NCBI RefSeq assembly: GCF_001278755.1
Contig: NZ_CP012601.1
Location: forward strand, 3,534,154 to 3,598,153
Length of the DNA: 64,000 nucleotides
Reading direction: 5' to 3'
Source: Bacillus sp. FJAT-22090
Lineage (GTDB): Bacteria; Bacillota; Bacilli; Bacillales_A; Planococcaceae
Shown piece by piece: positions 1 to 64,000 of this stretch; positions within the stretch are counted from its first letter, which is position 1; each line of letters opens with the position of its first letter. The position numbers and the translations under genes were made by a program. Below the pieces are notes generated by a model. The model had not been told where the DNA came from and did no database searches. It was given only the letters and a program-made list of their open reading frames with translations.

Positions 1-333
1 CTAGAATATGCTGTTTCATTAAGCGAAGAGAATAAAAAGATAGCCAATATAATTCGACTTGGGGAAGCGTTAAAATATGATGGACAACATGAATTGGCAT
101 TAAAAAAGTTTGAGCAAGCAATTAATATGTGTACGTTGGATTTAAATTATACTACCCTACTAGACTTTGCTTATCAGCATAAAGGGAAGTGTCTTTTAGA
201 ATTAGGGCAGCCGATTATGGCTTTGGATAATTTTCAACAAGCATTGTCATTAAGGCAAGTAAAAGGGGATTCATCTTTAATTGAATCCACTCTAAAGGCT
301 GTTAAATTTACAAAGCAATATGGAGGTATTTAA
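1..333 (+). CDS. TPR-repeat protein, 3' part only
   Basis: The frame is open from the first base to a TAA at 331-333, so this is the C-terminal 110 residues of a gene that begins outside the window. Two stretches of the form A-L-x-x-F-x-Q-A (around residues 37-44 and 80-87 of the visible part) are typical second helices of tetratricopeptide repeats, so the protein is probably an all-helical scaffold or a repeat-containing regulator. The next gene's ATG follows the stop immediately, and its GGAGG lies inside this gene, so the two are translationally linked. The N-terminal domains are not visible and the function cannot be named. Confidence 0.7.
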   Translation, partial: LEYAVSLSEENKKIANIIRLGEALKYDGQHELALKKFEQAINMCTLDLNYTTLLDFAYQHKGKCLLELGQPIMALDNFQQALSLRQVKGDSSLIESTLKAVKFTKQYGGI

Positions 334-1125
334 ATGGGACTATCAATAATTGAGCAGGCAGAAATTCAAACCTTAGCATCCAGATTGGATACTATTCAAT
401 CGATAGAAGGTAATCCAATGGGCGTTCATCAATTGGTAAAGGGAAAAACGCATGCTTTTTCTGTTAAAAAAATTCCTGGTCCGGCTTTTAATACAGTGCG
501 AGGGTTAAACGAATTGGATTTACTACACTTAGAGGAAATTTTTCGATTTTATAAAGATCTTTCCATGAACTTTAGAATAGAAATAACACCTGAAAATAGC
601 TCGGATCAATTATTCCGTGCATTAACTGAACATGGTTATTATCAATCTGGTTTTCATAATTCATTTATCGGTGAAACAGCTAATTTAAAGGGACAGAGCC
701 AACAATCAGAAGTGGAGATACGTCCATTGATGAAAGATGAGTTTGATTTATTCGCTTCAATTTATGTCCAGGCTTTTGGTCTTCCCGGTTTTACTAAAGA
801 TGGTATAAAGCAAAATAATAAGGTTTTATTTGATGTACCTGGTTGGGATTTTTATGCTGCATATGTGAATGATGTGCCTGCTGGAATTGCTGTTTTGTTT
901 ATCAAAGATGGAATTGGAACATTGGCAGCCGCTGCAACTTTGCCAGAATATCGGCGAAAAGGTGTACAAGCAGCTTTACTTCACAAGCGGATACAAGTTG
1001 CTATGGAAAAAGGAGCAAAATATATTGTAAGTGAGACATCTTTTGGAACTGCTAGCCATCGAAATATGGAAAGGGTAGGTATGAAATTAGCTTATACCAA
1101 AGCTTTATGGAGTAAATTCCGATAA
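334..1125 (+). CDS. GNAT-family N-acetyltransferase
   Basis: This 263-residue protein has a GNAT fold in its C-terminal half: the acetyl-CoA pyrophosphate-binding motif reads YRRKGVQAALL at about residues 208-218, followed by a C-terminal S-H-R-N-M-E-R-V-G-M segment typical of the family. The N-terminal half resembles the degenerate first domain seen in larger two-domain GNATs. ATG follows the stop of the TPR gene directly, with GGAGG at 321-325. The substrate is unknown. The following membrane-protein gene starts 12 bp downstream, so the three genes probably form one transcription unit ending at the hairpin near 1545. Confidence 0.8.
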   Translation: MGLSIIEQAEIQTLASRLDTIQSIEGNPMGVHQLVKGKTHAFSVKKIPGPAFNTVRGLNELDLLHLEEIFRFYKDLSMNFRIEITPENSSDQLFRALTEHGYYQSGFHNSFIGETANLKGQSQQSEVEIRPLMKDEFDLFASIYVQAFGLPGFTKDGIKQNNKVLFDVPGWDFYAAYVNDVPAGIAVLFIKDGIGTLAAAATLPEYRRKGVQAALLHKRIQVAMEKGAKYIVSETSFGTASHRNMERVGMKLAYTKALWSKFR

Positions 1126-1137
1126 AGAGGTGATTAA

Positions 1138-1533
1138 ATGAACGGATATGTGTATACAAAGACTTTAGGGGTGATAGTAGGTACGATGACTATCATTGGA
1201 GCGATAGTGTTTGGAATATTGTCCTTTATAGGAATGAGTTTATCAACAGCATTAAATAAAAGTAATGATTATTCATCATCTGATAAATTAGCTATATTAA
1301 TCCTAATGATACTATTACTTCTGTTTGGTTTAATCACTGGAATTGGTTCATTTTTTCTTAAAAATAAAGCTTGGAAATTTATTTATACTGGATTATGTTT
1401 AACGCTTGGTTTTGGCTTGATTATAACCTGTTTACTATCATTTGGCTCGATTGGTTTTAAAAATGAACTTTTCATTATGTTCATCGGAATTATTTATTTA
1501 GTTTTAGGACATTTAGCAAGCAAGAATAAATAG
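1138..1533 (+). CDS. small four-helix membrane protein
   Basis: The 131-residue product is mostly hydrophobic with about four predicted transmembrane segments (residues 10-35, 50-70, 77-100 and 108-125) and a short polar loop near residue 42. It resembles small DUF4064-type Bacillus membrane proteins, but no diagnostic motif is visible, so this is only a loose assignment. A good GAGGTG ribosome-binding site precedes the ATG. It is the last gene before a strong terminator. Confidence 0.6.
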   Translation: MNGYVYTKTLGVIVGTMTIIGAIVFGILSFIGMSLSTALNKSNDYSSSDKLAILILMILLLLFGLITGIGSFFLKNKAWKFIYTGLCLTLGFGLIITCLLSFGSIGFKNELFIMFIGIIYLVLGHLASKNK

Positions 1534-1544
1534 GAAGAAATTTT

Positions 1545-1575
1545 AGGTCACTGAAAAAATTCAGTGACCTATTTT
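1545..1575 (+). terminator. rho-independent terminator
   Basis: An 11-bp perfect stem (AGGTCACTGAA with TTCAGTGACCT) separated by four A residues is followed by ATTTTGT. It closes the TPR/GNAT/membrane-protein unit. Confidence 0.8.
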
Positions 1576-1954
1576 GTCATTGTCTTAATCAGTATGATAA
1601 AAAGAATTTTGTTCATACTATTTTATATGCAAGAACTTCCTGAAAATAATATTTACTTGCGAATCTTTGTACTAATTTTGCAATTTTGAATTCGAGATAA
1701 TCACTTGCTTATGAGAAGGGGAAAGGGTAGTATAAATAAAATCTTTCTTGTATCCACTTTGGATTTTTTGGGTCAATCCTTTATAGCTGAAGATAGAGAA
1801 ACTTAGAATACTTGAAGTTTGATTAAATATGAATAAGGGAAGGGGTAGGTATAAACTACTCTTTCTATTTAAAGCCCCTATTTTTTATTTTTTTCATTCA
1901 ACGGAAAAAATGAAAAATAAGGGCTAGTTAATTTAACAACTAGGAGTTGCTTGG
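1576..1954 (+). promoter_or_regulatory. long nupC leader with direct repeat and A/T hairpin
   Basis: This 379-bp gap contains no gene. Two imperfect copies of a roughly 38-bp purine-rich block (1713-1750 and 1833-1870) share the order GGGTAG, TATAAA and TCTTTCT. Immediately after the second copy lies a long hairpin: left arm 1873-1895 (starts AGCCC, ends in a T-run then C), right arm 1904-1925 (ends AAGGGCT), with two mismatches and one bulge. No U-run follows. The hairpin ends 17 bp before the TAGGAG ribosome-binding site of the transporter gene. It does not match the purine riboswitch core that I know. It may be an attenuator or mRNA-stabilising structure. Confidence 0.45.
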
Positions 1955-3148
1955 ATGTATTTTATATTGAATGTTATAGGTATTATTGTGGTACTTGGTC
2001 TTGTATATTTATGTTCTCCAAGTAAGAAAGAAGTTAGATGGAGACCAATTATTTCTATACTAATTGTTGAATTCCTTGTTACAGCATTTATGTTAGGAAC
2101 AAATATCGGTGGTTGGGTCATCAATAAAATTGCCGATTTCTTTATATGGCTAATCGAATGTGCTAATGAAGGAATCGCTTTTGTTATTCCATCTTTCTTT
2201 GGAAATGAATCGGTGGACTTTTTAGTTAGTGCATTGCTTCCGATTATTTTTGTCGTAACCTTTTTTGATATTCTCTCTTACTTTGGTATATTAACTTGGC
2301 TGATTGATAAAGTTGGTTGGGTTATATCAAAAATATCAGGACTACCAAAATTAGAGAGTTTTTACTCCATTCAAATGATGTTCCTAGGAAATACGGAAGC
2401 CTTAGCTGTTATAAGAAACCAACTAGCAGTATTAAAGGATAACCGTTTACTTACTATAGGGATCATGAGTATGAGTTGTATCAGTGGATCCATAATAGGT
2501 GCCTATTTAACAATGCTCCCAGCCGAGTATGTTTTTAGTGCCATTCCATTAAACTGTTTAAACGCACTTCTCATTGTCAGCTTACTAAATCCAATAACCG
2601 TTACAAAAGAAGAAGATATTATTTATACACCACCTAAATCAGAGAAAAAGGATTTCTTCTCTACTATTTCGAACAGTATGATGGTTGGTATGAACATGGT
2701 AATCGTAATCGCAGCAATGCTTATTGGATATGTTGCTTTAACTGCTGCGGTAAATGGAATATTAGGTGTGTTCGTGGATGGTCTGACTATCCAAAAAATA
2801 TTTGGTGTAATTTTTAGTCCATTTGCCTTGTTGCTTGGCTTACCAATGCAAGAAGCTATGTATGTTGCGGAGCTGATGGGGACAAAATTAGCGACAAATG
2901 AATTCGTTGCCATGGTAGACTTAAAAGATCAATTACAAACGTTGTCACCGCATACCGTAGCTGTAGCTGCGACATTCTTAACGTCGTTTGCGAATTTCAG
3001 TACGATTGGTATGATTTATGGATCATACAATTCCCTATTGTCAGAAGGGAAGTCCGCTATTATAGGTAGAAACGTTTGGAAACTTCTTGTCAGCGGAATC
3101 GCTGTTTCCTTATTAAGTGCTGCAATTGTAGGTTTATTTGTTTGGTAA
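1955..3148 (+). CDS. nupC: CNT-family nucleoside transporter (NupC-like)
   Basis: The 397-residue protein is a concentrative nucleoside transporter, taking up nucleosides by cation symport across the cytoplasmic membrane. It has the family length and arrangement: an N-terminal hydrophobic helix followed by a short K-K-E/R-P-I linker, the conserved segment with G-N-T-E-A at residues 143-147, and a C-terminal half rich in long helices with the L-x-x-F-A-N-F-x-x-x-G segment near 345. TAGGAG lies 9 bp upstream of the ATG. It stands alone between two terminators. A nucleoside salvage operon with its own ECF transporter lies at 34.5-40.5 kb, so this organism has at least two nucleoside uptake routes here. 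Confidence 0.88.
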   Translation: MYFILNVIGIIVVLGLVYLCSPSKKEVRWRPIISILIVEFLVTAFMLGTNIGGWVINKIADFFIWLIECANEGIAFVIPSFFGNESVDFLVSALLPIIFVVTFFDILSYFGILTWLIDKVGWVISKISGLPKLESFYSIQMMFLGNTEALAVIRNQLAVLKDNRLLTIGIMSMSCISGSIIGAYLTMLPAEYVFSAIPLNCLNALLIVSLLNPITVTKEEDIIYTPPKSEKKDFFSTISNSMMVGMNMVIVIAAMLIGYVALTAAVNGILGVFVDGLTIQKIFGVIFSPFALLLGLPMQEAMYVAELMGTKLATNEFVAMVDLKDQLQTLSPHTVAVAATFLTSFANFSTIGMIYGSYNSLLSEGKSAIIGRNVWKLLVSGIAVSLLSAAIVGLFVW

Positions 3149-3170
3149 TAAAACCGCATTAACTAAACGT

Positions 3171-3202
3171 AAAAAGACTCGAATTTTTTCGAGTCTTTTT
3201 TT
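3171..3202 (+). terminator. rho-independent terminator after nupC
   Basis: AAAAAGACTCGAA pairs with TTCGAGTCTTTTT across a short T loop, and a seven-T run follows. Confidence 0.88.
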
Positions 3203-3270
3203 GGTATAAAAAAGTTTTCGTATATTAGTTCCTTCAAGCATATATAAAGTAATAAAGGAGGGATGTGAAA

Positions 3271-3642
3271 TTGGGAATTATATCAATTATTTTGCAGGTT
3301 TTATTAGGTTTCTCGTTTTTGATGGCTGGATACGGTAAAGTAACTGGCTCGAAGATGCATGTTCAAAACTTTAATCATTGGAAGTTGCCACAGTGGTTCC
3401 GCGTTGTTACCGGTATTGTTCAATTAGCAGGGGCATTGGCATTATTTATCGGAATTTTGGCGCATAGCTGGGCAGCTGTTGGAGCGCTGATAATTGGAAT
3501 CACAGCCATTGGTGGAATTTTGACACATCTACGTGTGAAGGATTCTTTCAAACAAACATCCACGATTTTATTTCTAGGCATATTAGCGTTTATTGTATTT
3601 TTCATTAACTTTAGTCATTTATCTAATTTTCCTGGATTCTAA
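3271..3642 (+). CDS. DoxX-family membrane protein
   Basis: About 123 residues with four transmembrane helices. The first helix contains the typical F-x-x-x-G-Y-G-K pattern (A-G-Y-G-K-V near residue 20) and the H-W-x-x-P-x-W-F segment of small DoxX/DoxD-like proteins. The role is unclear: relatives are tied to quinone or redox membrane complexes. I place the start at TTG 3271, eight bases after AAAGGAGG (3254-3262). A GTG two codons upstream is in frame but too close to the Shine-Dalgarno. Single gene, followed by a terminator. Confidence 0.75.
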   Translation: MGIISIILQVLLGFSFLMAGYGKVTGSKMHVQNFNHWKLPQWFRVVTGIVQLAGALALFIGILAHSWAAVGALIIGITAIGGILTHLRVKDSFKQTSTILFLGILAFIVFFINFSHLSNFPGF

Positions 3643-3657
3643 GAAAGCTCATTTTAA

Positions 3658-3690
3658 AGAAGAGGATGAATTTCATCCCTTCTTTTTTTG
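3658..3690 (+). terminator. rho-independent terminator
   Basis: The stem GAAGAGGATGAA/TTTCATCCCTTC (small mismatch) is followed by a run of seven T residues. Confidence 0.8.
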
Positions 3691-3784
3691 TGAGTTCAAA
3701 AAAAGGTAAATGATCGAAAATGGTCGAATAAAATAAACAGGTTGCAAATGAAGACCTATTTGAATTAGAAAAGGAGTGTTTCTA

Positions 3785-4342
3785 TTGAAACAAGCTTTAT
3801 TGATCATCGATGCTCAGCAAGAATTGATAGAAGGGAATCAAAATGAAAAAAGTGTATTCAATAAAAAAGAGCTAGTTGCTAACATTAACTTAGTGATATC
3901 AAAAGCTTTAGAATCTAATGCAATCGTATTATTTGTCCGAGACACGGATGTTTCGGAGGGAAAAGGGGAAGGCTTTCAAATACATTCGGATATTACCATT
4001 CCATTAGATGTAAAAATATTTGATAAGGCAGCTACTAATTCGTTTCACGGAACAGGACTAAAAAATTACTTAGAGGAAAATGCGATCAAACATGTCGTTA
4101 TTATGGGGTGTAAGACCGAACACTGTATTGACACCGCGGTTAGAACTGCAACAGTAAATAATATGGATGTAACGTTAGTTGGGGATGGGCATTCTACAAA
4201 CGATTCCACGATCCTTTCAGCAGAACAAATCATTAACCATCATAATAAAATACTTCATGGTCATTATAATGTTGAACATTTTTCCGTTGTACGAAGTGCG
4301 CATGAAGATTTGTTTCAACCGACACATGATACGTATCGATAA
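3785..4342 (+). CDS. isochorismatase-like cysteine hydrolase
   Basis: The 185-residue protein belongs to the cysteine hydrolase/isochorismatase superfamily. The expected triad is visible: Asp in the opening L-L-I-I-D-A-Q motif (residue 8), a Lys in the K-N-Y-L segment near residue 92, and the nucleophile Cys in M-G-C-K-T-E-H-C-I-D (the second Cys of the pair, near 120). Members hydrolyse isochorismate, nicotinamide or N-carbamoyl amides; the substrate here cannot be told. Start: TTG 3785, eight bases after AAAGGAG; an upstream in-frame GTG overlaps the Shine-Dalgarno. It is a single gene with 77 bp to the next. Confidence 0.8.
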   Translation: MKQALLIIDAQQELIEGNQNEKSVFNKKELVANINLVISKALESNAIVLFVRDTDVSEGKGEGFQIHSDITIPLDVKIFDKAATNSFHGTGLKNYLEENAIKHVVIMGCKTEHCIDTAVRTATVNNMDVTLVGDGHSTNDSTILSAEQIINHHNKILHGHYNVEHFSVVRSAHEDLFQPTHDTYR

Positions 4343-4419
4343 ATTTTTTTTAAGCCGTACCTTTTAGCTCCCTTTTTCCGTTTATATAAGTGAAAGACAA
4401 ATTTTTAGGAGGGATAAAC

Positions 4420-5241
4420 ATGCGGCCGCTTGTTGAAAAAACTCCCATTGAAATGAATGATGAATTTGAGATGGCAATCGAGCCTTACTTGCTCGATTTA
4501 AAAAAGTATTGTCTATCCCTTACGAATACCAAATGGGACGGGGAAGATCTAATGCAGGAGACCCTTGTAAAAACGTATGAAAGCTGGTTGAAAATGCCTA
4601 AACAAATAGCGAAGGCTTATTTGTATCGGATAGCTTCTAATACGTGGATTGATAAATATCGTAAACGAAAAATAGAAGAAGACATGTATCAAGATGTAAC
4701 CAAGATTAAATTAAATGATGATGAACCTCATACAGAATCAATAACACCGACGATTAATCGATTACTCAACGAGTTGACAGCCAAACAACGGACAGTCGTA
4801 TTGTTAGTATTTGGTTTTGGTTACACTGTAAAAGAAACAGCTAACTTTCTTTCTTCTAGTGAAGGGTCTATAAAAGCTGCCCTTCATCGTGCTCGTAAAA
4901 ACTTAAAACAGCTAGTCCGACAAGAACCCCTTTACGAGCTTGAAGAAGAATGTACTATTCCATATATAGATGCTTTAAAAAATGGAAGTCCTGACACCGT
5001 CTTACGACTTTATCAAGAAGAAATACAAGCTCCGTTCATGCAAGCTCAAACTAATGAGCCAAAATGTAATTCAATCCCAGTGGTACAATCTTTTGTGGGT
5101 AGCGGTACTCCTTATGTGCTTATCTCGATTCCAAAGAAAAATGGTGGAGTCCTAATGGTTCCTTTTTATCAATTAGAGCTATCGACCTTGCTGTCGCAAA
5201 TAGCTTGGATGGAGCAAAAAGAGCTTTTAGCAGTAGCCTAA
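4420..5241 (+). CDS. sigma-70-family (ECF-like) RNA polymerase sigma factor with C-terminal extension
   Basis: 273 residues. Region 2 is at about 20-85: K-K-Y-C-L-S-L-T, D-G-E-D-L-M-Q-E-T and Y-L-Y-R-I-A-S-N-T-W-I-D-K-Y-R. Region 4 is at about 115-170, ending in a helix-turn-helix with G-S-I-K-A-A-L-H-R-A-R-K. About 95 residues follow region 4, unlike ordinary 160-190-residue ECF factors; this tail has a beta-rich segment ending near the C-terminus and could regulate activity, since no anti-sigma gene is adjacent. ATG 4420 is set by TAGGAGGG eight bases upstream. clpP starts only 15 bp after the stop, so sigma factor and protease subunit are co-transcribed. Confidence 0.82.
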   Translation: MRPLVEKTPIEMNDEFEMAIEPYLLDLKKYCLSLTNTKWDGEDLMQETLVKTYESWLKMPKQIAKAYLYRIASNTWIDKYRKRKIEEDMYQDVTKIKLNDDEPHTESITPTINRLLNELTAKQRTVVLLVFGFGYTVKETANFLSSSEGSIKAALHRARKNLKQLVRQEPLYELEEECTIPYIDALKNGSPDTVLRLYQEEIQAPFMQAQTNEPKCNSIPVVQSFVGSGTPYVLISIPKKNGGVLMVPFYQLELSTLLSQIAWMEQKELLAVA

Positions 5242-5256
5242 AGAAGGAGTTATTAA

Positions 5257-5832
5257 ATGTCTAATCTTATTCCATATGTGGTGGAGCAAACAAGTCGCGG
5301 AGAGCGTTCCTATGATATTTACTCTAGATTATTGAAAGACCGAATTATTTTCCTTGGCTCAGAAATCAATGATGTAGTTGCAAATAATATTGTGGCACAA
5401 ATGCTGTTTCTAGAAGCAGAGGATCCAGAAAAGGATATTTCATTGTATATTAATAGTCCAGGTGGATCGGTAAGTGCCGGCTTTGCTATTTACGATACTA
5501 TGCAGATTATTAAACCTGATGTTCGGACTATTTGTACAGGGTTGGCAGCATCTTTTGGTGCAACGATACTCGTTGCAGGTACAATAGGAAAACGCTTTGC
5601 CTTACCCAACAGTGAAATTATGATTCATCAGCCGCTTGGAGGAGCGCAAGGTCAAGCAAGTGATATTGAAATTAGTGCTAGACGTATCCTCCTGATGAAA
5701 GAGCGGATCAACCGTATTTTTTCAGAACGAACAGGCCAATCAATCGACAAAATTGCAAAAGACTCAGACCGTGATTATTTCATGACAGCAGAAGAAGCGA
5801 TGAATTACGGTATAATCGATCAAATTATTTAA
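5257..5832 (+). CDS. clpP: ATP-dependent Clp protease proteolytic subunit (paralogue)
   Basis: The 191-residue protein is a ClpP serine protease subunit, which forms the double-heptamer chamber fed by Clp ATPases. The catalytic Ser is in G-L-A-A-S-F-G-A (near 97), His in M-I-H-Q-P-L-G-G (near 122), and Asp in the S-D-R-D-Y-F-M segment (near 171). The sequence around the active Ser (S-F-G-A-T-I-L) differs from the usual A-A-S-M-G-A-F-L-L, suggesting a second ClpP paralogue rather than the housekeeping one. It follows the sigma gene by 15 bp and is followed by a terminator. No Clp ATPase gene is nearby. Confidence 0.92.
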
Positions 5833-5834
5833 AC

Positions 5835-5870
5835 AAAAGCTCCTCATCACTTAAGATGAGGAGCTTTTGT
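5835..5870 (+). terminator. rho-independent terminator after clpP
   Basis: A 14-bp perfect stem AAAAGCTCCTCATC/GATGAGGAGCTTTT with a six-base loop, followed by TGTTA. Confidence 0.88.
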
Positions 5871-6002
5871 TATCCTATGATGGCTAGTAATACTGCAATG
5901 CCTTAGGTCTATACCATATAAACGAAAATGTCATTATTTTAAAAGGAAAAGATTAAACCATTGTCGAATTAGAGTAAAACACATTAATATGAGGTGATAG
6001 AA

Positions 6003-6509
6003 ATGATAAATCAAATGGTACTGGAACAACTTTTTTCCACGGAAGAGCATATGGAAGAACTTTCAGAGCTACTCGTTCAAGTAGTAGATGATGGAGCTTC
6101 AGTTGGGTTTTTACCACCACTACAGCTTTCCGATGCTATGGACTATTGGGAGGATGTTCTAAGCCCTAATGTCATCTTGCTTGTGGCGAAAAGGAACAAT
6201 CGAATTGTCGGTAGTGTACAGTTACATTTATGTGAAAAGCCGAATGGTGTTCATCGAGCGGAAATAGCAAAATTAATGACACATCCTCATTATAGACGTA
6301 ATGGAATTGGTCGTTCCTTGATGGAAAAAGTAGAAGAGAGAGCAATTAAAGAAGGAAAGTCTTTATTGGTTCTAGACACAAGAGAAGGAGACCCCTCCAA
6401 TCTCCTCTACACTTCATTAGGCTATATTCCAGCAGGTAAGATTCCGAACTTTGCCCAATCCGAAACTGGCGAATTACAAGCGACAATCATCTACTATAAA
6501 ACATTATAA
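6003..6509 (+). CDS. GNAT-family N-acetyltransferase
   Basis: A 168-residue GNAT. The acetyl-CoA loop reads Y-R-R-N-G-I-G-R-S-L near residues 98-107, preceded by the A-E-I-A-K-L-M-T-H-P strand and followed by L-V-L-D-T-R-E-G-D and the C-terminal Y-T-S-L-G-Y segment. This fits a single-domain acetyltransferase of small molecules. The start ATG 6003 follows GAGGTG at 5991-5996; an upstream GTG overlaps that site. It stands alone and the substrate is not predictable. Confidence 0.82.
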   Translation: MINQMVLEQLFSTEEHMEELSELLVQVVDDGASVGFLPPLQLSDAMDYWEDVLSPNVILLVAKRNNRIVGSVQLHLCEKPNGVHRAEIAKLMTHPHYRRNGIGRSLMEKVEERAIKEGKSLLVLDTREGDPSNLLYTSLGYIPAGKIPNFAQSETGELQATIIYYKTL

Positions 6510-6570
6510 AAAAATTAGGTGGTAAACAATTAGCTTAAAGACGAACGCCACAAGATTATCGTAAGACGAA

Positions 6571-6602
6571 GGGGTGGTCGTGACTGCAGTCACGACCACC
6601 CC
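6571..6602 (+). repeat. 32-bp perfect palindrome, probable terminator stem
   Basis: Both halves of this palindrome are exact complements with no loop; the centre is CTGCAG and the outer arms start GGGGTGGTCGTGAC. It is far more GC-rich than its surroundings, lies about 60 bp after the GNAT stop, and lacks a T-run. It could be a terminator stem, a protein-binding site or a repeat element. Confidence 0.6.
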
Positions 6603-6702
6603 CATCATTAATCCCACGGTAATGTTGTAGCCAAAGTCTGACCATAGCACTCCTGAATCGATTGAAAACAGATATTAGAGTGTGCTTCAAGTAATTTTCT
6701 TT

Positions 6703-7101
6703 TTATTGTCCAAGATGTTCTACATTACTTGCACTCAGCAGATTTCCGTCAGGATCTTTAAAACCAAATCCTCCAATGCCCTCCTCATTAATATTCAATG
6801 GTCCCACTTCAATATTTTTCTTTTCTAGAAATTTGTAAAAGTCCTTTAGTAAAGGAGTATAGAAATCGATAATACTATGCTCTATTTTTGATTGATTATT
6901 AGTAAACGAAAGGGGTTGGAAGTCCTCTGTCTCTACTAAATAAATCGTAGGAACTCCTTTTTGATGAAAAGACAACATTGCCGCCTTCTCACCTTTAAAA
7001 TCTATAAACACACCAAGTACAGTTGTATAAAATTCAATGGAAGTTTCCAAATTACTTACCGGAATCTCTATTGTGGAAATGCGCGAAATGAAGTGAGTCA
7101 T
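6703..7101 (-). CDS. VOC-family (glyoxalase/bleomycin-resistance fold) protein
   Basis: 132 residues with the paired beta-alpha-beta-beta-beta modules of the vicinal oxygen chelate superfamily: I-S-T-I-E-I-P-V-S-N-L-E-T-S-I-E-F-Y at residues 7-24 and the C-terminal F-G-F-K-D-P-D-G-N-L at about 113-122. Such proteins bind a metal and act as lyases, dioxygenases or antibiotic-binding proteins. The C-terminal D-P-D-G-N-x-L is common to the group, so the specific reaction is open. An AAGGAGG lies upstream of the start. Single gene facing the GNAT. Confidence 0.8.
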   Translation of the reverse strand: MTHFISRISTIEIPVSNLETSIEFYTTVLGVFIDFKGEKAAMLSFHQKGVPTIYLVETEDFQPLSFTNNQSKIEHSIIDFYTPLLKDFYKFLEKKNIEVGPLNINEEGIGGFGFKDPDGNLLSASNVEHLGQ

Positions 7102-7194
7102 ACGTTTTTAATCCTCCTTATTATTAAGAAATATTCCACATTGGAATGGCGAATTCCTGCCTCTTAATAAAAAGGTAAAAAAATTTACATTTTA

Positions 7195-7225
7195 TCTATA
7201 GAGTAATATTTTTTACTCTATAGAG
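7195..7225. promoter_or_regulatory. double palindromic operator before the HTH/F1-beta gene
   Basis: TCTATAGAGTAA (7195-7206) and its exact complement TTACTCTATAGA (7213-7224) are separated by six bases. Each arm contains its own small palindrome (TCTATAGA, CTCTATAGAG). The site is about 65 bp upstream of the start codon of an HTH protein, so it is a good candidate for its autoregulatory site. It could also form an RNA hairpin. Confidence 0.5.
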
Positions 7226-7288
7226 AAAAAAGATGTTGCATTTAAAAGTAAAATAAATTACTATTAAAAGTAACGAGGAGGGGAAATA

Positions 7289-8329
7289 ATGGATGAAATA
7301 CGTTTGAACGTTGCCTTATTAAGAAGAAAAGTACCTAACCTAACAACCGCTGCTAAATCGATGGGAATTCGGCCAGCAACTGTCTCGAATTTATGCACAG
7401 GAAAAATTGATTTAGGGAAGGCTGAGGTACGAACGCTAGTAGGTCTTGCATCATTAGCTAACTGTACGGTAGATGAGCTTATAATAAGAGGGGAGAAGTT
7501 GAATATGATTGAAACGAAAATTAAAACATTGGATTTCTTTGCGCCGCTCGTAAAAGAAGGTATGACGGGTTTAATAGCTAGACCAGGTATGGGGCAGGTT
7601 GTCATTTTAGCTGAATTAATGCATCGATTTAAAAAGAGCAATTATACAACTGTATTCTTATTGCCGACAACGGAATACAGTGTATTAGAAGGGACCATAG
7701 AGTTAGCTGACTATAAAACAAAATCGATTGAGGAGACATTCAAAAGTCTTTCTTCAATTTCGGGGGATATCATTTTTATAACGGATAAAAGCTATATTGT
7801 TTCCGGAGAACTTTTAGATTTGCAAGAAAAGCTAGTGGCTGAAAATATTAATAATATTACAACCATATTATTAGACCTTTCTGGGGAAGTAGTGGATGAG
7901 GAAATGCCTTATGGTCCTTTAGAAACGGTATGGCAACTAGATGTTGATCTCGCTACAAGACATTTGTATCCAGCGGTGCATCCGTTATATTCTACATCCT
8001 CAATAATTGAAGGAGTAGATTTAGATCAACGTCATTTTAACTTAAGGCAACGTGCTCAAAAGTTATTAAGAAGATATCGAGAACTGCGTTCGATCGTAAC
8101 AGTTCATGGCAAAGATAAGATCCGAGACACTGATCTAGAAACATACGAACGAGGCACACGTTTAGAAGCCTATTTTACTCAACCGTTTTTTGTCGCTGAA
8201 GAAGTTACGGGCCAAGAGGGTAAAGAGGTAACTATGGAACAGACGCTAAAAGATGTTGAGTATATTTTAGAGGGTAAAGCTGACGATCTTTCGATTAAAG
8301 AGCTAATGTTTAAAGGAAGTTTAGTATAA
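7289..8329 (+). CDS. XRE-like HTH domain fused to degenerate F1-ATPase beta-like domain
   Basis: 346 residues. Residues 1-65 form a Cro/XRE-type helix-turn-helix (A-A-K-S-M-G-I-R-P-A-T-V-S-N-L core). From about residue 73 the protein follows the F1-ATPase beta subunit: E-T-K-I-K-T-L-D-F-F-A-P matches the canonical ETGIKVIDLLAP, and L-Y-P-A-V-H-P-L-Y-S-T-S matches IYPAVDPLDSTS. The C-terminal part has R-Y-R-E-L, Q-P-F-F-V-A-E-E-V-T-G and I-L-E-G-K-A-D in beta-subunit order. The N-terminal beta barrel is missing. The P-loop is broken: A-R-P-G-M-G-Q-V replaces GGAGVGKT, so the catalytic Lys is Gln, and the G-E-R-T-R-E-G segment with the catalytic Glu is gone. It should not hydrolyse ATP conventionally; a ligand-sensing repressor is my inference. 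RBS is AGGAGGGG; a terminator follows. Confidence 0.85.
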   Translation: MDEIRLNVALLRRKVPNLTTAAKSMGIRPATVSNLCTGKIDLGKAEVRTLVGLASLANCTVDELIIRGEKLNMIETKIKTLDFFAPLVKEGMTGLIARPGMGQVVILAELMHRFKKSNYTTVFLLPTTEYSVLEGTIELADYKTKSIEETFKSLSSISGDIIFITDKSYIVSGELLDLQEKLVAENINNITTILLDLSGEVVDEEMPYGPLETVWQLDVDLATRHLYPAVHPLYSTSSIIEGVDLDQRHFNLRQRAQKLLRRYRELRSIVTVHGKDKIRDTDLETYERGTRLEAYFTQPFFVAEEVTGQEGKEVTMEQTLKDVEYILEGKADDLSIKELMFKGSLV

Positions 8330-8330
8330 C

Positions 8331-8367
8331 AAAAAAGTGAGTGGAATTAACTTCCACTCACTTTTTT
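8331..8367 (+). terminator. rho-independent terminator
   Basis: AAAAAGTGAGTGGAA pairs with TTCCACTCACTTTTT across a five-base loop, then a T-run. Confidence 0.9.
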
Positions 8368-8382
8368 TAATGGAAAATAGTG

Positions 8383-8445
8383 TTTAGTTGGAATCTTAGA
8401 GTATTTAGTTGGAAAAATGATTACTTTAGTTGGAATATCTAATGA
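8383..8445. repeat. three direct repeats at exact 21-bp period
   Basis: The 11-mer TTTAGTTGGAA occurs at 8383, 8404 and 8425, exactly 21 bp apart, with variable 10-bp spacers. Two helical turns per unit place all copies on one face of the DNA. The array lies about 90 bp upstream of the DUF2243/CtaG cluster and just after the previous terminator, which fits an operator or activator array. Confidence 0.7.
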
Positions 8446-8534
8446 AAGTAAATCTTTCAAGTGCATCTTTGAGTCGTTTAGGAATTACGAACGAAGGAAA
8501 AACTAATCAAAAATAATAAGGAGGACTAGACCAA

Positions 8535-9014
8535 ATGAATACAATGACTAAAAATACTAAGAAGCACGAAAATCGTTTATTATATGCGCAACGCAATATG
8601 TGGACAGGCATCCTGTTTGGCTTTGGTTTTGTTGCGTTTATTGATGAGGCTGTTTTTCATCAGCTTCTTCATTGGCATCATTTTTATGATAAGTCGACGA
8701 CGGATATTGGTTTAGTGTCCGATGGTTTATTTCATGCCTTTAGCTTTTTTGCAACAATAGGATCTTCCTTCTTGCTAGCTGATCTTCACCGTCGTCATGC
8801 CTTCTGGTTAAAGCGATGGATAGGTGGAATATTTTTAGGAGCAGGTGCATTTCAACTTTATGATGGGATAATTCAGCATAAATGGATGGGACTACATCAA
8901 ATTCGTTATGGTGTAAATATTCTTCCTTATGATTTAGTATGGAATATTTCTGCAGCAATTATGATTATTATTGGTATATTCCTTCTTTATAGTACTCGAC
9001 AAAGAGCACAATGA
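8535..9014 (+). CDS. DUF2243 membrane protein
   Basis: 159 residues with four transmembrane helices and several conserved His: F-I-D-E-A-V-F-H-Q-L-L-H-W-H-H-F-Y-D near residues 35-52, G-L-F-H-A near 66, and Y-D-G-I-I-Q-H-K-W near 114. This is the DUF2243 signature. Members usually lie next to CtaG-like genes, and the His clusters suggest heme or copper handling in oxidase biogenesis, though the family has no proven function. AAGGAGGA precedes ATG 8535. It is followed after 16 bp by the ctaG homologue. Confidence 0.85.
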   Translation: MNTMTKNTKKHENRLLYAQRNMWTGILFGFGFVAFIDEAVFHQLLHWHHFYDKSTTDIGLVSDGLFHAFSFFATIGSSFLLADLHRRHAFWLKRWIGGIFLGAGAFQLYDGIIQHKWMGLHQIRYGVNILPYDLVWNISAAIMIIIGIFLLYSTRQRAQ

Positions 9015-9030
9015 AAGGAGTAGAACACAT

Positions 9031-10017
9031 ATGCATACTAATCACCAAGCCTCTACTAGCGATATAGACATTTTTCAAGTGGTCCTGGCTACTCCTTTTC
9101 TTCTTGCATTCATTCTTTATATAACAGCAGTAATAATATCTAATCGCAGAAAAAAACAATGGCCGGTGTATCGTATGGTTTTTTTGATACTGGGTATATT
9201 ATCAGCAACGATTACAGTCATCGGATCATTGGCTCAACAATCACATACAAATTTTTCTGCACATATGATTGGGCATCTTTTACTTGGTATGCTTGCCCCG
9301 CTTTTTATAGCAATAGCTGCACCGATGACCCTTATATTGCGAACACTTCCTGTACCCGTTGCAAGGAAAGTTTCTCATGTATTACGTAGTTGGCCACTGC
9401 AAATCCTTCATCATCCTATCACCGCGTCTGTATTGAATGTCGGAGGTCTATGGTTACTTTATACAACTGAGTTGTTCCTTATGATGCACCAAAACATGCT
9501 TCTATATGTGTTCATTCACTTCCATGTTTTTCTTGCTGGTTATTTATTTACTATTTCAATCATTTATATTGATCCGTCCCCAAATAGAAAAAGTTTTGTT
9601 TATCGATCCGTAATTTTATTATTTGCGTTGTCTGGTCATGCAATCCTTTCTAAGCACATCTATGCCCATCCTCCAGTTGGCGTTACGAGATTACAGTCCG
9701 AACTTGGAGGGATGATTATGTACTATGGTGGTGATGCTATAGAAGTAGGTTTGATTTGTGTTTTGTTTTTCCAGTGGTACAAACATTCCCGTTTGCGGGA
9801 ACAATCTAACTTACAATCGTATAAAAAGGGAGGGTTTCACATAAAGCATAATCCAGAGAATTATACGGTCGTTGGTACAAACATAGAAGAGGTAAAAAGA
9901 TTAAATGCGAATTCAGGGATGAGTTATAAAGAACTGAATGAATGGTTTGCTAAAAAAGTCAAAGGCGAAAATCAAGATAGAACAGGTCAACCAACAAAGA
10001 GTGAAGGAAAGGTGTGA
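9031..10017 (+). CDS. ctaG: CtaG-type cytochrome c oxidase assembly factor
   Basis: 328 residues with about seven transmembrane helices. It carries the caa3_CtaG hallmarks: H-M-I-G-H-L-L-L-G-M-L-A-P-L in helix 3, the F-I-H-F-H-V-F-L-A-G-Y-L-F segment, the S-G-H-A-I-L-S-K region, and a final helix with Y-Y-G-G-D-A-I-E. The family is needed for caa3 oxidase maturation, probably copper delivery to subunit I/II. ATG 9031 follows AAAGGAG; longer in-frame starts inside the preceding gene are unlikely. The hydrophilic C-terminal 65 residues are K/E/N-rich. Forms an operon with DUF2243 upstream and DUF2512 downstream. Confidence 0.88.
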   Translation: MHTNHQASTSDIDIFQVVLATPFLLAFILYITAVIISNRRKKQWPVYRMVFLILGILSATITVIGSLAQQSHTNFSAHMIGHLLLGMLAPLFIAIAAPMTLILRTLPVPVARKVSHVLRSWPLQILHHPITASVLNVGGLWLLYTTELFLMMHQNMLLYVFIHFHVFLAGYLFTISIIYIDPSPNRKSFVYRSVILLFALSGHAILSKHIYAHPPVGVTRLQSELGGMIMYYGGDAIEVGLICVLFFQWYKHSRLREQSNLQSYKKGGFHIKHNPENYTVVGTNIEEVKRLNANSGMSYKELNEWFAKKVKGENQDRTGQPTKSEGKV

Positions 10018-10021
10018 AGTG

Positions 10022-10510
10022 ATGCATATAAGATCATTTGTAATTAAATTAATTATGACTACTGCCGTTCTTTGGGTTGTTTTAGGCTTATTTTTTGGTG
10101 TTGATTTATCCGAAATATTAATAACTAGTGTAGTTTTAACTGTTGTTGGTTTTATTGGGGATGAGTTTATTTTGCCGAGGATTGGCAATGTCCTTGCGGC
10201 AATCGGTGATTTTGTTCTTGCCTTTGCGGTGATATGGTTGCTGGGTTATAACCTATATGATGAACCAATTGCATTAGGGACGGCAGCATTTATATCTGCT
10301 TTAATTCTAGGAGTTGGTGAAATGTATTTCCATCGTTATATGCAAATGAATATTTTTGAACCAGAAAAATCCAATCCAGATGAAAAAACTGGATATTATC
10401 AAAGAACTAATTTACAAACAGAATTTGCAGAAGAAGCAGATTTAGATAAAATGTCTGGAGACGTTAGTGATAACAAGAAGGACGAATCAAAGCCACATAA
10501 TATGTATTAA
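10022..10510 (+). CDS. DUF2512 (YndM-like) membrane protein
   Basis: 162 residues: four close transmembrane helices in the first 105 residues, including the D-E-F-I-L-P-R-I-G-N motif typical of YndM-like proteins, then a hydrophilic acidic tail. ATG 10022 lies four bases after the ctaG stop and uses AGGAAAGG within that gene, so the genes are translationally coupled. In Bacillus relatives of this family are spore-associated in expression; no enzymatic function is known. Ends in a soluble D/E/K-rich segment of about 45 residues. Confidence 0.78.
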   Translation: MHIRSFVIKLIMTTAVLWVVLGLFFGVDLSEILITSVVLTVVGFIGDEFILPRIGNVLAAIGDFVLAFAVIWLLGYNLYDEPIALGTAAFISALILGVGEMYFHRYMQMNIFEPEKSNPDEKTGYYQRTNLQTEFAEEADLDKMSGDVSDNKKDESKPHNMY

Positions 10511-10568
10511 AAAAGTATAATTTCCTCCATTCAGACCAATCTAAGATGGTCAAGGAGGTGAGCATTTC

Positions 10569-10736
10569 ATGGGAAACAATAATCGTAATAACACGGTTCG
10601 TAATAACAACCAAAACAACCAAGCTGAGTTCGCTGACGACTTCAACTTTCAAAATTTAAATAATACGAATAACAATGAGCGAAATAATAATAAAAACAAA
10701 AACAATCGTAACAAACAAAACAATAAACAAAAATAA
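10569..10736 (+). CDS. 55-residue Asn-rich small protein, SASP-gamma-like
   Basis: This short gene has an excellent CAAGGAGGTG ribosome-binding site 7 bp before the ATG and a strong terminator just after the stop. About 45 percent of residues are Asn. In the middle is A-E-F-A-D-D-F, resembling the E-F-A-x-E cleavage motif of gamma-type small acid-soluble spore proteins, and the tail alternates N, K, R and Q. It may be a spore-core amino-acid reserve protein; this is inference from composition and motif. No transmembrane segment and no Cys. Confidence 0.6.
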   Translation: MGNNNRNNTVRNNNQNNQAEFADDFNFQNLNNTNNNERNNNKNKNNRNKQNNKQK

Positions 10737-10752
10737 TACTCGATAAATGAAT

Positions 10753-10797
10753 ACAGTTCTTCCTAAAGGGATATTAGGAAGAACTGTGTTTTTGTTT
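10753..10797 (+). terminator. rho-independent terminator
   Basis: A 14-bp perfect stem ACAGTTCTTCCTAA/TTAGGAAGAACTGT with a seven-base loop, followed by GTTTTTGTTT. Confidence 0.9.
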
Positions 10798-10854
10798 AGC
10801 GTTTCACGGATTGAGGTATAATCTATCAAAGGAATAGATCAGGGGGTCGTTTAG

Positions 10855-12306
10855 ATGGTGGAGAAAATAAAAATACATAATCTTACTATCTCCAAGGCAT
10901 ATATGACGTTCCTGTTTCCTTTTTCTTTTCGTGAGAAAGAACGAATCGAGTTAATGGAGAACTTAAGAAAGCACGATTTCAAATTTTTTAAATTAGAAAA
11001 TAATGAGTTGCAGGATCTTTATTATGGAAAAGGTATTAAAGTTAGTCATAAAGAATTAGATCAGTTTTTTTTACCGTATATTGAAGATAAACTATTTCCT
11101 TTTTCTACTAAAGACAGAGGTTTTTTACGTTATTCCAAACAAATAAGGGACTCCTATGTTTACGAAGTAAATGGAAACAACTTAGATTTTACATTAAATA
11201 GCATCGATATTATATTGTGCCCATTTGGAATAGGATTAATAACCATTCGCACAGAGATGGATAAAAAACAAGAAAGTCTAACGAACGTTTTGGATTTTAT
11301 GAATCATTTTCGTGTATTAGAGGCAAAGATTGAAGAGGAAAAAGGCGGTAAAATAATTCATCAATGCGGAAAGTTTGATTCAACTAGTGAGCTTATTCTA
11401 GATTATTTATGCCATAATTTAAAGCCATTTATCATACGAAACAAGAAATTAGAAGGGTACTACGGAAGCTTACCTTACTTTGAGGATGAACGAATGCTTG
11501 CGTCTGCCTTTTTTATAGCAGGCGAGAACCAGACAATAACGAATGACCAATTATTTAGAATGGGACAGTTGGATGGAAAAGATTTAAAAGGGCAGGAGTT
11601 TATCTCGGCGAATAATCCAAAATATATTGAACGCTATATAGAGAAACGATTGTATGATCGATGGGCTCCAAATACATATATTATTACTTCTGAACACACA
11701 CAGACTACTGTTTCAGTGGAAAAAAATCATGAGTTAGAGAATGAAATTTCACACTTTATGGGTATTCATTATTATAATTTATGGCTTCATTACTACTATA
11801 AAATAATGCTGTTAAAACTCTCTTTCGAACATAGCGAAGTAAGTTGGTCAAAGGATCAGGAATATGTAGAGGAATTAATAGAAATGATTTCAAAGTTCGA
11901 TTCTCACTACTATTTTAAAAATGTTTCTGTTCGAATGGAAGGTAAAGAGCTTACAAAAATATTGAAGGAGACATTCAATATAAACACTTTGTTTGAAGAA
12001 GTGAAAAATACGGTAGATGACCTTAATCAGGCACAGGAAAAACAACGAGATAAGAGACAAAACATGTTGTTATTTATGTTAACGGTTTTTACAGTGATTT
12101 CAGGAATTTATGGTATGAACTTAATTATAGAAGACTGGAAAGGGAAAACGGATTGGTCAAAAGTATCGGGGTACTCCTTTTTTGAATGGATATCACTGCT
12201 AACAGCATTAATAGGGATTTCATTATCTGTTCTTTTACTTGCTTCGGAAGGAATAAAAGGTATTCGTAATATATATAGGAAAAGAAAAAGAGATTCCTTT
12301 AAATAA
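10855..12306 (+). CDS. divergent CorA-like membrane protein
   Basis: 483 residues. A long soluble N-terminal region (1-395) ends in charged helices, then comes a transmembrane helix ending in Y-G-M-N (GMN at residues 420-422) and a second helix at about 445-465, then a basic tail K-R-K-R. The GMN at the end of the first helix is the hallmark of CorA-type divalent-cation channels, and the preceding long helix with K-R-D-K-R fits. The N-terminal part is much longer than typical CorA (about 315 residues) and has no similarity I recognise. Magnesium or other cation transport is therefore a proposal. RBS GGGGG and ATG 10855. Confidence 0.6.
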   Translation: MVEKIKIHNLTISKAYMTFLFPFSFREKERIELMENLRKHDFKFFKLENNELQDLYYGKGIKVSHKELDQFFLPYIEDKLFPFSTKDRGFLRYSKQIRDSYVYEVNGNNLDFTLNSIDIILCPFGIGLITIRTEMDKKQESLTNVLDFMNHFRVLEAKIEEEKGGKIIHQCGKFDSTSELILDYLCHNLKPFIIRNKKLEGYYGSLPYFEDERMLASAFFIAGENQTITNDQLFRMGQLDGKDLKGQEFISANNPKYIERYIEKRLYDRWAPNTYIITSEHTQTTVSVEKNHELENEISHFMGIHYYNLWLHYYYKIMLLKLSFEHSEVSWSKDQEYVEELIEMISKFDSHYYFKNVSVRMEGKELTKILKETFNINTLFEEVKNTVDDLNQAQEKQRDKRQNMLLFMLTVFTVISGIYGMNLIIEDWKGKTDWSKVSGYSFFEWISLLTALIGISLSVLLLASEGIKGIRNIYRKRKRDSFK

Positions 12307-12337
12307 CTTTCTATCGATACGATAGAAAGTTTATTTT
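12305..12337 (+). terminator. rho-independent terminator
   Basis: AACTTTCTATCG pairs with CGATAGAAAGTT across a three-base loop, followed by TTATTTT; the stem begins within the stop codon of the CorA-like gene. Confidence 0.8.
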
Positions 12338-12418
12338 ATGTTTCACTTTCCGATCATTATCCATTATATTAAAGTACGAAAAGAAAATAAGGGAAGTTAT
12401 GAGACGAGGTAAGTTATA

Positions 12419-13321
12419 ATGAGTCAAGGAACTACATCGAAATCCATCGTATTACCATTGATTATTTCTATAGTTGCAATTTCCTTTGCTGCGATTTTTG
12501 TGAAATGGTCGAATGCACCAGCAACTATTTTAAGTATGTATCGCATGATTTTAGCATGCTTTTTATTATTACCAATTGTATTGATTAAAAGAAAAGAGTT
12601 TCAAAAAATAACTAGAAGAGAATGGGTTTTGTTATTCATTTCTGGCTTATTTTTAGCACTTCACTTTGCACTTTGGTTTGGTTCGTTAAAGTTAACTACT
12701 GTAGCAAGTTCTACAATTATTCTTGCTCTCCAACCAATTATTGCTTTGATTGGTGGTGCGATTTTCTTTAAAGAACAAACAACTAAATCTGCCTTAATGA
12801 CGATGGCAATAGCAGTTGTAGGAGCAGTTATGGTAGGGTGGGGTGATTTTGGTTTAAGTAAAAATGCGATTATTGGAGATATCCTTTCATTCTTAAGTGT
12901 CATTGCTGTGGTGGGATATCTATTAATAGGACAAAGTGTCGTCAAAAAAGTATCCCATTGGATATATAGTTTTTCTGTTTTCGCTTTTGCAGCAGTTGCG
13001 TTGATTGTGTACAATATTGCAACAAGCGTTCAGATAAGTGGTTACGATGCAAAAGAATGGGGTATTTTTGTGCTACTTGCAATAGTGCCGACCATATCAC
13101 ATGTGATTAACAACTGGCTAATGAATTTTGTTAGTGCAACTACTATATCTATGAGTATTTTGGGAGAGCCGGTAGGGGCGACTATTTTAGCGGCAATTAT
13201 TTTAAACGAACGACTCGTAGCCATGCAAATTATGGGAGGCCTACTTGTGTTGCTGGGAGTATTTTTCTTTTTGCTGCAGCAAATAAAACGAAATGAAAAG
13301 GTAAAAAAACTAGACAACTAG
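12419..13321 (+). CDS. EamA/DMT-superfamily permease
   Basis: 300 residues with ten transmembrane helices in two EamA repeats (1-150 and 155-290). Typical segments are F-V-K-W-S-N-A-P-A near 25 and the second-repeat S-I-L-G-E-P-V-G-A-T-I-L-A. Drug/metabolite transporters of this kind export amino acids or metabolites; the substrate is unknown. The start ATG 12419 has a GAGGTAAG upstream. It is convergent with the iron-binding protein gene and shares a bidirectional terminator with it. Confidence 0.85.
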   Translation: MSQGTTSKSIVLPLIISIVAISFAAIFVKWSNAPATILSMYRMILACFLLLPIVLIKRKEFQKITRREWVLLFISGLFLALHFALWFGSLKLTTVASSTIILALQPIIALIGGAIFFKEQTTKSALMTMAIAVVGAVMVGWGDFGLSKNAIIGDILSFLSVIAVVGYLLIGQSVVKKVSHWIYSFSVFAFAAVALIVYNIATSVQISGYDAKEWGIFVLLAIVPTISHVINNWLMNFVSATTISMSILGEPVGATILAAIILNERLVAMQIMGGLLVLLGVFFFLLQQIKRNEKVKKLDN

Positions 13322-13355
13322 TAGACTAAATATAAATTGTTTAATCCTACTAAAA

Positions 13356-13405
13356 CAAAAAGACTACAAACAACTTATTTTTTGAGTTTGTCTGTAGTCT
13401 TTTTA
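13356..13405. terminator. bidirectional terminator
   Basis: AAAAAGACTACA and TGTAGTCTTTTT pair around a mostly A/T centre, with A- and T-runs on both sides, serving the convergent DMT permease and siderophore-binding genes. Confidence 0.8.
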
Positions 13406-13417
13406 TTTATCATTTAT

Positions 13418-14404
13418 TTATTTTTTATTAAAGATATCTTCAATTTCATCTAACATGATATTTGCCGCCAAAACACCACCGGCTGTATTCCAAATAGCAT
13501 CACTTACTTCATAAACATTCCCGCTTTTAACAGCGTTTAAATTTTTCCAAAGAGGATCGTTCGTCCATTCAGCAGCGGTATCTAGGGCTGCTTGGTCACC
13601 TTGTGGTGCATATGTGAAGTAGAATAACACATCTCCATCCATTTTCGGTATAACTTCTTTCCCTACTTCTATAGCTAAATTGCCAAGCTTGTTATCAGCT
13701 GTAAAAAGTTCCGCTTGCTGTGCAGCACGTTTAAATCCTAATTGATCAAAAATAACTCCAGAGAACGAGTCAGTATAATAAATTCTAGATTTACCTGCCA
13801 TAAAGCGTACAACAGAAATTTCTTGGTTCACTTTATCCCCTAGACTTTGTTTTACTTCTGCTAAATGAGCGTCAAATTGACTTAATACTTCGTTTCCTTT
13901 TTCTTCTAGGTTCAATGCCTTCGCGTATAATGTGAAGTTTTCTTTCCAATCTCCTCGTAATGTATCAGAGAATACAGTAGGAGCAATTGCGCTTAACTGC
14001 TCGTAAACAGCTTCTTGACGTAGTTTGTTCCCAATAATTAAATCTGGTTTTAAGGCTGCTATCTTTTCTAAATTTACCTCTTGCTCTACGCCTACAACTT
14101 CTACGTTCTTCATATCCTCACTAATGTGGTCATACCAAGGATCTCCTAACCAAGATTGAACAGCACCTACAGGTGTTACTCCTAAAGCAAGTAAGGCTTC
14201 CGTACCTTCGTTAGTAAGAATTACAACCTTCTCAGGTGTTTTTTCAATTGTAGTAGTACCCATTGCATGTTCTACTGTATAGCTTGTGTCTTCTTGGTTC
14301 TCTTTACCTGTTGTAGTAGCGTCTTCTTTCGTTTGTCCGCACGCTGTTAATAACAATAAAGAAAATATAGAAATAATAGCGAAAAACTTTTTCATATTAT
14401 TCAC
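13418..14404 (-). CDS. iron-siderophore ABC transporter substrate-binding lipoprotein
   Basis: 328 residues. A lipoprotein signal peptide ends in L-L-T-A-C-G (Cys 22). The mature part is a type III periplasmic-binding fold with T-T-I-E-K-T-P-E-K-V-V-I-L and a long linking helix, as in FhuD/FeuA/YfiY-like proteins that capture ferric siderophores. The GTG at 14404 is eight bases from AGGAGG; ATG three codons later is the alternative. Divergent from the two permeases, ATPase and reductase that complete the importer, with two Fur-box-like sites between. The siderophore type cannot be read from sequence. Confidence 0.9.
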   Translation of the reverse strand: MNNMKKFFAIISIFSLLLLTACGQTKEDATTTGKENQEDTSYTVEHAMGTTTIEKTPEKVVILTNEGTEALLALGVTPVGAVQSWLGDPWYDHISEDMKNVEVVGVEQEVNLEKIAALKPDLIIGNKLRQEAVYEQLSAIAPTVFSDTLRGDWKENFTLYAKALNLEEKGNEVLSQFDAHLAEVKQSLGDKVNQEISVVRFMAGKSRIYYTDSFSGVIFDQLGFKRAAQQAELFTADNKLGNLAIEVGKEVIPKMDGDVLFYFTYAPQGDQAALDTAAEWTNDPLWKNLNAVKSGNVYEVSDAIWNTAGGVLAANIMLDEIEDIFNKK

Positions 14405-14433
14405 TTAGATTGCCTCCTAAATTTAAATGTTAA

Positions 14434-14448
14434 TGATAATCATTTTCA
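14434..14448. promoter_or_regulatory. Fur box for the binding-protein gene
   Basis: TGATAATCATTTTCA matches the 7-1-7 Fur consensus TGATAATNATTATCA with one mismatch and lies about 30 bp upstream of the substrate-binding protein start. Confidence 0.82.
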
Positions 14449-14496
14449 ATACAAGCTTTATAATAGTGCTCTATTTAACTTATGTCAATAAGAAAT

Positions 14497-14511
14497 TGAA
14501 AATGATTCTCA
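14497..14511. promoter_or_regulatory. Fur box for the permease operon
   Basis: TGAAAATGATTCTCA matches TGATAATNATTATCA with two mismatches and lies about 80 bp upstream of the first permease gene, on the promoter side of the rightward operon. Confidence 0.75.
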
Positions 14512-14592
14512 AACTCATTGACACTCCATTAAACTTACAATAGACTAGGGGGTAAATAGCGTTTATAAAAGTGTCTTAGGAAGGTTACTGTT

Positions 14593-15597
14593 ATGTTATT
14601 AAAATCAAATGGGCAAAGATTACTTGGTCTAATCATAGCCGTTTCTCTATTAGTCTTATTAATGTGTGCAAGTATCGTTTACGGATATACGGAAACTTCT
14701 TGGAAGATGATTCTAGATGCTTTTCAAAATAATAATGGTTCCAACGAACATATAGTGATTGAAACAGTGAGGTTACCTCGAGCACTTATTGCTGCTGCTG
14801 TTGGAAGTAGCTTAGCCATATCAGGGGTCTTAATGCAAACTCTTACGAAAAATCCACTTGCCTCGCCTGGGATTTTTGGTGTGAATGCTGGAGCTGGATT
14901 TGCAGTAGTTTTAGCAGTTACTTTATTTTCGGTAAGTAATCTTCAAGCATTTACTTGGATATCCTTTTTAGGAGCGGCTGTAGCAGCAATTGCTGTATAT
15001 ACTATTGGCGCAACAGGAAGAGAAGGGCTCACACCTATGAAACTAACTCTAGCTGGAGCCGCTATGTCAGCTATGTTTGCCTCTTTTACACAAGGATTTC
15101 TTGTTATAAATGAAGCTGCTTTTGAGCAGGTGCTATTTTGGTTAGCTGGATCAGTTGAAGGTAGAAAGATGGAAATCTTATTAAATGTTTTACCTTATTT
15201 ACTGTTAGGTTGGTTAGGTTCTATTATTATAGCTTCTAAAATGAATGTTCTATCTATGGGTGAAGATGTTGCCAAAGGCTTAGGTGTAAATACTGGGTTT
15301 TTAAAAATTATAGTGGCAATTATCGTCATTTTATTAGCAGGAGGATCCGTAGCTATCACCGGACCGATTGGCTTTATTGGAATTGTGGTTCCCCATCTTA
15401 CTAGATTTATCGTTGGTATTGATCATCGTTGGCTTATACCTTTTTCAGGTGTTCTAGGAGGAATTTTGTTACTTGTTGCAGATATATTAGCGAGATATAT
15501 CATTATGCCTCAAGAAATTCCAGTAGGTGTAATGACTGCTATCATAGGGACTCCATTCTTCATCTACATTGCAAGAAAGGGGTTTAATGCACGATGA
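14593..15597 (+). CDS. FecCD-family siderophore ABC permease
   Basis: 334 residues, about nine to ten transmembrane helices. Characteristic FecCD segments are R-L-P-R-A-L-I-A-A-A-V-G, M-Q-T-L-T-K-N-P-L-A-S-P-G-I-F-G and, near the C-terminus, the ATPase-contact region G-P-I-G-F-I-G-I-V-V-P-H. It forms a heterodimeric channel with the next gene product. It is the first gene of the four-gene rightward operon, and the second permease overlaps its last codons by four bases (ATGA). Confidence 0.93.
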   Translation: MLLKSNGQRLLGLIIAVSLLVLLMCASIVYGYTETSWKMILDAFQNNNGSNEHIVIETVRLPRALIAAAVGSSLAISGVLMQTLTKNPLASPGIFGVNAGAGFAVVLAVTLFSVSNLQAFTWISFLGAAVAAIAVYTIGATGREGLTPMKLTLAGAAMSAMFASFTQGFLVINEAAFEQVLFWLAGSVEGRKMEILLNVLPYLLLGWLGSIIIASKMNVLSMGEDVAKGLGVNTGFLKIIVAIIVILLAGGSVAITGPIGFIGIVVPHLTRFIVGIDHRWLIPFSGVLGGILLLVADILARYIIMPQEIPVGVMTAIIGTPFFIYIARKGFNAR

Positions 15598-16649
15598 ATC
15601 AATACAAAAGCTTTAGAGCGTTAAAAGGAAAAATATCCTTTCTATTTGATAAAAAAGCTATATTCGTTTTAATAAGTTTCCTTGTAATTACGGGAGTTGT
15701 ATTTATTGTCAGCACTGGTTTAGGCGATATGAGATTAAGCCCTCTAACGGTCTTGAGCGTTCTTTTTGGTGGTGGAAGCGACATGGAACAGCTTGTAGTC
15801 CAATCATTCCGATTACCTAGAATTATTGTAGCACTAATGGTAGGGATTGCTTTAGCGGTAGCTGGTGGAATCCTTCAAGGAATGATACGAAATCCATTAG
15901 CTTCGCCGGACATTTTAGGAATAACTGGCGGAGCATCCGTGGCAGTTGTAAGTTTTTTATCCTTCTTCAGTGATACAAATAACTCTTTAACGGTAAGTAT
16001 TAAATGGCTACCTCTTGCAGCGTTTGTTGGTGCAGGGGTCATCGCGCTCCTAGTATACGTTCTAGCTTGGAAAAACGGCGTATCACCTATAAGAATAGTG
16101 CTTATCGGAATAGGGATTTCGGCGCTCATGCAAGCATTAACTACATTGATGATGATTATGGGACCGATTTATAGGGCGAGCCAAGCGAATATATGGATTA
16201 CTGGTAGTGTTTATGGTTCTAGCTGGAGTAATGTAGCTATATTAGTGCCGTGGACGATTATTTTTGTTACGATTGCCTTCATTATGGTAAAAAATATAAA
16301 TATTTTAGAGCTTGGAGATGACATAGCTACAGGAGTAGGGGGAAGTATTCAACGACAACGTTTCTTCTTATTGTTAGTAAGCACTGCACTTGTAGGAGGT
16401 TCTGTAGCATTTGCGGGTGGTATTGGATTCGTCGGTTTAATGGCTCCTCATATGGCAAGAAGATTAGTAGGATCTTCTTTTGGAGCACTTTTACCAGTGT
16501 CGGCATTAATCGGTGGGATATTGGTTATGTTAGCTGATTTAATCGGGAGAACAATGTTTTCTCCTTTGGAAATTCCTGCGGGTGTATTTACGGCAGGAAT
16601 AGGGGCACCTTATTTTATTTATTTATTGTTTAAAACAAGGAATGCATAG
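15594..16649 (+). CDS. FecCD-family siderophore ABC permease (second subunit)
   Basis: 351 residues with the same signatures as its neighbour: R-L-P-R-I-I-V-A-L-M-V-G, G-M-I-R-N-P-L-A-S-P-D-I-L-G and G-G-I-G-F-V-G-L-M-A-P-H. The ATG overlaps the stop of the upstream permease, indicating translational coupling and equal production of both channel halves. N-terminal about 20 residues are basic and cytoplasmic. Operon continues with the ATPase 27 bp downstream. Confidence 0.93.
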   Translation: MNQYKSFRALKGKISFLFDKKAIFVLISFLVITGVVFIVSTGLGDMRLSPLTVLSVLFGGGSDMEQLVVQSFRLPRIIVALMVGIALAVAGGILQGMIRNPLASPDILGITGGASVAVVSFLSFFSDTNNSLTVSIKWLPLAAFVGAGVIALLVYVLAWKNGVSPIRIVLIGIGISALMQALTTLMMIMGPIYRASQANIWITGSVYGSSWSNVAILVPWTIIFVTIAFIMVKNINILELGDDIATGVGGSIQRQRFFLLLVSTALVGGSVAFAGGIGFVGLMAPHMARRLVGSSFGALLPVSALIGGILVMLADLIGRTMFSPLEIPAGVFTAGIGAPYFIYLLFKTRNA

Positions 16650-16676
16650 TGATATTGAAAAAAGGAGTGTATTGAA

Positions 16677-17489
16677 ATGAAACAAGTGATTGAAACACAA
16701 AATTTAACCCTCTCGTATGGGGAGAGTATTATTATAAATGATTTAAATCTTCAAATACCAAAAGGGGAAATTACTGTTTTCATTGGTGGAAACGGGTGTG
16801 GAAAATCAACACTTCTTCGTTCAATTGCTCGATTGTTAAAACCGAAAACCGGCGCAGTATTGCTAGAAGGAGACGCAATATCTAAAATGTCCACAAAGGA
16901 TGTTGCAAAGCAAATGTCTATTCTACCACAGTCTCCAATTGCCCCTGAAGGTTTGACTGTGCTTCAATTAGTAAAACAAGGAAGATATCCTTACCAAACA
17001 TGGTTAAAGCAATGGACAGAGGAAGACGAAGAAAAAGTAACAAATGCCTTAAAAGCAACAGGTATTGAAGACTTAAAAGATCGTCCGGTAGATTCTTTAT
17101 CTGGAGGGCAACGCCAAAGAGCATGGATTGCTATGACTTTAGCTCAAGATACGGATATTATCCTTTTGGATGAGCCGACTACATATCTTGATATGACACA
17201 TCAAATTGAGATTCTTGATTTACTTTATGAACTAAATGAAAAAGAGAAACGAACAATCGTAATGGTGCTACATGATTTAAATTTGGCATGCCGGTACGCG
17301 GATAATATAGTTGCGATTAAGGATCAGAAAATTTATGCACAAGGTAAACCAGAGCATATTATAAGCTGTCCGTTAGTAAAAAATGTGTTTGGTATGGACT
17401 GTCAGATTACAAAAGATCCTCTTTTTGGTACGCCATTATGTATTCCATTTGGTAAGGGAAGATGCATTTTAGAGGAAGTAGGACTTTAA
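16677..17489 (+). CDS. siderophore ABC transporter ATP-binding protein
   Basis: 270 residues with Walker A G-G-N-G-C-G-K-S-T (near 37-45), signature L-S-G-G-Q-R-Q-R (near 140) and Walker B I-I-L-L-D-E-P-T (near 160), followed by the H-switch V-L-H-D-L-N. It powers the two permeases. RBS AAAGGAG and ATG 16677. The next gene begins at the base after the stop. The C-terminus carries a C-P-L-V ... C-Q-I-T extension common to FepC/FhuC relatives. Confidence 0.95.
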   Translation: MKQVIETQNLTLSYGESIIINDLNLQIPKGEITVFIGGNGCGKSTLLRSIARLLKPKTGAVLLEGDAISKMSTKDVAKQMSILPQSPIAPEGLTVLQLVKQGRYPYQTWLKQWTEEDEEKVTNALKATGIEDLKDRPVDSLSGGQRQRAWIAMTLAQDTDIILLDEPTTYLDMTHQIEILDLLYELNEKEKRTIVMVLHDLNLACRYADNIVAIKDQKIYAQGKPEHIISCPLVKNVFGMDCQITKDPLFGTPLCIPFGKGRCILEEVGL

Positions 17490-18215
17490 TTGAATTTAAA
17501 TCTCGATAAACTCCGAACATTACGTTTGACTACAGAAAAATTGGATTCTTCTCTTTCAATTGAAACGTCAAAACTCTTGGATGAATCCTATTTAAAGAGT
17601 TATTTAGTTTCCTTACAGCATCACATTGGGGCTGCTAATATAAAGGTTGCAGCGTCTATTTTTATAAAAAGATATGCATTTTTGTCTGTTATTTATTTGT
17701 ATACGATAACCACTTGTAATAAAAGATTAAATATCTCATTTGAAAATGTCTCATTAGAAACGAAAGATAGTGATGAACTTTGGCTTCCTTTTTTCTACTT
17801 TCACCATCTAGATGTGCAAAATCTCGAAGGGAATCGAGAGGATTGGCGGGAAAGCAGTATAGAGAGCCTTTTTAAAGAACACTTATCACCAATACTAAAC
17901 ATTCTCTCTAATGTCTCGAAAGTGTCGAAGCTTGTTTTGTGGGAAAATATTGCGGTTTATATTTTCTGGCTGTATGAGACTGTTCTGCTAGAGGAAGAAA
18001 TATCTCGAAATGTTGTAAAACGTGCAGAGGAAGACTTTCATTTTATCCTTTCATGTACTTCAAGTAAGCTCTTTGGGGAGTATAGTGAAAATCCTTTAGC
18101 AAGATATTACAAAAAAGAGTTAGGAATTAGAAGTAGGAAAAGAATTACTTGTTGTTATTCGCATTTAACGAATAGTGGTAAGTATTGCACAACCTGTCCG
18201 CATATAAAAAACTAG
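17490..18215 (+). CDS. FhuF-like ferric-siderophore reductase ([2Fe-2S])
   Basis: 241 residues. The C-terminus has C-C-x10-C-x2-C (Cys 221, 222, 233 and 236), the FhuF-type [2Fe-2S] cluster motif. The rest is divergent but its length fits the family, which reduces ferric siderophores in the cytoplasm so iron can be released. TTG start directly follows the ATPase stop; the Shine-Dalgarno lies in the end of the ATPase gene, so translation is coupled. It completes a capture-import-reduction operon. Terminator follows. Confidence 0.82.
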   Translation: MNLNLDKLRTLRLTTEKLDSSLSIETSKLLDESYLKSYLVSLQHHIGAANIKVAASIFIKRYAFLSVIYLYTITTCNKRLNISFENVSLETKDSDELWLPFFYFHHLDVQNLEGNREDWRESSIESLFKEHLSPILNILSNVSKVSKLVLWENIAVYIFWLYETVLLEEEISRNVVKRAEEDFHFILSCTSSKLFGEYSENPLARYYKKELGIRSRKRITCCYSHLTNSGKYCTTCPHIKN

Positions 18216-18239
18216 ACACCAAAAATGTCTAGTTTTTTT
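18209..18239 (+). terminator. rho-independent terminator
   Basis: ACTAGACA and TGTCTAGT pair across a seven-base loop, followed by seven T residues; overlaps the end of the FhuF-like gene. Confidence 0.88.
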
Positions 18240-18530
18240 CTTTTTCCTTTAAAAATCCACCTTCAGTCAATAATTCTTTAATTTCATCTTTATTTAAAGA
18301 GGTTGGAGAAATTTTGATTGAAACTTTATTTAAAACAGTTGATAAAGGGGCTACAATTTCTGCGATTAAACATGTCATTCTTTTATCTGAAATAATCTTA
18401 CTTTGCTACGCTACCGCTTCTACAAGATCATTCCCACCTCGAAAGCATAAAACTTCGTATTATCTTCTAAGATAGCCATATTCTTCCGAACCCTAATTCC
18501 ATTGTTTCTATAAACCCTCCTCATTCTACG
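18240..18530 (-). pseudogene. decayed gene remnant
   Basis: On the minus strand, protein-like sequence runs in more than one frame. One frame (18236-18405) gives about 55 residues containing R-M-T-C-L-I-A-E-I-V-A-P-L-S and ending in K-E-L-L-T-E-G-G-F-L. An upstream frame gives R-V-R-K-N-M-A-I-L-E-D-N-T-K-F-Y-A-F-E-V. Stops between the pieces and a frame change near 18420 point to a gene broken by several frameshifts. No family is recognised. It has no intact start region and lies between a terminator and the epimerase promoter. Confidence 0.45.
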
Positions 18531-18697
18531 ATATTCTCATATTCTAATGAAACACCGTTATTAGAGACAATTTTCCGATGAATGAATGTCCTTGCTATTC
18601 AATCATCTATTTTTTAGGAATCTATATTTGTTGGCAAATGTCCCATTAATAATCTTTAGTACTGCATATAGTATGGAAAAATAGAAGGAGATTAGTT

Positions 18698-19645
18698 ATG
18701 AAAGTAATCGTTTCAGGGGGTGCTGGTTTCATCGGTTCGCATCTAGTAGATAAACTTATTTCGAAAGGAATGGAGGTACACGTTCTTGATAATTTAAGCT
18801 CAGGACAAATTGGGCAAGTAAATCCGCAAGCACATATGCATGTAGTTGATATTTGTAGTGAAGACGCAAAAAATATAATTACGAATATTCGACCAGATGC
18901 AATTTTTCATTTAGCTGCTCAATCGGATGTAGGGAAATCTGTACAAAATCCTAGTTATGATGCGGATGTCAATATTATTGGAACTATTAATATGTTAGAA
19001 GCCTGCAAAAATGCAAGGGTAAAAAAATTTATTTTCGCAAGTACTTCCGCAGTATATGGAAATTTAGATAAAGGACTCTTAAACGAAGAGGATGATACTG
19101 ACCCATCTTCTTATTATGGTTTATCCAAGTTGACTGCTGAGTCCTACATAAGGCTTTTTTATGAGCTTTATAGACAAAACTATACAATTTTGAGATTTGC
19201 AAATGTGTATGGACCTAGACAAATGCCAAAAGGAGAGGGCGGAGTTGTATCTGTCTTTTTCGATCTTATTAATAAGGGTGGAAAAATTAGCGTTCATGGG
19301 GATGGAAAACAAACTAGAGACTTCGTCTATGTAAAAGATGTTGTGGATGCGAATATCGCAAGTATAGAGTGTGGAGACCAAGAAACGATACAGATTAGCA
19401 CCTCACAACGAACTTCTATTAATGAAATACTCTCTCTAATAAGTGACATAAACGGAGTTCAAGTACCAAAAGAATTTACATCTCCAAGAGAAGGAGATAT
19501 TAAACATAGTTGTCTTTGTAATCAAAAGGCACTAGACATCTTAAAATGGAATCCGTTGTATACGATAGAAGAGGGATTAAGGGAGACGTATTATTTCCAC
19601 AAAGCTTCCGCTATAAATGTACAAGAGGAAGAAGTAAATGAGTAG
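18698..19645 (+). CDS. NAD-dependent sugar-nucleotide epimerase (GalE-like)
   Basis: 315 residues, extended short-chain dehydrogenase fold. The NAD-binding glycine motif G-G-A-G-F-I-G-S-H is at 7-15, and the catalytic Y-x3-K is at S-S-Y-Y-G-L-S-K (Tyr near 147, Lys near 151) with the Ser in S-T-S-A-V-Y. It probably epimerises UDP-glucose/UDP-galactose or a related sugar nucleotide. A strong AGAAGGAG precedes the ATG. No polysaccharide cluster is adjacent, so the pathway is uncertain. Confidence 0.87.
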   Translation: MKVIVSGGAGFIGSHLVDKLISKGMEVHVLDNLSSGQIGQVNPQAHMHVVDICSEDAKNIITNIRPDAIFHLAAQSDVGKSVQNPSYDADVNIIGTINMLEACKNARVKKFIFASTSAVYGNLDKGLLNEEDDTDPSSYYGLSKLTAESYIRLFYELYRQNYTILRFANVYGPRQMPKGEGGVVSVFFDLINKGGKISVHGDGKQTRDFVYVKDVVDANIASIECGDQETIQISTSQRTSINEILSLISDINGVQVPKEFTSPREGDIKHSCLCNQKALDILKWNPLYTIEEGLRETYYFHKASAINVQEEEVNE

Positions 19646-19648
19646 ATT

Positions 19649-19774
19649 GTGCTTAGAAGATTAGAGGATTGCCAAATGACTAAGGAGTTATTAGAGTCGG
19701 GAAGGGAACCTTTAATTCCATTCAAAAAATCGTTAGAAGATATACTAAATTATCAACGTCAAAACCTGCTTTAG
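19649..19774 (+). other. short open frame, probable gene remnant
   Basis: A 41-residue frame starting at GTG follows the epimerase stop and ends inside the terminator stem. Its composition (R-R-L-E-D-C ... P-F-K-K-S-L-E-D-I-L-N-Y-Q) looks protein-like and could be the tail of a lost gene. There is no clear ribosome-binding site, so an expressed gene is doubtful. Confidence 0.25.
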
Positions 19775-19797
19775 AATTTTGTTCTAAAGCAGGTTTT
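19761..19797 (+). terminator. rho-independent terminator
   Basis: AAAACCTGCTTTAGAA pairs perfectly with TTCTAAAGCAGGTTTT across TTTTG. It ends the epimerase transcript. Confidence 0.88.
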
Positions 19798-19848
19798 AAG
19801 TATGATAAGGTTAAAGAAATAGGGAGACATTTAAAAGGAGAATAATAT

Positions 19849-20369
19849 ATGCAAAAATATACATATAAACATCCCAATGCAATTGAAACAACAACGCGAA
19901 TCCATGTATACGATGATACCGGAAAAATTACTCATTCATTTGAACGGTATTATTCAAATAGCCTAAAAAAATTCTTTGATAAAGCAATGGACTATCGTTA
20001 TTTTTTATACTATAAAGTCTATGATGCGAATGAAACACTTGTTTTACTTGTAAAAAAGTTTCCAAAAAAGGTAGAGTTTATTATGAAGCGATAGACCATT
20101 TACAACAAAAGACATATATAGTAGCTTACGACAAATGGAAAGAACTAATCCCAGATCTTACGATTACTGATGGTAACATACAAATCCGAATTCAAAAAGA
20201 AATGGAGAACTGGTCTCTTTTTACACATAACGAAAAAGAAATTGCTCGATGGAAGGCAGAAATAGGAGATCAGTTTTCAATCTATTTAGAAATAGAAGAT
20301 GACTCACCAATACAAAACGTTGCTTTCTTTATAGCTATTAGTCAATGTGCATTGTTTGTTGGAGGGTGA
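19849..20369 (+). pseudogene. tubby C-terminal-like protein, interrupted by -1 frame change
   Basis: The 0-frame from ATG 19849 (RBS AAAGGAG) codes for 81 residues and stops at 20094. Reading on in the -1 frame from the A-rich tract at 20064-20070 gives about 100 more residues in one unbroken frame to a TGA at 20367-20369. Together they make a 173-residue protein resembling LURP/tubby-type Bacillus proteins (strand-rich, with H-V-Y-D-D-T-G-K near residue 20 and Y-D-K-W-K-E-L). In the 0-frame the junction reads CCA AAA AAG GTA. Two A-AAA-AAG heptamers (20052-20058 and 20064-20070) are in exactly the phase for -1 slippage, so this may be a real frameshift gene; a simple indel is the default explanation. 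Confidence 0.72.
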
Positions 20370-20396
20370 CATCTTGGGAAGGGATGGTTTAATTAG

Positions 20397-21272
20397 ATGA
20401 ATGGAGCAGCAATGTTCAAAATGACTTTATCCATGGCCATATTTGGCTCTATCGGTTTTTTTACCGGAAAGACAGGCATACCAGCGGTGGAATTGGTTTT
20501 TGTCCGTTGTATTTGTGCGACTATTTTTTTAGGATTATGTTGGGTCATTTCAGGGCAACACAAAGTGGAGGTTTGGAAAAAGAGAGAAGTTTTACAAACA
20601 ATCGCTTGTGGAATCTTTCTAGTGCTTAACTGGGTGTTTTTATTTAAAGCCTTTGAAGAAATGTCGATTACGATTGCCATCTCTATTTATAATCTTGCTC
20701 CTATATTTGTATTGATATTAGGAAGTTTGATTTTAAAAGAAAAGATGAGTATCGCCTCTTTATTAGCTATTATTGTATGTTTTCTTGGCAGCATATTGAT
20801 TATTGGACTACAAGATTTTAGTTCATGGACAAACTTTTTAGATTCAGGTTTTGTCTGGGCGTTTTTATCGGCCTTATGTTATGCAATGACCATGCTACTT
20901 GGAAAAGGAATTGATCATTTGAGTGCTTATGCAATGACGTTTCTCCAAACAGCCATTGGTATTCTTATACTTTTCCCCTTTATGGATTTTGATGTGTTTC
21001 ATAGTTTAAGTGGGTCCAATTGGTTCTATATTTTAGGAACAGGATTGATACATACCGGTTTTGTCTATTATTTATTTTTTGATAGTTTACGAAAGTTATC
21101 GACTGTCGTCATATCGGCCTTGGTTTTTGTTGATCCGGTCGTTGCAATTTTACTCGATACTATTATATTAGATTTTCGTCCATCCATATTACAAACCGTT
21201 GGGATACTCCTCATTTTCGTAGGAATTATCTATACTATAATTAAACCAAAAACAACTTCCATAGGAGGATGA
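20397..21272 (+). CDS. EamA/DMT-superfamily permease
   Basis: 291 residues, ten transmembrane helices in two EamA repeats. The start region has G-S-I-G-F-F-T-G-K-T and the repeat motif W-V-F-L-F-K-A-F-E-E-M-S near 82. Substrate unknown, likely metabolite or drug export. The last four bases overlap the upstream ATG of the next gene and its GGAGG lies inside this gene, so permease and acetyltransferase are co-expressed. The pairing of an exporter with a GNAT suggests a shared resistance or detoxification role, which is inference. Confidence 0.85.
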   Translation: MNGAAMFKMTLSMAIFGSIGFFTGKTGIPAVELVFVRCICATIFLGLCWVISGQHKVEVWKKREVLQTIACGIFLVLNWVFLFKAFEEMSITIAISIYNLAPIFVLILGSLILKEKMSIASLLAIIVCFLGSILIIGLQDFSSWTNFLDSGFVWAFLSALCYAMTMLLGKGIDHLSAYAMTFLQTAIGILILFPFMDFDVFHSLSGSNWFYILGTGLIHTGFVYYLFFDSLRKLSTVVISALVFVDPVVAILLDTIILDFRPSILQTVGILLIFVGIIYTIIKPKTTSIGG

Positions 21273-21274
21273 GT

Positions 21275-21802
21275 ATGCTATTTCAAAAAGGTCGATTAAT
21301 CGTTCGTGAATTAGATTTTGAAGATAGACATAAATTAGCAGAGTGGCTTTCCAATCCTGTTGTTCTTGAATTTTACGAAGGTAGGGACAATCCATTTAAT
21401 GTAGAGAAGGTTATACAAGTATTTTTTCATCCAGAAGATGAAGTTGGTTGTATGGTTGAGTGGGAAGAGGAAGCAGTGGGTTATATTCAATTTTATCGAT
21501 TAGATGATGAAACAAAAGAAGAGTACGGGTATACACAGGAGAATATCTATGGAATGGATCAATTCATAGGAGAAAACAAGCATTGGAATAAAGGGATTGG
21601 ACAAAAATTCGTTCGTGCTATGGTTTCCTATTTAATTGAACACAAACAAGCAGAAATCATTGTGATGGATCCGCAAACTTGGAATAAAAGGGCGATTCAC
21701 TGCTATGAAAAGTGCGGCTTTAAAAAGATAAAATTATTACCTAAGCGAGAATTACATGAAGGGGAATATAAAGATTGTTGGCTGATGGAGTATAAGTCTT
21801 AA
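21275..21802 (+). CDS. GNAT acetyltransferase, AAC(6')-like
   Basis: 175 residues. It resembles the aminoglycoside 6'-N-acetyltransferase/RimJ-like branch: G-Y-I-Q-F-Y-R near 70, the G-M-D-Q-F-I-G-E segment, W-N-K-G-I-G-Q-K-F-V as acetyl-CoA loop near 107-116, and V-M-D-P-Q-T-W-N-K-R-A-I-H-C-Y-E-K-C-G-F near the end. The start is ATG 21275, seven bases after AGGAGG; ATG 21269 in the same frame is too close. Aminoglycoside modification is plausible but unproven. Coupled to the DMT permease upstream. Confidence 0.8.
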   Translation: MLFQKGRLIVRELDFEDRHKLAEWLSNPVVLEFYEGRDNPFNVEKVIQVFFHPEDEVGCMVEWEEEAVGYIQFYRLDDETKEEYGYTQENIYGMDQFIGENKHWNKGIGQKFVRAMVSYLIEHKQAEIIVMDPQTWNKRAIHCYEKCGFKKIKLLPKRELHEGEYKDCWLMEYKS

Positions 21803-21806
21803 ATGG

Positions 21807-21850
21807 AGTGTATGGAAGTTTTCTAAGTGAAAACTACATACACTTTTTTT
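21807..21850 (+). terminator. rho-independent terminator
   Basis: AGTGTATGgAAGTTTT pairs with AAAACTaCATACACT, followed by a T-run. Confidence 0.82.
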
Positions 21851-21906
21851 ATTAGGATAGATGCTTTTTATTTTACTTTTTGTACGGTCTTCTATAGAAT
21901 AATAAT

Positions 21907-21922
21907 ATATCGTGTACGATGT
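21907..21922. promoter_or_regulatory. palindrome in ohrR promoter
   Basis: TATATCGT-GT(AC)-ACGATGTA is an inverted repeat with one mismatch in eight, about 30 bp before the regulator start. It is the likely autoregulatory operator, though it differs from the TACAATT-AATTGTA site of B. subtilis OhrR. Confidence 0.5.
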
Positions 21923-21949
21923 ATAATTATTTATGTATAGGTGGTTTAT

Positions 21950-22384
21950 ATGGCTAAATCTTCAAAACTGGATCAGCAATTATGCTTTGAGGTGTACAAA
22001 GCTTCAAGTAATTTTTCTAAATTATATGCTCGAACTTTGGAGCCTTTTCAATTAACGTTTACACAGTATCTAGTGTTGTTGGCGCTATGGGAGGAAGATT
22101 ATTTACTAACAAAGGATATCGGTAATCGATTAGGTCTTGGAATAGGGACATTAAATCCTATTATAAATCGAATGATTGATAGTGGATGGTTACACAAGAT
22201 ACAATGTGATAAAGATAAGCGAGCATTTATTATTTCTTTGACAGAAAAAGCGAAAAGAGAAAAGAAGCCGATAGAAAAGGCGATTATGGACAAAATAATA
22301 AGTTGTAATTTCTTAGATATAAACACGCAAACACTCATGTCTAACTTGAAAGGTTTAAATAATTTCTTGACACAGGTAGAATAA
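21950..22384 (+). CDS. ohrR: OhrR-type MarR-family peroxide sensor
   Basis: 144 residues. L-D-Q-Q-L-C-F-E-V-Y carries a Cys at residue 12, in the position of the redox Cys of OhrR, and the following L-Y-A-R-T-L-E-P-F-x-L-T-F-T-Q-Y-L-V-L-L-A-L-W-E block is diagnostic. A winged helix (G-T-L-N-P-I-I-N-R-M) follows, then the wing D-K-D-K-R. OhrR represses peroxide-defence genes until organic hydroperoxides oxidise the Cys. ATG 21950 follows AGGTGG. The glutathione-peroxidase gene begins 18 bp later, so it is a probable co-transcribed target. Confidence 0.85.
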   Translation: MAKSSKLDQQLCFEVYKASSNFSKLYARTLEPFQLTFTQYLVLLALWEEDYLLTKDIGNRLGLGIGTLNPIINRMIDSGWLHKIQCDKDKRAFIISLTEKAKREKKPIEKAIMDKIISCNFLDINTQTLMSNLKGLNNFLTQVE

Positions 22385-22402
22385 ATAATTCCAGGAGTGA
22401 TA

Positions 22403-22876
22403 ATGTTGAGTATTTATGATATTAAAGTAAAAACTTCAGATGGTGTCGAATACGAGTTAAACGATTATAAAGGAAAGCCGATGCTAATCGTTAATACTGC
22501 CACAAAATGTGGTCTTAGCAATCAGTTTGATGGATTGGAAAAGCTATACAATCAATACAAAGATCAAGGCCTGGTGGTGCTTGGATTCCCATCCAATCAA
22601 TTTCATCAAGAGGTGACCAATTCAGAAGAAGCTGCCCAAGCTTGTCGGATGACCTATGGTGTAACATTTCCAATGCATGAAATTGTAAAAGTAAATGGAA
22701 AGGAAGCACATCCTTTATTTAAATACTTAACCACAAACAGTAAGGGATTCCTATCAAACAGTATTAAATGGAATTTTACTAAATTTCTTGTCGATAAAGA
22801 GGGCAATTTAGTGGAAAGATATTCCCCAACTGATAACCCAGAATCATTTGAAAAAGAAATCATACACGTTTTATAA
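22403..22876 (+). CDS. glutathione peroxidase/thiol peroxidase (BsaA-like)
   Basis: 157 residues. The catalytic tetrad is visible: Cys in N-T-A-T-K-C-G-L near 36, Gln in F-P-S-N-Q-F near 71, and Trp/Asn in I-K-W-N-F-T-K-F near 128. It uses Cys rather than selenocysteine; such enzymes in Bacillales reduce hydroperoxides with thioredoxin-like donors. ATG 22403 follows CAGGAG with five bases spacing; an in-frame TTG one codon later is possible. Forms a unit with the OhrR regulator. Confidence 0.9.
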   Translation: MLSIYDIKVKTSDGVEYELNDYKGKPMLIVNTATKCGLSNQFDGLEKLYNQYKDQGLVVLGFPSNQFHQEVTNSEEAAQACRMTYGVTFPMHEIVKVNGKEAHPLFKYLTTNSKGFLSNSIKWNFTKFLVDKEGNLVERYSPTDNPESFEKEIIHVL

Positions 22877-22889
22877 AAATTATAAGAGG

Positions 22890-22928
22890 ATGACTTGAAT
22901 CTGTTATAGTGATTCAAGTCATTTTTTG
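22890..22928 (+). terminator. rho-independent terminator
   Basis: ATGACTTGAATC pairs with GATTCAAGTCAT, followed by six T residues. Confidence 0.85.
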
Positions 22929-23001
22929 ATAGGAACAATGATGTTTAAGTACCTCAGAAAAAAGGAATAATGATGGAAAGGGTTTATGAGGAGGAGAAAA
23001 A

Positions 23002-23361
23002 ATGGGGAAACTTACATCAAATGATCAAATATTATTGGCTTATTATGTTTATAACTTTATAGAAGAAAATAAAGAAGAAGCTTTGAAAGAACTAAAAGAC
23101 ACTGTAACAGACAGCCTTCCAGACTTTGATAAAATAATAGCAGAACTTCTTGAAGAGGGATGGATGAGTAACGAGAATGAGGAACTAGGGATTACAAATG
23201 AAGGAATTCTTCATATTGATAGTATTTTACATATCCAATCATATGCGACAGAGAGAAATAAACTAGCGTATGTAAAGGATAGTCTTCTAATAAACGAAAT
23301 AGAATTATCTCCACCAGCACTGAAAGAGTATATTCATAAACATATAGGTATTGAGAAATAA
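23002..23361 (+). CDS. hypothetical 119-residue helical protein
   Basis: Acidic helical protein with no membrane segment and no Cys. Residues 1-70 (Q-I-L-L-A-Y-Y-V-Y-N-F-I-E-E, then L-L-E-E-G-W-M and L-G-I-T-N-E-G) have the outline of a winged-helix domain of the YjcQ/small regulator kind, but no strong signature. GAGGAGG lies at ideal distance from ATG. Single gene between a terminator and a hairpin-rich gap. I do not recognise the family. Confidence 0.55.
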   Translation: MGKLTSNDQILLAYYVYNFIEENKEEALKELKDTVTDSLPDFDKIIAELLEEGWMSNENEELGITNEGILHIDSILHIQSYATERNKLAYVKDSLLINEIELSPPALKEYIHKHIGIEK

Positions 23362-23364
23362 AAT

Positions 23365-23590
23365 AGTGGTCGTCCTCGTATAGGGAAGACCACTCAGAAT
23401 ATAGACGAAAGGTATTGAGATGGCGACTTCTTGATACCTTTTGCCATTTAATATGTATTTTAACAAGTAAATAGCATATCGCTCTCGTTCAATACTTTGG
23501 TTATTTTCCCTAAACTTTATAAACGCAAAATTCTTTGAGTTTGTCTACTGTCTGAATGGTCGTCCTATTAAAGTGATGACCATTATTTTA
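23365..23590 (+). other. hairpin-rich gap with three stems
   Basis: This 349-bp gap has no gene. Three stems stand out: AGTGGTC/GACCACT at 23365-23394, AAAGGTAT/ATACCTTT at about 23409-23442, and ATGGTC/GACCAT at 23556-23590 followed by ATTTTATTT. The first and third share the string TGGTCGTCCT. The first probably helps terminate the preceding gene, and the last resembles a terminator. No promoter or coding content is clear in 23443-23555. Confidence 0.45.
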
Positions 23591-23710
23591 TTTCTTTGTA
23601 TATTTTTTAGTTGTATAATCTTAAAAAATTAACATAAATTCGATAGTACGAATAACCTTTTTGTGATAAGATTCATCTTATTGAAAAACAATTGAAAAGA
23701 AGGAATATTA

Positions 23711-25105
23711 GTGGCTTTTAGTAAGAAGAATGATTTAGGGGAAAAGTTAAGTTTATTTCACTTAACTTGGCCTATTTTTTTAGAAGTGTTTTTGTTTATG
23801 CTCATGGGGATTGCGGATACTTTCATGCTGAGTGCTCTCTCTGATGATGCGGTCTCAGGGGTAGGAGCAGCAAACCAATATATTCACATCGCTATTTTAG
23901 TGCTCGAAGTAGTAGGAAACGGAGCAGCTATTGTTGTTTCACAATATTTAGGCTCTAAGCGATATATAGAGGCTTCAAAAATTTCTGGCTTAGCAGTAAC
24001 GTTAAATTTAGGAGTAGGGATTTTACTTAGTATCGGATTTGTATTGTTTTCCAAAAGCATGATGGTTGCCATGAATTTAACAGGAGATGTGTTAGTTCAT
24101 GCACATCAGTATCTTTCTATTGTAGGTGGAGCTATTTTTCTACAAGCGGTCATCAATGCATTGGCGGCAATTATCCGTGTACATGGCTATACAAAGCAGA
24201 CGATGTTTGTTTCATTAGGTATGAATATTATCCATGTACTTGGAAACTATGCTCTTATTTTCGGTAAGTTTGGTTTTCCAGAACTAGGTGTCCAAGGAGC
24301 AGCAATCTCATCCGTTGTCAGTCGGCTGATCGCATTGCTAGTATTCTTCTGGTTGCTATATCGAGTCATGGAATATCGTGTTCAAGTGCAATATTACTTT
24401 ACGATCTCCAAAGAATATATTCAAAAAATATTAAAAATTGGTCTTCCGTCTGCATTTGAACAAATTTTATATCAGGGCTGTCAAATTGTATTTTTATATT
24501 ACGTTACTTACCTAGGCGCAGAATCATTAGCAGCTAGACAATATGCGGTCAATATTTCTATGTTCACGTATCTTTTTGCTGTTGCAATTGGTATGGGAAC
24601 TGCAATTATTGTCGGTAGATTCGTTGGGGCAAATGAAAAGGACGAAGCTTATAAATCTGTCTGGTTTAGTGTGAAATGGGCGCTTCTTTTCACACTAGTA
24701 ATGGTTTCGATTGTAATGATATTCAGAGTTCCGTTCATGAGCCTGTTTACGGATAATGAGCAAATCATTAAAATTGGGGCATCTGTATTACTGCTAAGTT
24801 TAGTACTAGAAACTGGCCGTACTATGAATATCGTCATCATAAACTCTTTGCGTGCAGCGGGGGACGCAAGCTTTCCGGTCCTCATGGGTGCTTTGTCTAT
24901 GGTAATGATGAGTTTACCACTTGGTTACTTTTTAGTTTTTGTATTAGACTTAGGGCTTCCAGGTGTTTGGTTAGCAATTGCAGCTGACGAATGGACACGT
25001 GCAATTATTATGTATTTTAGATGGAAGAGTAGGAAATGGGAAAAGTTTGCACTTATTCATCCTAAAGGGAAAGATACTATATCAAATGAAGGCGAAGCAT
25101 TGTAA
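23711..25105 (+). CDS. MATE-family multidrug efflux transporter
   Basis: 464 residues with twelve transmembrane helices in two six-helix halves. The first half begins H-L-T-W-P-I-F-L-E and has G-I-A-D-T-F-M-L; the second half begins I-G-L-P-S-A-F-E-Q. This is the NorM-type MATE layout: Na+ or H+ driven export of cationic drugs. The GTG start at 23711 follows AAGGAATA. The gene stands alone with a terminator overlapping its stop. Confidence 0.9.
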   Translation: MAFSKKNDLGEKLSLFHLTWPIFLEVFLFMLMGIADTFMLSALSDDAVSGVGAANQYIHIAILVLEVVGNGAAIVVSQYLGSKRYIEASKISGLAVTLNLGVGILLSIGFVLFSKSMMVAMNLTGDVLVHAHQYLSIVGGAIFLQAVINALAAIIRVHGYTKQTMFVSLGMNIIHVLGNYALIFGKFGFPELGVQGAAISSVVSRLIALLVFFWLLYRVMEYRVQVQYYFTISKEYIQKILKIGLPSAFEQILYQGCQIVFLYYVTYLGAESLAARQYAVNISMFTYLFAVAIGMGTAIIVGRFVGANEKDEAYKSVWFSVKWALLFTLVMVSIVMIFRVPFMSLFTDNEQIIKIGASVLLLSLVLETGRTMNIVIINSLRAAGDASFPVLMGALSMVMMSLPLGYFLVFVLDLGLPGVWLAIAADEWTRAIIMYFRWKSRKWEKFALIHPKGKDTISNEGEAL

Positions 25106-25120
25106 TTGCTTCGTCTTTTC
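25089..25120 (+). terminator. terminator overlapping the MATE stop
   Basis: GGCGAAGCA and TGCTTCGTC pair across a short A/T loop containing the stop codon, followed by TTTTC. Confidence 0.65.
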
Positions 25121-25378
25121 TAGTTGTTTAAAAGGTTTTTCAGAAGCATATGAGGTGTTAATAGGGCAATGTCTATTCTCTCGCAAATATCACGCGGTAA
25201 TGATGTTATGACCCCCCTATCCATACCACTCTGAAAATAATAGAAAAGAGGTTTTTCTATTAAACGGAGCTATTAGCGCTTTTAAATGACAATAAATACA
25301 AGAAAAAAATAAGAGGATATCTAAACAATCATATGTTTTAATTAGAATATAAGTATCTTGAATTGGAGGTGAATTAGT

Positions 25379-27043
25379 TTGATCAAAAAATCAATGGAAC
25401 TTTCTTTCATAAAAGTTTTGATGGAAGGGATACAAGAAATGGTATTTGTTATGGAGGTAGGAGAAGATACTAATTTCTATTATGCTTTTTTTAATAAAGC
25501 AGCAATGGAAACCATTCGACTAGACCAAAAAGCCATAGGTAGGACATTTCGAGAAGTACACGATTTTGATAAGGCGTCCTTATTAGAAGCACAATATACA
25601 AAAGTTTTAAAAACTGGGGAGTCTGTAACATTTGAAGCTACATATACAAATATAAATGGCGAGATTAGAAACGGGAAGTCTACACTAACACCTATATTTA
25701 ACGAGGATGGGTCTTTTACTCATATAAGTTCTATTACACAGGATATTACAAATGAAAAAATAGCCGAAACAGACAGAGATATAACGAAAAATCGTCTTGT
25801 AAAAGCCGAATCTCAATACCGCTCTTTATTTTATAAAAATTCAGATGCCATTTTTACAATAGACCTGCATGGTCATATATTAGGTGGCAATAAAACATCA
25901 GAAAAATTAAGTAATTATAGTATAGGGGAATTAATAGGTAGAAACTTTATCGAGTTTGTTGACCCAAAAGATCGGGAGAGCGCAAATAAATATTTTACTG
26001 AATCGATTAACGGGGATTTAAAAGATTATCGTCTGAACTTTGTAGACAAAACTGGCGAACGTATTGGTTGCTTAGTCAAATTCATCCCTATTCATCTTCA
26101 CCATATAATAAGTGGTATATATGTGATTGTAAAAGATATGAGGGAATTGGACAAACTAGTATCTAAATATGTGGAAAGTGAACAGATTTTTCGAATTATC
26201 ACTGAAAACGTCCATGACGTCGTTATAATGATGAATCATAACAAAGAATATTTGTATGTTTCGCCATCTAGTAGAGAAGTATTTGGATACGATTACGAGA
26301 ATAATAGCAATCAAACTCCATCTATTAATATTCATGCAAATGACATTAAATTATTTGAAAACAGGTTCGAGCAATCCATTCGTCATGCAAAACCATTTCA
26401 AATACAGCTAAGAGCAAAGCATGAAAAGAAAGGTTGGATTTGGACCGAAATTAGTGGATCACCCGTCTATAGTGATGAACATCAATTTCAGTTTATGGTC
26501 ATGACTGCTAGAGATATATCCATACAAAAGGAGTATGAAAACAAGCTTGAGTACTTTGCCTATCATGACTCGTTGACTGGTTTGCCAAATCGGCGATTTC
26601 TAAGTGACCGATTTTCAGAACTACTTAAAGGAAAAAAGACAGGAATTACTATTATTTTTCTAGATATAGACAACTTCAAGTGTATTAACGATGTATGGGG
26701 ACATGATATTGGTGATCTTGTCATTCAGGAATTTAGTAAGAGACTAAGCCAATCTATTGAATCCCATGATATAGCTGCTCGACTAGGAGGAGACGAATTT
26801 ATTGTAATGCTCCCATTTGTAGAAAATGAGGAAGAAGCTATTAAAGTCGCGGAAAAAATACAGCGAGTAATGGAAGGTACATGGCATATTGAACATGCAG
26901 AACTAACTATTACGATAAGTATGGGTATAGCTTTATCCACGCAGGATAATATTACAGATAGCGTTATGTTAAGAAATGCAGATCTTGCTATGTACGAAGC
27001 TAAAAGAGCCGGAAAAAACCTATATAAAGTAAAACGTTTCTAA
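25379..27043 (+). CDS. PAS-domain diguanylate cyclase
   Basis: 554 residues. Three PAS-like domains occupy about 1-375: the first at 10-125, the second starting near A-E-S-Q-Y-R-S-L-F (about 142) and the third starting near S-E-Q-I-F-R-I-I-T-E (about 265), with the W-I-W-T-E-I-S-G end. A GGDEF domain follows (380-554): H-D-S-L-T-G-L-P-N-R-R near 393 and the catalytic R-L-G-G-D-E-F near 463. The intact motif predicts c-di-GMP synthesis. No transmembrane helix is present and no EAL domain. TTG 25379 is nine bases after GGAGG. Confidence 0.88.
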   Translation: MIKKSMELSFIKVLMEGIQEMVFVMEVGEDTNFYYAFFNKAAMETIRLDQKAIGRTFREVHDFDKASLLEAQYTKVLKTGESVTFEATYTNINGEIRNGKSTLTPIFNEDGSFTHISSITQDITNEKIAETDRDITKNRLVKAESQYRSLFYKNSDAIFTIDLHGHILGGNKTSEKLSNYSIGELIGRNFIEFVDPKDRESANKYFTESINGDLKDYRLNFVDKTGERIGCLVKFIPIHLHHIISGIYVIVKDMRELDKLVSKYVESEQIFRIITENVHDVVIMMNHNKEYLYVSPSSREVFGYDYENNSNQTPSINIHANDIKLFENRFEQSIRHAKPFQIQLRAKHEKKGWIWTEISGSPVYSDEHQFQFMVMTARDISIQKEYENKLEYFAYHDSLTGLPNRRFLSDRFSELLKGKKTGITIIFLDIDNFKCINDVWGHDIGDLVIQEFSKRLSQSIESHDIAARLGGDEFIVMLPFVENEEEAIKVAEKIQRVMEGTWHIEHAELTITISMGIALSTQDNITDSVMLRNADLAMYEAKRAGKNLYKVKRF

Positions 27044-27067
27044 GAGAAGTTCTTAGAAACGTTTTTT
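27032..27067 (+). terminator. rho-independent terminator
   Basis: AAACGTTTCTAAGA pairs perfectly with TCTTAGAAACGTTT around the stop codon, then a T-run; may also serve the convergent aminotransferase gene. Confidence 0.88.
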
Positions 27068-27079
27068 TATAACTTATTA

Positions 27080-28261
27080 TTAAATAGGAGAAGGGACTTG
27101 AATCTTAAGTTTCTTTAATTGGTCTACTGCTTTTTTCAGAATCTGGACATCTTGTACTAGTGCAACACGAACGTATCCAGCTCCTGCAGATCCAAAAACG
27201 GTACCTGGAACCATAACTACACCTGTTTGATTAATTGCTTCAAATGCAAACTCTTTATCATCCATTTCGTACGGATATTTTGCCCATACGAACATTCCTC
27301 CACTAGAAGGTGTCACTGTCCACCCAATATCTTTTAAGCCTTGTGATAAAACTTTATGACGTTCAGTGAAAACTGTACGCAAACGATCTGTTATCTCTTC
27401 TGCATTATTTAATGCAGTAATTCCAGCTTCCTGGATAGGTTCAAATATACCAAAATCTAAATTTGATTTAAGCTGTTTCATTATTGTAATCATTTCTGCA
27501 TTCCCGACAATATAAGCAACTCGCGTGCCGGCAAGACTAAAGCTTTTGGATAATGAGTTGATTTCCATTCCTACTTCCATCGCTCCCGGTGTCGCTAAGA
27601 AGCTGCTTGGAGAATCTCCAGAAAAATAAAATTCAGAATACGCAGCATCGTGTAAAATAATAACATTGTATTTATTTGCAAATGCTACAGCCTTTTCAAA
27701 AAATGCAGGATCTGGCATAGCTGGAACTGGATTTCCTGGTAAATTTAAAATCATTAATTTCGCTTTATAAGCTACTTCCTCAGGAATTGCATCTAAATCA
27801 GGTAAAAAATTATTTTCTTCTAATAGATTCATATAGTATGGAACTGCTCCGGCCAATTTAATCCCTGCATCATACGCAACGTAGCCAGGATTGGTTGTTA
27901 ACACATAATCTCCTTCGTTACAAAATGCGATAGGAAGGTGGACAAGCCCCTCTTGAGATCCCATTGTTTGTACAATTTCTGTTTGAGGATCGAGGATGAC
28001 ATTCGTACGTCGTTTATAATAATCAGCAACCGCTTCATAAAAACGTTTTGTTCCATTTAGTGTATAACCATACGAAGTGGCTGAATAACTTTGTTCTGAT
28101 AATACTTTTCTTGCTTTTTCATCTGGTGGCAGGTCAGGACTACCTAAACTTAAATCATATAGTTCAAAACCTGCAGCTTTTTTAAGCGCGGCGGCTGCTT
28201 TTAAGTCTCCGAAAATAGCAGGTTCAAAAATAGACATTTTTTTAGATGGTTCGATAATCAA
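27080..28261 (-). CDS. PLP-dependent class I/II aminotransferase
   Basis: 393 residues, fold type I. The PLP-binding lysine is in N-S-L-S-K-S-F-S-L-A-G-T-R near 235, preceded by the Asp-Ala of I-I-L-H-D-A-A-Y-S-E near 205 and the N-L-P-G-N-P segment near 175. It resembles the Bacillus aspartate/LL-diaminopimelate-type aminotransferases (AAT superfamily). The amino donor and acceptor cannot be set from sequence. A GGAGTG lies upstream of ATG 28261. Convergent with the diguanylate cyclase gene. Confidence 0.87.
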   Translation of the reverse strand: MIIEPSKKMSIFEPAIFGDLKAAAALKKAAGFELYDLSLGSPDLPPDEKARKVLSEQSYSATSYGYTLNGTKRFYEAVADYYKRRTNVILDPQTEIVQTMGSQEGLVHLPIAFCNEGDYVLTTNPGYVAYDAGIKLAGAVPYYMNLLEENNFLPDLDAIPEEVAYKAKLMILNLPGNPVPAMPDPAFFEKAVAFANKYNVIILHDAAYSEFYFSGDSPSSFLATPGAMEVGMEINSLSKSFSLAGTRVAYIVGNAEMITIMKQLKSNLDFGIFEPIQEAGITALNNAEEITDRLRTVFTERHKVLSQGLKDIGWTVTPSSGGMFVWAKYPYEMDDKEFAFEAINQTGVVMVPGTVFGSAGAGYVRVALVQDVQILKKAVDQLKKLKIQVPSPI

Positions 28262-28358
28262 TTAAAAGCACTCCTCGCTAGCAAATTTAAAACCTATTCT
28301 ATCATAAATTAAATCAATATTGTGAAAAATAATGCATGCAATATATTAGATGTTATGA

Positions 28359-28751
28359 CTATTTTGTGAAAAGAATAACAAGTAAATATATACAACTAAT
28401 CCACAATGAAATAATAACTATTCCAGCAAACCAATTATTCCTTTTCACTTTTTCCGATTTTTCGGCTAATTTCCGACAATCATTTAAAATGTTGTTCGGT
28501 ATTAATCTCAAGACAATAGAAATGGCGAAAGGGATTAGAATAAGATCGTCTATATATCCTAGTACTGGAATGAAATCAGGTATCAAATCAATCGGACTAA
28601 ATGCATACGCAACAATAAGAAGTGATAAAAGCTTTATGTATAAAGGTAATTCAGGATGTTTATATGCTTCTACAAGTACGAAAATTTCTTGTTTAATTTT
28701 CTTGGCATACGCTTTTAATCTTGAAATCATGTATCTATCACCTAAACTCAT
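28359..28751 (-). CDS. DUF1232 (YkvA-like) membrane protein
   Basis: 130 residues with the DUF1232 core A-Y-A-F-S-P-I-D-L-I-P-D-F-I-P-V-L-G-Y-I-D-D-L-I (about residues 47-70) and two hydrophobic helices, plus a C-terminal membrane helix at 105-127. It is widespread, with unknown function. GTGATAG-type Shine-Dalgarno upstream. Separate from the aminotransferase (97 bp gap with promoter-like A/T sequence). Confidence 0.83.
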   Translation of the reverse strand: MSLGDRYMISRLKAYAKKIKQEIFVLVEAYKHPELPLYIKLLSLLIVAYAFSPIDLIPDFIPVLGYIDDLILIPFAISIVLRLIPNNILNDCRKLAEKSEKVKRNNWFAGIVIISLWISCIYLLVILFTK

Positions 28752-28857
28752 TTTATAAATAAGTATACGCTTTAATGGATAGGAAGAAAATTAACGAATC
28801 GTTCATATTAGTTTAAAATAAAAGATATAATAGATCGTTTTAAGGGAGATAGGAAAA

Positions 28858-29301
28858 ATGATAATAACAGATATTGAAGAATTATATAAAAAGCTGATAA
28901 ATGCATGGAATATTGCGGATGCAAGAGAAATGTCCAATTTATTTTCATTAGATGGGGTCATGATTGGATATGATGGAAGTTTGGAGGTTGGGCGTGAAAG
29001 CATGTTTGAACATTTACGTCCAGTTTTTGAGAGTCATCGTACTGCAACATTTGTTTATAAAGTGAAAGAGGTATCTTTTCTAAATGAAAACACAGCTCTA
29101 TTACGTTCGATTGCCGGAATGATTCCCCCCGATCAATCAACGATCAACCCTTCAGTAAATACACACCACACATTAGTAGTAGAATTAAAAGAAGAGAAAT
29201 GGCAAATAAGACTATTCCAAAATACTCCCGCTCTTTTTCATGGAAGACCTGAGCTAGTTGACCAAATTACAAAGGAATTAGAGGAAACATTGAATATATA
29301 A
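28858..29301 (+). CDS. SnoaL/NTF2-like (SgcJ-EcaC type) protein
   Basis: 147 residues with the NTF2-like cone fold pattern: N-terminal helix E-E-L-Y-K-K-L-I-N-A-W-N-I-A-D, then L-F-S-L-D-G-V-M-I-G-Y-D-G, and a C-terminal sheet including T-H-H-T-L-V-V-E. It matches the SgcJ/EcaC group of uncharacterised NTF2-like proteins. A GGGAG ribosome-binding site precedes ATG. Single gene convergent with the photolyase; both share a terminator hairpin. Confidence 0.75.
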   Translation: MIITDIEELYKKLINAWNIADAREMSNLFSLDGVMIGYDGSLEVGRESMFEHLRPVFESHRTATFVYKVKEVSFLNENTALLRSIAGMIPPDQSTINPSVNTHHTLVVELKEEKWQIRLFQNTPALFHGRPELVDQITKELEETLNI

Positions 29302-29332
29302 AAAACATGAGATGGAACCTCATGTTTTTTTT
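29300..29332. terminator. bidirectional terminator
   Basis: AAAACATGAG and CTCATGTTTT pair across ATGGAAC, with A- and T-runs on either side. Serves the NTF2-like gene and the convergent photolyase gene. Confidence 0.85.
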
Positions 29333-30741
29333 ATTCCTTTTATTAAATCGTATGCACGTAATGCACGTTCTCGTGCACTAGAATGATCAACGATAGGGTG
29401 TGGATAAGTAGAACCAAGTTGAATGTTACTTTCTTCCAAAATATTCAGAGGAGTATCCCGCGGACGATGAATGTATGGAGAGGGTAGTTTAGCAAGTTCT
29501 GGAACCCACTTCCTAATATAATCCCCATGAGGGTCAAACTTTTCACTTTGAATAATCGGATTGAATATTCGAAAGTAGGGAGCAGAATCAATTCCAGAGC
29601 CTGTAACCCATTGCCAACCCATTGCGTTATTTGCCACATCAAAATCTACAAGTTTTTGTTGAAACCATTCGTACCCTATTCGCCAATCAACCAGCAAATG
29701 CTTTACAAGAAAAGAGGAAGCTACCATACGGACGCGATTGTGCATATAACCTGTTTCGAATAGTTCTCGCATTCCTGCATCTACTAGTGGATAGCCTGTT
29801 AGCCCTTTTTTCCAACTTGTCATGTTCTCCTCATTTTTTTGCCAGGGAAAATGCTCAAAATTTGACCGTAATGGTTTCATTGGAAATGAAGGGGATTGAA
29901 TAAGCTGATGATAAGAGAATTCTCTCCATACTAATTGCCGAATGAATGATTGAAGCATGGGGGAGTCATCCTTTTTAGCTTCATAAAAAATAGAACGAAC
30001 ACTCATATCACCCGATGCCAAGTAGGGAGACAATGTAGATGTTGCACTGGCAGATGGAAAGTCTTTTTTTATTTCATATTTATATAAATCGTTGCTAATA
30101 AAATGTTCCCACGTCTCAATTGCTCCCGGCTCACCGGGTTTCCAATACAGTCCTAATTGATCAACTCGCTCTATAGAAGAAAGTAATCGAAGTTCTTCGA
30201 CTGTCACACTTATTATTGGATTCTTATAAACCTCAAATTCATGGGGAGTAGGGACTGGATGATGTGCATTAATTTGCATGCTCCTCTTCCAAAAAGTCGT
30301 AAATACTTTATATGTCTGTTGACTTTGATTGAACATCTCCTCGGGATTATAGAGTAGATTTGCATTATAGGTACGAGCGTCTATATTTTGAGCCTTCAAC
30401 TTAATAATAATTGTTCTATCTCTTTCCACAATAGATGGTTCATACCGTTCATTGAAAAACACAGCGTCTGCATGAGTCTCTTGTATTAAATCTTGCAGAA
30501 CTTCTAATGCATTGCCAACTCTAATAATGATTGGAATTCGTTGTTGAAATGAAAGGAGCGAGTGATGGAGCCACCATAAAGATGCATCGCTCGCTTGATA
30601 CTCTTTTTCTTCTTCCTTTGACCAAATAAAGACAGGAATTATAATGCCTTGCTGTGTTGCTTCCCATAAGGCAGGGTTGTCATGTATGCGTAAATCTTTT
30701 CTAAACCAAACGATTATCTTTTTCGTATACAAAACACTCAC
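29320..30741 (-). CDS. phrB: deoxyribodipyrimidine photolyase
   Basis: 473 residues. The N-terminal alpha/beta antenna domain begins V-W-F-R-K-D-L-R-I-H-D-N-P-A-L (12-26). The C-terminal FAD domain has W-R-E-F-S-Y-H near 270, T-G-Y-P-L-V-D-A-G-M-R near 313, H-N-R-V-R-M near 331 and the strongly conserved D-V-A-N-N-A-M-G-W-Q-W region near 369. The class I CPD photolyase assignment is firm; light-driven repair of cyclobutane pyrimidine dimers. The family length is normal. It is a single gene. Confidence 0.95.
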   Translation of the reverse strand: MSVLYTKKIIVWFRKDLRIHDNPALWEATQQGIIIPVFIWSKEEEKEYQASDASLWWLHHSLLSFQQRIPIIIRVGNALEVLQDLIQETHADAVFFNERYEPSIVERDRTIIIKLKAQNIDARTYNANLLYNPEEMFNQSQQTYKVFTTFWKRSMQINAHHPVPTPHEFEVYKNPIISVTVEELRLLSSIERVDQLGLYWKPGEPGAIETWEHFISNDLYKYEIKKDFPSASATSTLSPYLASGDMSVRSIFYEAKKDDSPMLQSFIRQLVWREFSYHQLIQSPSFPMKPLRSNFEHFPWQKNEENMTSWKKGLTGYPLVDAGMRELFETGYMHNRVRMVASSFLVKHLLVDWRIGYEWFQQKLVDFDVANNAMGWQWVTGSGIDSAPYFRIFNPIIQSEKFDPHGDYIRKWVPELAKLPSPYIHRPRDTPLNILEESNIQLGSTYPHPIVDHSSARERALRAYDLIKGIKKT

Positions 30742-30812
30742 TCTTTCGTTTCGTTTTTTCTTCTAATTTTAGTACACCAGCGGTTATTATATACACTTTG
30801 TCCCAATATTGA

Positions 30813-30853
30813 AAAAGCTACTAGCTTCTTTTGGAAAGAAGCTAGTAGCTTTT
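30813..30853. terminator. strong hairpin in photolyase/GMC gap
   Basis: AAAAGCTACTAGCTTCTT pairs with AAGAAGCTAGTAGCTTTT across a few bases. It lies in the 270-bp gap between the photolyase start and the end of the GMC oxidoreductase gene, both on the minus strand, so it is the likely terminator of the oxidoreductase operon. The remaining gap contains nothing coding. Confidence 0.75.
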
Positions 30854-31011
30854 CAAGTTGTTGGCTAATTCTATATAGATATTGTTTTTATAATGATTAG
30901 ATTAGAAAGTATAAGTTTTCTACTTAGTAATTTTGTTCAGACCTCAGCAGCCCCTCGAAGCCTAAATGACATTTGCTTACATGGGCTGATTGAGACATTT
31001 TCGCTTTCTTA

Positions 31012-32727
31012 TTAAACTAAAGGTCCTGCGTTTTTCAAATACTTTTCAATTCCCTCTGCAGCACGGTATGCTAAAGCCCCAACAGTTCCTGTAGGATTCA
31101 TACCAGAGTTATGTGGGAAAGCTGATGCACCTGGTACAAAAACGTTCTCGCAGTCCCACATCTGAAGGTAACTATTTAATGCACTTGTTTCAGGATCTGC
31201 CCCCATGATAACCCCACCTGTATTATGAGTAGTTTGATATTTTGTAGTATCCCAGTCGCCTTGATCTCCAGGAGAATTAATAATATCAGCGCCCATTTCT
31301 TCTAAAATTTTAGTAGTAATTTCTCGTATATATTTTTGTTGGTTTCTTTCATTTTCTTTGTAGTTAAACGTCATGCGCAATAAAGGATCCCCGAAAGCAT
31401 CTTTGTATGTCGGATCTAAATCAATATAGTTTTCTTTATTCGGCATCACGGAACCTTGTGAACCTACCCCTAAGCTTCTGTTTGCCCAATAAATAGATTC
31501 CTCTTTATATTCTTTACCCCAGCCTGGTGTTCCTTTAGGGACAGCGTTGTTTGAAATTGGACGTTTTCCGTAATGACCAAGTGCAATATTCCCACCATGA
31601 ATGAAATTCAAGTCCGTGTGATCAAAATTATCCCCGTTAAAATCGTCCAAAACTCCGGCAAGGGAACCGGTCCCAGCATATAGGTTGAATTCTTTGTCTT
31701 TGAAGAAACCTGTGGATGCTGCAGAAGTCATTTGGTATGCATAGTTTTTGCCGATTACTCCAGTACCCGTCTCAGGATTATATGGACGGCCGAGTTGCGA
31801 GTTTAATAGTATTTTAATGTTATTAAGTGCATACGCAGATACGACAACAACGTTCGCCTCTTGGATAAATTCTTCTCCAGTGCGTGTATCAACGTATAAT
31901 ACACCAGTTGCTTTCCCATTAGTATGTAGTACTCGACGAACAACAGAATGAGTTCTTACTTCGAAATTACCTGTTTCTTTTGCAACAGGTAAAACAGTTA
32001 CTACTGGAGATGCTTTTGCTCCATATTCACAACCAAAGCGTTCACAGAAACCGCAATATTGGCAAGCACCACGTGAAATTCCGTCTGGATTTGTATAGTT
32101 TTCAGAAAGTGTTGCTGCTGGAGCAATATAAGGATGATATCCTAATTTCTGAGATGCTTCTTTAAACATTTTCATAGAAGGTGTTTCTTTTAAAGGAGCA
32201 GTAGGATATTTAACCTCTGGAACATCTGGATGAGGATTAGCTTCCCCAGAAATACCAGCCATAGCTTCAAATTTTTCGAAGTACGGTACTAGTTCGTCAT
32301 AAGTAATTCCCCAGTCCTGAAGAGGCATGTCTGCTGGAATTTTATCCTTTCCGTATCGTTCTACCGTTTTTGTATAAATTTCAAAATCATAAGGGAAAAA
32401 TCTATAGGTTAAACCATTCCAGTGCTCCCCGGAACCTCCTAAGCCATCCCCGATTAAGAAGGAACCGTGCTGACGGTAAGGTAAAGCTCTTTGTGATCGG
32501 TCATGACGTACTGTCAGTGTTTCTTTTGAAAGGTCTTGCATCATTTCATTTCTTTGTTGATATCTAAGTTCATCATGTACCATTAAATAATCTTGAGTAG
32601 TTCTTTCTTTTCCGCGTTCTAAACCAACTACTTTATAACCTTTTCTAGTTAATTCAGAAGCTATTATACCGCCTGTCCAACCTACCCCGACCAAAACGAT
32701 GTCTGTTTTCGGTAATTTTTTCGCCAT
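31012..32727 (-). CDS. GMC oxidoreductase, gluconate-2-dehydrogenase flavoprotein-like
   Basis: 571 residues. FAD-binding motif G-V-G-W-T-G-G at 13-19, G-D-G-L-G-G-S-G-E-H-W-N-G at about 93, and C-terminal H-N-T-G-G plus N-P-T-G-T-V-G-A-L-A-Y (near 550) are typical of the membrane-type GMC enzymes (gluconate/2-keto-gluconate dehydrogenase flavoprotein). A Cys-rich block C-Q-Y-C-G-F-C-E-R-F-G-C near 218 may bind a metal cluster; such a Cys pattern is found in the bacterial dehydrogenase subgroup. It has no signal peptide of its own. Its Tat-signal partner lies upstream with a 20-bp gap, so it is probably exported with it. The cytochrome c subunit is absent here. Confidence 0.88.
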   Translation of the reverse strand: MAKKLPKTDIVLVGVGWTGGIIASELTRKGYKVVGLERGKERTTQDYLMVHDELRYQQRNEMMQDLSKETLTVRHDRSQRALPYRQHGSFLIGDGLGGSGEHWNGLTYRFFPYDFEIYTKTVERYGKDKIPADMPLQDWGITYDELVPYFEKFEAMAGISGEANPHPDVPEVKYPTAPLKETPSMKMFKEASQKLGYHPYIAPAATLSENYTNPDGISRGACQYCGFCERFGCEYGAKASPVVTVLPVAKETGNFEVRTHSVVRRVLHTNGKATGVLYVDTRTGEEFIQEANVVVVSAYALNNIKILLNSQLGRPYNPETGTGVIGKNYAYQMTSAASTGFFKDKEFNLYAGTGSLAGVLDDFNGDNFDHTDLNFIHGGNIALGHYGKRPISNNAVPKGTPGWGKEYKEESIYWANRSLGVGSQGSVMPNKENYIDLDPTYKDAFGDPLLRMTFNYKENERNQQKYIREITTKILEEMGADIINSPGDQGDWDTTKYQTTHNTGGVIMGADPETSALNSYLQMWDCENVFVPGASAFPHNSGMNPTGTVGALAYRAAEGIEKYLKNAGPLV

Positions 32728-32747
32728 AATCTATAGCACCCTTTCGA

Positions 32748-33521
32748 TTAATGTTTATGTTGAGAATTCAAACTCATAGGTTCAAATTTCACAAATTCTT
32801 CTTTTTCAATTATGTCTGCATAGCTCATCTGATGGCCCGGGAAGTTTTTCATTTTCCAACCTTGCATATCTTTATTTCCGCCATATAGTGGATCTGCATA
32901 AACACCTTCAATAGTTGCACTTTTTAATAATCCAAAAAAGAAGCTTGATGTCACAGCACCATTCAAAGTTACCTCTCCTGCTTCAAAAGCGGTTAGAATG
33001 GCAATTTGTTCTTCGTCTTTAATTTCTGAGAATCGTGCATTATATTTTTTCGATGCTTCTGAATTTAAAGCTTCAATTCCTAGATTGAAGATTTGCTGTC
33101 TGTTTAAATGTGTTTGATGACCAAATAGAGGAGTTGCCTCTGCAGGATAAAAAGGACCTGACATATATTCCTTTGAATTTAGTCCCCAATTTCCTGCAAG
33201 TTGATGGTCTATGAAGTAGGCAACAAGTAATTCTTTTGCCCCTGGTCCTGTTTCGGTTTTCGGGAAAATTTGTTCAGCAGCAGCCTCAATCGTATCGAAT
33301 TGTGCTTTGTCGAAATACATAAGCGCTTGATTATAATTGACAGCAGTTGCTTGGGAGTGAACATGAGTTTCAGTTGTTTTAGTAGTTGAATCTTTTCCTA
33401 ACAGTGAGCCAATTGCCCCACCTAGAACAACCCCACCGACTGTTAATCCAGAATTTTTGATGAAAGTTCGTCTTGATGAACGTTTATCTAAAAATGGAGC
33501 CTTTTTATCTTGTTCTGACAT
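32748..33521 (-). CDS. gluconate 2-dehydrogenase subunit 3-like protein with Tat signal
   Basis: 257 residues. The N-terminus has S-S-R-R-T-F-I-K (twin Arg near 16-17), a hydrophobic G-rich stretch (24-43) and then the mature region: a twin-arginine signal. The rest matches the G2DH subunit 3 family (F-D-T-I-E-A-A-A-E-Q-I-F-P, later Y-A-D-P-L-Y-G-G-N). It acts as the exported partner and probable Tat carrier of the GMC flavoprotein, oxidising sugar or sugar acids at the membrane. RBS AGGAGG. tatA is divergently encoded 630 bp away. Confidence 0.88.
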   Translation of the reverse strand: MSEQDKKAPFLDKRSSRRTFIKNSGLTVGGVVLGGAIGSLLGKDSTTKTTETHVHSQATAVNYNQALMYFDKAQFDTIEAAAEQIFPKTETGPGAKELLVAYFIDHQLAGNWGLNSKEYMSGPFYPAEATPLFGHQTHLNRQQIFNLGIEALNSEASKKYNARFSEIKDEEQIAILTAFEAGEVTLNGAVTSSFFFGLLKSATIEGVYADPLYGGNKDMQGWKMKNFPGHQMSYADIIEKEEFVKFEPMSLNSQHKH

Positions 33522-33608
33522 AATATAACCTCCTAAATGAATTAAAATAATGCTAAGTTTAAAATTTTATCTAGATAAATACGGATTAAAAAAACACTAA
33601 TAAATATA

Positions 33609-33872
33609 TTAGTGAACAATGGCGTGCCAGTTATAAACTAAAGAAAAAATAACTGTACATACTAATAATGAAGAGATAAAGTATGTATGTTTTTTCCCTG
33701 TCCAGCAAAGCACGATTATCGCTAAGCCAATACCAAAACCTAGTAAAGAGAACCAAGGAAAGGTACTACTGTGGAAGAAAAGAAATAGTGCAAAGTCTGC
33801 TACGATAAATAAAGCGAAAAATACTTGGTTTAATATTTTTAGTTCTTCTACATTATATTTTGTCACATTCAA
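33609..33872 (-). CDS. small three-helix membrane protein
   Basis: 87 residues, with about three transmembrane helices (15-32, 38-57 and 63-82). It precedes the subunit-3 gene in the same direction with an 87-bp gap, so it may belong to the dehydrogenase operon. Its promoter region carries one of two copies of a repeat shared with tatA. No family recognised. RBS AGGAGA. Confidence 0.6.
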   Translation of the reverse strand: MNVTKYNVEELKILNQVFFALFIVADFALFLFFHSSTFPWFSLLGFGIGLAIIVLCWTGKKHTYFISSLLVCTVIFSLVYNWHAIVH

Positions 33873-33912
33873 TCTCCTTTCTCCTGCGAAGAATATATTT
33901 TATAGATATATA

Positions 33913-33938
33913 TTGTATAATAATGATACAAAACAACT
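33913..33938. promoter_or_regulatory. repeat/operator copy 1 (oxidoreductase side)
   Basis: TTGTATAATAATGATACAA is an inverted repeat (TTGTAT/ATACAA); the 15-mer TGATACAAAACAACT (33924-33938) recurs exactly at 34071-34085. It lies about 40 bp upstream of the small membrane protein start. Confidence 0.5.
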
Positions 33939-34061
33939 GTTCACCATTTTACTCTTTTTTTTCATAAAATCTACACATTTTTTATTACAAACAAAAAGTT
34001 CTTTTTTTCTGAAAATAAAATTTAAATTCTCATCTATTTACAATTAAACAGGAAAGGTATA

Positions 34062-34085
34062 TTGTGTTAGTGATACAAAACAACT
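34062..34085. promoter_or_regulatory. repeat/operator copy 2 (tatA side)
   Basis: TTGTGTTAGTGATACAA, with the same 15-mer TGATACAAAACAACT at 34071-34085, lies about 66 bp upstream of tatA. Together with copy 1 it suggests that a common factor controls both divergent units. Confidence 0.5.
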
Positions 34086-34150
34086 AATTAATGAATAAAT
34101 TGCCGCTGGATAAATATTACACATTTCTTTTGCTAACAGGAGGAAACACC

Positions 34151-34354
34151 ATGCCAAATATCGGAGTACCGGGTTTAATTATCATTTTAGTAATTGCCCT
34201 AATCGTATTCGGTCCATCAAAACTACCTCAATTAGGTAAAGCAGTTGGACAAACGTTAAGAGAATTTAAAAACTCAACTAAAGATATCGTAGACGAAGTA
34301 GCAGATGAATTTAAAATAGACAATAAAGAATCTTTGGATAAAAAGAAAAGCTAA
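34151..34354 (+). CDS. tatA: twin-arginine translocase subunit TatA/E
   Basis: 67 residues: short N-terminus M-P-N-I-G-V-P-G, one transmembrane helix, the hinge [14 protein letters not shown] and an amphipathic helix L-R-E-F-K-N-S-T, ending in a charged tail. This is a standard TatA. ATG 34151 follows ACAGGAGGAA; a longer upstream frame has no ribosome-binding site. No tatC is nearby. It faces away from a Tat-signal oxidoreductase, probably its substrate. Confidence 0.93.
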
Positions 34355-34355
34355 T

Positions 34356-34388
34356 AAAAAGCCGACTATTGGCTAATAGTCGGCTTTT
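34356..34388 (+). terminator. rho-independent terminator after tatA
   Basis: AAAAGCCGACTATT pairs perfectly with AATAGTCGGCTTTT across GGCT. Confidence 0.9.
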
Positions 34389-34496
34389 GTTATGGAGTTG
34401 TTGAGATTAATGGCTAAGCCATAGAATCGAATGGTTCAGCAAAAAAATCAGATAGTTAAGTACAAAAAATCAGATTTAATAAATAGAGAATAGATT

Positions 34497-35393
34497 TCAT
34501 CCTTTGTTTACTTGAAGGGAGGAGGGGATAGTAGGTTGTGCTCCCATTTGAGTAACAACATATGTCGCAATTTTTGTTGCAAATGAGATACTATCTCTTA
34601 ATGAGCTTCCTTGACATAAACCTACAGCTAATGCCCCATTAAACGCATCGCCAGCTCCCGTTGTATCCGTAGCTTCTACTACCTTTGTTTTTACGTATCC
34701 ATATTCATTACTATTCATATAATAGGAGCCTTTTTCTCCTAACGTAACAACAACTGCATCTACTCCTTTTTTAAGTAATAGGGAGCATGCATGGAAAAGG
34801 TCTTCCTCGGTTTCCGTTTTTAAACCAGTAAGTATTTCTAACTCAGTTTCATTAGGTGTTAAAATAGAAACTTTACTCAATAAAGAGTCACTTATTTTTT
34901 GTGCAGGTGCAGGATTTAAGATAATATGTACATTTTTTTTAGCAGCAATATCAGCAGCCATTTCAACTGCTTGCATCGGAATTTCCAACTGTAAGAGGAG
35001 AACGTCACTAGCTTCAATTAACTTTCTATCTGTATGGATTTGGTCAGCAGTAACTAGAAAGTTTGCTCCGGGAAATAGTACGATTGAGTTTTCTCCAGAG
35101 TCAGCTACTTGAATTATTGCTTGCCCAGTCAACCCAACTTTTTGGACTGAATCAGTATTTACCCCTTTAGCTTGTAAGTTTTGCTTAACTTGTTCCCCGA
35201 AGTTATCTGCACCTACATTACCTATAAAATAAACTTTAGCTCCTAACTGACTAGCAGTAACAGCTTGATTTGCTCCTTTTCCTCCAAAAAACAACTCATG
35301 TTTTGTACTGTGTAACGTTTCGCCTGCTTTTACAATATGCGGAACTAGGTATACAAGATCCATATTAGTGCTCCCTACAACTGTTATATTCAT
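34497..35393 (-). CDS. rbsK: ribokinase
   Basis: 298 residues, PfkB family. Substrate/anion motif G-G-K-G-A-N-Q-A near residue 39-46 and the C-terminal D-T-T-G-A-G-D-A-F-N-G near 241-251, with the catalytic Asp in G-A-G-D. It phosphorylates ribose to ribose 5-phosphate. It is the last gene of the seven-gene minus-strand operon, matching nucleoside hydrolase that releases free ribose. 19-bp gap to the ATPase gene. Confidence 0.9.
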   Translation of the reverse strand: MNITVVGSTNMDLVYLVPHIVKAGETLHSTKHELFFGGKGANQAVTASQLGAKVYFIGNVGADNFGEQVKQNLQAKGVNTDSVQKVGLTGQAIIQVADSGENSIVLFPGANFLVTADQIHTDRKLIEASDVLLLQLEIPMQAVEMAADIAAKKNVHIILNPAPAQKISDSLLSKVSILTPNETELEILTGLKTETEEDLFHACSLLLKKGVDAVVVTLGEKGSYYMNSNEYGYVKTKVVEATDTTGAGDAFNGALAVGLCQGSSLRDSISFATKIATYVVTQMGAQPTIPSSLQVNKG

Positions 35394-35412
35394 GAATTGT
35401 TATACTCCTTCC

Positions 35413-36225
35413 TTAACGAGTTTTTAAAATTACTTCCACTAATTGACTCTTTGATAGAATTCCAGGTGGAAATTTAAGTAGTTTCGCAATTTGAGCTACA
35501 GCAGGAGGTTTTAACATGCTTTTTTCTAAAATGTCTGCATTATAAAAAACCATTTGTGCATTGTCATCTGCTACTAATTTTCGGTTCGCCATTACAACGA
35601 TACGTGTAAAATAGTCCGTTACAAATTCCATGTCATGAGTAATGGTGATTACAGACTTCTGCTTTTCTTCTAATACTTGAAGTAAATTACCAAGTACTTG
35701 CAAACCAATCTTGTCTTGACCTGCAGTTGGCTCATCTAAAATGATAATATCAGAATCCATTGCTAATACAGACGCAATTGTTACAAACTTTCTAACGGAA
35801 TAAGGTAAGTTATATGGGTTTTCTTCTGCAAATTCGGAAATGCCACATAATTTCATCGCCCAAGCTGTTAATTCATCTACACGGTTGGGTTCAAATCCCA
35901 TATTTTTTGGTCCAAAACGGACCTCGGATTCAACATCATTATGGAATATTTGATCGTCTGGGTTTTGGAATACATATCCTACCTTCCTCGAAACTTGCGC
36001 TGTAGTATGATCTTTCGTATCCCAGTCCCCAACTAATACGTTACCTTCCGTAGGTTTTAACAAACCATTCATAAGCTTTACTGCAGTTGTTTTCCCTGCT
36101 CCATTTTGACCTACAATTGCTACGCGCTCCCCAGTTTCAATGGATAGAGTAAGGTTTTCAAGTGCTTTTGTTCCGTCTGGATATGAAAAGCTTACATTAT
36201 TTAAGTGAAGTTCTGTCATATTCAT
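35413..36225 (-). CDS. ECF transporter ATPase (EcfA-type, second)
   Basis: 270 residues. Walker A G-Q-N-G-A-G-K-T-T near 38-46, Walker B D-I-I-I-L-D-E-P-T near 163 and the H-switch in T-I-T-H-D-M-E-F. The signature is atypical: N-L-P-Y-S-V-R-K-F instead of LSGGQ, as in some A' subunits of ECF or CbiO-like pairs where only one site is canonical. It overlaps the other ATPase gene by 29 bp. It forms the ATPase heterodimer of the energy-coupling module. Confidence 0.88.
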   Translation of the reverse strand: MNMTELHLNNVSFSYPDGTKALENLTLSIETGERVAIVGQNGAGKTTAVKLMNGLLKPTEGNVLVGDWDTKDHTTAQVSRKVGYVFQNPDDQIFHNDVESEVRFGPKNMGFEPNRVDELTAWAMKLCGISEFAEENPYNLPYSVRKFVTIASVLAMDSDIIILDEPTAGQDKIGLQVLGNLLQVLEEKQKSVITITHDMEFVTDYFTRIVVMANRKLVADDNAQMVFYNADILEKSMLKPPAVAQIAKLLKFPPGILSKSQLVEVILKTR

Positions 36226-37087
36226 TCACTCCAGTCATATTTAATGCTTCCGCTAGTTCTATATCACGTACAGGAAGGAAAGAAAGTGGCATCCCTAAGT
36301 TTTGTAGTTGTAGTGCAATTTCCGTCACATGTGGGTATTGGATTTCATACTTTCTAAACGCGGGATTTGCAAATACTTCACGAACAGGCCCATTCATTAC
36401 TAACTCACCTTCGTGCATAACAAGCAAATTATCAGCGTATTCAGCGATTAAATCCATTTTATGTTCGACTAAAACAATGGTTTTGCCACGCTCTTTCATT
36501 AATCGAATAATATCAAAAATTTGTTCCGTACCAATAGGGTCGAGTTGGGAAGTCGGTTCATCAATGACCAATATATCTGGATCCATAACGATTATGGATG
36601 CAAGAGCAACACGTTGTCTTTGTCCACCTGAGAGATCGAAGGGATTTTTGTCACGTAAATGCTCAATCTTAACTAGTGTTAGTACTTCTTCGACCCGTTT
36701 TTTTATCTCTTCCACAGGAACGCCTAGGTTTTCTAAGCCATATGCAACTTCCTCGAATACATTATCTTTTACTCCAGACACTTGAATAAAAGGATTTTGA
36801 AATACATATCCTACTTTTTCTCCAAGTTGGCCTAATTGATAATCAGACATTCTTTTTTTGTCTACGATAACTTCTCCTTCTAAATCCCCTTTATAAAAAT
36901 GTGGAATGAACCCGCGAATTGTATTACAAAGTGTTGTTTTACCAGAACCATTATTACCGATAATTGCTGTAAATTTCCCTCTTTCTATTGAAAATGACAC
37001 ATTTTTTAATACAAAATCATCGCTTACTGGATAGCGATAAGACACATTTTTTAAATCAATCATTACTGTCATAAGAAAAACCTCCAT
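36197..37087 (-). CDS. ECF transporter ATPase (EcfA-type, first)
   Basis: 296 residues. Walker A G-N-N-G-S-G-K-T-T near 42, signature L-S-G-G-Q-R-Q-R near 147, Walker B D-I-L-V-I-D-E-P-T and V-E-H-K-M as H-switch. A normal, catalytically intact ABC ATPase of the cobalt/ECF group, pairing with the partner that has a degenerate signature. It overlaps the EcfT-like gene upstream by 19 bp and the second ATPase downstream. Confidence 0.9.
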   Translation of the reverse strand: MEVFLMTVMIDLKNVSYRYPVSDDFVLKNVSFSIERGKFTAIIGNNGSGKTTLCNTIRGFIPHFYKGDLEGEVIVDKKRMSDYQLGQLGEKVGYVFQNPFIQVSGVKDNVFEEVAYGLENLGVPVEEIKKRVEEVLTLVKIEHLRDKNPFDLSGGQRQRVALASIIVMDPDILVIDEPTSQLDPIGTEQIFDIIRLMKERGKTIVLVEHKMDLIAEYADNLLVMHEGELVMNGPVREVFANPAFRKYEIQYPHVTEIALQLQNLGMPLSFLPVRDIELAEALNMTGVNEYDRTSLK

Positions 37088-37812
37088 ACAAGTAGACCTA
37101 TTAAGATTAGTAAATAGATTAATGGTAAAATACGGTCTGCAGTATTTTTAGTTAATTGGTGTAGGCTTGTCTTTTTTACTGGTGCTGAAAATGCACGCGA
37201 TTCAAGCGTTATTGCTCGTTCTTCGGTTCCTGCTATTGAGGATAAAATAAGGGGCGTTAGTGTTGGTATAAAAGCTTTAGCGCGAACAAGTAAAGAGCCT
37301 TCTGTTTCTACACCGCGAGTTTTTTGTGCTTCCATAATTGTGTTAGCTTGACGACGCATTTCGGGAATAATTTGAAGTGTTGATAACACCACATAGGCTC
37401 CCATTGGTGGAAGACCCTTATCTTCTAAAGACTTAACAAAATCTCGTACCTCAGTTATGCGGAAAAATAATATAAATGCAGATCCTATAGCGAGAATTCG
37501 AGATGTCAATAATAGCCCATAATTCAATCCTTCTTGTTTGATTTTAAAAATTCCCCATTCCCAAAGTACATTTTCACCAGGGTAGAACAACATTTGCATA
37601 ATGAATACGATGATTAATACACTTAATAATGCCTTTAAAACAATATTAAGAAATTCTTTCGTTACACCTGCAAGCATTGCAATTAGTACTAAAACAGGGA
37701 AGATAGTAAAGGCAAAAATATATCCAGGCATAATAAGTACTATTCCTAAAATAAAGAGAGAGAAATAGAATTTTGTCATTGGATGAAGTTGAAGTAAAAG
37801 ATTCTGTTTCAA
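37069..37812 (-). CDS. ECF transporter transmembrane component (EcfT-like)
   Basis: 247 residues, about five transmembrane helices. The coupling motifs A-x-R are present: A-Q-K-T-R-G-V near 152 and S-R-A-F-S-A-P-V near 206, as in EcfT/CbiQ. TTG 37812 is the best start: AAGGGGGC lies 10 bp upstream; an upstream in-frame TTG at 37869 has no ribosome-binding site. It binds the S component to the ATPases. Part of a dedicated (group I) ECF transporter. Confidence 0.85.
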   Translation of the reverse strand: MKQNLLLQLHPMTKFYFSLFILGIVLIMPGYIFAFTIFPVLVLIAMLAGVTKEFLNIVLKALLSVLIIVFIMQMLFYPGENVLWEWGIFKIKQEGLNYGLLLTSRILAIGSAFILFFRITEVRDFVKSLEDKGLPPMGAYVVLSTLQIIPEMRRQANTIMEAQKTRGVETEGSLLVRAKAFIPTLTPLILSSIAGTEERAITLESRAFSAPVKKTSLHQLTKNTADRILPLIYLLILIGLLVWRFFL

Positions 37813-37890
37813 ATAAAATACGCCCCCTTGTAAAAATAATCTCTTCCCGTTAAATTGTTTAATCAACAAGTTGAACGAGAAGAGTTGAAA

Positions 37891-38493
37891 TCATTTCTTG
37901 TTATTACGCTTCATATATAAATCTCCATAATTCATTTTAGATAAATAGCGATCTGACATACCTTTAACGATAAAGTAAACGACTAATACAGAAACAACCT
38001 TATCCGCTACTTCAGTGATAAAGCTGGAAGAAAAAACTGCTGTCCATAATTGTTGCCCAGATGCTAAGAAAGTAGCGGTAATTAGAGAAGAGGTATTTCC
38101 TGTTGCTCCTCCAAATACTAGAACTGTTATTGGTGCAGAGACAATTACGGCTATAAAAGTAATAATGATACCGGAAACAATGGTTTTAGGTACGTTTTTG
38201 AAGAATCCGTATTTAGAAAGATAACCTGCTCCAATACCAATCGCCATAGATGTTAATGCATAGGGTAAATATACCGGGTTGAAAATAGCATTAATTAGGT
38301 TTGTTATAAGGCCTGCTAGTAGTGCAACCCAAGGACCTGCAATTACACCCACTAGTATCGTTCCAATAGTGTCTAAGAAAATAGGTAACCGAAGTACATT
38401 GGCTAACTGAAAACCTACTAGATTAATAGCTACAGCAATAGGAATTAGTAACATTGCCATCATATTAAAATCATCTTTAAAACTACGTTTCAT
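37891..38493 (-). CDS. ECF transporter substrate-binding S component
   Basis: 200 residues with about six transmembrane helices: F-L-D-T-I-G-T-I-L-V-G and L-A-G-L-I-T-N-L-I-N-A-I-F-N-P are typical of S components, and a long basic tail ends in K-R-N-N-K-K. The operon context (nucleoside hydrolase before it, ribokinase after) makes a ribonucleoside the likely substrate; this is inference. It lies in order hydrolase, S, T, A, A, kinase. Confidence 0.83.
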   Translation of the reverse strand: MKRSFKDDFNMMAMLLIPIAVAINLVGFQLANVLRLPIFLDTIGTILVGVIAGPWVALLAGLITNLINAIFNPVYLPYALTSMAIGIGAGYLSKYGFFKNVPKTIVSGIIITFIAVIVSAPITVLVFGGATGNTSSLITATFLASGQQLWTAVFSSSFITEVADKVVSVLVVYFIVKGMSDRYLSKMNYGDLYMKRNNKK

Positions 38494-38520
38494 ACATTTC
38501 TCCCCTTTGTTATGTTATAT

Positions 38521-39477
38521 TTAACCGATTTGACGGCTCATTATTTTAACGGCGTTCAGAAATTGTTCAACGAACTTCTCTCTGTGAACCGTATGTAATA
38601 CTTTCACATTATGCGGAAGCCCAGTTCGTTGTGAATAGTCTACAACCGTTGTTCCTGCTGTATGTCTTCCTTCTAATTCAACAGCAACGTAACAATTATC
38701 CCCATCAAATAACTCAGGTGTCAGAACATAAGATACTGCACACAAATCATGTAAACGAATCCGTTTTTCAAAATCTGGTCCATGAAAAGCTGTTTGTTTT
38801 GCTGCATTTACATAAAAGCGAAGCATCTTGACTACCTTATGTGCAAAATCAGAGCCAATTTCCTCGATAGTCTTTAACTCTTCTAATGTGACATAAGCTT
38901 TATGTGTAACATCTAGTCCGCTCATCACAATTGGAATTCCGGATTGAAAAACAATTTCAGCTGCATGGGGATCAACGTAGACATTGAATTCCGTAGTTGG
39001 TGTCATATTTCCCCCAACAGCAGCTCCTCCCATATAGGAAATATATTTTATTTTTGATTTTACTTCAGGATGTGCTAATAAGAGAGCACCTACATTTGTC
39101 AGGGGACCAGTAGCTATTAGAACTATTTTTTCATCACTAGCTAATAATGTTTCTTTCATTGCTTCAATTGCATTTCGATTGCTTAAGCGAATAGTAGGTT
39201 CTGGGAAAGAGACATCACCAAGTCCGTTCTCGCCGTGGACGTCATCAGCAATTTCGAGTTTACGAAAAAATGGATTATTTAAACCTCTAGCAATCTCAAT
39301 ATCTCTTTTCATGTAACTAGTAAAGGCCAGTGCGTTGTTAATTGTTTTTTCTTGCGTTTGGTTTCCGGGCTCTGTCGTGATTAATTTGATATCCAATTCC
39401 GGATGTGCGAAGGCTAAGGTTAGTGCCATAACGTCATCTATCCCAGGATCACAGTCAATAATTACAGGTATGGTCAT
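38521..39477 (-). CDS. nucleoside hydrolase (inosine/uridine-preferring type)
   Basis: 318 residues. The N-terminal D-C-D-P-G-I-D-D-V-M-A-L (8-18) is the calcium/ribose-binding Asp cluster, M-G-G-A follows near 152, and the C-terminal His-containing region fits. It cleaves ribonucleosides to base and ribose. It is the first enzyme gene after the regulator, 11 bp apart, and supplies ribose to the ribokinase at the end of the operon. RihA/B/C cannot be distinguished. Confidence 0.9.
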   Translation of the reverse strand: MTIPVIIDCDPGIDDVMALTLAFAHPELDIKLITTEPGNQTQEKTINNALAFTSYMKRDIEIARGLNNPFFRKLEIADDVHGENGLGDVSFPEPTIRLSNRNAIEAMKETLLASDEKIVLIATGPLTNVGALLLAHPEVKSKIKYISYMGGAAVGGNMTPTTEFNVYVDPHAAEIVFQSGIPIVMSGLDVTHKAYVTLEELKTIEEIGSDFAHKVVKMLRFYVNAAKQTAFHGPDFEKRIRLHDLCAVSYVLTPELFDGDNCYVAVELEGRHTAGTTVVDYSQRTGLPHNVKVLHTVHREKFVEQFLNAVKIMSRQIG

Positions 39478-39488
39478 TTATTTACACC

Positions 39489-40493
39489 TCATTTTATTTG
39501 TTTCGTACTTTCTCTCACGATTAATGTAGGCTCAAAGACTATAGCCTCAGATTCTTTTTTTTCTATCTCATTTATTAATAGTTCGATTGCTTTTCTTCCC
39601 ATTCCGTATGTGTCTTGTCTAACTGTCGTTAGTTTTGGGATTAAAGCACTTACTAAGGAAATATCATCAAAGCCAACTATAGATAGTTGTTCAGGAATTT
39701 GAATTCCTATTTCATGAGCTGCCTGATAAATACCACAAGCCATCAAATCATTTGCAGCAAAAATTGCTGTTACAGTGTTGTTATTTAAAAATTCTTTTGC
39801 AACTTGATATGCTTTATCCATCTGAAATCCACCAACTAAAATGAGCGAAGGTGGAATCTCTATGGAAGCTTCCATTAAAGCTCTTTGAAATCCAGATAAT
39901 CTTTGTTGTGAGTTAAGAATTTCAGGAGGGCCTGTCATACATGCGATTTGAGTATGGCCTAGATCTGTTAAATGCTTACCTGCTAAATATCCACCTCTTT
40001 CATTGTCTAAAAAGACACCAGATTGTTTGTTTGCCTCTTCGCCACGATCGAATAATACGTATGGAACTTTGCCACTTTGTAATAGAACTTTGCTAGTTTG
40101 TGATAATCTATTCTTACTCGATAGAAGAATCCCATCTACCTGTTGTTCCTTTAACAAACGTAAATAATTTTCCTCTTTTTGCAATTGATCATCTGAATTA
40201 CAGATAATAAGACTATAGTTTCTTTTGTTCGCCTCATCTTCAGCACCTCTGCAAAGTTCTGGGAAAAAGGGGTTAGATATATTTGGCACAATCAAACCGA
40301 GCATACTAGAGCGTTTGGTAACTAATCCCCGTGCTAACTTATTTGGCTGGAAATTTGCTTCTTGCATTACTGCCAGAACTTTCTCTCGAGTTTCTTTTGA
40401 CATTCCTTCTTCTTTATTATTCAAGACACGTGAAACTGTTGTTATCGAAACACCGGCCTCTCTCGCAATATCTTTAATCGTTAATTTCTCCAT
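39489..40493 (-). CDS. LacI-family transcriptional regulator
   Basis: 334 residues. The N-terminal HTH T-I-K-D-I-A-R-E-A-G-V-S-I-T-T-V-S-R-V-L-N (5-25) and the ligand-binding core with G-L-I-V-P-N-I-S-N-P-F and F-A-A-N-D-L-M-A are standard LacI/RbsR. It heads the operon, so it probably represses it in response to ribose or nucleoside. Two AAAACGTTTT sites 29-50 bp upstream of its start are probable operators, and a cre-like site lies beyond. Confidence 0.9.
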   Translation of the reverse strand: MEKLTIKDIAREAGVSITTVSRVLNNKEEGMSKETREKVLAVMQEANFQPNKLARGLVTKRSSMLGLIVPNISNPFFPELCRGAEDEANKRNYSLIICNSDDQLQKEENYLRLLKEQQVDGILLSSKNRLSQTSKVLLQSGKVPYVLFDRGEEANKQSGVFLDNERGGYLAGKHLTDLGHTQIACMTGPPEILNSQQRLSGFQRALMEASIEIPPSLILVGGFQMDKAYQVAKEFLNNNTVTAIFAANDLMACGIYQAAHEIGIQIPEQLSIVGFDDISLVSALIPKLTTVRQDTYGMGRKAIELLINEIEKKESEAIVFEPTLIVRESTKQIK

Positions 40494-40521
40494 ACATTTA
40501 TCACCTGTTCCTACAGTTAGG

Positions 40522-40544
40522 AAAACGTTTTACGAAAACGTTTT
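40522..40544. promoter_or_regulatory. paired LacI-type operators
   Basis: The palindrome AAAACGTTTT occurs at 40522-40531 and again at 40535-40544, 13 bp apart, each centred on CG as LacI/GalR proteins prefer. They lie just upstream of the LacI-family gene. Confidence 0.7.
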
Positions 40545-40565
40545 CTCTAATTAAATAAAGGATAT

Positions 40566-40579
40566 TGTAAGCGTTTGCA
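40566..40579. promoter_or_regulatory. cre-like (CcpA) site
   Basis: TGTAAGCGTTTGCA fits the cre consensus TGWNANCGNTNWCA with one mismatch. It sits about 22 bp beyond the paired operators, so the nucleoside operon is probably also catabolite-repressed. Gap 40494-40850 otherwise holds only the FapR site. Confidence 0.6.
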
Positions 40580-40792
40580 TTTGTCAATTAAATTATGAAT
40601 ATTTTGTGAAAAAACTTGTTATCGAGATTATATGAAAATCGCAACTAAGATATTTTTGTTTTGTTAGAAATCTTATTCAATCCTAAACTTTTTTCTCCGA
40701 TTTCTATGAATAGGCGAAATAATACAACATCAAAAATGAAATGAAAATAAGAGAGAGGATAGTACAACTGGGTGAGATATGGTAAGATTAAA

Positions 40793-40810
40793 TTAGTAAC
40801 AGGTACTAAT
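40793..40810. promoter_or_regulatory. FapR-like operator before fabI
   Basis: TTAGTAACAGGTACTAAT has perfect TTAGTA/TACTAA arms as in FapR sites of Bacillus fatty-acid genes. It lies about 40 bp upstream of fabI. Confidence 0.7.
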
Positions 40811-40850
40811 ATTAGGTATAGTATATTCGGATAATAATTTGGAGGTAAAT

Positions 40851-41630
40851 ATGAGAGATTTAATTCAATTAAAAGATAAGAATATTGTTGTTATGGGTGT
40901 TGCGAACGAACGAAGTCTTGCGTGGGGAGTAGCAAAGTCACTGTATGAGGTAGGAGCAAATGTCATTTTTACTTATCGTAAAGAACGTTCTTTAGGAAAA
41001 ATTGAAAAGTTATTAGTAGATAATAATTTAGAAGCGAAACTTGTTGTCGCATGTGATGTGAATAGTGACGATAGTATGAAAGCAGCTTTTGAACAGATTG
41101 GAAAAGAAGTGGGAGTAATACATGGAGTTGTCCACTCAGTTGCTTTTGCAAATGGAGAAGATTTAAAAGGTGATTTTATTAATACATCAAGAGATGGTTA
41201 TGCATTTGCTCAGGATACAAGTGCGTACTCTCTTATTGCTGCAGCAAGAGAAGCTGCACCTTTCATGACAGAAGGTGGCTCTATTGTGACGATGACATAC
41301 TTAGGAGCAGAGCGTGTATTGGAAGGATACAATGTGATGGGCATAGCAAAAGCGTCATTAGAGGCTTCTGTTAAGTATTTGGCGTTGGATTTAGGAAAAA
41401 ATAATATTCGTGTGAATGCAGTTTCTGCTGGAGCAGTTAGAACACTAGCGGCAAAAGGTATTTCTTCTTTTAATACAATTTTGCATAAAATAGAAGAAAC
41501 AGCTCCTTTAAAACGAAATGTAACACAGGAAGAAGTAGGCGATATGACGGTTGCACTTCTAAGTAATCTATCAAGAGGCGTAACGGGAGAAGTTGTTTAC
41601 GTAGATTCCGGATACAATATTATGGGTTAA
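40851..41630 (+). CDS. fabI: enoyl-ACP reductase FabI
   Basis: 259 residues, short-chain dehydrogenase fold. The nucleotide loop G-V-A-N-E-R-S-L-A-W-G is at about 13-23, and the Tyr-x6-Tyr-x6-Lys pattern appears in T-Y-L-G-A-E-R-V ... Y-N-V-M-G-I-A-K near 150-165. It reduces trans-2-enoyl-ACP in fatty-acid elongation and is the triclosan target. GGAGG at 40841-40845 selects ATG 40851; an upstream in-frame ATG overlaps that site. A FapR-like box suggests membrane-lipid control. A small gene follows 24 bp later. Confidence 0.93.
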   Translation: MRDLIQLKDKNIVVMGVANERSLAWGVAKSLYEVGANVIFTYRKERSLGKIEKLLVDNNLEAKLVVACDVNSDDSMKAAFEQIGKEVGVIHGVVHSVAFANGEDLKGDFINTSRDGYAFAQDTSAYSLIAAAREAAPFMTEGGSIVTMTYLGAERVLEGYNVMGIAKASLEASVKYLALDLGKNNIRVNAVSAGAVRTLAAKGISSFNTILHKIEETAPLKRNVTQEEVGDMTVALLSNLSRGVTGEVVYVDSGYNIMG

Positions 41631-41654
41631 CCTCCACAAAGAGGAGAGAGTGAA

Positions 41655-41858
41655 ATGACGAACCAAAGTGATTTTCAAAAAATCCTAGCAAAGCCAGCAC
41701 AACGAGCGCTTGCAGGGGTAAATATTGAAACCTTGGAACAATTATCGAAGTACTCTGAAGCAGAAATTATGGAGTTGCACGGTATTGGTCAGAACGCTTT
41801 TAAAAAGCTTCAAGAGGCACTTTCAGATAATGGATTGTCTTTTGCACCTAAAAAATAA
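41655..41858 (+). CDS. small helix-hairpin-helix protein
   Basis: 67 residues with an HhH motif: L-A-G-V-N-I-E-T-L-E-Q-L-S-K-Y-S ... I-M-E-L-H-G-I-G-Q-N-A-F-K-K-L near 35-50, as in the C-terminal domain of RNA polymerase alpha and small DNA-binding proteins. Residues 30-55 are the likely DNA-contact region. GAGGAGAG precedes ATG. Co-transcribed with fabI and ended by a long terminator. Confidence 0.65.
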   Translation: MTNQSDFQKILAKPAQRALAGVNIETLEQLSKYSEAEIMELHGIGQNAFKKLQEALSDNGLSFAPKK

Positions 41859-41906
41859 ATAGAGTGGGATGAAGAGGGGGTTTCTTCATCCCACTCTATT
41901 TATTTT
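41853..41906 (+). terminator. long strong terminator
   Basis: A stem of over 20 bp (arms beginning AAATAAATAGAGTGGG and ending CCCACTCTATTTATTT) encloses a G-rich loop. The flanking A/T runs make it bidirectional; it overlaps the stop of the HhH gene. It may also serve the convergent ABC ATPase gene. Confidence 0.88.
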
Positions 41907-41971
41907 AGTGGACGATAGTTTCGGAACATTGGCCCACCGTTGACAAGGGTGCGGGTTTTTCACATGTAGAT

Positions 41972-42727
41972 TTAAATATAAAAAGTATAATCCTCTGGTA
42001 ACACACGCTTTAGGAATTTTTTTGTACGCTCTTCTTTTGGACTTACGAATATTTCATGAGGTGTTCCTTCCTCAACTACGACGCCTCCATCCATGAAGAT
42101 AACTCGTTTAGCAACGTCTTTTGCAAAGGACATTTCATGTGTTACTACGAGCATAGTGGTTCCTTCATTAGCAATGTTTTTCATAACAGTTAACACTTCA
42201 CCAACAAGTTCAGGATCAAGGGCTGAAGTAGGTTCATCGAATAAAATAATATCTGGGTTTAATGCAACTGCACGTGCTATACCTACACGCTGTTGTTGTC
42301 CACCTGACAGTTGGCTTGGATAGGAATCGTATTTATCCGATAACCCAACTTTATCTAGTGCTTTCTTTCCTATCTCTACAGCTTCAACCTTTGGCACTTT
42401 GCGTCCAATGATTAATCCTTCTGTTACATTTTCTAAAGCAGTTTTATTATTAAATAGATTATAATTTTGGAAAACAAAAGCTGTTTTTTGTCGAATTATT
42501 TGAATATCTTTCTTAGAGGCAGAATGTAGATCGACATGTAAATCTCCAAAAGCTGCTTTGCCGCTATCTGCTTTTTCTAAAAAATTTATACAGCGAAGCA
42601 ATGTCGTTTTTCCAGAACCACTCGGTCCTAAAATGACAACTACGTCCCCTTTATCGATCTTCAAATCGACACCTTTTAATATCTCGTTATTACCAAAAGA
42701 CTTGTGAATATCTTTAATTTCTAACAT
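41972..42727 (-). CDS. polar amino-acid ABC transporter ATPase (TcyN-like)
   Basis: 251 residues. Walker [10 protein letters not shown] near 34, signature L-S-G-G-Q-Q-Q-R near 141, Walker [10 protein letters not shown]. Polar amino-acid transport type (GlnQ/TcyN). Last gene of a five-gene operon. Given the SAM riboswitch at its head, cystine, methionine or related sulfur amino acids are the likely substrate. Confidence 0.88.
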
Positions 42728-42742
42728 TAGAACGCCTCCTTA

Positions 42743-43465
42743 TCAAGCACTTGCGTATTTATACTTACGTAATCGTTTTTCATATAATTTGAACCCATAT
42801 TCTACTAGGCTACAAAGGATGATATAGACGATAAAGATATCGATATATGCTTCCACGTAGTTATAGCCAACATTCGCTTCCACTTTTGCCTTTAATGTAA
42901 TCTCTTGAAGGGACATGGCATAGCCGAGAGAAGTAGCTTTGATTAAGTTTACAGTTGCAGTACAAATGTTAGGTAAGGCAGCTACTAATGCTTGCGGAAT
43001 AACTATTCGTCTATAGGCTTGAAAATTTGTTAAACCAACAGACAGCGCTGCTTCCAATTGACCTTTATTTACAGTGATTAATGCAGAGCGGAAAACCTCT
43101 ATTAAAATTGCTGTTGTGCTAAAAGAAAAGACGATAAACGCGTACCAAATTGGATTAATTTCATATACTTTTATGTTAATTTGATACTTTTCGAACAGAG
43201 AAGTTAAAATTAGCGGAACGCTAGCATAAACAATAAAAATTTGAATTATGACGGGGGTTCCTCGAACAAAAGATACATATACTTGTGAAATTCTATTTAA
43301 TACAGGTACTTGATTGATTCTTGTTAATGCCAACAAAAAACCGGCAGGGAGTGCAATGAGCAATGCTACAACTGTAACGAGTAGAGTGACTGGCACACCG
43401 GATAATGCAACAAAGAACGTATCTATTAAAAATTCATAATTTAAACCTTCCGACATTTCGAACAC
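42743..43465 (-). CDS. amino-acid ABC transporter permease
   Basis: 240 residues with five to six transmembrane helices and the HisM/GlnP signature: F-R-S-A-L-I-T-V-N-K-G-Q-L-E-A-A-L-S-V-G near 128-147, followed by the F-Q-A-Y-R-R-I-V-I-P-Q-A EAA-like loop. Pairs with the neighbouring permease, with a 15-bp gap to the ATPase gene. Confidence 0.88.
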   Translation of the reverse strand: MFEMSEGLNYEFLIDTFFVALSGVPVTLLVTVVALLIALPAGFLLALTRINQVPVLNRISQVYVSFVRGTPVIIQIFIVYASVPLILTSLFEKYQINIKVYEINPIWYAFIVFSFSTTAILIEVFRSALITVNKGQLEAALSVGLTNFQAYRRIVIPQALVAALPNICTATVNLIKATSLGYAMSLQEITLKAKVEANVGYNYVEAYIDIFIVYIILCSLVEYGFKLYEKRLRKYKYASA

Positions 43466-43468
43466 TCC

Positions 43469-44176
43469 TTACGTCGTTTTAATTGTTTGCTTGCCCTTAC
43501 TAAACATTTTTTCTAGTTGTGCAAAAAGTTTCTCTATTAGGATAGATAATATCCAGTAGATTAAAGCTAGTGCAATAAATATTTCTAAAGCATGAGAATT
43601 ATAGTTGGCGGCAATAATTAAATTTGCTTTGCCGACTATATCTATTAATCCAATTGTATAAGCTAATGAACCTTCTTGAAGGAGCGCGATCATCCCGTTC
43701 CCAAAGTTAGGTAATGCTACAACAAGAGCTTGAGGGAAAATAATACGGCGATATGCTTGAAAGGGACTTAAACCAACACTAACAGCAGCTTCATATTGAC
43801 CTTTTTCAATAGATTCATATGCAGAACGAATAACTTCCGACATAATAGCGGCAAACTGCAAAGTAAATGTAATAACTACAAATACTCCTGTATGAAGGTC
43901 CTGCAAATAAATCCCAAAGTTTTCAGCTAATGCAGGTACACCATAATACACTAAAAATAAAAGAACAATAGAAGGTGTACACCTTAAAATAGTTGTATAT
44001 AAATTAGCTAGTTTTTTCCCTACTTTATTTTTCCCTAGTTTCATCGCTGCAAGGATAAAACCAAAGAAGGTTCCAAAAAGAATAGATAATCCAGCTACTA
44101 GAAAAGTAACTTTCAAAAACGGAAGCAATGCTGGAAGGGAACTCCATATATAAGAAACATCAAAATATTTTTCCAT
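43469..44176 (-). CDS. amino-acid ABC transporter permease
   Basis: About 235 residues from M-E-K-Y-F-D-V; HisM/GlnP type with I-R-S-A-Y-E-S-I-E-K-G-Q-Y-E-A-A-V-S-V-G near 125. ATG 44176 or the in-frame TTG 44185 is likely: AGGGGGAA is just upstream. A longer frame to 44245 reads through a hairpin and is not a good start. Three bases separate it from the next permease, so the two channel halves are coupled. Confidence 0.85.
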   Translation of the reverse strand: MEKYFDVSYIWSSLPALLPFLKVTFLVAGLSILFGTFFGFILAAMKLGKNKVGKKLANLYTTILRCTPSIVLLFLVYYGVPALAENFGIYLQDLHTGVFVVITFTLQFAAIMSEVIRSAYESIEKGQYEAAVSVGLSPFQAYRRIIFPQALVVALPNFGNGMIALLQEGSLAYTIGLIDIVGKANLIIAANYNSHALEIFIALALIYWILSILIEKLFAQLEKMFSKGKQTIKTT

Positions 44177-44208
44177 TTTGCTCAATCTTCCCCCTATGCG
44201 AAATGGTA

Positions 44209-44242
44209 AAGGCTGTTGACGTATGCTACGCGCAACAGCCTT
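44209..44242 (-). terminator. intra-operon hairpin
   Basis: AAGGCTGTTG pairs with CAACAGCCTT between the binding-protein gene and the permease gene; weak T-run. It may attenuate expression of the membrane subunits below the binding protein. Confidence 0.6.
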
Positions 44243-44258
44243 CATCGTAATATTGTAA

Positions 44259-45134
44259 TTATCGTTTTACGCTATCCAATACTTCAAATAGGTCTCGACC
44301 GTAGAATTCTGTGCTAAGCTCGCTAGTTTTCTTTTGTTCTTTTAATTGTTTGATAGCTTTGTCGTAAGCATCAGCAAATTCTTGTTCTTTTTTGTTGAAT
44401 AATGGCCAAGTTTTAATTACTGCGAACTCGTTATATACAACTTCATCTTTTAAGTTGTAGTATGGACCATCTTCTGCGAGTACTTGTTTTTCAAAGACAC
44501 CTTCCAATGTAATGCCACCATCCACGCGACCTTCATTCACCCATTGAACTACGTCTACTGTAAATGCATCTCCAGCTTCGAGTTTTACCGGATTGTCTGG
44601 ATTTTCTTTGTTATACTCATCAATAATTGTGTATTGTGCATTATTTGCTGCGATTGGAGCAAGTGAAAGTTCTGCTGAAGCAAAATCTTCTAATGATTTA
44701 ATCTGTTCATTTTCTTTTTTCAAGACTAGACCTGTACTACTTAAACCAAGGAATTCTTGAGGGAAGATAAATTTTGCAGTACGTTCTTCCGTCCAAAATG
44801 CATTTTTAACACCTACTTGGTATTTCCCTTGTTCCACTCCAATTAATAAATCATCGCTTGTTGTTCCCACGTATTCAAATTCATATTCAGGTAGTAGCTC
44901 ATCTACTAACTTCATCACTTCTACATCATAACCTGTCGCGTTTCCTTTTTCGTCTTGCCATGAAATTGGTTTAGAAGCTTGGTCGTATGCTACTTTTACT
45001 TTACGTACATCTCCGTTACTTTTAGTACTGGTACCTGCGCTTGTATCATCATTTGATCCACATGCTGATAAAATCGTTATGGATGCCAATCCGACTGCTG
45101 CTAATTTTAAATACTTTTTAAATTTCATTTTCAT
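44259..45134 (-). CDS. amino-acid ABC transporter substrate-binding lipoprotein
   Basis: 291 residues. Lipoprotein signal with lipobox I-L-S-A-C-G (Cys 25), then a linker and a family 3 binding domain (K-V-A-Y-D-Q-A-S-K-P-I, N-A-T-G-Y-D-V-E-V-M-K-L). Similar to cystine-binding TcyJ/K and glutamine-type proteins. It follows the flavoprotein by 17 bp. Regulated by the upstream SAM riboswitch with the rest of the operon. Confidence 0.87.
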   Translation of the reverse strand: MKMKFKKYLKLAAVGLASITILSACGSNDDTSAGTSTKSNGDVRKVKVAYDQASKPISWQDEKGNATGYDVEVMKLVDELLPEYEFEYVGTTSDDLLIGVEQGKYQVGVKNAFWTEERTAKFIFPQEFLGLSSTGLVLKKENEQIKSLEDFASAELSLAPIAANNAQYTIIDEYNKENPDNPVKLEAGDAFTVDVVQWVNEGRVDGGITLEGVFEKQVLAEDGPYYNLKDEVVYNEFAVIKTWPLFNKKEQEFADAYDKAIKQLKEQKKTSELSTEFYGRDLFEVLDSVKR

Positions 45135-45151
45135 CCATTCCCCTTATTTAA

Positions 45152-46318
45152 CTAATTATTTTTAGTTTTTTCTTCTTCCAATGCAGTTAGTGCTAGTTTT
45201 TTAATCGTCATATCATCCATCGGAGGGTTATGTAGTCCGGCTCGAACATCACGATAGTAGCGTTGTAATGGATTGGTTCTTTGTAGACTTTTCGCTCCAA
45301 CTAACCGCATCGCTTTATCAACGATTGTTATAGCAGAGTTTGTCACAATATGCTTTGCAACACTTACTTCATTTGTCAGTAAATGTCTTGTAGCTTCGTT
45401 GTCATAGGAAGAAGCTGCTCCATAAATGACAAATCGTGCTTTCGTAAGCTCTAAATCTATTTCGCCAATGAGCTGTTGAACATTTGGTAACTGAGCGATT
45501 GGCCCATTCAAACTATTTGGAGAATGCGTGTTAGCAAAGTGAACTGCGTAATCACGAGCAGCTTGTGCAACTCCAAGATAAGTAGCTGGAATATGGAGTA
45601 ACCAGCCATTTATTTTCCCACCGCTCGCAAACTCGGGAAGTTCAACTAGATCAGATTCATGGACAACTACATTATTTAATAGTAAATCGTTGCTACTTGT
45701 TCCACGCATCGATACGACATCCCATGTTTCTTCGATGGATACCCCATCTAAATTTCTATTGATAAGGAAGAAGCCAACTCTTTCTTTTTCTTCAATCCAA
45801 GCAGAAGTTAAAAAATAGGAAAGTACTGGAGAAGCCGTTGTGAAAATTTTTCGACCATTTATTACCCACGTGTCTCCATTTTTTACAGCTGTTGTACCTG
45901 GGCGTCCTCCACGGGTGGGGCTGCCTGTTTGCGCCTCACTTGCAGAACGATTTATTAGTGCACCGTTAATAACCTCTTTTGCGAAAAAGTCTAATTTATC
46001 TTTTTTCCAAAGGCTTTTCTCGTACAACTCACCGACAACCCCTAAACTCCAACCCATAGACAAGGCAGTGTTAGCATCATAGCTTGCAAGTGTTTCTTGC
46101 AAAAGAACCATGTCATAAACAGAGAATCCTTCTCCGCCTAACTCTAAAGGTAATGTAAGGCTTGCATAACCAATCCCCACTAAGTCCTTTACATTTTCTA
46201 AAGGGAAAATGGCAAGTTCATCAATTTCTGCGGACTTACTTTTAAATTTCTCCTCAAATTGATGCAATTGATCAAGCCATTTTTTTTGTTTTTCAGTTTT
46301 GATAAATATATTACTCAA
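45152..46318 (-). CDS. acyl-CoA-dehydrogenase-family flavoprotein (sulfur monooxygenase type)
   Basis: 388 residues with the acyl-CoA dehydrogenase fold: N-terminal helices, V-V-S-M-R-G-T-S-S-N-D-L mid-domain and C-terminal helices with Q-R-Y-Y-R-D-V-R-A-G-L-H-N-P. The catalytic Glu of true dehydrogenases is not evident. In a SAM-riboswitch operon with an amino-acid importer, it more likely belongs to the FMNH2-dependent SfnB/DszC-like branch that frees sulfur from thio-compounds. That functional reading is inference. RBS AAAGGAG. Confidence 0.78.
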   Translation of the reverse strand: MSNIFIKTEKQKKWLDQLHQFEEKFKSKSAEIDELAIFPLENVKDLVGIGYASLTLPLELGGEGFSVYDMVLLQETLASYDANTALSMGWSLGVVGELYEKSLWKKDKLDFFAKEVINGALINRSASEAQTGSPTRGGRPGTTAVKNGDTWVINGRKIFTTASPVLSYFLTSAWIEEKERVGFFLINRNLDGVSIEETWDVVSMRGTSSNDLLLNNVVVHESDLVELPEFASGGKINGWLLHIPATYLGVAQAARDYAVHFANTHSPNSLNGPIAQLPNVQQLIGEIDLELTKARFVIYGAASSYDNEATRHLLTNEVSVAKHIVTNSAITIVDKAMRLVGAKSLQRTNPLQRYYRDVRAGLHNPPMDDMTIKKLALTALEEEKTKNN

Positions 46319-46382
46319 CAGTGTTCGTCTCCTTTAATAAGTAACGTACTATTCTTATTGTTAAAGTATGAATTAAATGAAA

Positions 46383-46414
46383 ATAAAAAACTCTTTTCAA
46401 AACGAAAAGAGTTT
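46383..46414 (-). terminator. SAM riboswitch expression-platform terminator
   Basis: AAACTCTTTT pairs with AAAAGAGTTT across a short loop, followed in the minus-strand direction by a T-run. It lies directly downstream of the riboswitch aptamer. Confidence 0.85.
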
Positions 46415-46431
46415 AATGTATATTATGTACA

Positions 46432-46529
46432 CTTATCTCTCAAGACGTTTCTTGCTGGATGTAGCACCATGCCATAATTAGCGGTTGCTGAAGCATCATA
46501 GGGCCAGTCCCTCTGCTTCTCTTGATAAG
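46432..46529 (-). promoter_or_regulatory. SAM-I (S-box) riboswitch
   Basis: On the minus strand the canonical order is present: CTTATCAAGAGAAG, then GAGGGACTGGCCC, GCTTCAGCAACC, GGTGCTA ... CCAGCAAG, and the closing CTTGAGAGATAAG. It switches off transcription at high S-adenosylmethionine. It precedes the flavoprotein/ABC transporter operon by 114 bp, placing these genes in sulfur-amino-acid control. Confidence 0.95.
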
Positions 46530-46649
46530 TAATATGAAGTTGTTGAAATGAGTTTACTACGTTAATTGAGTGAAGTCAATGCTAAATTATACAAAACAGA
46601 TAGGAATTAATATATTTTGTGAATATTTTATTCAACTTAAACAAAAGAT

Positions 46650-46674
46650 GTTTCTTCATCATTTTATGGGGAAC
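46650..46674 (+). promoter_or_regulatory. possible sigma-B promoter of catalase
   Basis: GTTTCT, a 13-bp spacer and GGGAAC approximate the sigma-B consensus (GTTTAA ... GGGWAT). It ends about 39 bp before the catalase TTG start. No PerR-like box is clear. General-stress control of KatE-type catalases is common in Bacillus. Confidence 0.4.
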
Positions 46675-46712
46675 TGTATGTATGTGATGAATTTAATAGA
46701 GGAGGAATAAGC

Positions 46713-48749
46713 TTGGATAAAAAAGTAAATGAGAACAGTAAAAATGAACAATTAGAACAGTTTCGTGTAGATGATAAAGATAAGTCTCTTACTACGAACC
46801 ATGGATTAAAAGTTTCAGAGGATGAATTTTCTTTAAAAGCAGGCGAACGTGGTCCTACTCTCTTAGAGGATTTTCATTTTCGTGAAAAAATGACCCATTT
46901 TGATCATGAACGGATTCCGGAGCGAATTGTTCATGCTCGTGGCTATGCTGCACATGGAGTATTTGAATTATATGAATCCTTACAACCTTATACAAAAGCG
47001 AAATTCTTGCAAACACCTGGTGAGAAAACACCGGTTTTTGTAAGGTTTTCGACCGTAGCTGGTTCTCGTGGGTCGGGTGAGCTTGCTCGTGATGCACGTG
47101 GTTTTGCTACTAAGTTTTATACAGAAGAGGGAAATTACGATTTAGTAGGAAACAATATTCCTGTATTTTTTATCCAAGATGCCATTAAGTTTCCTGATTT
47201 AATACATGCGTTAAAACCAGAACCGCATAACGAGATTCCACAAGCTGCAACTGCGCATGATACTTTTTGGGACTTCATCGCAAACAATCAAGAGTCAGCT
47301 CATATGATTATGTGGGCGATGTCGGATAGAGCCATTCCTCGTAGTTTCCGAATGATGGAAGGGTTTGGTGTAAATACATTCCGCTTTGTAAATGAAGAAG
47401 GAAAGTCTCATTTTGTAAAATTCCACTGGAAGCCAGTACTAGGTGTACATTCAGTCGTATGGGACGAAGCGCAAAAGATAAATGGGAAAGATCCTGACTT
47501 CCATCGTCGTGATTTATATGAGTCAATTGAAAATGGAAACTATCCAGAGTACGAGTTTGGTATACAGTTAATTGCGGAGGAAGACGAATTTAATTTTGAT
47601 TTTGATATTCTAGATCCGACAAAGATATGGCCAGAGGAAGAAGTACCTGTAAAAATTATTGGTAAAATGACGTTGAATCGCAATGTAGATAATGTATTTG
47701 CAGAGACGGAGCAAGTTGCCTTCCATCCTGGTAATGTAGTTCCGGGTATCGACTTTACAAACGATCCACTTCTACAGGGACGGTTGTTCTCATATACGGA
47801 TACACAATTGATAAGACTTGGTGGCCCTAACTTTCATGAGCTACCGATTAACCGTCCAGTCTGCCCATTCCATAATAACCAACGAGATGGATATGGAAGA
47901 CAAACAATTAATGTAGGAAGAGTGAGCTATCATAAGAACTCGTTAGCAGGAAATACTCCAGCTCCTGTAAGTGAAGCGGATGGTGGATATGCACACTATC
48001 AGGAGAAAATTGATGCACGCAAGGTACGTGCCCGAAGTGAAAGCTTTAAAGATCATTTTTCTCAAGCTACTCTGTTTTGGAATAGTATGAGTAATCCTGA
48101 AAGAATTCATATAATAAATGCATTTAGCTTTGAGCTCGGAAAATGTCTAGAAATATCAGTACGTCAACAAGTATTAGAGATGTTGGCAAACGTTGACTTG
48201 GAATTGGCTACGAAAGTAGGGGAAAACCTAGGCTTAGTTGTGCAAGGGAGTGAGCTTACAAAGTATAGCAAATCATCTCCAGCATTAAGTCAGCTGAATA
48301 CAATGATGAAGCCCGACACACGTAAAATTGCAGTGTTAGTAGGGGATGGATTTGACGCAAATCTTGCAGCTATTTTAGATAGTTTAAAAGCAAATGGAAC
48401 ACAGCCCGAGGTTGTAAGTGATCATGGAGGAGCAGTTGCAGGAGCAGATGGTTCCCTGTTACCTGTAGACCATACTTTCCTAACTGCCGATTCGGTTTTA
48501 TTTGATGCCGTTTATGTGGTAAGTTCACAAGGTAAGACGGCCATGTTTAATAAAGAAGCGGCTTATTTCATCAAAGAAGCATATACTCACTATAAACCAA
48601 TCGGTGCAACATTTGATGGTGAACAATTGTTAGATGAGCTTAGACTGACAGGACAACTAGGTGTGCTCACAAAAGAAACCGGAAACAGCTTTGTTGAAAG
48701 TTTCGTAAATTTAATAGCTAAACACCGTTACTGGGATCGAGCAGTATAA
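46713..48749 (+). CDS. katE: large-subunit monofunctional catalase (KatE type)
   Basis: 678 residues, the long clade. Motifs: H-D-P/E-R-I-P-E-R-I-V-H-A-R-G (F-D-H-E-R-I-P-E-R-I near 68) with catalytic His, R-F-S-T-V-A-G-S-R-G-S-G, and the heme-ligand segment R-L-F-S-Y-T-D-T-Q near 355. The C-terminal approximately 160 residues form a flavodoxin/DJ-1-like domain (K-I-A-V-L-V-G-D-G-F), absent from short catalases. TTG 46713 is seven bases after GGAGG. Single gene with a terminator. It disproportionates hydrogen peroxide. Confidence 0.93.
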   Translation: MDKKVNENSKNEQLEQFRVDDKDKSLTTNHGLKVSEDEFSLKAGERGPTLLEDFHFREKMTHFDHERIPERIVHARGYAAHGVFELYESLQPYTKAKFLQTPGEKTPVFVRFSTVAGSRGSGELARDARGFATKFYTEEGNYDLVGNNIPVFFIQDAIKFPDLIHALKPEPHNEIPQAATAHDTFWDFIANNQESAHMIMWAMSDRAIPRSFRMMEGFGVNTFRFVNEEGKSHFVKFHWKPVLGVHSVVWDEAQKINGKDPDFHRRDLYESIENGNYPEYEFGIQLIAEEDEFNFDFDILDPTKIWPEEEVPVKIIGKMTLNRNVDNVFAETEQVAFHPGNVVPGIDFTNDPLLQGRLFSYTDTQLIRLGGPNFHELPINRPVCPFHNNQRDGYGRQTINVGRVSYHKNSLAGNTPAPVSEADGGYAHYQEKIDARKVRARSESFKDHFSQATLFWNSMSNPERIHIINAFSFELGKCLEISVRQQVLEMLANVDLELATKVGENLGLVVQGSELTKYSKSSPALSQLNTMMKPDTRKIAVLVGDGFDANLAAILDSLKANGTQPEVVSDHGGAVAGADGSLLPVDHTFLTADSVLFDAVYVVSSQGKTAMFNKEAAYFIKEAYTHYKPIGATFDGEQLLDELRLTGQLGVLTKETGNSFVESFVNLIAKHRYWDRAV

Positions 48750-48755
48750 ATAAGA

Positions 48756-48787
48756 AAAGGCAAGTCCATCAATGGGACTTGCCTTTG
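48756..48787 (+). terminator. rho-independent terminator after catalase
   Basis: AAAGGCAAGTCC pairs with GGACTTGCCTTT around a short loop. Confidence 0.85.
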
Positions 48788-48838
48788 TTACTTACGATAG
48801 TTTAAGAGAAAGGATAGCGACAAAAATTAAAGTAATGA

Positions 48839-49384
48839 TTATCGCTTAGCCGCGCGAGGCCATATGTAGTAAGAGATGGAAATGACAAAATCAATACCAA
48901 GCACGATGCTCCAAACTTTTAATGTACCTGACAAAGCCTCTGATCTTGAAGGATCATCAATTAAATAAATTAAAACAAGTAGCAATCCTCCTCCAATAAT
49001 ATAAGCAAGGAGATGTTGAAGAGTACCTATCATCGAATGCTTCGCGTATTCCAACCCGGTTTTACGTACTGGTTTTGTCCCTTGTCGTTGTACATAATAC
49101 AGAAACTTCTCATCTGCCCATCGAATCATACTTTTTCCAAAGGCTATTGATGTTCCTAGATAAATCGCTGCAATGGCATGCGCCATCGTTGCAGTTGCCC
49201 CATTGTATAAATCAGTTGCTGTAATGACAAGGAGAATTAGATCAATTAATGGTGTAAGTGCAAGAAAGAAAAGTCCAAGTCGTTCACGTTCTAATATATA
49301 TCGAGTAATTAGTCCAAGTAAAATAACGACCCAAAATCCTACTTCACAAGCAATAATAGTCCATGCAATGAAATTCAAGTCCAC
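48839..49384 (-). CDS. hypothetical integral membrane protein (YmcC-like)
   Basis: 181 residues, about five transmembrane helices (10-28, 38-56, 65-85, 115-138 and 150-172). It contains S-I-A-F-G-K-S-M-I-R-W-A-D-E-K-F and ends Y-I-W-P-R-A-A-K-R. It resembles conserved Bacillus membrane proteins of the YmcC kind, with unknown function. Reads toward the catalase. RBS GAGGTG. Confidence 0.55.
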   Translation of the reverse strand: MDLNFIAWTIIACEVGFWVVILLGLITRYILERERLGLFFLALTPLIDLILLVITATDLYNGATATMAHAIAAIYLGTSIAFGKSMIRWADEKFLYYVQRQGTKPVRKTGLEYAKHSMIGTLQHLLAYIIGGGLLLVLIYLIDDPSRSEALSGTLKVWSIVLGIDFVISISYYIWPRAAKR

Positions 49385-49529
49385 ACCTCTTTCAAAATAT
49401 TTCTATTTTCATTATAGATGAACCAGACCGAAATGGCTTTACTTATTCATACGTTTTTGTTATATTCTGATAAACAAATATTCACATATGCTATGAAGAG
49501 AAAAGTAAAATGATGTTGTTTTTTTAAAA

Positions 49530-49798
49530 GAGAGCTTTGTTCGCTGAAAAAAAGCAAAAAACACTTATTTGAAAATGGTCTCTGAGCTTCGTACTGAACG
49601 TATAACATAGTTAAGCCTTCTCTTGCAATTACTCTGAGGCTTAATGGATGATACTAGTAATCTACGACAAGAATCAGCACTTGTTATAAATGCTGGAGTA
49701 TTAGTTTTTGATACTCACTAAGGTAAACAACGGGAGTTGTTTATAAATTTAGGTGGTACCACGAGTTTAACCTCGTCCTTTTTAGGACGGGGTTTTTT
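49530..49798 (+). promoter_or_regulatory. T-box leader of metRS2
   Basis: Starts near AGAGAGC and contains the T-box sequence AGGTGGTACCACGA at 49751-49764 (slightly shortened relative to AGGGTGGNACCGCG), then the terminator AACCTCGTCC/GGACGGGGTT plus T-run at 49769-49798. It senses uncharged tRNA, here presumably tRNA-Met. I cannot fix the specifier codon; an ATG occurs in GAAAATGGTCTC near the stem I region. Gap 49385-49529 shows nothing else. Confidence 0.85.
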
Positions 49799-49831
49799 GT
49801 TTTTATTTTTATTAAAAAAGGGGATATCAGA

Positions 49832-51484
49832 ATGAGTATTTTTATTGGAGGAGCTTGGCCATATGCAAACGGCTCGTTGCATTTAGGACATATTGCTGCA
49901 TTATTACCAGGAGATGTATTGGCACGGTATTATCGTTTAAAACGAGAAAGAGTCCTTTATGTATCAGGGAGTGATTGCAATGGAACACCTATTTCCATTA
50001 GAGCAAATCAGGAAGGGGTGACAATAAAAGAAATCGCAGATCGCTTTCATAAAGAGTTTGAAGAATGTTTTGCAAAGTTAGGTTTTTCTTATGATTTATA
50101 CACTCGGACAGACGGAGAATTCCACCATCAAATTGTCCAAAAAATATTTTTACAATTGCTCGAGAAAGGTTATGTCTATAAGAAAGAGATTGATCAAATG
50201 TATTGTGAGTATGATCAACAGTTTCTTCCGGATCGATATGTTGAGGGAATATGCCCGAATTGTTTTCATCCTTCAAGAGGGGATCAGTGTGATAATTGTT
50301 CAACGATATTAGATCCTTTAGATTTAATTGATCCAAAGTGTAAAATATGTGGAAATGAACCAATCGTGAAATCCACTGAACATTTTTACTTTGCTCTTAG
50401 CCAATTTCAAAAGGAAATACAGTCATATGTGAATAATGCTAAAACAGAAAGAAAATGGAGAGAAAATGCATTAAATTTATCGGAGAGATATCTGCATGAA
50501 GGTCTTATAGATCGAGCAGCATCAAGGGATTTACCGAATGGCGTTAGCATTCCTGTGGAAGGATACGAAAATAAGAAGGTCTACGTTTGGATAGAAGCAG
50601 TATCAGGTTACTATTCTGCCTCAAAGGAGTGGGCATTTCTTCATGGAAAAAATGACGAACAATTTTGGAATGAATATACAAAATCCTACTACGTCCATGG
50701 AAAAGATAATATTCCATTTCACACAATCATCTGGCCTTCCATTCTACTAGGGATTAACAATAACGCTCTACCGACACATATCATCTCCAATGAGTATTTA
50801 ACATTAGAAAAAAAGAAGCTATCAACAAGTAAAAACTGGGCTGTATGGGTTCCGTATATTTTAGAGAGGTATGACCCAGATTCAATAAGATATTTTCTAA
50901 CTATTAACGCTCCAGAAAATAGAGATACGGACTTTTCTTGGAGAGAATTTATATTTAGTCACAATTCCGAGTTACTGGGTGCATACGGTAACTTTGTCAA
51001 TCGTACATTAAAATTTATAGAAAAATCTTATGATGGAACTATTTCAACGGGAAGTATAAATAGAGAACTATTAAAAAGGGTAGAAAATTTGTATGTTATT
51101 ATTGGAGATTTAATTGAAGATGGACATTTTAAAAAAGCGATCGAAGAGGTCTTTGAGTTTATAAGATTTGCGAATAAATATTTTGATATGGAGCAGCCAT
51201 GGAAGCAATTGAATGAAGACAAAGATTCTTGTGATAATACATTAGTCACTAGTGTTTTCATCATCTCGAATCTTGCTCAACTACTAGAGCCTTTCTTACC
51301 GTTCTCTAGTACGACCGTTAAAGAAATGTTGAATCTAGACGATTTTAATTGGAATATTATTCAAAGAAAAAGTTACACATTGAAATTTGTAAAGCCACTA
51401 TTTGAACGCTTAGACATTAAGTTAATAGAGGAAGAATTAAACTATTTAAATAGTCAGGTTCATATAGATATTCATCCGTCATGA
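49832..51484 (+). CDS. metG: methionyl-tRNA synthetase, second (MetG1/E. coli-like) type
   Basis: 550 residues. [11 protein letters not shown] at 10-20 (HIGH motif) and K-K-L-S-T-S at about 330-335 (KMSKS motif). The zinc insert has two CxxC pairs: C-P-N-C near 146 and C-K-I-C near 172, with C-D-N-C between. The start resembles E. coli MetG rather than the 650-residue Bacillus MetS, and the C-terminal dimerisation/tRNA-binding domain is absent. It is likely the inhibitor-insensitive second type found beside MetS in some Firmicutes. Its T-box gives its own induction. RBS AAGGGGA. Confidence 0.9.
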
Positions 51485-51510
51485 AATTTGCTTATGAGAG
51501 ATATGTCAAG

Positions 51511-51600
51511 GGTGCGCCTTGCACGCAGCGAGAGCGCGCAAGAAGCGACTCATTCTGCGGAGGTTCGCGTAGCGTGCGGCAAGCGCCATATGAGTTCTTT
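51511..51600. repeat. GC-rich structured island
   Basis: About 80 bp far richer in GC than the flanks, with GTGCGCCTTGCACGC near the start and GCGTGCGGCAAGCGCC near the end, which can pair imperfectly. Inside are GCGAGAGCGCGC and TTCGCGTAGC. It follows the MetRS stop, resembles a dispersed palindromic element, and no T-run follows, so it is not a simple terminator. Confidence 0.45.
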
Positions 51601-51634
51601 TCTTCATAAAAAACACTCAAAAAAAAACCCCTAT

Positions 51635-51871
51635 TCAGCTAGAGGTCCGAAGTAAGGTATTATAAGCTCTTTCAAGAGCGGAAAATGTACTTTCTATACA
51701 ATCGTGGGTTTCAGTTATGAGGCTATCTAAATACGTTATTACAAAACGATTTTTATGATAACGTACAGATAGAAGTGGCGTTTGGTCAGGGTTCTTAAGA
51801 GTCAAAGTGACGTTACTATTACTAAACTTTTGCAACGTATCAAGCATTATTCTGGTGTGACACAATGACAT
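51635..51871 (-). CDS. hypothetical 78-residue protein
   Basis: Small protein with no membrane segment; the sequence has two halves, T-L-T-L-K-N-P-D-Q-T-P-L-L-S-V-R-Y and I-T-Y-L-D-S-L-I-T-E-T-H. The composition looks coding but no family is recognised. AGGAG lies 13 bp upstream of the ATG, rather far. It is the only gene on the minus strand in the tRNA-synthetase island. The adjacent gap 51872-52177 shows only promoter-like A/T sequence. Confidence 0.45.
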   Translation of the reverse strand: MSLCHTRIMLDTLQKFSNSNVTLTLKNPDQTPLLSVRYHKNRFVITYLDSLITETHDCIESTFSALERAYNTLLRTSS

Positions 51872-52177
51872 ATAACAATAGTCTCCTCTCTATAAAGGGG
51901 ATATGACTAAGGAAAGTCTAGTAGTCCCATACTATTTGCCATACTCTTAACTTAACACACTATTTGCACAATGTATATAGATGGAAAATTTTAAATAGTC
52001 AATTTTCTTGGTGTGAGTTATCTGTAAATACAATTAAACTAACCGCGATGAGACCGAAGAACGTAGTTATTTCCTTCCATCTTGTTCTCTTCTTTGAAGC
52101 AAAATGATTTTAGAAAGTTCAAATGACGAATAATAGGTTATATTAATAAAAACAAGAGAATTATAGGAGGAACTTGG

Positions 52178-53512
52178 ATGCATTATGTAATTATTGGTGG
52201 AGATGCAGCCGGTATGAGTGCTGCAATGGAAATTGTTCGTCAAGATTCAACTGCTAAAATTACAACGCTAGAAAAAGGTCACATATATTCATATGGTCAA
52301 TGTGGTCTACCTTATGTAGTAGGGAAACATGTCCCATCATCAACCGATGTGATTGCAAGAAGTGTAGAGATGTTTCGAAGCAAATACGGAATAGATGCAA
52401 AAACAGGATATGAAGTAACAAGTGTTGATCCACTAACTAAAACAGTATCCGGAAATATTCTTCAAACGAGAGATACATTTTCCTTAAAATATGATAGACT
52501 CCTTATCGCCACAGGTTCAAGTCCAGTTATACCTGACTGGGAAGGAAAAGATTTAGCTGGCATTCATACAATCAAAACCATTCCAAATACGGAAGCAATA
52601 ATTGCAGATCTAGAACAAGTAAACCATGTGACAATTATCGGTGGAGGTTATATTGGCCTTGAGATGGCTGAGAATTTTGTGAGCATTGGGAAAAAGGTAC
52701 GCATAATTCAACGTAGTAACCAATTAGCGAGTATATTTGATGAAGATATGTCACGTATTATTCACCAAGAGGCAATAAAACAACAGGTTGAAGTTATTTT
52801 GAATGAAGAAGTACAATCTTTTTCTGGGAACCATCGTGTAACCACTGTTATAACAGATAAAAAAAGCTATCATACGGACTTAGTTTTAATAGCAGCTGGT
52901 GTTAAACCGACGACAGATTTTCTAAAAGATACAGGAATAAGAACAAAACAAAATGGAGCAATAATCGTAAATGGTTACTTGGAAACAAGTATTCCCGACA
53001 TTTATGCAGCTGGAGATTGTGCAACTCATTATAATCGGGTTAAACAAAAGGACGATTATGTTCCGCTTGGTACCACAGCAAATAAACAAGGCAGGCTAGC
53101 CGGATTTAATATGATGGGGCAAAAAAGAGAGTTTAAAGGAATTGTTGGTACTTCCATAATGAAATTTTTTGATTTATCCATTGGTAAAACAGGGCTCTCT
53201 GAAAAAGAAGCGGAACAACTTGGTATCTCTTACGAAACCCATTTGCAACAAGTAAACGACATCGCTGGCTATTACCCTGGAAAGGAAGAAATGCAGATTA
53301 AATTGATTTATCGGAAAGATAATCAATTACTTCTTGGAGGTCAAATTGTTGGGGGGAATGGAGTAGATAAACGAATCGATGTGCTTGCAACAGCTCTTTT
53401 TCATCAAATGAGCATTTCTGACTTATTAGATCTAGATCTTGCTTATTCCCCACCTTTTAACGGAGTCTGGGATCCATTGCAACAATTGGCGAAGCGAGTA
53501 CGTAAAAAATAA
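52178..53512 (+). CDS. FAD-dependent pyridine-nucleotide disulfide oxidoreductase (CoA-disulfide reductase-like)
   Basis: 444 residues. FAD motif I-G-G-D-A-A-G-M-S-A-A-M near 5-16; active-site Cys in Y-S-Y-G-Q-C-G-L-P-Y near 43, a single Cys as in CoA-disulfide reductase and NADH oxidase; NAD motif I-I-G-G-G-Y-I-G-L-E near 155; A-A-G-D-C-A near 280. Reduces CoA disulfide (or water/oxygen/polysulfide) with NAD(P)H. ATG follows TAGGAGGA. It sits between the MetRS and ThrRS genes without obvious link. Confidence 0.87.
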   Translation: MHYVIIGGDAAGMSAAMEIVRQDSTAKITTLEKGHIYSYGQCGLPYVVGKHVPSSTDVIARSVEMFRSKYGIDAKTGYEVTSVDPLTKTVSGNILQTRDTFSLKYDRLLIATGSSPVIPDWEGKDLAGIHTIKTIPNTEAIIADLEQVNHVTIIGGGYIGLEMAENFVSIGKKVRIIQRSNQLASIFDEDMSRIIHQEAIKQQVEVILNEEVQSFSGNHRVTTVITDKKSYHTDLVLIAAGVKPTTDFLKDTGIRTKQNGAIIVNGYLETSIPDIYAAGDCATHYNRVKQKDDYVPLGTTANKQGRLAGFNMMGQKREFKGIVGTSIMKFFDLSIGKTGLSEKEAEQLGISYETHLQQVNDIAGYYPGKEEMQIKLIYRKDNQLLLGGQIVGGNGVDKRIDVLATALFHQMSISDLLDLDLAYSPPFNGVWDPLQQLAKRVRKK

Positions 53513-53563
53513 GACTTGACGATTTTTTCATTGTTGCATATACTAAACAAAATAATTTAACAT

Positions 53564-53796
53564 AAGCGAAGAAAAGGACTTGATTCATTTATTTTTTCTT
53601 TTTTAGAGAACAGGGTCATTGGCTGAGAGCCCTGAAGGAAAAAGAATGTTTTACCACCTTGGAGCTATTATGGGGAATCAAAACCATAGTCGGGAAACCG
53701 TTATCTTTTATGAGCGCAATTATTTTTGGTGTTGCAAAATTAGGGTGGAACCACGACCACACTCGTCCCTTTACCGGGATGGGTGTGGTCTTTTTT
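53564..53796 (+). promoter_or_regulatory. T-box riboswitch 1 of thrS2
   Basis: Contains AGGGTGGAACCACG at 53742-53755 and the terminator GACCACACTCGTCCC/GGGATGGGTGTGGTC plus T-run at 53755-53796. TTTACCACCTTGGAGC inside would offer an ACC threonine specifier. It is almost identical to the next element, 291 bp later. Confidence 0.92.
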
Positions 53797-53854
53797 ATTT
53801 ATACCTAATCTTCATCACTGATAAATAACAGAGCCCATAAATTAAATATATTTT

Positions 53855-54088
53855 AAGCGAAGAAGAGGACATGAATTATTCTTTCATTTCTTATCAGAGA
53901 ACAGGGGCATTGGCTGAGAACCCTGAAGAAAGAAGAATGATTTACCACCTTGGAGCTATTATGGGGAAAGTAAAACCATAATCGGGAAACCGTTATCTTC
54001 TATGAGCGCAATACTTTTTGTGTTGCAAAATTAGGGTGGAACCACGACCACACTCGTCCCTTTACCGGGATGGGTGTGGTCTTTTTTT
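53855..54088 (+). promoter_or_regulatory. T-box riboswitch 2 of thrS2
   Basis: A near-identical copy of the preceding leader: AAGCGAAGA start at 53855, AGGGTGGAACCACG at 54033-54046 and terminator at 54046-54088. A tandem arrangement requires two independent antitermination decisions, giving tight control by uncharged tRNA-Thr. An imperfect hairpin TTAGTTGG/CCAACT follows at 54098-54121. Confidence 0.93.
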
Positions 54089-54204
54089 ATATCTATTTAG
54101 TTGGACGTTTAAACCCAACTGAATCACTTTAAAGCCTCTGGCAAATGTCACAGATTTTTAAAACCGGATGCAATGTGAATTTTATCAAATAGGAGGAGTT
54201 TTTA

Positions 54205-55398
54205 ATGTCAATTAAAGCGGAAGAACGAATTAGTCACCAAAAGTTAGGTCAGCAATTAGAGTTATTTATGTCAAGTGATGAAGCACCAGGAATGCCATTT
54301 TATTTGCCAAATGGGATGGTGTTACGTAATGAACTAGAAGGTTTTTGGAGAAAAAAGCATCGAATAGCAGGGTATCAAGAAATAAAAACACCGATCATGA
54401 TGAAACAAGAACTATGGGAGAAGTCTGGTCATTGGGATCATTACCACGAAAATATGTACTTCTCCCAAGTAGATGATCAAAAATATGCAATAAAACCGAT
54501 GAATTGCCCAGGTGCAGTGCTCATCTTCAACAGTAAAAGAAGAAGCTATCGTGAGCTTCCTATACGTTACGCAGAACTAGGTTTAGTCCACAGACATGAG
54601 TTATCGGGTTCTTTAAATGGACTTTTACGCGTTAGAGCTTTTACACAAGATGATGCGCATCTCTTCGTTCGTGAAGATCAGATAGAAAGTGAAATCGATA
54701 AAGTGCTTGATTTGGTGGATGAATTTTATTCCGCTTTTGGCTTTAGTTACAAAATAGAACTTTCCACTCGTCCAAAAGATTTTATGGGAGCAGTAGAAGC
54801 TTGGGAACAAGCAGAGCATGCTTTAGAGTCGGTTTTAAAGAATAAGAATCTAGAGTATCAAATTAACGAAGGGGATGGAGCCTTTTACGGACCCAAAATT
54901 GACTTTCATATACTTGATTCACTCGGACGTAGCTGGCAATGTGGAACTGTTCAACTCGATTTTCAAATGCCTGAAAAATTTGATTGTCAGTATATTGATG
55001 AAAACAATGAATTACACCAGCCGATAATGATTCACCGTGCAATTTATGGCTCTATTGAGCGATTCATAGCAATACTTATCGAACATTTCCAAGGGAGTTT
55101 TCCACTTTGGTTAGCACCTGTTCAAGTCAAAATTTTACCGATAGCAGATGCACATGTTTCCTATGCAGAAAAAGTGAAAGAGCAGCTTGAACAAGAAGGC
55201 TACCGTATAGAAATAGATGACCGCGTGGAAAAAATAGGATTGAAAATTCGAGATGCTGCTTTGCAAAAACATCCTTATTTGCTTATTGTCGGAGAGCAGG
55301 AAATGGTGAACAACAAAGTCTCTGTGAGAAAACATAAGGTTGGTACTATTGGTGAAATGGACCTTGATGAATTAATTGATCATTTAAAGGAGAAATGA
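54205..55398 (+). CDS. thrS2: editing-less threonyl-tRNA synthetase paralogue
   Basis: 397 residues, against about 640 for normal ThrRS. The TGS and N-terminal editing domains are absent: the protein starts at the class II catalytic core (motif 1 region E-I-K-T-P-I-M-M, M-N-C-P-G with the zinc Cys near 98, motif 2 H-R-H-E-L-S-G near 133, motif 3 I-H-R-A-I-Y-G-S-I-E-R-F near 273) and ends with a complete anticodon-binding domain (residues 300-397). It cannot clear Ser-tRNA-Thr itself. Controlled by two T-boxes; RBS TAGGAGGAG. Followed by an aminoglycoside nucleotidyltransferase-like gene. Confidence 0.9.
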   Translation: MSIKAEERISHQKLGQQLELFMSSDEAPGMPFYLPNGMVLRNELEGFWRKKHRIAGYQEIKTPIMMKQELWEKSGHWDHYHENMYFSQVDDQKYAIKPMNCPGAVLIFNSKRRSYRELPIRYAELGLVHRHELSGSLNGLLRVRAFTQDDAHLFVREDQIESEIDKVLDLVDEFYSAFGFSYKIELSTRPKDFMGAVEAWEQAEHALESVLKNKNLEYQINEGDGAFYGPKIDFHILDSLGRSWQCGTVQLDFQMPEKFDCQYIDENNELHQPIMIHRAIYGSIERFIAILIEHFQGSFPLWLAPVQVKILPIADAHVSYAEKVKEQLEQEGYRIEIDDRVEKIGLKIRDAALQKHPYLLIVGEQEMVNNKVSVRKHKVGTIGEMDLDELIDHLKEK

Positions 55399-55472
55399 AA
55401 ATAAACATGATTCCCCCTCAGACAGAGGAAATTTTCATGATGTTAACGAATGGAATAGGAGAGGGGGATATC

Positions 55473-56279
55473 ATGAAAAGTTTAAATAATCGTCTATCGA
55501 GAAATTTGCAGGAATTTACTCAATTGTATACAAACGAACTTAACAATTCTTTAAATGGTGATTTAATAGAAGGTGTCTATTTATATGGTTCTATTGCATT
55601 AGGAGCATTTAATGCGTATAAGAGCGATATTGATTTTATTGTTTTATTAAAACGACCTGCTAGTGTGCAAGAATTGACCTCTATTAAAGAGATCCATACA
55701 AAAATGAATACTAATCACTTTGGAAATAGAATGGACGGTGTTTACCTCCAAGCAAATTTAGTAGGTAAAATAAACGAAAAACAACCTTTTTATCCTTATT
55801 GTGAGGAAGGAATAATAGATGTAGGACATTGGGATGTTAATCATATTACATGGTGGGTCTTAAAAAAACACGGCATTACATTGCAAGGTAAACCAATTGA
55901 AAATCTAGAAATTCCTACAAACTGGGAAGACGTTATGAAAACATTAAATTATAATATCAATCATTATTGGTTTCACAAGACGAAAGAAGTTGATAACTTT
56001 TTGTCTGACGACATGATAGAGTTTACGACTACTACGATTTGTAGAATTATATGCTCTCTAGAGAAAAAGGATATTTTTTCGAAAGATGCAGCAGTTAATG
56101 AATGTCTGAATATCCTTCCGGAAAGATGGTATCTCTTGTTAAAAGAGGGAGCCCAAATAAGAACGGAAAGCATTACGAAATCACTGTTCGTCAGTAAAAG
56201 GATAAGAGCAGAAGAGTGTCGAGATTTTATTTTATTTGCACATCAGTTGTGCAATGAAAAATTTTTTGTGGAGGTATAA
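55473..56279 (+). CDS. aminoglycoside nucleotidyltransferase-like (AadA/DUF4111 type)
   Basis: 268 residues. The Pol-beta nucleotidyltransferase signature G-S-I-A-L-G-A-F-N ... S-D-I-D-F-I-V-L (residues 46-65) with the Asp pair is followed by a helical C-terminal half as in AadA/ANT(3'')(9) enzymes, which adenylylate streptomycin or spectinomycin. GGAGAGGGGG precedes ATG 55473. A longer frame from 55395 overlaps the synthetase stop but its ribosome site is too close. Whether it gives resistance is unproven. Confidence 0.75.
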   Translation: MKSLNNRLSRNLQEFTQLYTNELNNSLNGDLIEGVYLYGSIALGAFNAYKSDIDFIVLLKRPASVQELTSIKEIHTKMNTNHFGNRMDGVYLQANLVGKINEKQPFYPYCEEGIIDVGHWDVNHITWWVLKKHGITLQGKPIENLEIPTNWEDVMKTLNYNINHYWFHKTKEVDNFLSDDMIEFTTTTICRIICSLEKKDIFSKDAAVNECLNILPERWYLLLKEGAQIRTESITKSLFVSKRIRAEECRDFILFAHQLCNEKFFVEV

Positions 56280-56282
56280 GGA

Positions 56283-56810
56283 ATGGAAATAAAAATGCTG
56301 TCACGAGAAGATGCAAGTGCCTACTGGGAATTGAGATTAGAAGCTTTACAGCTGAATCCTGAAGCTTTTGGGACTAGCTATGAGGAAGCAATACAAAGAA
56401 CGAATCCTATTGAACTTGTGGAAAAGAATCTTCAAACAGAAGGAAATTATACATTTGGAGCATATTACCACGAGAAACTTGTAGGTATGGTGACATTAGT
56501 TCAAGAAGGGGGATTAAAGTTAAGGCACCGTGCAAATATTTATGCAATGTACGTAAGTCCCCAAGTTCGAGGGCAAAGTGTTGGAAAAGCCTTACTAGTG
56601 GAAGCCATAAACAAGGCGAAAGCCATCAAGGAAATTGAAAAAATTAACCTCTCAGTTGTTTCAACGAATGAAGCAGCAAAAAACTTGTACTCACAATTAG
56701 GATTTACCATATTCGGAGTAGAGGAAAAGGCGTTGAAAATGAATGATACATATTTTGACGAAGATCATATGGCTCTTATTATAGATAAGGAAGAACAATG
56801 TAGAGACTGA
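56283..56810 (+). CDS. GNAT-family N-acetyltransferase
   Basis: 175 residues. The acetyl-CoA loop V-R-G-Q-S-V-G-K-A-L is near 97-106 after Y-A-M-Y-V-S-P, followed by L-S-V-V-S-T-N-E-A-A-K-N-L-Y-S-Q-L-G-F. It starts three bases after the nucleotidyltransferase stop with GGAGG in that gene, so the two are coupled. Substrate unknown; its position among drug-modifying and synthetase genes fits a resistance island. Confidence 0.83.
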   Translation: MEIKMLSREDASAYWELRLEALQLNPEAFGTSYEEAIQRTNPIELVEKNLQTEGNYTFGAYYHEKLVGMVTLVQEGGLKLRHRANIYAMYVSPQVRGQSVGKALLVEAINKAKAIKEIEKINLSVVSTNEAAKNLYSQLGFTIFGVEEKALKMNDTYFDEDHMALIIDKEEQCRD

Positions 56811-56907
56811 AAAGAAAATCAACAATGAAAAACCGGGCTCACGGAAAGCGAAGTGGTCCTTGCCGAATTCAATATACAACTCTATACAAGAGTATTTCTA
56901 CAGTCTG

Positions 56908-56935
56908 AAAACCGCTAGATAGCGGTTTTTTTTTG
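56908..56935. terminator. bidirectional-type terminator
   Basis: AAAACCGCTA and TAGCGGTTTT pair across GA, followed by a long T-run; between GNAT and the convergent VanZ gene. Confidence 0.85.
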
Positions 56936-57385
56936 TTTCCATCTTCTTATCCATTTCCACATTAATAGAGCTGTTATGGCACCCGCTGTATCGAGCATTA
57001 CATCTTGAGCGGTTGCTGTGCGTCCACTTGTTAAGGACTGGCGGAATTCATCTGCAACAGCGAAAAGGAATGTCAAAATAACTGCAGAAAGTGTTCGGTA
57101 TTTAATATTAGGCAACGCTGCATAAATAGCAAGTGCAATAAATCCAAAATAAAAGAAATGAGTGGCTTTTCGAATTAAAAATTCAACAAAAGCATAATAT
57201 CCACGTTCTTCGATAGAAACTAAAATGCCCCAATAGGGAATTTGTAAATAGGACAGAATGGATTCTAGTGGTTTATTCGGAAGCCACGTTTTAAGAGTGG
57301 ATTCAAGGGATTGCTGTTCCGCTGTTTGTCCAGATGAAATGAATACAATTATAAGTAAGATTAGTAAGGGAATAATTTTTTTCAT
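56915..57385 (-). CDS. VanZ-family membrane protein
   Basis: 156 residues with four transmembrane helices and the VanZ core: I-R-K-A-T-H-F-F-Y-F-G near 77 and D-E-F-R-Q-S-L-T-S-G-R-T-A-T-A-Q-D-V-M-L-D near 118-138. VanZ proteins affect teicoplanin sensitivity in enterococci but many homologues have unknown roles. ATG 57385. Its upstream gap contains the tandem repeat described next. Confidence 0.85.
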   Translation of the reverse strand: MKKIIPLLILLIIVFISSGQTAEQQSLESTLKTWLPNKPLESILSYLQIPYWGILVSIEERGYYAFVEFLIRKATHFFYFGFIALAIYAALPNIKYRTLSAVILTFLFAVADEFRQSLTSGRTATAQDVMLDTAGAITALLMWKWIRRWKQKKTAI

Positions 57386-57475
57386 AATAAAACCTTAACA
57401 TATAATTTGAAAGTTTGGGTGGTTACAGGAGAAGTTTGGAGTTTCTTGGCTCTGAATTTAGCCCAATAAATCGTA

Positions 57476-57559
57476 ATCGGATAATAAATAGAAATTATCG
57501 GATAATGATCCTTAATAATCGGATAATAATCCTTAACAATCGGATAATAAAAACCCGAC
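57476..57559. repeat. four-copy 21-bp-period direct repeat
   Basis: ATCGGATAAT occurs at 57476, 57497, 57518 and 57539, exactly 21 bp apart; the best-conserved unit also has CCTTAA in the spacer. It lies between the divergent VanZ promoter side and the AraC-gene terminator. Architecture and period equal the 8383 array. Confidence 0.7.
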
Positions 57560-57588
57560 GAGTATCTAGAAATTACTCATCGGGTTTT
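57550..57588 (-). terminator. rho-independent terminator for the AraC gene
   Basis: AAAACCCGACGAGTA pairs with TACTCATCGGGTTTT (one mismatch) and has T-runs outwards; it overlaps the end of the repeat array. Confidence 0.8.
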
Positions 57589-57592
57589 CAAG

Positions 57593-58456
57593 TTACTTAA
57601 TAGGAATCCAAATCTCAGAGTAATAATCAGGATTTGATGGATTCTCATTGGAATAGACTTCTAACTCAGGTGTTCCTGCTTGCTCATAAGAGTTAGAGGG
57701 AAACCATTCGGAATATATTTGCTTCCATGTATTCTGCATTGCATCTGGCATTGGACCGTGAACCTCAAACACTACCCATTTCGAAGCAGGAATCTCCATA
57801 GCTTCTAGGTTTTCTGGCACGTCACCTTCATGGCCCGTTGCAATCCAATAATCGATTAAGCTGTTATCTTTAAAATTTTCATCTGCAACGCAAACCCCTA
57901 GCACACCATCGATTGCACCATTGTTCAATTGGAACAGTAAATCATCCGTTCCGTCTCCGTTCACTTCATCCCAAAATAAAGGGATACCTTGTGTGTTCTC
58001 ACCATTTTTGCAATTGTACGTTCTTTTCAATCCTACCACTTGGAAACTGTCTTTCTCCACGATTTTATACTTCATTGGTTCTGCTCCTTTCAAGCTTACC
58101 TGGATTATCAGGCGATTGTATGATTGTAATTTTCCTTGCATTTTACGTGCTTCACTAGGCGTCAAGTTGTGTTGCTTACGAAAGGCTTTTGTGAAAGCTT
58201 CAGGAGTGTCGTAGCCATATTTGTAGGAGAGATCGATAATTTTATTATCCGTGTTCATTAATTCCTGCGCGGCTAATGTTAGTCTTCTCCGTCTGATATA
58301 ATCCGAGATAGACATATCTGTTAAGATAGAAAAGGTTCGCTGGAAATGAAACACGGAGGAATTTGCTTCTTTTGCAATTTTCTCCATTGATAAATCCTCT
58401 AGCAAGTTTTCCTCCATATAATTAATTGCTTTTTGAATCGACTCTACCCAACCCAT
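57593..58456 (-). CDS. AraC-family regulator with GyrI-like effector domain
   Basis: 287 residues. Two HTH motifs in the N-terminal 110 residues: L-S-M-E-K-I-A-K-E-A-N-S-S-V-F-H-F-Q-R-T-F and I-I-D-L-S-Y-K-Y-G-Y-D-T-P-E-A-F-T-K-A-F-R. Residues 125-287 form a GyrI/Rob-type effector-binding domain (beginning K-I-V-E-K-D-S-F, ending S-E-I-W-I-P-I). Rob-like proteins sense drugs or small molecules. ATG 58456 is eight bases after AAGGAG; an upstream GTG overlaps that site. Single gene. Confidence 0.87.
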   Translation of the reverse strand: MGWVESIQKAINYMEENLLEDLSMEKIAKEANSSVFHFQRTFSILTDMSISDYIRRRRLTLAAQELMNTDNKIIDLSYKYGYDTPEAFTKAFRKQHNLTPSEARKMQGKLQSYNRLIIQVSLKGAEPMKYKIVEKDSFQVVGLKRTYNCKNGENTQGIPLFWDEVNGDGTDDLLFQLNNGAIDGVLGVCVADENFKDNSLIDYWIATGHEGDVPENLEAMEIPASKWVVFEVHGPMPDAMQNTWKQIYSEWFPSNSYEQAGTPELEVYSNENPSNPDYYSEIWIPIK

Positions 58457-58541
58457 TGCACTCACTCCTTGTATTCATCATAAGCAATAACTAGTAACCC
58501 ATCCTGTCATTTTGTGCTTACTTTGGACTGTTTTTTTTAGC

Positions 58542-58922
58542 TTAAAGTATTTCAACTATTTCTTTTGGACGAACATCTAGAGTAGGAAGGTCCTCTATGT
58601 TGACCCAAATCGGTTCGTAAGTTCCACGTTGGACCGAAGTTTGCGTGTATTCTTCACCAGTTCCTGCCCCAAAAGTGCCACCAATAATATCGGCTAAATA
58701 ATAATATTGTCTTCCGTTTTGCTCTAATACTTTTAGTGGACGTTTAATTTGAACGTGTACGCCTAATTCTTCGAACGTTTCTCTTATTGCAGCTTCTTCA
58801 GGAGTTTCACCGCTTTCAATGCCTCCACCTGGAAACACATAATAAGTGACATGTGGTTTAGTCCTTTTAATTAATGCAACACGATCATTTTCAATAATGA
58901 TAGTTGCTCCTCGATTTCTCAT
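58542..58922 (-). CDS. NUDIX hydrolase
   Basis: 126 residues with the complete NUDIX box G-G-G-I-E-S-G-E-T-P-E-E-A-A-I-R-E-T-F-E near residues 31-50 continuing to E-L-G-V. The substrate (nucleotide or mutagenic nucleotide) is unknown. Begins M-R-N-R-G-A-T-I-I-I. Single gene upstream of the AraC-type regulator, separated by 85 bp. Confidence 0.88.
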   Translation of the reverse strand: MRNRGATIIIENDRVALIKRTKPHVTYYVFPGGGIESGETPEEAAIRETFEELGVHVQIKRPLKVLEQNGRQYYYLADIIGGTFGAGTGEEYTQTSVQRGTYEPIWVNIEDLPTLDVRPKEIVEIL

Positions 58923-58998
58923 GTGAATACCCCTTGTTTCATTTTATTTAGTAGTAAAATTATAACAATAATTGATTGAAATAGGTGACATTAATGAA

Positions 58999-59060
58999 TG
59001 TAAATATATCTTTACATTTAAAAAATAATATTTTATTCTATATGTAAAGATATCTTTACG
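58999..59060. promoter_or_regulatory. paired palindromes before the small XRE gene
   Basis: TGTAAATATATCTTTACA (58999-59016) and TGTAAAGATATCTTTACG (59043-59060) are 18-bp near-perfect palindromes sharing TGTAAA/TTTAC arms. They lie 18-80 bp upstream of the XRE start, as expected for autoregulation. Confidence 0.6.
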
Positions 59061-59077
59061 TTTTTTGGAGGCTAGAG

Positions 59078-59290
59078 ATGACGAAGGTAATTAATCATAT
59101 TAAGGAAATTCGATTACAAAAAGGAATCACACAGATTCAGATGGCAGAGGATTTGCAAATTACAAGACAAACTATAACGGCAATTGAGAACAATAAATAC
59201 AATCCCAGTTTAGAGCTTGCGCTAAAACTGATTAAATATTTTGATGTACCAATTGAGAAATTGTTTTACCTAAGGGAGAGTGAAAAATGA
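59078..59290 (+). CDS. small XRE-family regulator
   Basis: 70 residues, almost entirely an HTH: L-Q-K-G-I-T-Q-I-Q-M-A-E-D-L-Q-I-T-R-Q-T-I-T-A-I-E-N-N-K-Y-N-P-S. YgzD-like repressor type. GGAGG precedes ATG. Its stop overlaps the next ATG by four bases, so it probably controls itself and the co-encoded membrane protein. The palindromes upstream are likely its operators. Confidence 0.82.
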   Translation: MTKVINHIKEIRLQKGITQIQMAEDLQITRQTITAIENNKYNPSLELALKLIKYFDVPIEKLFYLRESEK

Positions 59291-59694
59291 AGAAACGCTA
59301 TGAAGTCATTATTTATGCAGTTGTAATAGGTTGTATGTTTATTGGTGGTTTACTTGGTGTTTATCTTGTTGGAAAAGAAGAGGGGAACTTTAGTTTTGAT
59401 TTACTGATCCCTATAACAGTAGGCATAGCTGGTGGTTTCATCATTTTCCTACTTATTTCAAAATGGCGTCAGAAACGGAATGGAAAAATGCCTGATGTAG
59501 ATGAACGTACTCTATTATTAATGAAAAAATATTTCTCGATTGCCCTGTACGTTGTTCTTTTAGGTAGTGGTGCTCTTCTACTCATTCTATTCGCAATGGG
59601 TGTAGAAACAATTGAAACAGGTATGCTTATTGTTTATATGATGGTGGTATATTTTCTAATAGGAATTGGGGTATTTGTCACAAAACTAATATAG
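59287..59694 (+). CDS. four-helix membrane protein (DUF2178/DUF3796-like)
   Basis: 135 residues, about four transmembrane helices (8-28, 40-58, 80-102 and 110-132) with D-V-D-E-R-T between helices two and three. This looks like a DUF2178/3796-type protein commonly encoded with YgzD-like XRE regulators. Its function is unknown. Coupled to the regulator by ATGA overlap. Confidence 0.7.
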   Translation: MKKRYEVIIYAVVIGCMFIGGLLGVYLVGKEEGNFSFDLLIPITVGIAGGFIIFLLISKWRQKRNGKMPDVDERTLLLMKKYFSIALYVVLLGSGALLLILFAMGVETIETGMLIVYMMVVYFLIGIGVFVTKLI

Positions 59695-59711
59695 AAAGGA
59701 TGAAATTAGAA

Positions 59712-60185
59712 ATGATTAACGTGTTATTTGTATGTCTAGGGAATATTTGTCGTTCTCCAATGGCTGAAGCGGTGTTTAAACATTTAGTTGAAAAAGAGAA
59801 TTTAAATGAAAAGATTCAAGTAGATTCTGCCGCAACGAGCTCATGGCATATTGGTGATCCCCCACATAAAGGGACGATTTCCAAACTAAAAGAAAATAAC
59901 ATTTCAACAGAAGGAATGGTCGGTCGACAGTTAGAGAAGACTGATTATGAAAAATTTGACTATATTATTGGGATGGATGCGAGTAACGTGACAAATATTC
60001 GAGAGATACTTGGTCAACCAGATCATCCAAAAATAATACGTTTTTTAGATTTAACAGATCACAAAAAAGATGTGCCCGATCCTTATTACACTGGAGACTT
60101 TCAAGAAACGTATGACCTTGTAATAGAGGGATGTCAGGCACTATTAAATAGTATAAAGTCGAATCACGAAGATCAGTTCAATTGA
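59712..60185 (+). CDS. low-molecular-weight protein tyrosine phosphatase
   Basis: 157 residues. The P-loop C-L-G-N-I-C-R-S (C-x5-R-S) is at residues 7-14, and the general acid D-P-Y-Y is at about 122-125. It dephosphorylates tyrosine or arginine phosphates; YfkJ/YwlE homology cannot be separated here. ATG 59712 is preferred over 59700, which touches the AAAGG site. 18 bp after the membrane protein, so it may share the operon. Confidence 0.88.
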   Translation: MINVLFVCLGNICRSPMAEAVFKHLVEKENLNEKIQVDSAATSSWHIGDPPHKGTISKLKENNISTEGMVGRQLEKTDYEKFDYIIGMDASNVTNIREILGQPDHPKIIRFLDLTDHKKDVPDPYYTGDFQETYDLVIEGCQALLNSIKSNHEDQFN

Positions 60186-60225
60186 CTGTTCGGAGGAGTA
60201 AAGAAAAAGTATGGGAGTTGAGTAA

Positions 60226-60657
60226 ATGAAATCAGATATTTTTAAGGTAATAAGAACTCTTGAATTATTCTCGAATGAAGCAATTATTAGATGGACAAAA
60301 GCTTTTAATAAAAATATCGGACTTTCCCCAATTCTTGTTTTAGCAGAATTAAGAAAAAAAGGACCGCAAAAGTCAACTGTCTTGGCGTCTACTTTGGGAT
60401 ATACGCCAGGTGCGATTACAAACACTTCTACAAAACTGGTGAAGGAAGGTTATGCAGAGAGAGTTTATAATGAAGAAGATCGAAGAAATGTTTTACTTAG
60501 TATCACTCCTAAAGGAGAAGCCCTACTCCAAGAAGCAAGGAAAAAAGGGGAGGAATTACATATGGAACTCTTCCAAGTATTAAATGATGAAGAACTTCAA
60601 CAGCTGTTGACTTTATATGAAAAAATATTGAAAAATCTGGATCATGAGGCGAAATAG
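60226..60657 (+). CDS. MarR-family transcriptional regulator
   Basis: 143 residues. Winged helix with L-G-Y-T-P-G-A-I-T-N-T-S-T-K-L near 60-75 and the wing E-E-D-R-R-N-V-L-L-S-I-T. No Cys. RBS in GAGTAAATG context. Followed by a SRPBCC-fold gene three bases away, a likely regulated partner or ligand-handling protein. Confidence 0.82.
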   Translation: MKSDIFKVIRTLELFSNEAIIRWTKAFNKNIGLSPILVLAELRKKGPQKSTVLASTLGYTPGAITNTSTKLVKEGYAERVYNEEDRRNVLLSITPKGEALLQEARKKGEELHMELFQVLNDEELQQLLTLYEKILKNLDHEAK

Positions 60658-60666
60658 TGGTTGAAT

Positions 60667-61125
60667 ATGTCTGTAATAAAACATACAACGTATATTATGG
60701 CTCCTATAACTAAGTGCTTTGATTTAGCTAGAAATGTTGAGATTCACACTAAAACTACGGCAAAAACAAATGAAAAGGCGGTTGCCGGCGTGAAAACTGG
60801 ACTGCTCAATTTGGGTGATAGTATCACTTGGGAAGCAACTCATTTTGGTTTTAAACAAAAATTGACTGCTAAAATAATTGAAATGAACATGCCATTTAGA
60901 TTTGTAGATGTAATGGTAAAAGGAGCATTTCATTCATTTACGCATACGCATGAGTTTGTCGAATGTGATATGGGAACAATGATGACTGACACATTTAAAT
61001 ATAAAGCTCCTTTCGGGTTTGTAGGAATAATTGCAGATAAATTGTTTTTAGAAAAATACATGAGAAATTTTATATTAGTTAGAGCAGATGAGTTGAAGAA
61101 AATTGCAGAAACAAAACATGTTTAG
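60667..61125 (+). CDS. SRPBCC/START-like protein
   Basis: About 152 residues; helix-grip fold: I-K-H-T-T-Y-I-M-A-P-I-T-K-C-F-D-L-A-R near the N-terminus and F-K-Y-K-A-P-F-G-F-V-G near residue 118. Such proteins bind hydrophobic ligands or act in coenzyme Q-like chemistry. It starts at ATG 60667 and follows the MarR gene, whose ligand biology it may share. Ends 13 bp before the next start. Confidence 0.75.
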   Translation: MSVIKHTTYIMAPITKCFDLARNVEIHTKTTAKTNEKAVAGVKTGLLNLGDSITWEATHFGFKQKLTAKIIEMNMPFRFVDVMVKGAFHSFTHTHEFVECDMGTMMTDTFKYKAPFGFVGIIADKLFLEKYMRNFILVRADELKKIAETKHV

Positions 61126-61138
61126 GGAGGAAAGGTGC

Positions 61139-61573
61139 TTGGACTATATTTATTATGAAGGAATACCAAAAGCTTCCGTACTAAATGGGATAATGGATTT
61201 ACATGAGCATGTTTTTGAAGGGTCGCAGCTTCGTGAAGAGAAATTAGCAGAAAAAGAAAATTTGATAATCTTTGTTGCTTGTGATCGAGAACGGGTTGTT
61301 GGATTTAAAATTGGATATAAATATTCAAGCGATACCTTTTATAGCTGGTTAGGTGGTGTTCACACTGACTATCGGGGAAATGGAATTGCATCCGAGTTAA
61401 TGCGGAGACAGCATGCACTTATTAAGTCGTTGGGTTACATAAATGTACGAACTATTTCTCGAAATATTAAACGCGAAATGCTTATATTAAATATTAAGTT
61501 TGGTTTTAACGTAATAGAAACTTTTGTGAGTGAAAAAGGGAAACATAAGATTGTGTTGGAAAAAGAGCTCTAA
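61139..61573 (+). CDS. GNAT-family N-acetyltransferase
   Basis: 144 residues. V-H-T-D-Y-R-G-N-G-I-A-S-E-L near 73-86 is the acetyl-CoA motif; V-R-T-I-S-R-N follows. TTG 61139 follows GGGAGG eight bases upstream and is in frame; an earlier frame start lies within the SRPBCC gene and has no ribosome-binding site. Third gene of a MarR/SRPBCC/GNAT unit. The following 297-bp gap to 61870 holds promoter-like A/T sequence only. Confidence 0.8.
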   Translation: MDYIYYEGIPKASVLNGIMDLHEHVFEGSQLREEKLAEKENLIIFVACDRERVVGFKIGYKYSSDTFYSWLGGVHTDYRGNGIASELMRRQHALIKSLGYINVRTISRNIKREMLILNIKFGFNVIETFVSEKGKHKIVLEKEL

Positions 61574-61870
61574 GTATCCTAAATTTAATTATAGAATTTT
61601 TACTATTAATTAACAGATAAATATAAAATAATGGTATTTTATTAGGGTCTTTATCAATAATACTAAACAACTATTAAAAATTTTAGGAATCATTCACATT
61701 TTTATGGTATTTTTTACAATAAAAATATATTTATTTTAGCCTAAAGCTGTGTTTTAATATGAGAATGAATACTGATAATGTGGTGTGAACACTGATGATA
61801 ACACAGGTTTTGTCCCGTTAGCCAATATTCCGCATTTTAAAAAATTCTTATGTTGAACGGGAGAAAAAAG

Positions 61871-63583
61871 ATGGGTATTTTAAGGGATTTAAAGGTTACT
61901 CAGAAGTTATTAGTGTTAATAGGAATTGGAGCACTAGCATCCTTATGTATTGGCTTAACAGGATTTAATTACGTTAAAGAGATGGCACAAAAATCAGAAG
62001 AAGTTTATAACCAATTATTAAAACCTACTCAATGGCTTGGCGAAGTGAGATATGAAAATGCTAGAATTGATAGTAATTTACTGAGCATCACATTAACAGA
62101 TGATCCTAAAGATAATGCTCAGTTGAAAGCTAGTATGGATAAATCAATTGAAAACGTCATATCACAAATGAACAAATTTAAAGAAATTGCTCAAACAGAA
62201 CGAGAAATAGAATCTATAAATCAATATGATCAAGATGTAGCAGATTTAACTGAATCAAGGGATGAAATGATTAATTTTGCAATGAAAAATGAAAACACAA
62301 AAGCATATGAGATATATAAAAGTAAAGTAAGTGAAAAGAGAGAATCTATCGATCAAACATTGCTGACTCTTCAACAATATAATCTTGAATATGCCGAGGA
62401 AATTAATAAACAAAATCAGAATGAAATCAAACAAGCGATAATCATGTTATGTGTAATATTAGTTGCAAGTATGGTTATTTCAGTTTTTGTAGGACTAATT
62501 ATTATGAAGATGATTGTAAGACCGACAAACGAACTAAAAGAACTTCTTTCTAAAGCTGAGGCTGGAGACTTTACTGTTCATGGTAGTTATCGATCGAAAG
62601 ATGAGCTTGGAGTATTAACAAATTCCTTTAATCAAATGATTAGTGGGGTAAGAGGAATTATACAGACTGTTGCTGAAACCTCTCAACAAGTTGCTGCAGC
62701 TTCCGAGCAGCTTACAGCTAGTGCAGAGCAGACTTCAGCTGCTACACATCACGTTGCTAATGCTATTGAGGAGATTGCTACAGGTGCTGAACACTCAACT
62801 AGTAAACTTGAACACAATTCAAGTGAATTACAAGATGTGTTAAATGGAATTAATGTAATAGTAGAAGGATCAAATAAAATTTCTGACCTAGCTAAAGATA
62901 CATCGAAAGAAGCAGAAGAAGGAAATATGATTGTAGCAAACAATTTACAACAAATGAGTAATATTCAATCTTCTGTTCAGAAATCACATGAGGTAATATC
63001 TTCTTTATCCCACCAATCAAATGAAGTGGGCAAGATTCTTGATGTTATAAATGATATTGCAGCTCAGACTAATTTACTTGCTCTTAATGCAGCGATTGAA
63101 GCTGCACGTGCGGGTGAACATGGTAAAGGTTTCGCAGTTGTTGCAGATGAAGTAAGAAAGCTTGCTGAACAATCTATGTCATCAACCAAGCTTATAGCTG
63201 AAATTATTACTAGCATTCAATATAATTCAAACGAATCCGTACAATTTATGGGAGAAGTAATGGACAATGCTGAAGAAGGAATGCAAATCACTACTGAAAC
63301 AGCAGAAAAGTTTATGCAAATACTAGAAAAAACAAGAAATATCACTCCTGAAATTGAAGAAATGACGTCTACTGTCCAAGAGATTTCAAGAAGCACACAA
63401 TCTGTTTCTGATACAGCAGAAGAACTAGCCGCATTTGCTCAGGAAAATGCTTCAAGCTCTGAAGAAGTGGCAGCTTCTACAGAACAGCAATTGGCCTCAA
63501 TGGAAGAAATCAGTAGTTCTTCTAAAGTGTTAGCTAAAATGGCTGAAGATCTGAATGAATTAGTAACCAAATTTAAAATTTAA
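61871..63583 (+). CDS. methyl-accepting chemotaxis protein
   Basis: 570 residues: transmembrane helix 12-32, extracellular 4-helix-bundle sensor about 33-180, second helix about 185-210, HAMP (213-265) and a cytoplasmic signalling domain with the conserved tip [22 protein letters not shown] near 395-415. The sensor region has no Cys or known ligand motif. ATG 61871 is nine bases after CGGGAG. Single gene with a terminator. It signals to CheA; its ligand is unknown. Confidence 0.92.
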
Positions 63584-63601
63584 ATACTTGTATTACACAC
63601 G

Positions 63602-63636
63602 CAAAAAGGGCATTCCGATTCAGAATGCCTTTTTTC
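63602..63636 (+). terminator. rho-independent terminator
   Basis: AAAAAGGGCATTC pairs with GAATGCCTTTTTT across CGATTCA; lies between convergent genes. Confidence 0.88.
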
Positions 63637-64000
63637 TATTTCTCTACCATCATATTAATTATTTTTTTTACATATTTCATCGTACGTTCATGTGCTTCTT
63701 GAGGAGAATAGTAAGCTCGATTATTTAGTAAGTTGGAGAACATACCTTGCCAAACCAAGTTAGTAAGCTCATTCAATTCTTCTGCTTTTTCTTCACTTAG
63801 GATACCCGCAGCCACTATTCCGCTTAAGGCAAAACGTCCACGGGAAGAGATATTTCTATCAAATAATAATGGATGTAGTTCTTCAGGTATTTCTAACAAA
63901 TCAGATGGATAGAGCTCATAATAACGATCGAGTAGATTTTCAGGGTTATCCCCTAAGTCCATAAGAAAAACTGCATTGAAAATATCTGGATTATTAAAAG
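63636..64000 (-). CDS. hypothetical protein, 5' part missing
   Basis: The frame is open to the window edge, so the N-terminus lies beyond 64000; about 120 C-terminal residues are seen (F-N-N-P-D-I-F ... ending I-N-M-M-V-E-K). It is acidic and helical with R-Y-Y-E-L-Y-P-S-D-L-L-E-I-P-E-E-L and no membrane segment. No family is recognised. Convergent with the chemoreceptor gene. Confidence 0.6.
   Translation of the reverse strand, partial: FNNPDIFNAVFLMDLGDNPENLLDRYYELYPSDLLEIPEELHPLLFDRNISSRGRFALSGIVAAGILSEEKAEELNELTNLVWQGMFSNLLNNRAYYSPQEAHERTMKYVKKIINMMVEK

What the first reader, a model, noticed from the sequence alone, without database searches (positions are those of the whole stretch)
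7289..8329. HTH protein fused to a catalytically dead F1-ATPase beta-like domain
Residues 73-346 follow the F1 beta subunit order (E-T-K-I-K-T-L-D-F-F-A-P, Y-P-A-V-H-P-L-Y-S-T-S, Q-P-F-F-V-A-E-E-V-T-G) but the Walker A Lys is Gln and the catalytic Glu segment is missing; residues 1-65 are a Cro/XRE-type HTH. A DNA-binding domain welded to a pseudo-F1-beta would be a possible nucleotide or energy-state sensor controlling transcription. The neighbours are oxidase-assembly genes, and two candidate operators flank it. I know of no described regulator with this design.
Basis: partly seen in the sequence, partly recalled or inferred. Interest (0 to 1): 0.85.

Follow-up and report, generated by a model that had tools for sequence, protein, structure and literature searches.

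The report
Repressor built from dead ATP-synthase beta
A bacterial gene joins a DNA-binding head to a broken copy of the ATP-synthase beta subunit, and conserved DNA sites suggest that it switches off its own gene and, in some relatives, a peptide-cutting enzyme.

Summary
ORF 7289-8329 joins a Cro/C1-type HTH (1-70) to a degenerate F1-beta module (70-346): Walker A Lys is Gln, the catalytic-Glu segment and N-terminal barrel are missing, Walker B Asp is kept. It is not a misassembly: orthologues occur in 15 of 18 other same-genus genomes, 56 of 261 family genomes (53 full length) and nine other families, under purifying selection, without conserved neighbours.

New: 46 of 50 distinct members carry AGTAA-N6-TTACT-N6-AGTAA half-sites on their own promoter, often (34 of 50) with a second block 42-46 bp upstream. 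A strict version of the array hits 43 of 65 carrier genomes and 0 of 15 non-carriers. Away from the gene it marks one M3-oligopeptidase subfamily (six copies found in 261 genomes, all with a perfect array, two in operon with the regulator) and one formamidase operon.

Best reading: an autoregulated one-component repressor whose sensor is a retired F1-beta. The ligand is unknown; phosphate-binding residues are gone while most of the adenine-pocket aromatics persist, so an ATP sensor is not supported. No structure model was possible and there is no bench evidence. Seven literature searches found no description.

The parts
7202..7228 (+). operator block 1: AGTAA (7202-7206), TTACT (7213-7217), AGAAA (7224-7228)
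   Evidence: 14 of 15 consensus positions; block 1 scores at least 12 of 15 in 34 of 50 distinct members, 42-46 bp upstream of block 2; shuffled upstream regions 0.06%
7236..7241 (+). presumed -35 hexamer TTGCAT, in register between the blocks
   Evidence: TTGC conserved at 91-100% per base in 46 aligned members; assignment as -35 is inference, and the consensus scan does not list this promoter
7247..7273 (+). operator block 2: AGTAA (7247-7251), TTACT (7258-7262), AGTAA (7269-7273)
   Evidence: 15 of 15; at least 13 of 15 in 46 of 50 distinct members; shuffled 0.06%; 0-mismatch hit in the own genome
7259..7264 (+). presumed -10 hexamer TACTAT, 17 bp after the -35, overlapped by block 2
   Evidence: T/A/C/T at 98-100%, 98%, 83% and following AT at 76/100% in 46 members; inference
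7275..7283 (+). ribosome-binding site GAGGAGGGG
   Evidence: sequence
7289..8329 (+). regulator gene, 346 aa: HTH plus pseudo-F1-beta
7289..7498 (+). HTH domain, residues 1-70, the most conserved part of the protein (mean 0.82)
7577..7597 (+). degenerate Walker A, residues 97-103 ARPGMGQ
   Evidence: Ala97, Met101, Gly102, Gln103 in 28 of 28, Arg98 in 27 of 28
7667..7804 (+). shortened, poorly conserved middle, residues 127-172; replaces the catalytic-Glu segment; contains the kept Walker B Asp166 (7784-7786)
7805..8326 (+). end of the nucleotide-binding fold and C-terminal helical domain of F1-beta, residues 173-346
8331..8368 (+). inverted repeat followed by T run right after the gene, presumed terminator
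   Evidence: read in the sequence; the consensus scan listed no terminator here

Best explanation
The gene encodes a one-component transcriptional repressor. Its HTH binds an array of AGTAA half-sites in alternating orientation, 11 bp apart, that covers the presumed -35, spacer, -10 and start region of its own promoter, so it keeps its own level low. In a few species the same array sits on a dedicated M3-family oligopeptidase gene or on a formamidase operon, so these hydrolases are co-repressed. The C-terminal part is an F1-beta subunit stripped of barrel, catalysis and phosphate binding and reused as sensor and probably as oligomerisation unit. A ligand, not ATP hydrolysis, is expected to release it from DNA. 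Shown by computation: the fusion, its conservation, the array, and the array on the M3 and formamidase genes. Inferred: that this HTH is what binds the array, the sign of regulation, oligomerisation, and ligand release.
For: Fusion and dead motifs in 28 of 28 aligned members. pN 0.03-0.47 against pS 0.55-0.94 in every domain in 11 comparisons (dN/dS often undefined because pS is saturated). Block 2 in 46 of 50 members, block 1 in 34 of 50, shuffles 0.06% each. Strict pattern, up to 1 mismatch: 43 of 65 carriers and 0 of 15 non-carriers; 59 hits listed, by my count 51 at the regulator's own promoter, 7 at six other places and 1 before a degenerate second regulator copy; the reversed control pattern hit once in 80 genomes. 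M3 subfamily: all six copies (G005, G007, G016, G017, G111, G115; 53-100% identity, next best 44%) have a 15 of 15 array upstream, against 8-12 of 15 in 26 other M3 loci; in G111 and G115 the M3 gene lies directly before the regulator. Formamidase: G567 has array, formamidase, hydrolase, regulator in a row; G341 has the regulator overlapping a formamidase by 7 nt.
Against: No DNA-binding or expression data; no structure model. Looser patterns do not stand out genome-wide: one search gave 24 hits against 24 for the reversed control, and (four half-sites, 3 mismatches) gave 25 against 78. Twenty-two of 65 carriers have no hit with the strict pattern. The M3 co-occurrence as such is weak evidence, because the two genera concerned mostly carry the regulator (16 of 19 and 8 of 9). 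The known targets are few, and for the organism of the window only the own promoter was found. In four gene-lacking or other genomes single two-half-site matches occur, mostly inside ORFs.
Confidence: 0.72

Rival explanations
1. Nucleotide or energy-state sensor: ATP/ADP binds the pseudo-beta domain and controls DNA binding.
For: Walker B Asp in 28 of 28; the residues matching the F1-beta adenine pocket are Tyr/Phe at 227 (28 of 28), Phe at 300 (27 of 28) and aromatic at 306 (23 of 28).
Against: Walker A Lys to Gln 28 of 28, Thr to Leu/Val/Phe 28 of 28, P-loop Gly-Gly to Ala-Arg/Lys 28 of 28, catalytic segment deleted. The window protein itself has Val at 306. Targets (peptidase, formamidase) have no evident energy theme.
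Confidence: 0.12
2. The pseudo-beta docks on F1 subunits or assembly intermediates and reports on, or interferes with, ATP-synthase assembly; DNA binding only sets its level.
For: The C-terminal domain is the best preserved F1 part. In the own genome and most others only the own promoter carries the array.
Against: The barrel domain that holds the F1 crown is missing and the acidic DELSEED loop is not kept. Sporadic presence and apparent transfer between genera and families fit poorly with a part of a core machine; no atp genes were seen beside it in the neighbourhoods listed.
Confidence: 0.1
3. The array is the site of some other regulator and the fusion protein is not a transcription factor.
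For: Binding is inferred from sequence only.
Against: Array in 0 of 15 genomes without the gene, three of them of the same genus; it travels with the gene across nine other families.
Confidence: 0.05
4. Misassembly or decaying copy of atpD.
For: Only that the catalytic residues are gone.
Against: Orthologues in 56 of 261 family genomes (53 full length), purifying selection, genuine atpD elsewhere.
Confidence: 0.01

Closest known systems
F1-ATPase beta subunit (AtpD, TIGR01039)
   Same: N-terminal part of the nucleotide-binding fold up to the P-loop, C-terminal part of that fold and the whole C-terminal domain align without large gaps
   Different: HTH in place of the barrel, no Walker A Lys/Thr, no catalytic Glu segment, no DELSEED, 118.8 bits against a cut-off of 462.85
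V/A-type ATPase B subunit (recalled: non-catalytic rotary ATPase subunit without a working P-loop)
   Same: a precedent for loss of the P-loop in this superfamily
   Different: still a rotary subunit; V-type B matches far weaker here (12 bits, E 0.06)
One-component regulators with a retired or borrowed enzyme domain as sensor (recalled: MocR/GabR, ROK repressors such as NagC/Mlc, NrtR)
   Same: HTH fused to an enzyme fold that binds ligand rather than doing catalysis
   Different: none that I know uses a rotary-ATPase subunit
XRE / Cro-C1 HTH regulators (Pfam HTH_26)
   Same: N-terminal HTH, autoregulation suggested by the promoter array
   Different: sensor domain; operator of three half-sites per block, two blocks

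Membership tests
F1-ATPase beta subunit (AtpD) | NCBIfam atpD equivalog cut-off | tested here: not met
   118.8 against 462.85 bits
F1-ATPase beta subunit (AtpD) | Walker A Lys and Thr | tested here: not met
   Gln 28 of 28; Leu 22, Val 5, Phe 1 of 28
F1-ATPase beta subunit (AtpD) | catalytic Glu segment GER(TREGND) | tested here: not met
   profile match broken between positions 126 and 173
F1-ATPase beta subunit (AtpD) | N-terminal beta-barrel domain | tested here: not met
   the beta match begins at profile position 70, and an HTH precedes it
F1-ATPase beta subunit (AtpD) | C-terminal helical domain | tested here: met
   PF22919 in 27 of 28 members; PDB alignment
XRE/Cro-C1 HTH regulators | Cro/C1 HTH domain | tested here: met
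   HTH_26 in 22 of 28 members at E<=0.01; for the window protein alone E 0.0058, under the gathering score
XRE/Cro-C1 HTH regulators | sequence-specific DNA binding | not testable with these tools
   only inferred from the conserved promoter array
MocR/ROK-type one-component regulators (works like) | ligand-controlled enzyme-derived sensor domain | not testable with these tools
   ligand unknown; structure prediction switched off

The most novel reading that the evidence does not exclude
The pseudo-F1-beta is a decoy of a drug target: it binds small peptides or other toxins that competitors aim at the bacterial F1-ATPase, and on binding releases the repressor so that hydrolases that destroy such molecules (the M3 oligopeptidase, formamidase, neighbouring detoxification genes) are made. 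A cell would thus sense an antibiotic with a disarmed copy of the antibiotic's own target. The specific case of aurovertin is made unlikely by the loss of its hot-spot residues.
Probability: 0.15. Interest if true: 0.93.

Novelty: new variant of a known kind. Interest (0 to 1): 0.76.

Why it matters
It would be the first regulator I know of made from a rotary-ATPase subunit, spread over many Bacilli genera and still called a hypothetical protein where I saw an annotation. The promoter array and its matched peptidase make its function directly testable, and the invariant dead P-loop poses a clear question of what an F1-beta fold senses once catalysis is gone.

Tried and rejected
Downstream repeats 8383-8445 as operator: not seen as repeats in the other same-genus loci examined. 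Aurovertin as ligand: of the hot spots named in passages of PMC9615146, Arg412 is Ala in 27 of 28, Gln411 is Glu in 28 of 28 and Tyr458 is variable, so rejected; the offset of 118 residues to bovine numbering and the catalytic residue numbers are my recall. Wider regulon in the own genome: one extra two-half-site match (G000:C1:843356, L170) lies 152 bp or more before an ORF and has no third half-site; taken as chance. Looser patterns do not beat the reversed control. The M3 peptidase beside the regulator in G202 belongs to another M3 type by its match and shows no array in the gap before it, so it was not counted. Defence system: no PADLOC match; PHROGs best E 0.0014 to a transcriptional regulator. 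Mobile carriage: plasmids, 108 records matched, the ten best seen; one is a family member (Paenibacillus cellulositrophicus, 51% over 99%, annotated hypothetical protein), the others seen are at 24-27% and mostly annotated atpD. Phages, 19 records, ten seen, 23-33% identity, none covering 80% of the query.

Literature: seven searches; two searches returned no paper, the others listings without this design in the rows shown. Only passages of one paper were read.

Full report
Observation. The ORF at 7289-8329 on the + strand is open and codes for 346 aa. Residues from about 70 match the F1-ATPase beta subunit: NCBIfam atpD 2.6e-34 with 118.8 bits against a cut-off of 462.85, PDB chains of beta at best 2.9e-32. 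A profile of 28 diverse members reaches 2.8e-44 and aligns in two stretches, about 70-126 and 173-347, to beta residues 131-188 and 281-459 of the chains shown. The roughly 92 beta residues between them are replaced by about 46. Residues 1-70 are a Cro/C1-type HTH: E 0.0058 in this protein, 22 of 28 members at E<=0.01.

Is it real? Among 18 other genomes of the genus, 15 have a full-length orthologue at 76-83% identity, and G002, G009 and G014 have none. In the family 56 of 261 genomes match, 53 at full length; G054, G110 and G115 are partial. In a sample of the class 19 of 398 match, and in a sample of the phylum 3 of 398, one of them in another class (the samples overlap). Families other than the own one that hold members: f6, f7, f16, f19, f22, f33, f48, f58 and f142. 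Named hosts are Psychrobacillus, Paenisporosarcina, Sporosarcina limicola and Oceanobacillus piezotolerans, and a Paenibacillus plasmid. The genuine atpD is elsewhere in the own genome. In 11 pairwise comparisons pN is 0.03-0.47 and pS 0.55-0.94 in all domains. So this is a conserved protein and not a misassembly. A tree of 51 proteins puts the Oceanobacillus protein among those of two genera of the window's family, one Sporosarcina group inside the Psychrobacillus/Paenisporosarcina clade, and f48 with f142, which suggests horizontal transfer (several deep branches are poorly supported and long).

Dead or alive as an ATPase? In 28 members the Walker A Lys position is Gln 28 times, the following Thr is never kept, the P-loop Gly-Gly is Ala-Arg (Ala-Lys once), and the catalytic segment is gone; Walker B Asp is kept 28 times. 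The aromatic residues that in F1-beta hold adenine are mostly kept: Tyr/Phe 28 of 28, Phe 27 of 28, and aromatic 23 of 28 at a position where the window protein itself has Val. DELSEED is not kept (bovine numbers are recalled, mapped by the gapless alignment). Phosphate binding is therefore unlikely; a nucleoside-like or other flat ligand is not excluded.

Promoter array. Upstream of 50 distinct members I scored AGTAA-N6-TTACT-N6-AGTAA. Within 75 bp of the start used, 46 of 50 reach at least 13 of 15; 34 of 50 have a second block of at least 12 of 15, 42-46 bp further upstream; shuffled upstream regions do so in 0.06% (sequences). Half-sites alternate in orientation every 11 bp. The presumed -35 (TTGC, 91-100% per base) stands in the same register between the blocks, and the presumed -10 overlaps block 2. 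In the window the blocks are 7202-7228 and 7247-7273. A protein bound there should block RNA polymerase, hence a repressor. Three half-sites per block, six in all, is odd for a plain dimer; a trimer-of-dimers or hexamer, as F1-like proteins form, would fit but is untested.

Other targets. A strict pattern with up to 1 mismatch hit 43 of 65 carriers and 0 of 15 non-carriers; the reversed control hit once in the 80 genomes. Of 59 listed hits I count 51 at the regulator's own promoter, 1 before a degenerate second regulator copy (G515), and 7 at six places before other genes. Two of the six, G111 and G567, are promoters of operons that include the regulator. The others are an M3 oligopeptidase gene in G005, G007, G016 and G017, 48-49 bp before the start, 15 of 15 each, while 26 other M3 loci give 8-12. 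A family-wide search finds six copies of this M3 subfamily (53-100% identity, next best 44%; the list is cut at lower scores) in G005, G007, G016, G017, G111 and G115. All six have a 15 of 15 array, and in G111 and G115 the peptidase lies directly before the regulator. The G111 peptidase is broken into two frames and the G016 copy has one in-frame TAG. The fragments of G111 are closer to this subfamily (58-61% for the longer piece) than to the other M3 genes (at most 44%). Since most genomes of these two genera carry the regulator, co-occurrence as such proves little; the arrays and the operons are the evidence. In G567 the array precedes formamidase, alpha/beta hydrolase and regulator in a row; in G341, of another family, the regulator overlaps a formamidase gene.

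Results against. Looser patterns do not stand out over the reversed control: 24 against 24, 25 against 78. Twenty-two of 65 carriers have no hit with the strict pattern. In the own genome only the own promoter was found. No structure model could be made. No theme is shared by all neighbourhoods.

Mechanism and novelty. I commit to a self-limiting one-component repressor with a retired F1-beta as its sensor. By analogy with MocR or ROK regulators (recalled) it works like a repressor with a borrowed enzyme domain. It is not an AtpD: the defining features tested are not met. Its targets, where found, are hydrolases, so the boldest reading is a decoy of the F1 drug target that senses F1-directed toxins. 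Aurovertin itself is unlikely because its hot-spot residues (passages of PMC9615146) are replaced. Seven literature searches showed no description of this design; subscription papers and preprints are not in that library.

Noticed in passing
window 8383-8435: Three copies of TTTAGTTGGAA at 21-bp steps before the next gene; not seen as repeats in the other same-genus loci examined.
   Followed up: partly
L080 8196-9881 and similar loci of genus g7: Directly after the regulator (gap 31-112 nt, same strand, eight loci by the look of the N-terminus) lies a protein that in L080 matches Pfam TxDE (toxoflavin-degrading enzyme) and Beta-lactamase.
   Followed up: partly
L081 7033-7617 and 8880-9320; similar downstream genes in other g3 loci: Downstream gene matches Aminoglyc_resit (nine loci look alike); the upstream gene in L081 passes the FosB model. 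Described only.
   Followed up: partly
L074 6322-7443: Bcr/CflA-type efflux transporter directly before the regulator in genus g4.
   Followed up: no
L103 (G515:C23) about 19077-19565 of the contig: A degenerate second copy of the regulator with one in-frame TAG, still preceded by a perfect array.
   Followed up: no
L035 around 6001: In Paenisporosarcina quisquiliarum the regulator lacks residues 1-93 and the frame begins in unrelated sequence inside the contig.
   Followed up: no
L252 2762-4513: In G202 another M3-type peptidase follows the regulator after 324 nt without an array.
   Followed up: partly
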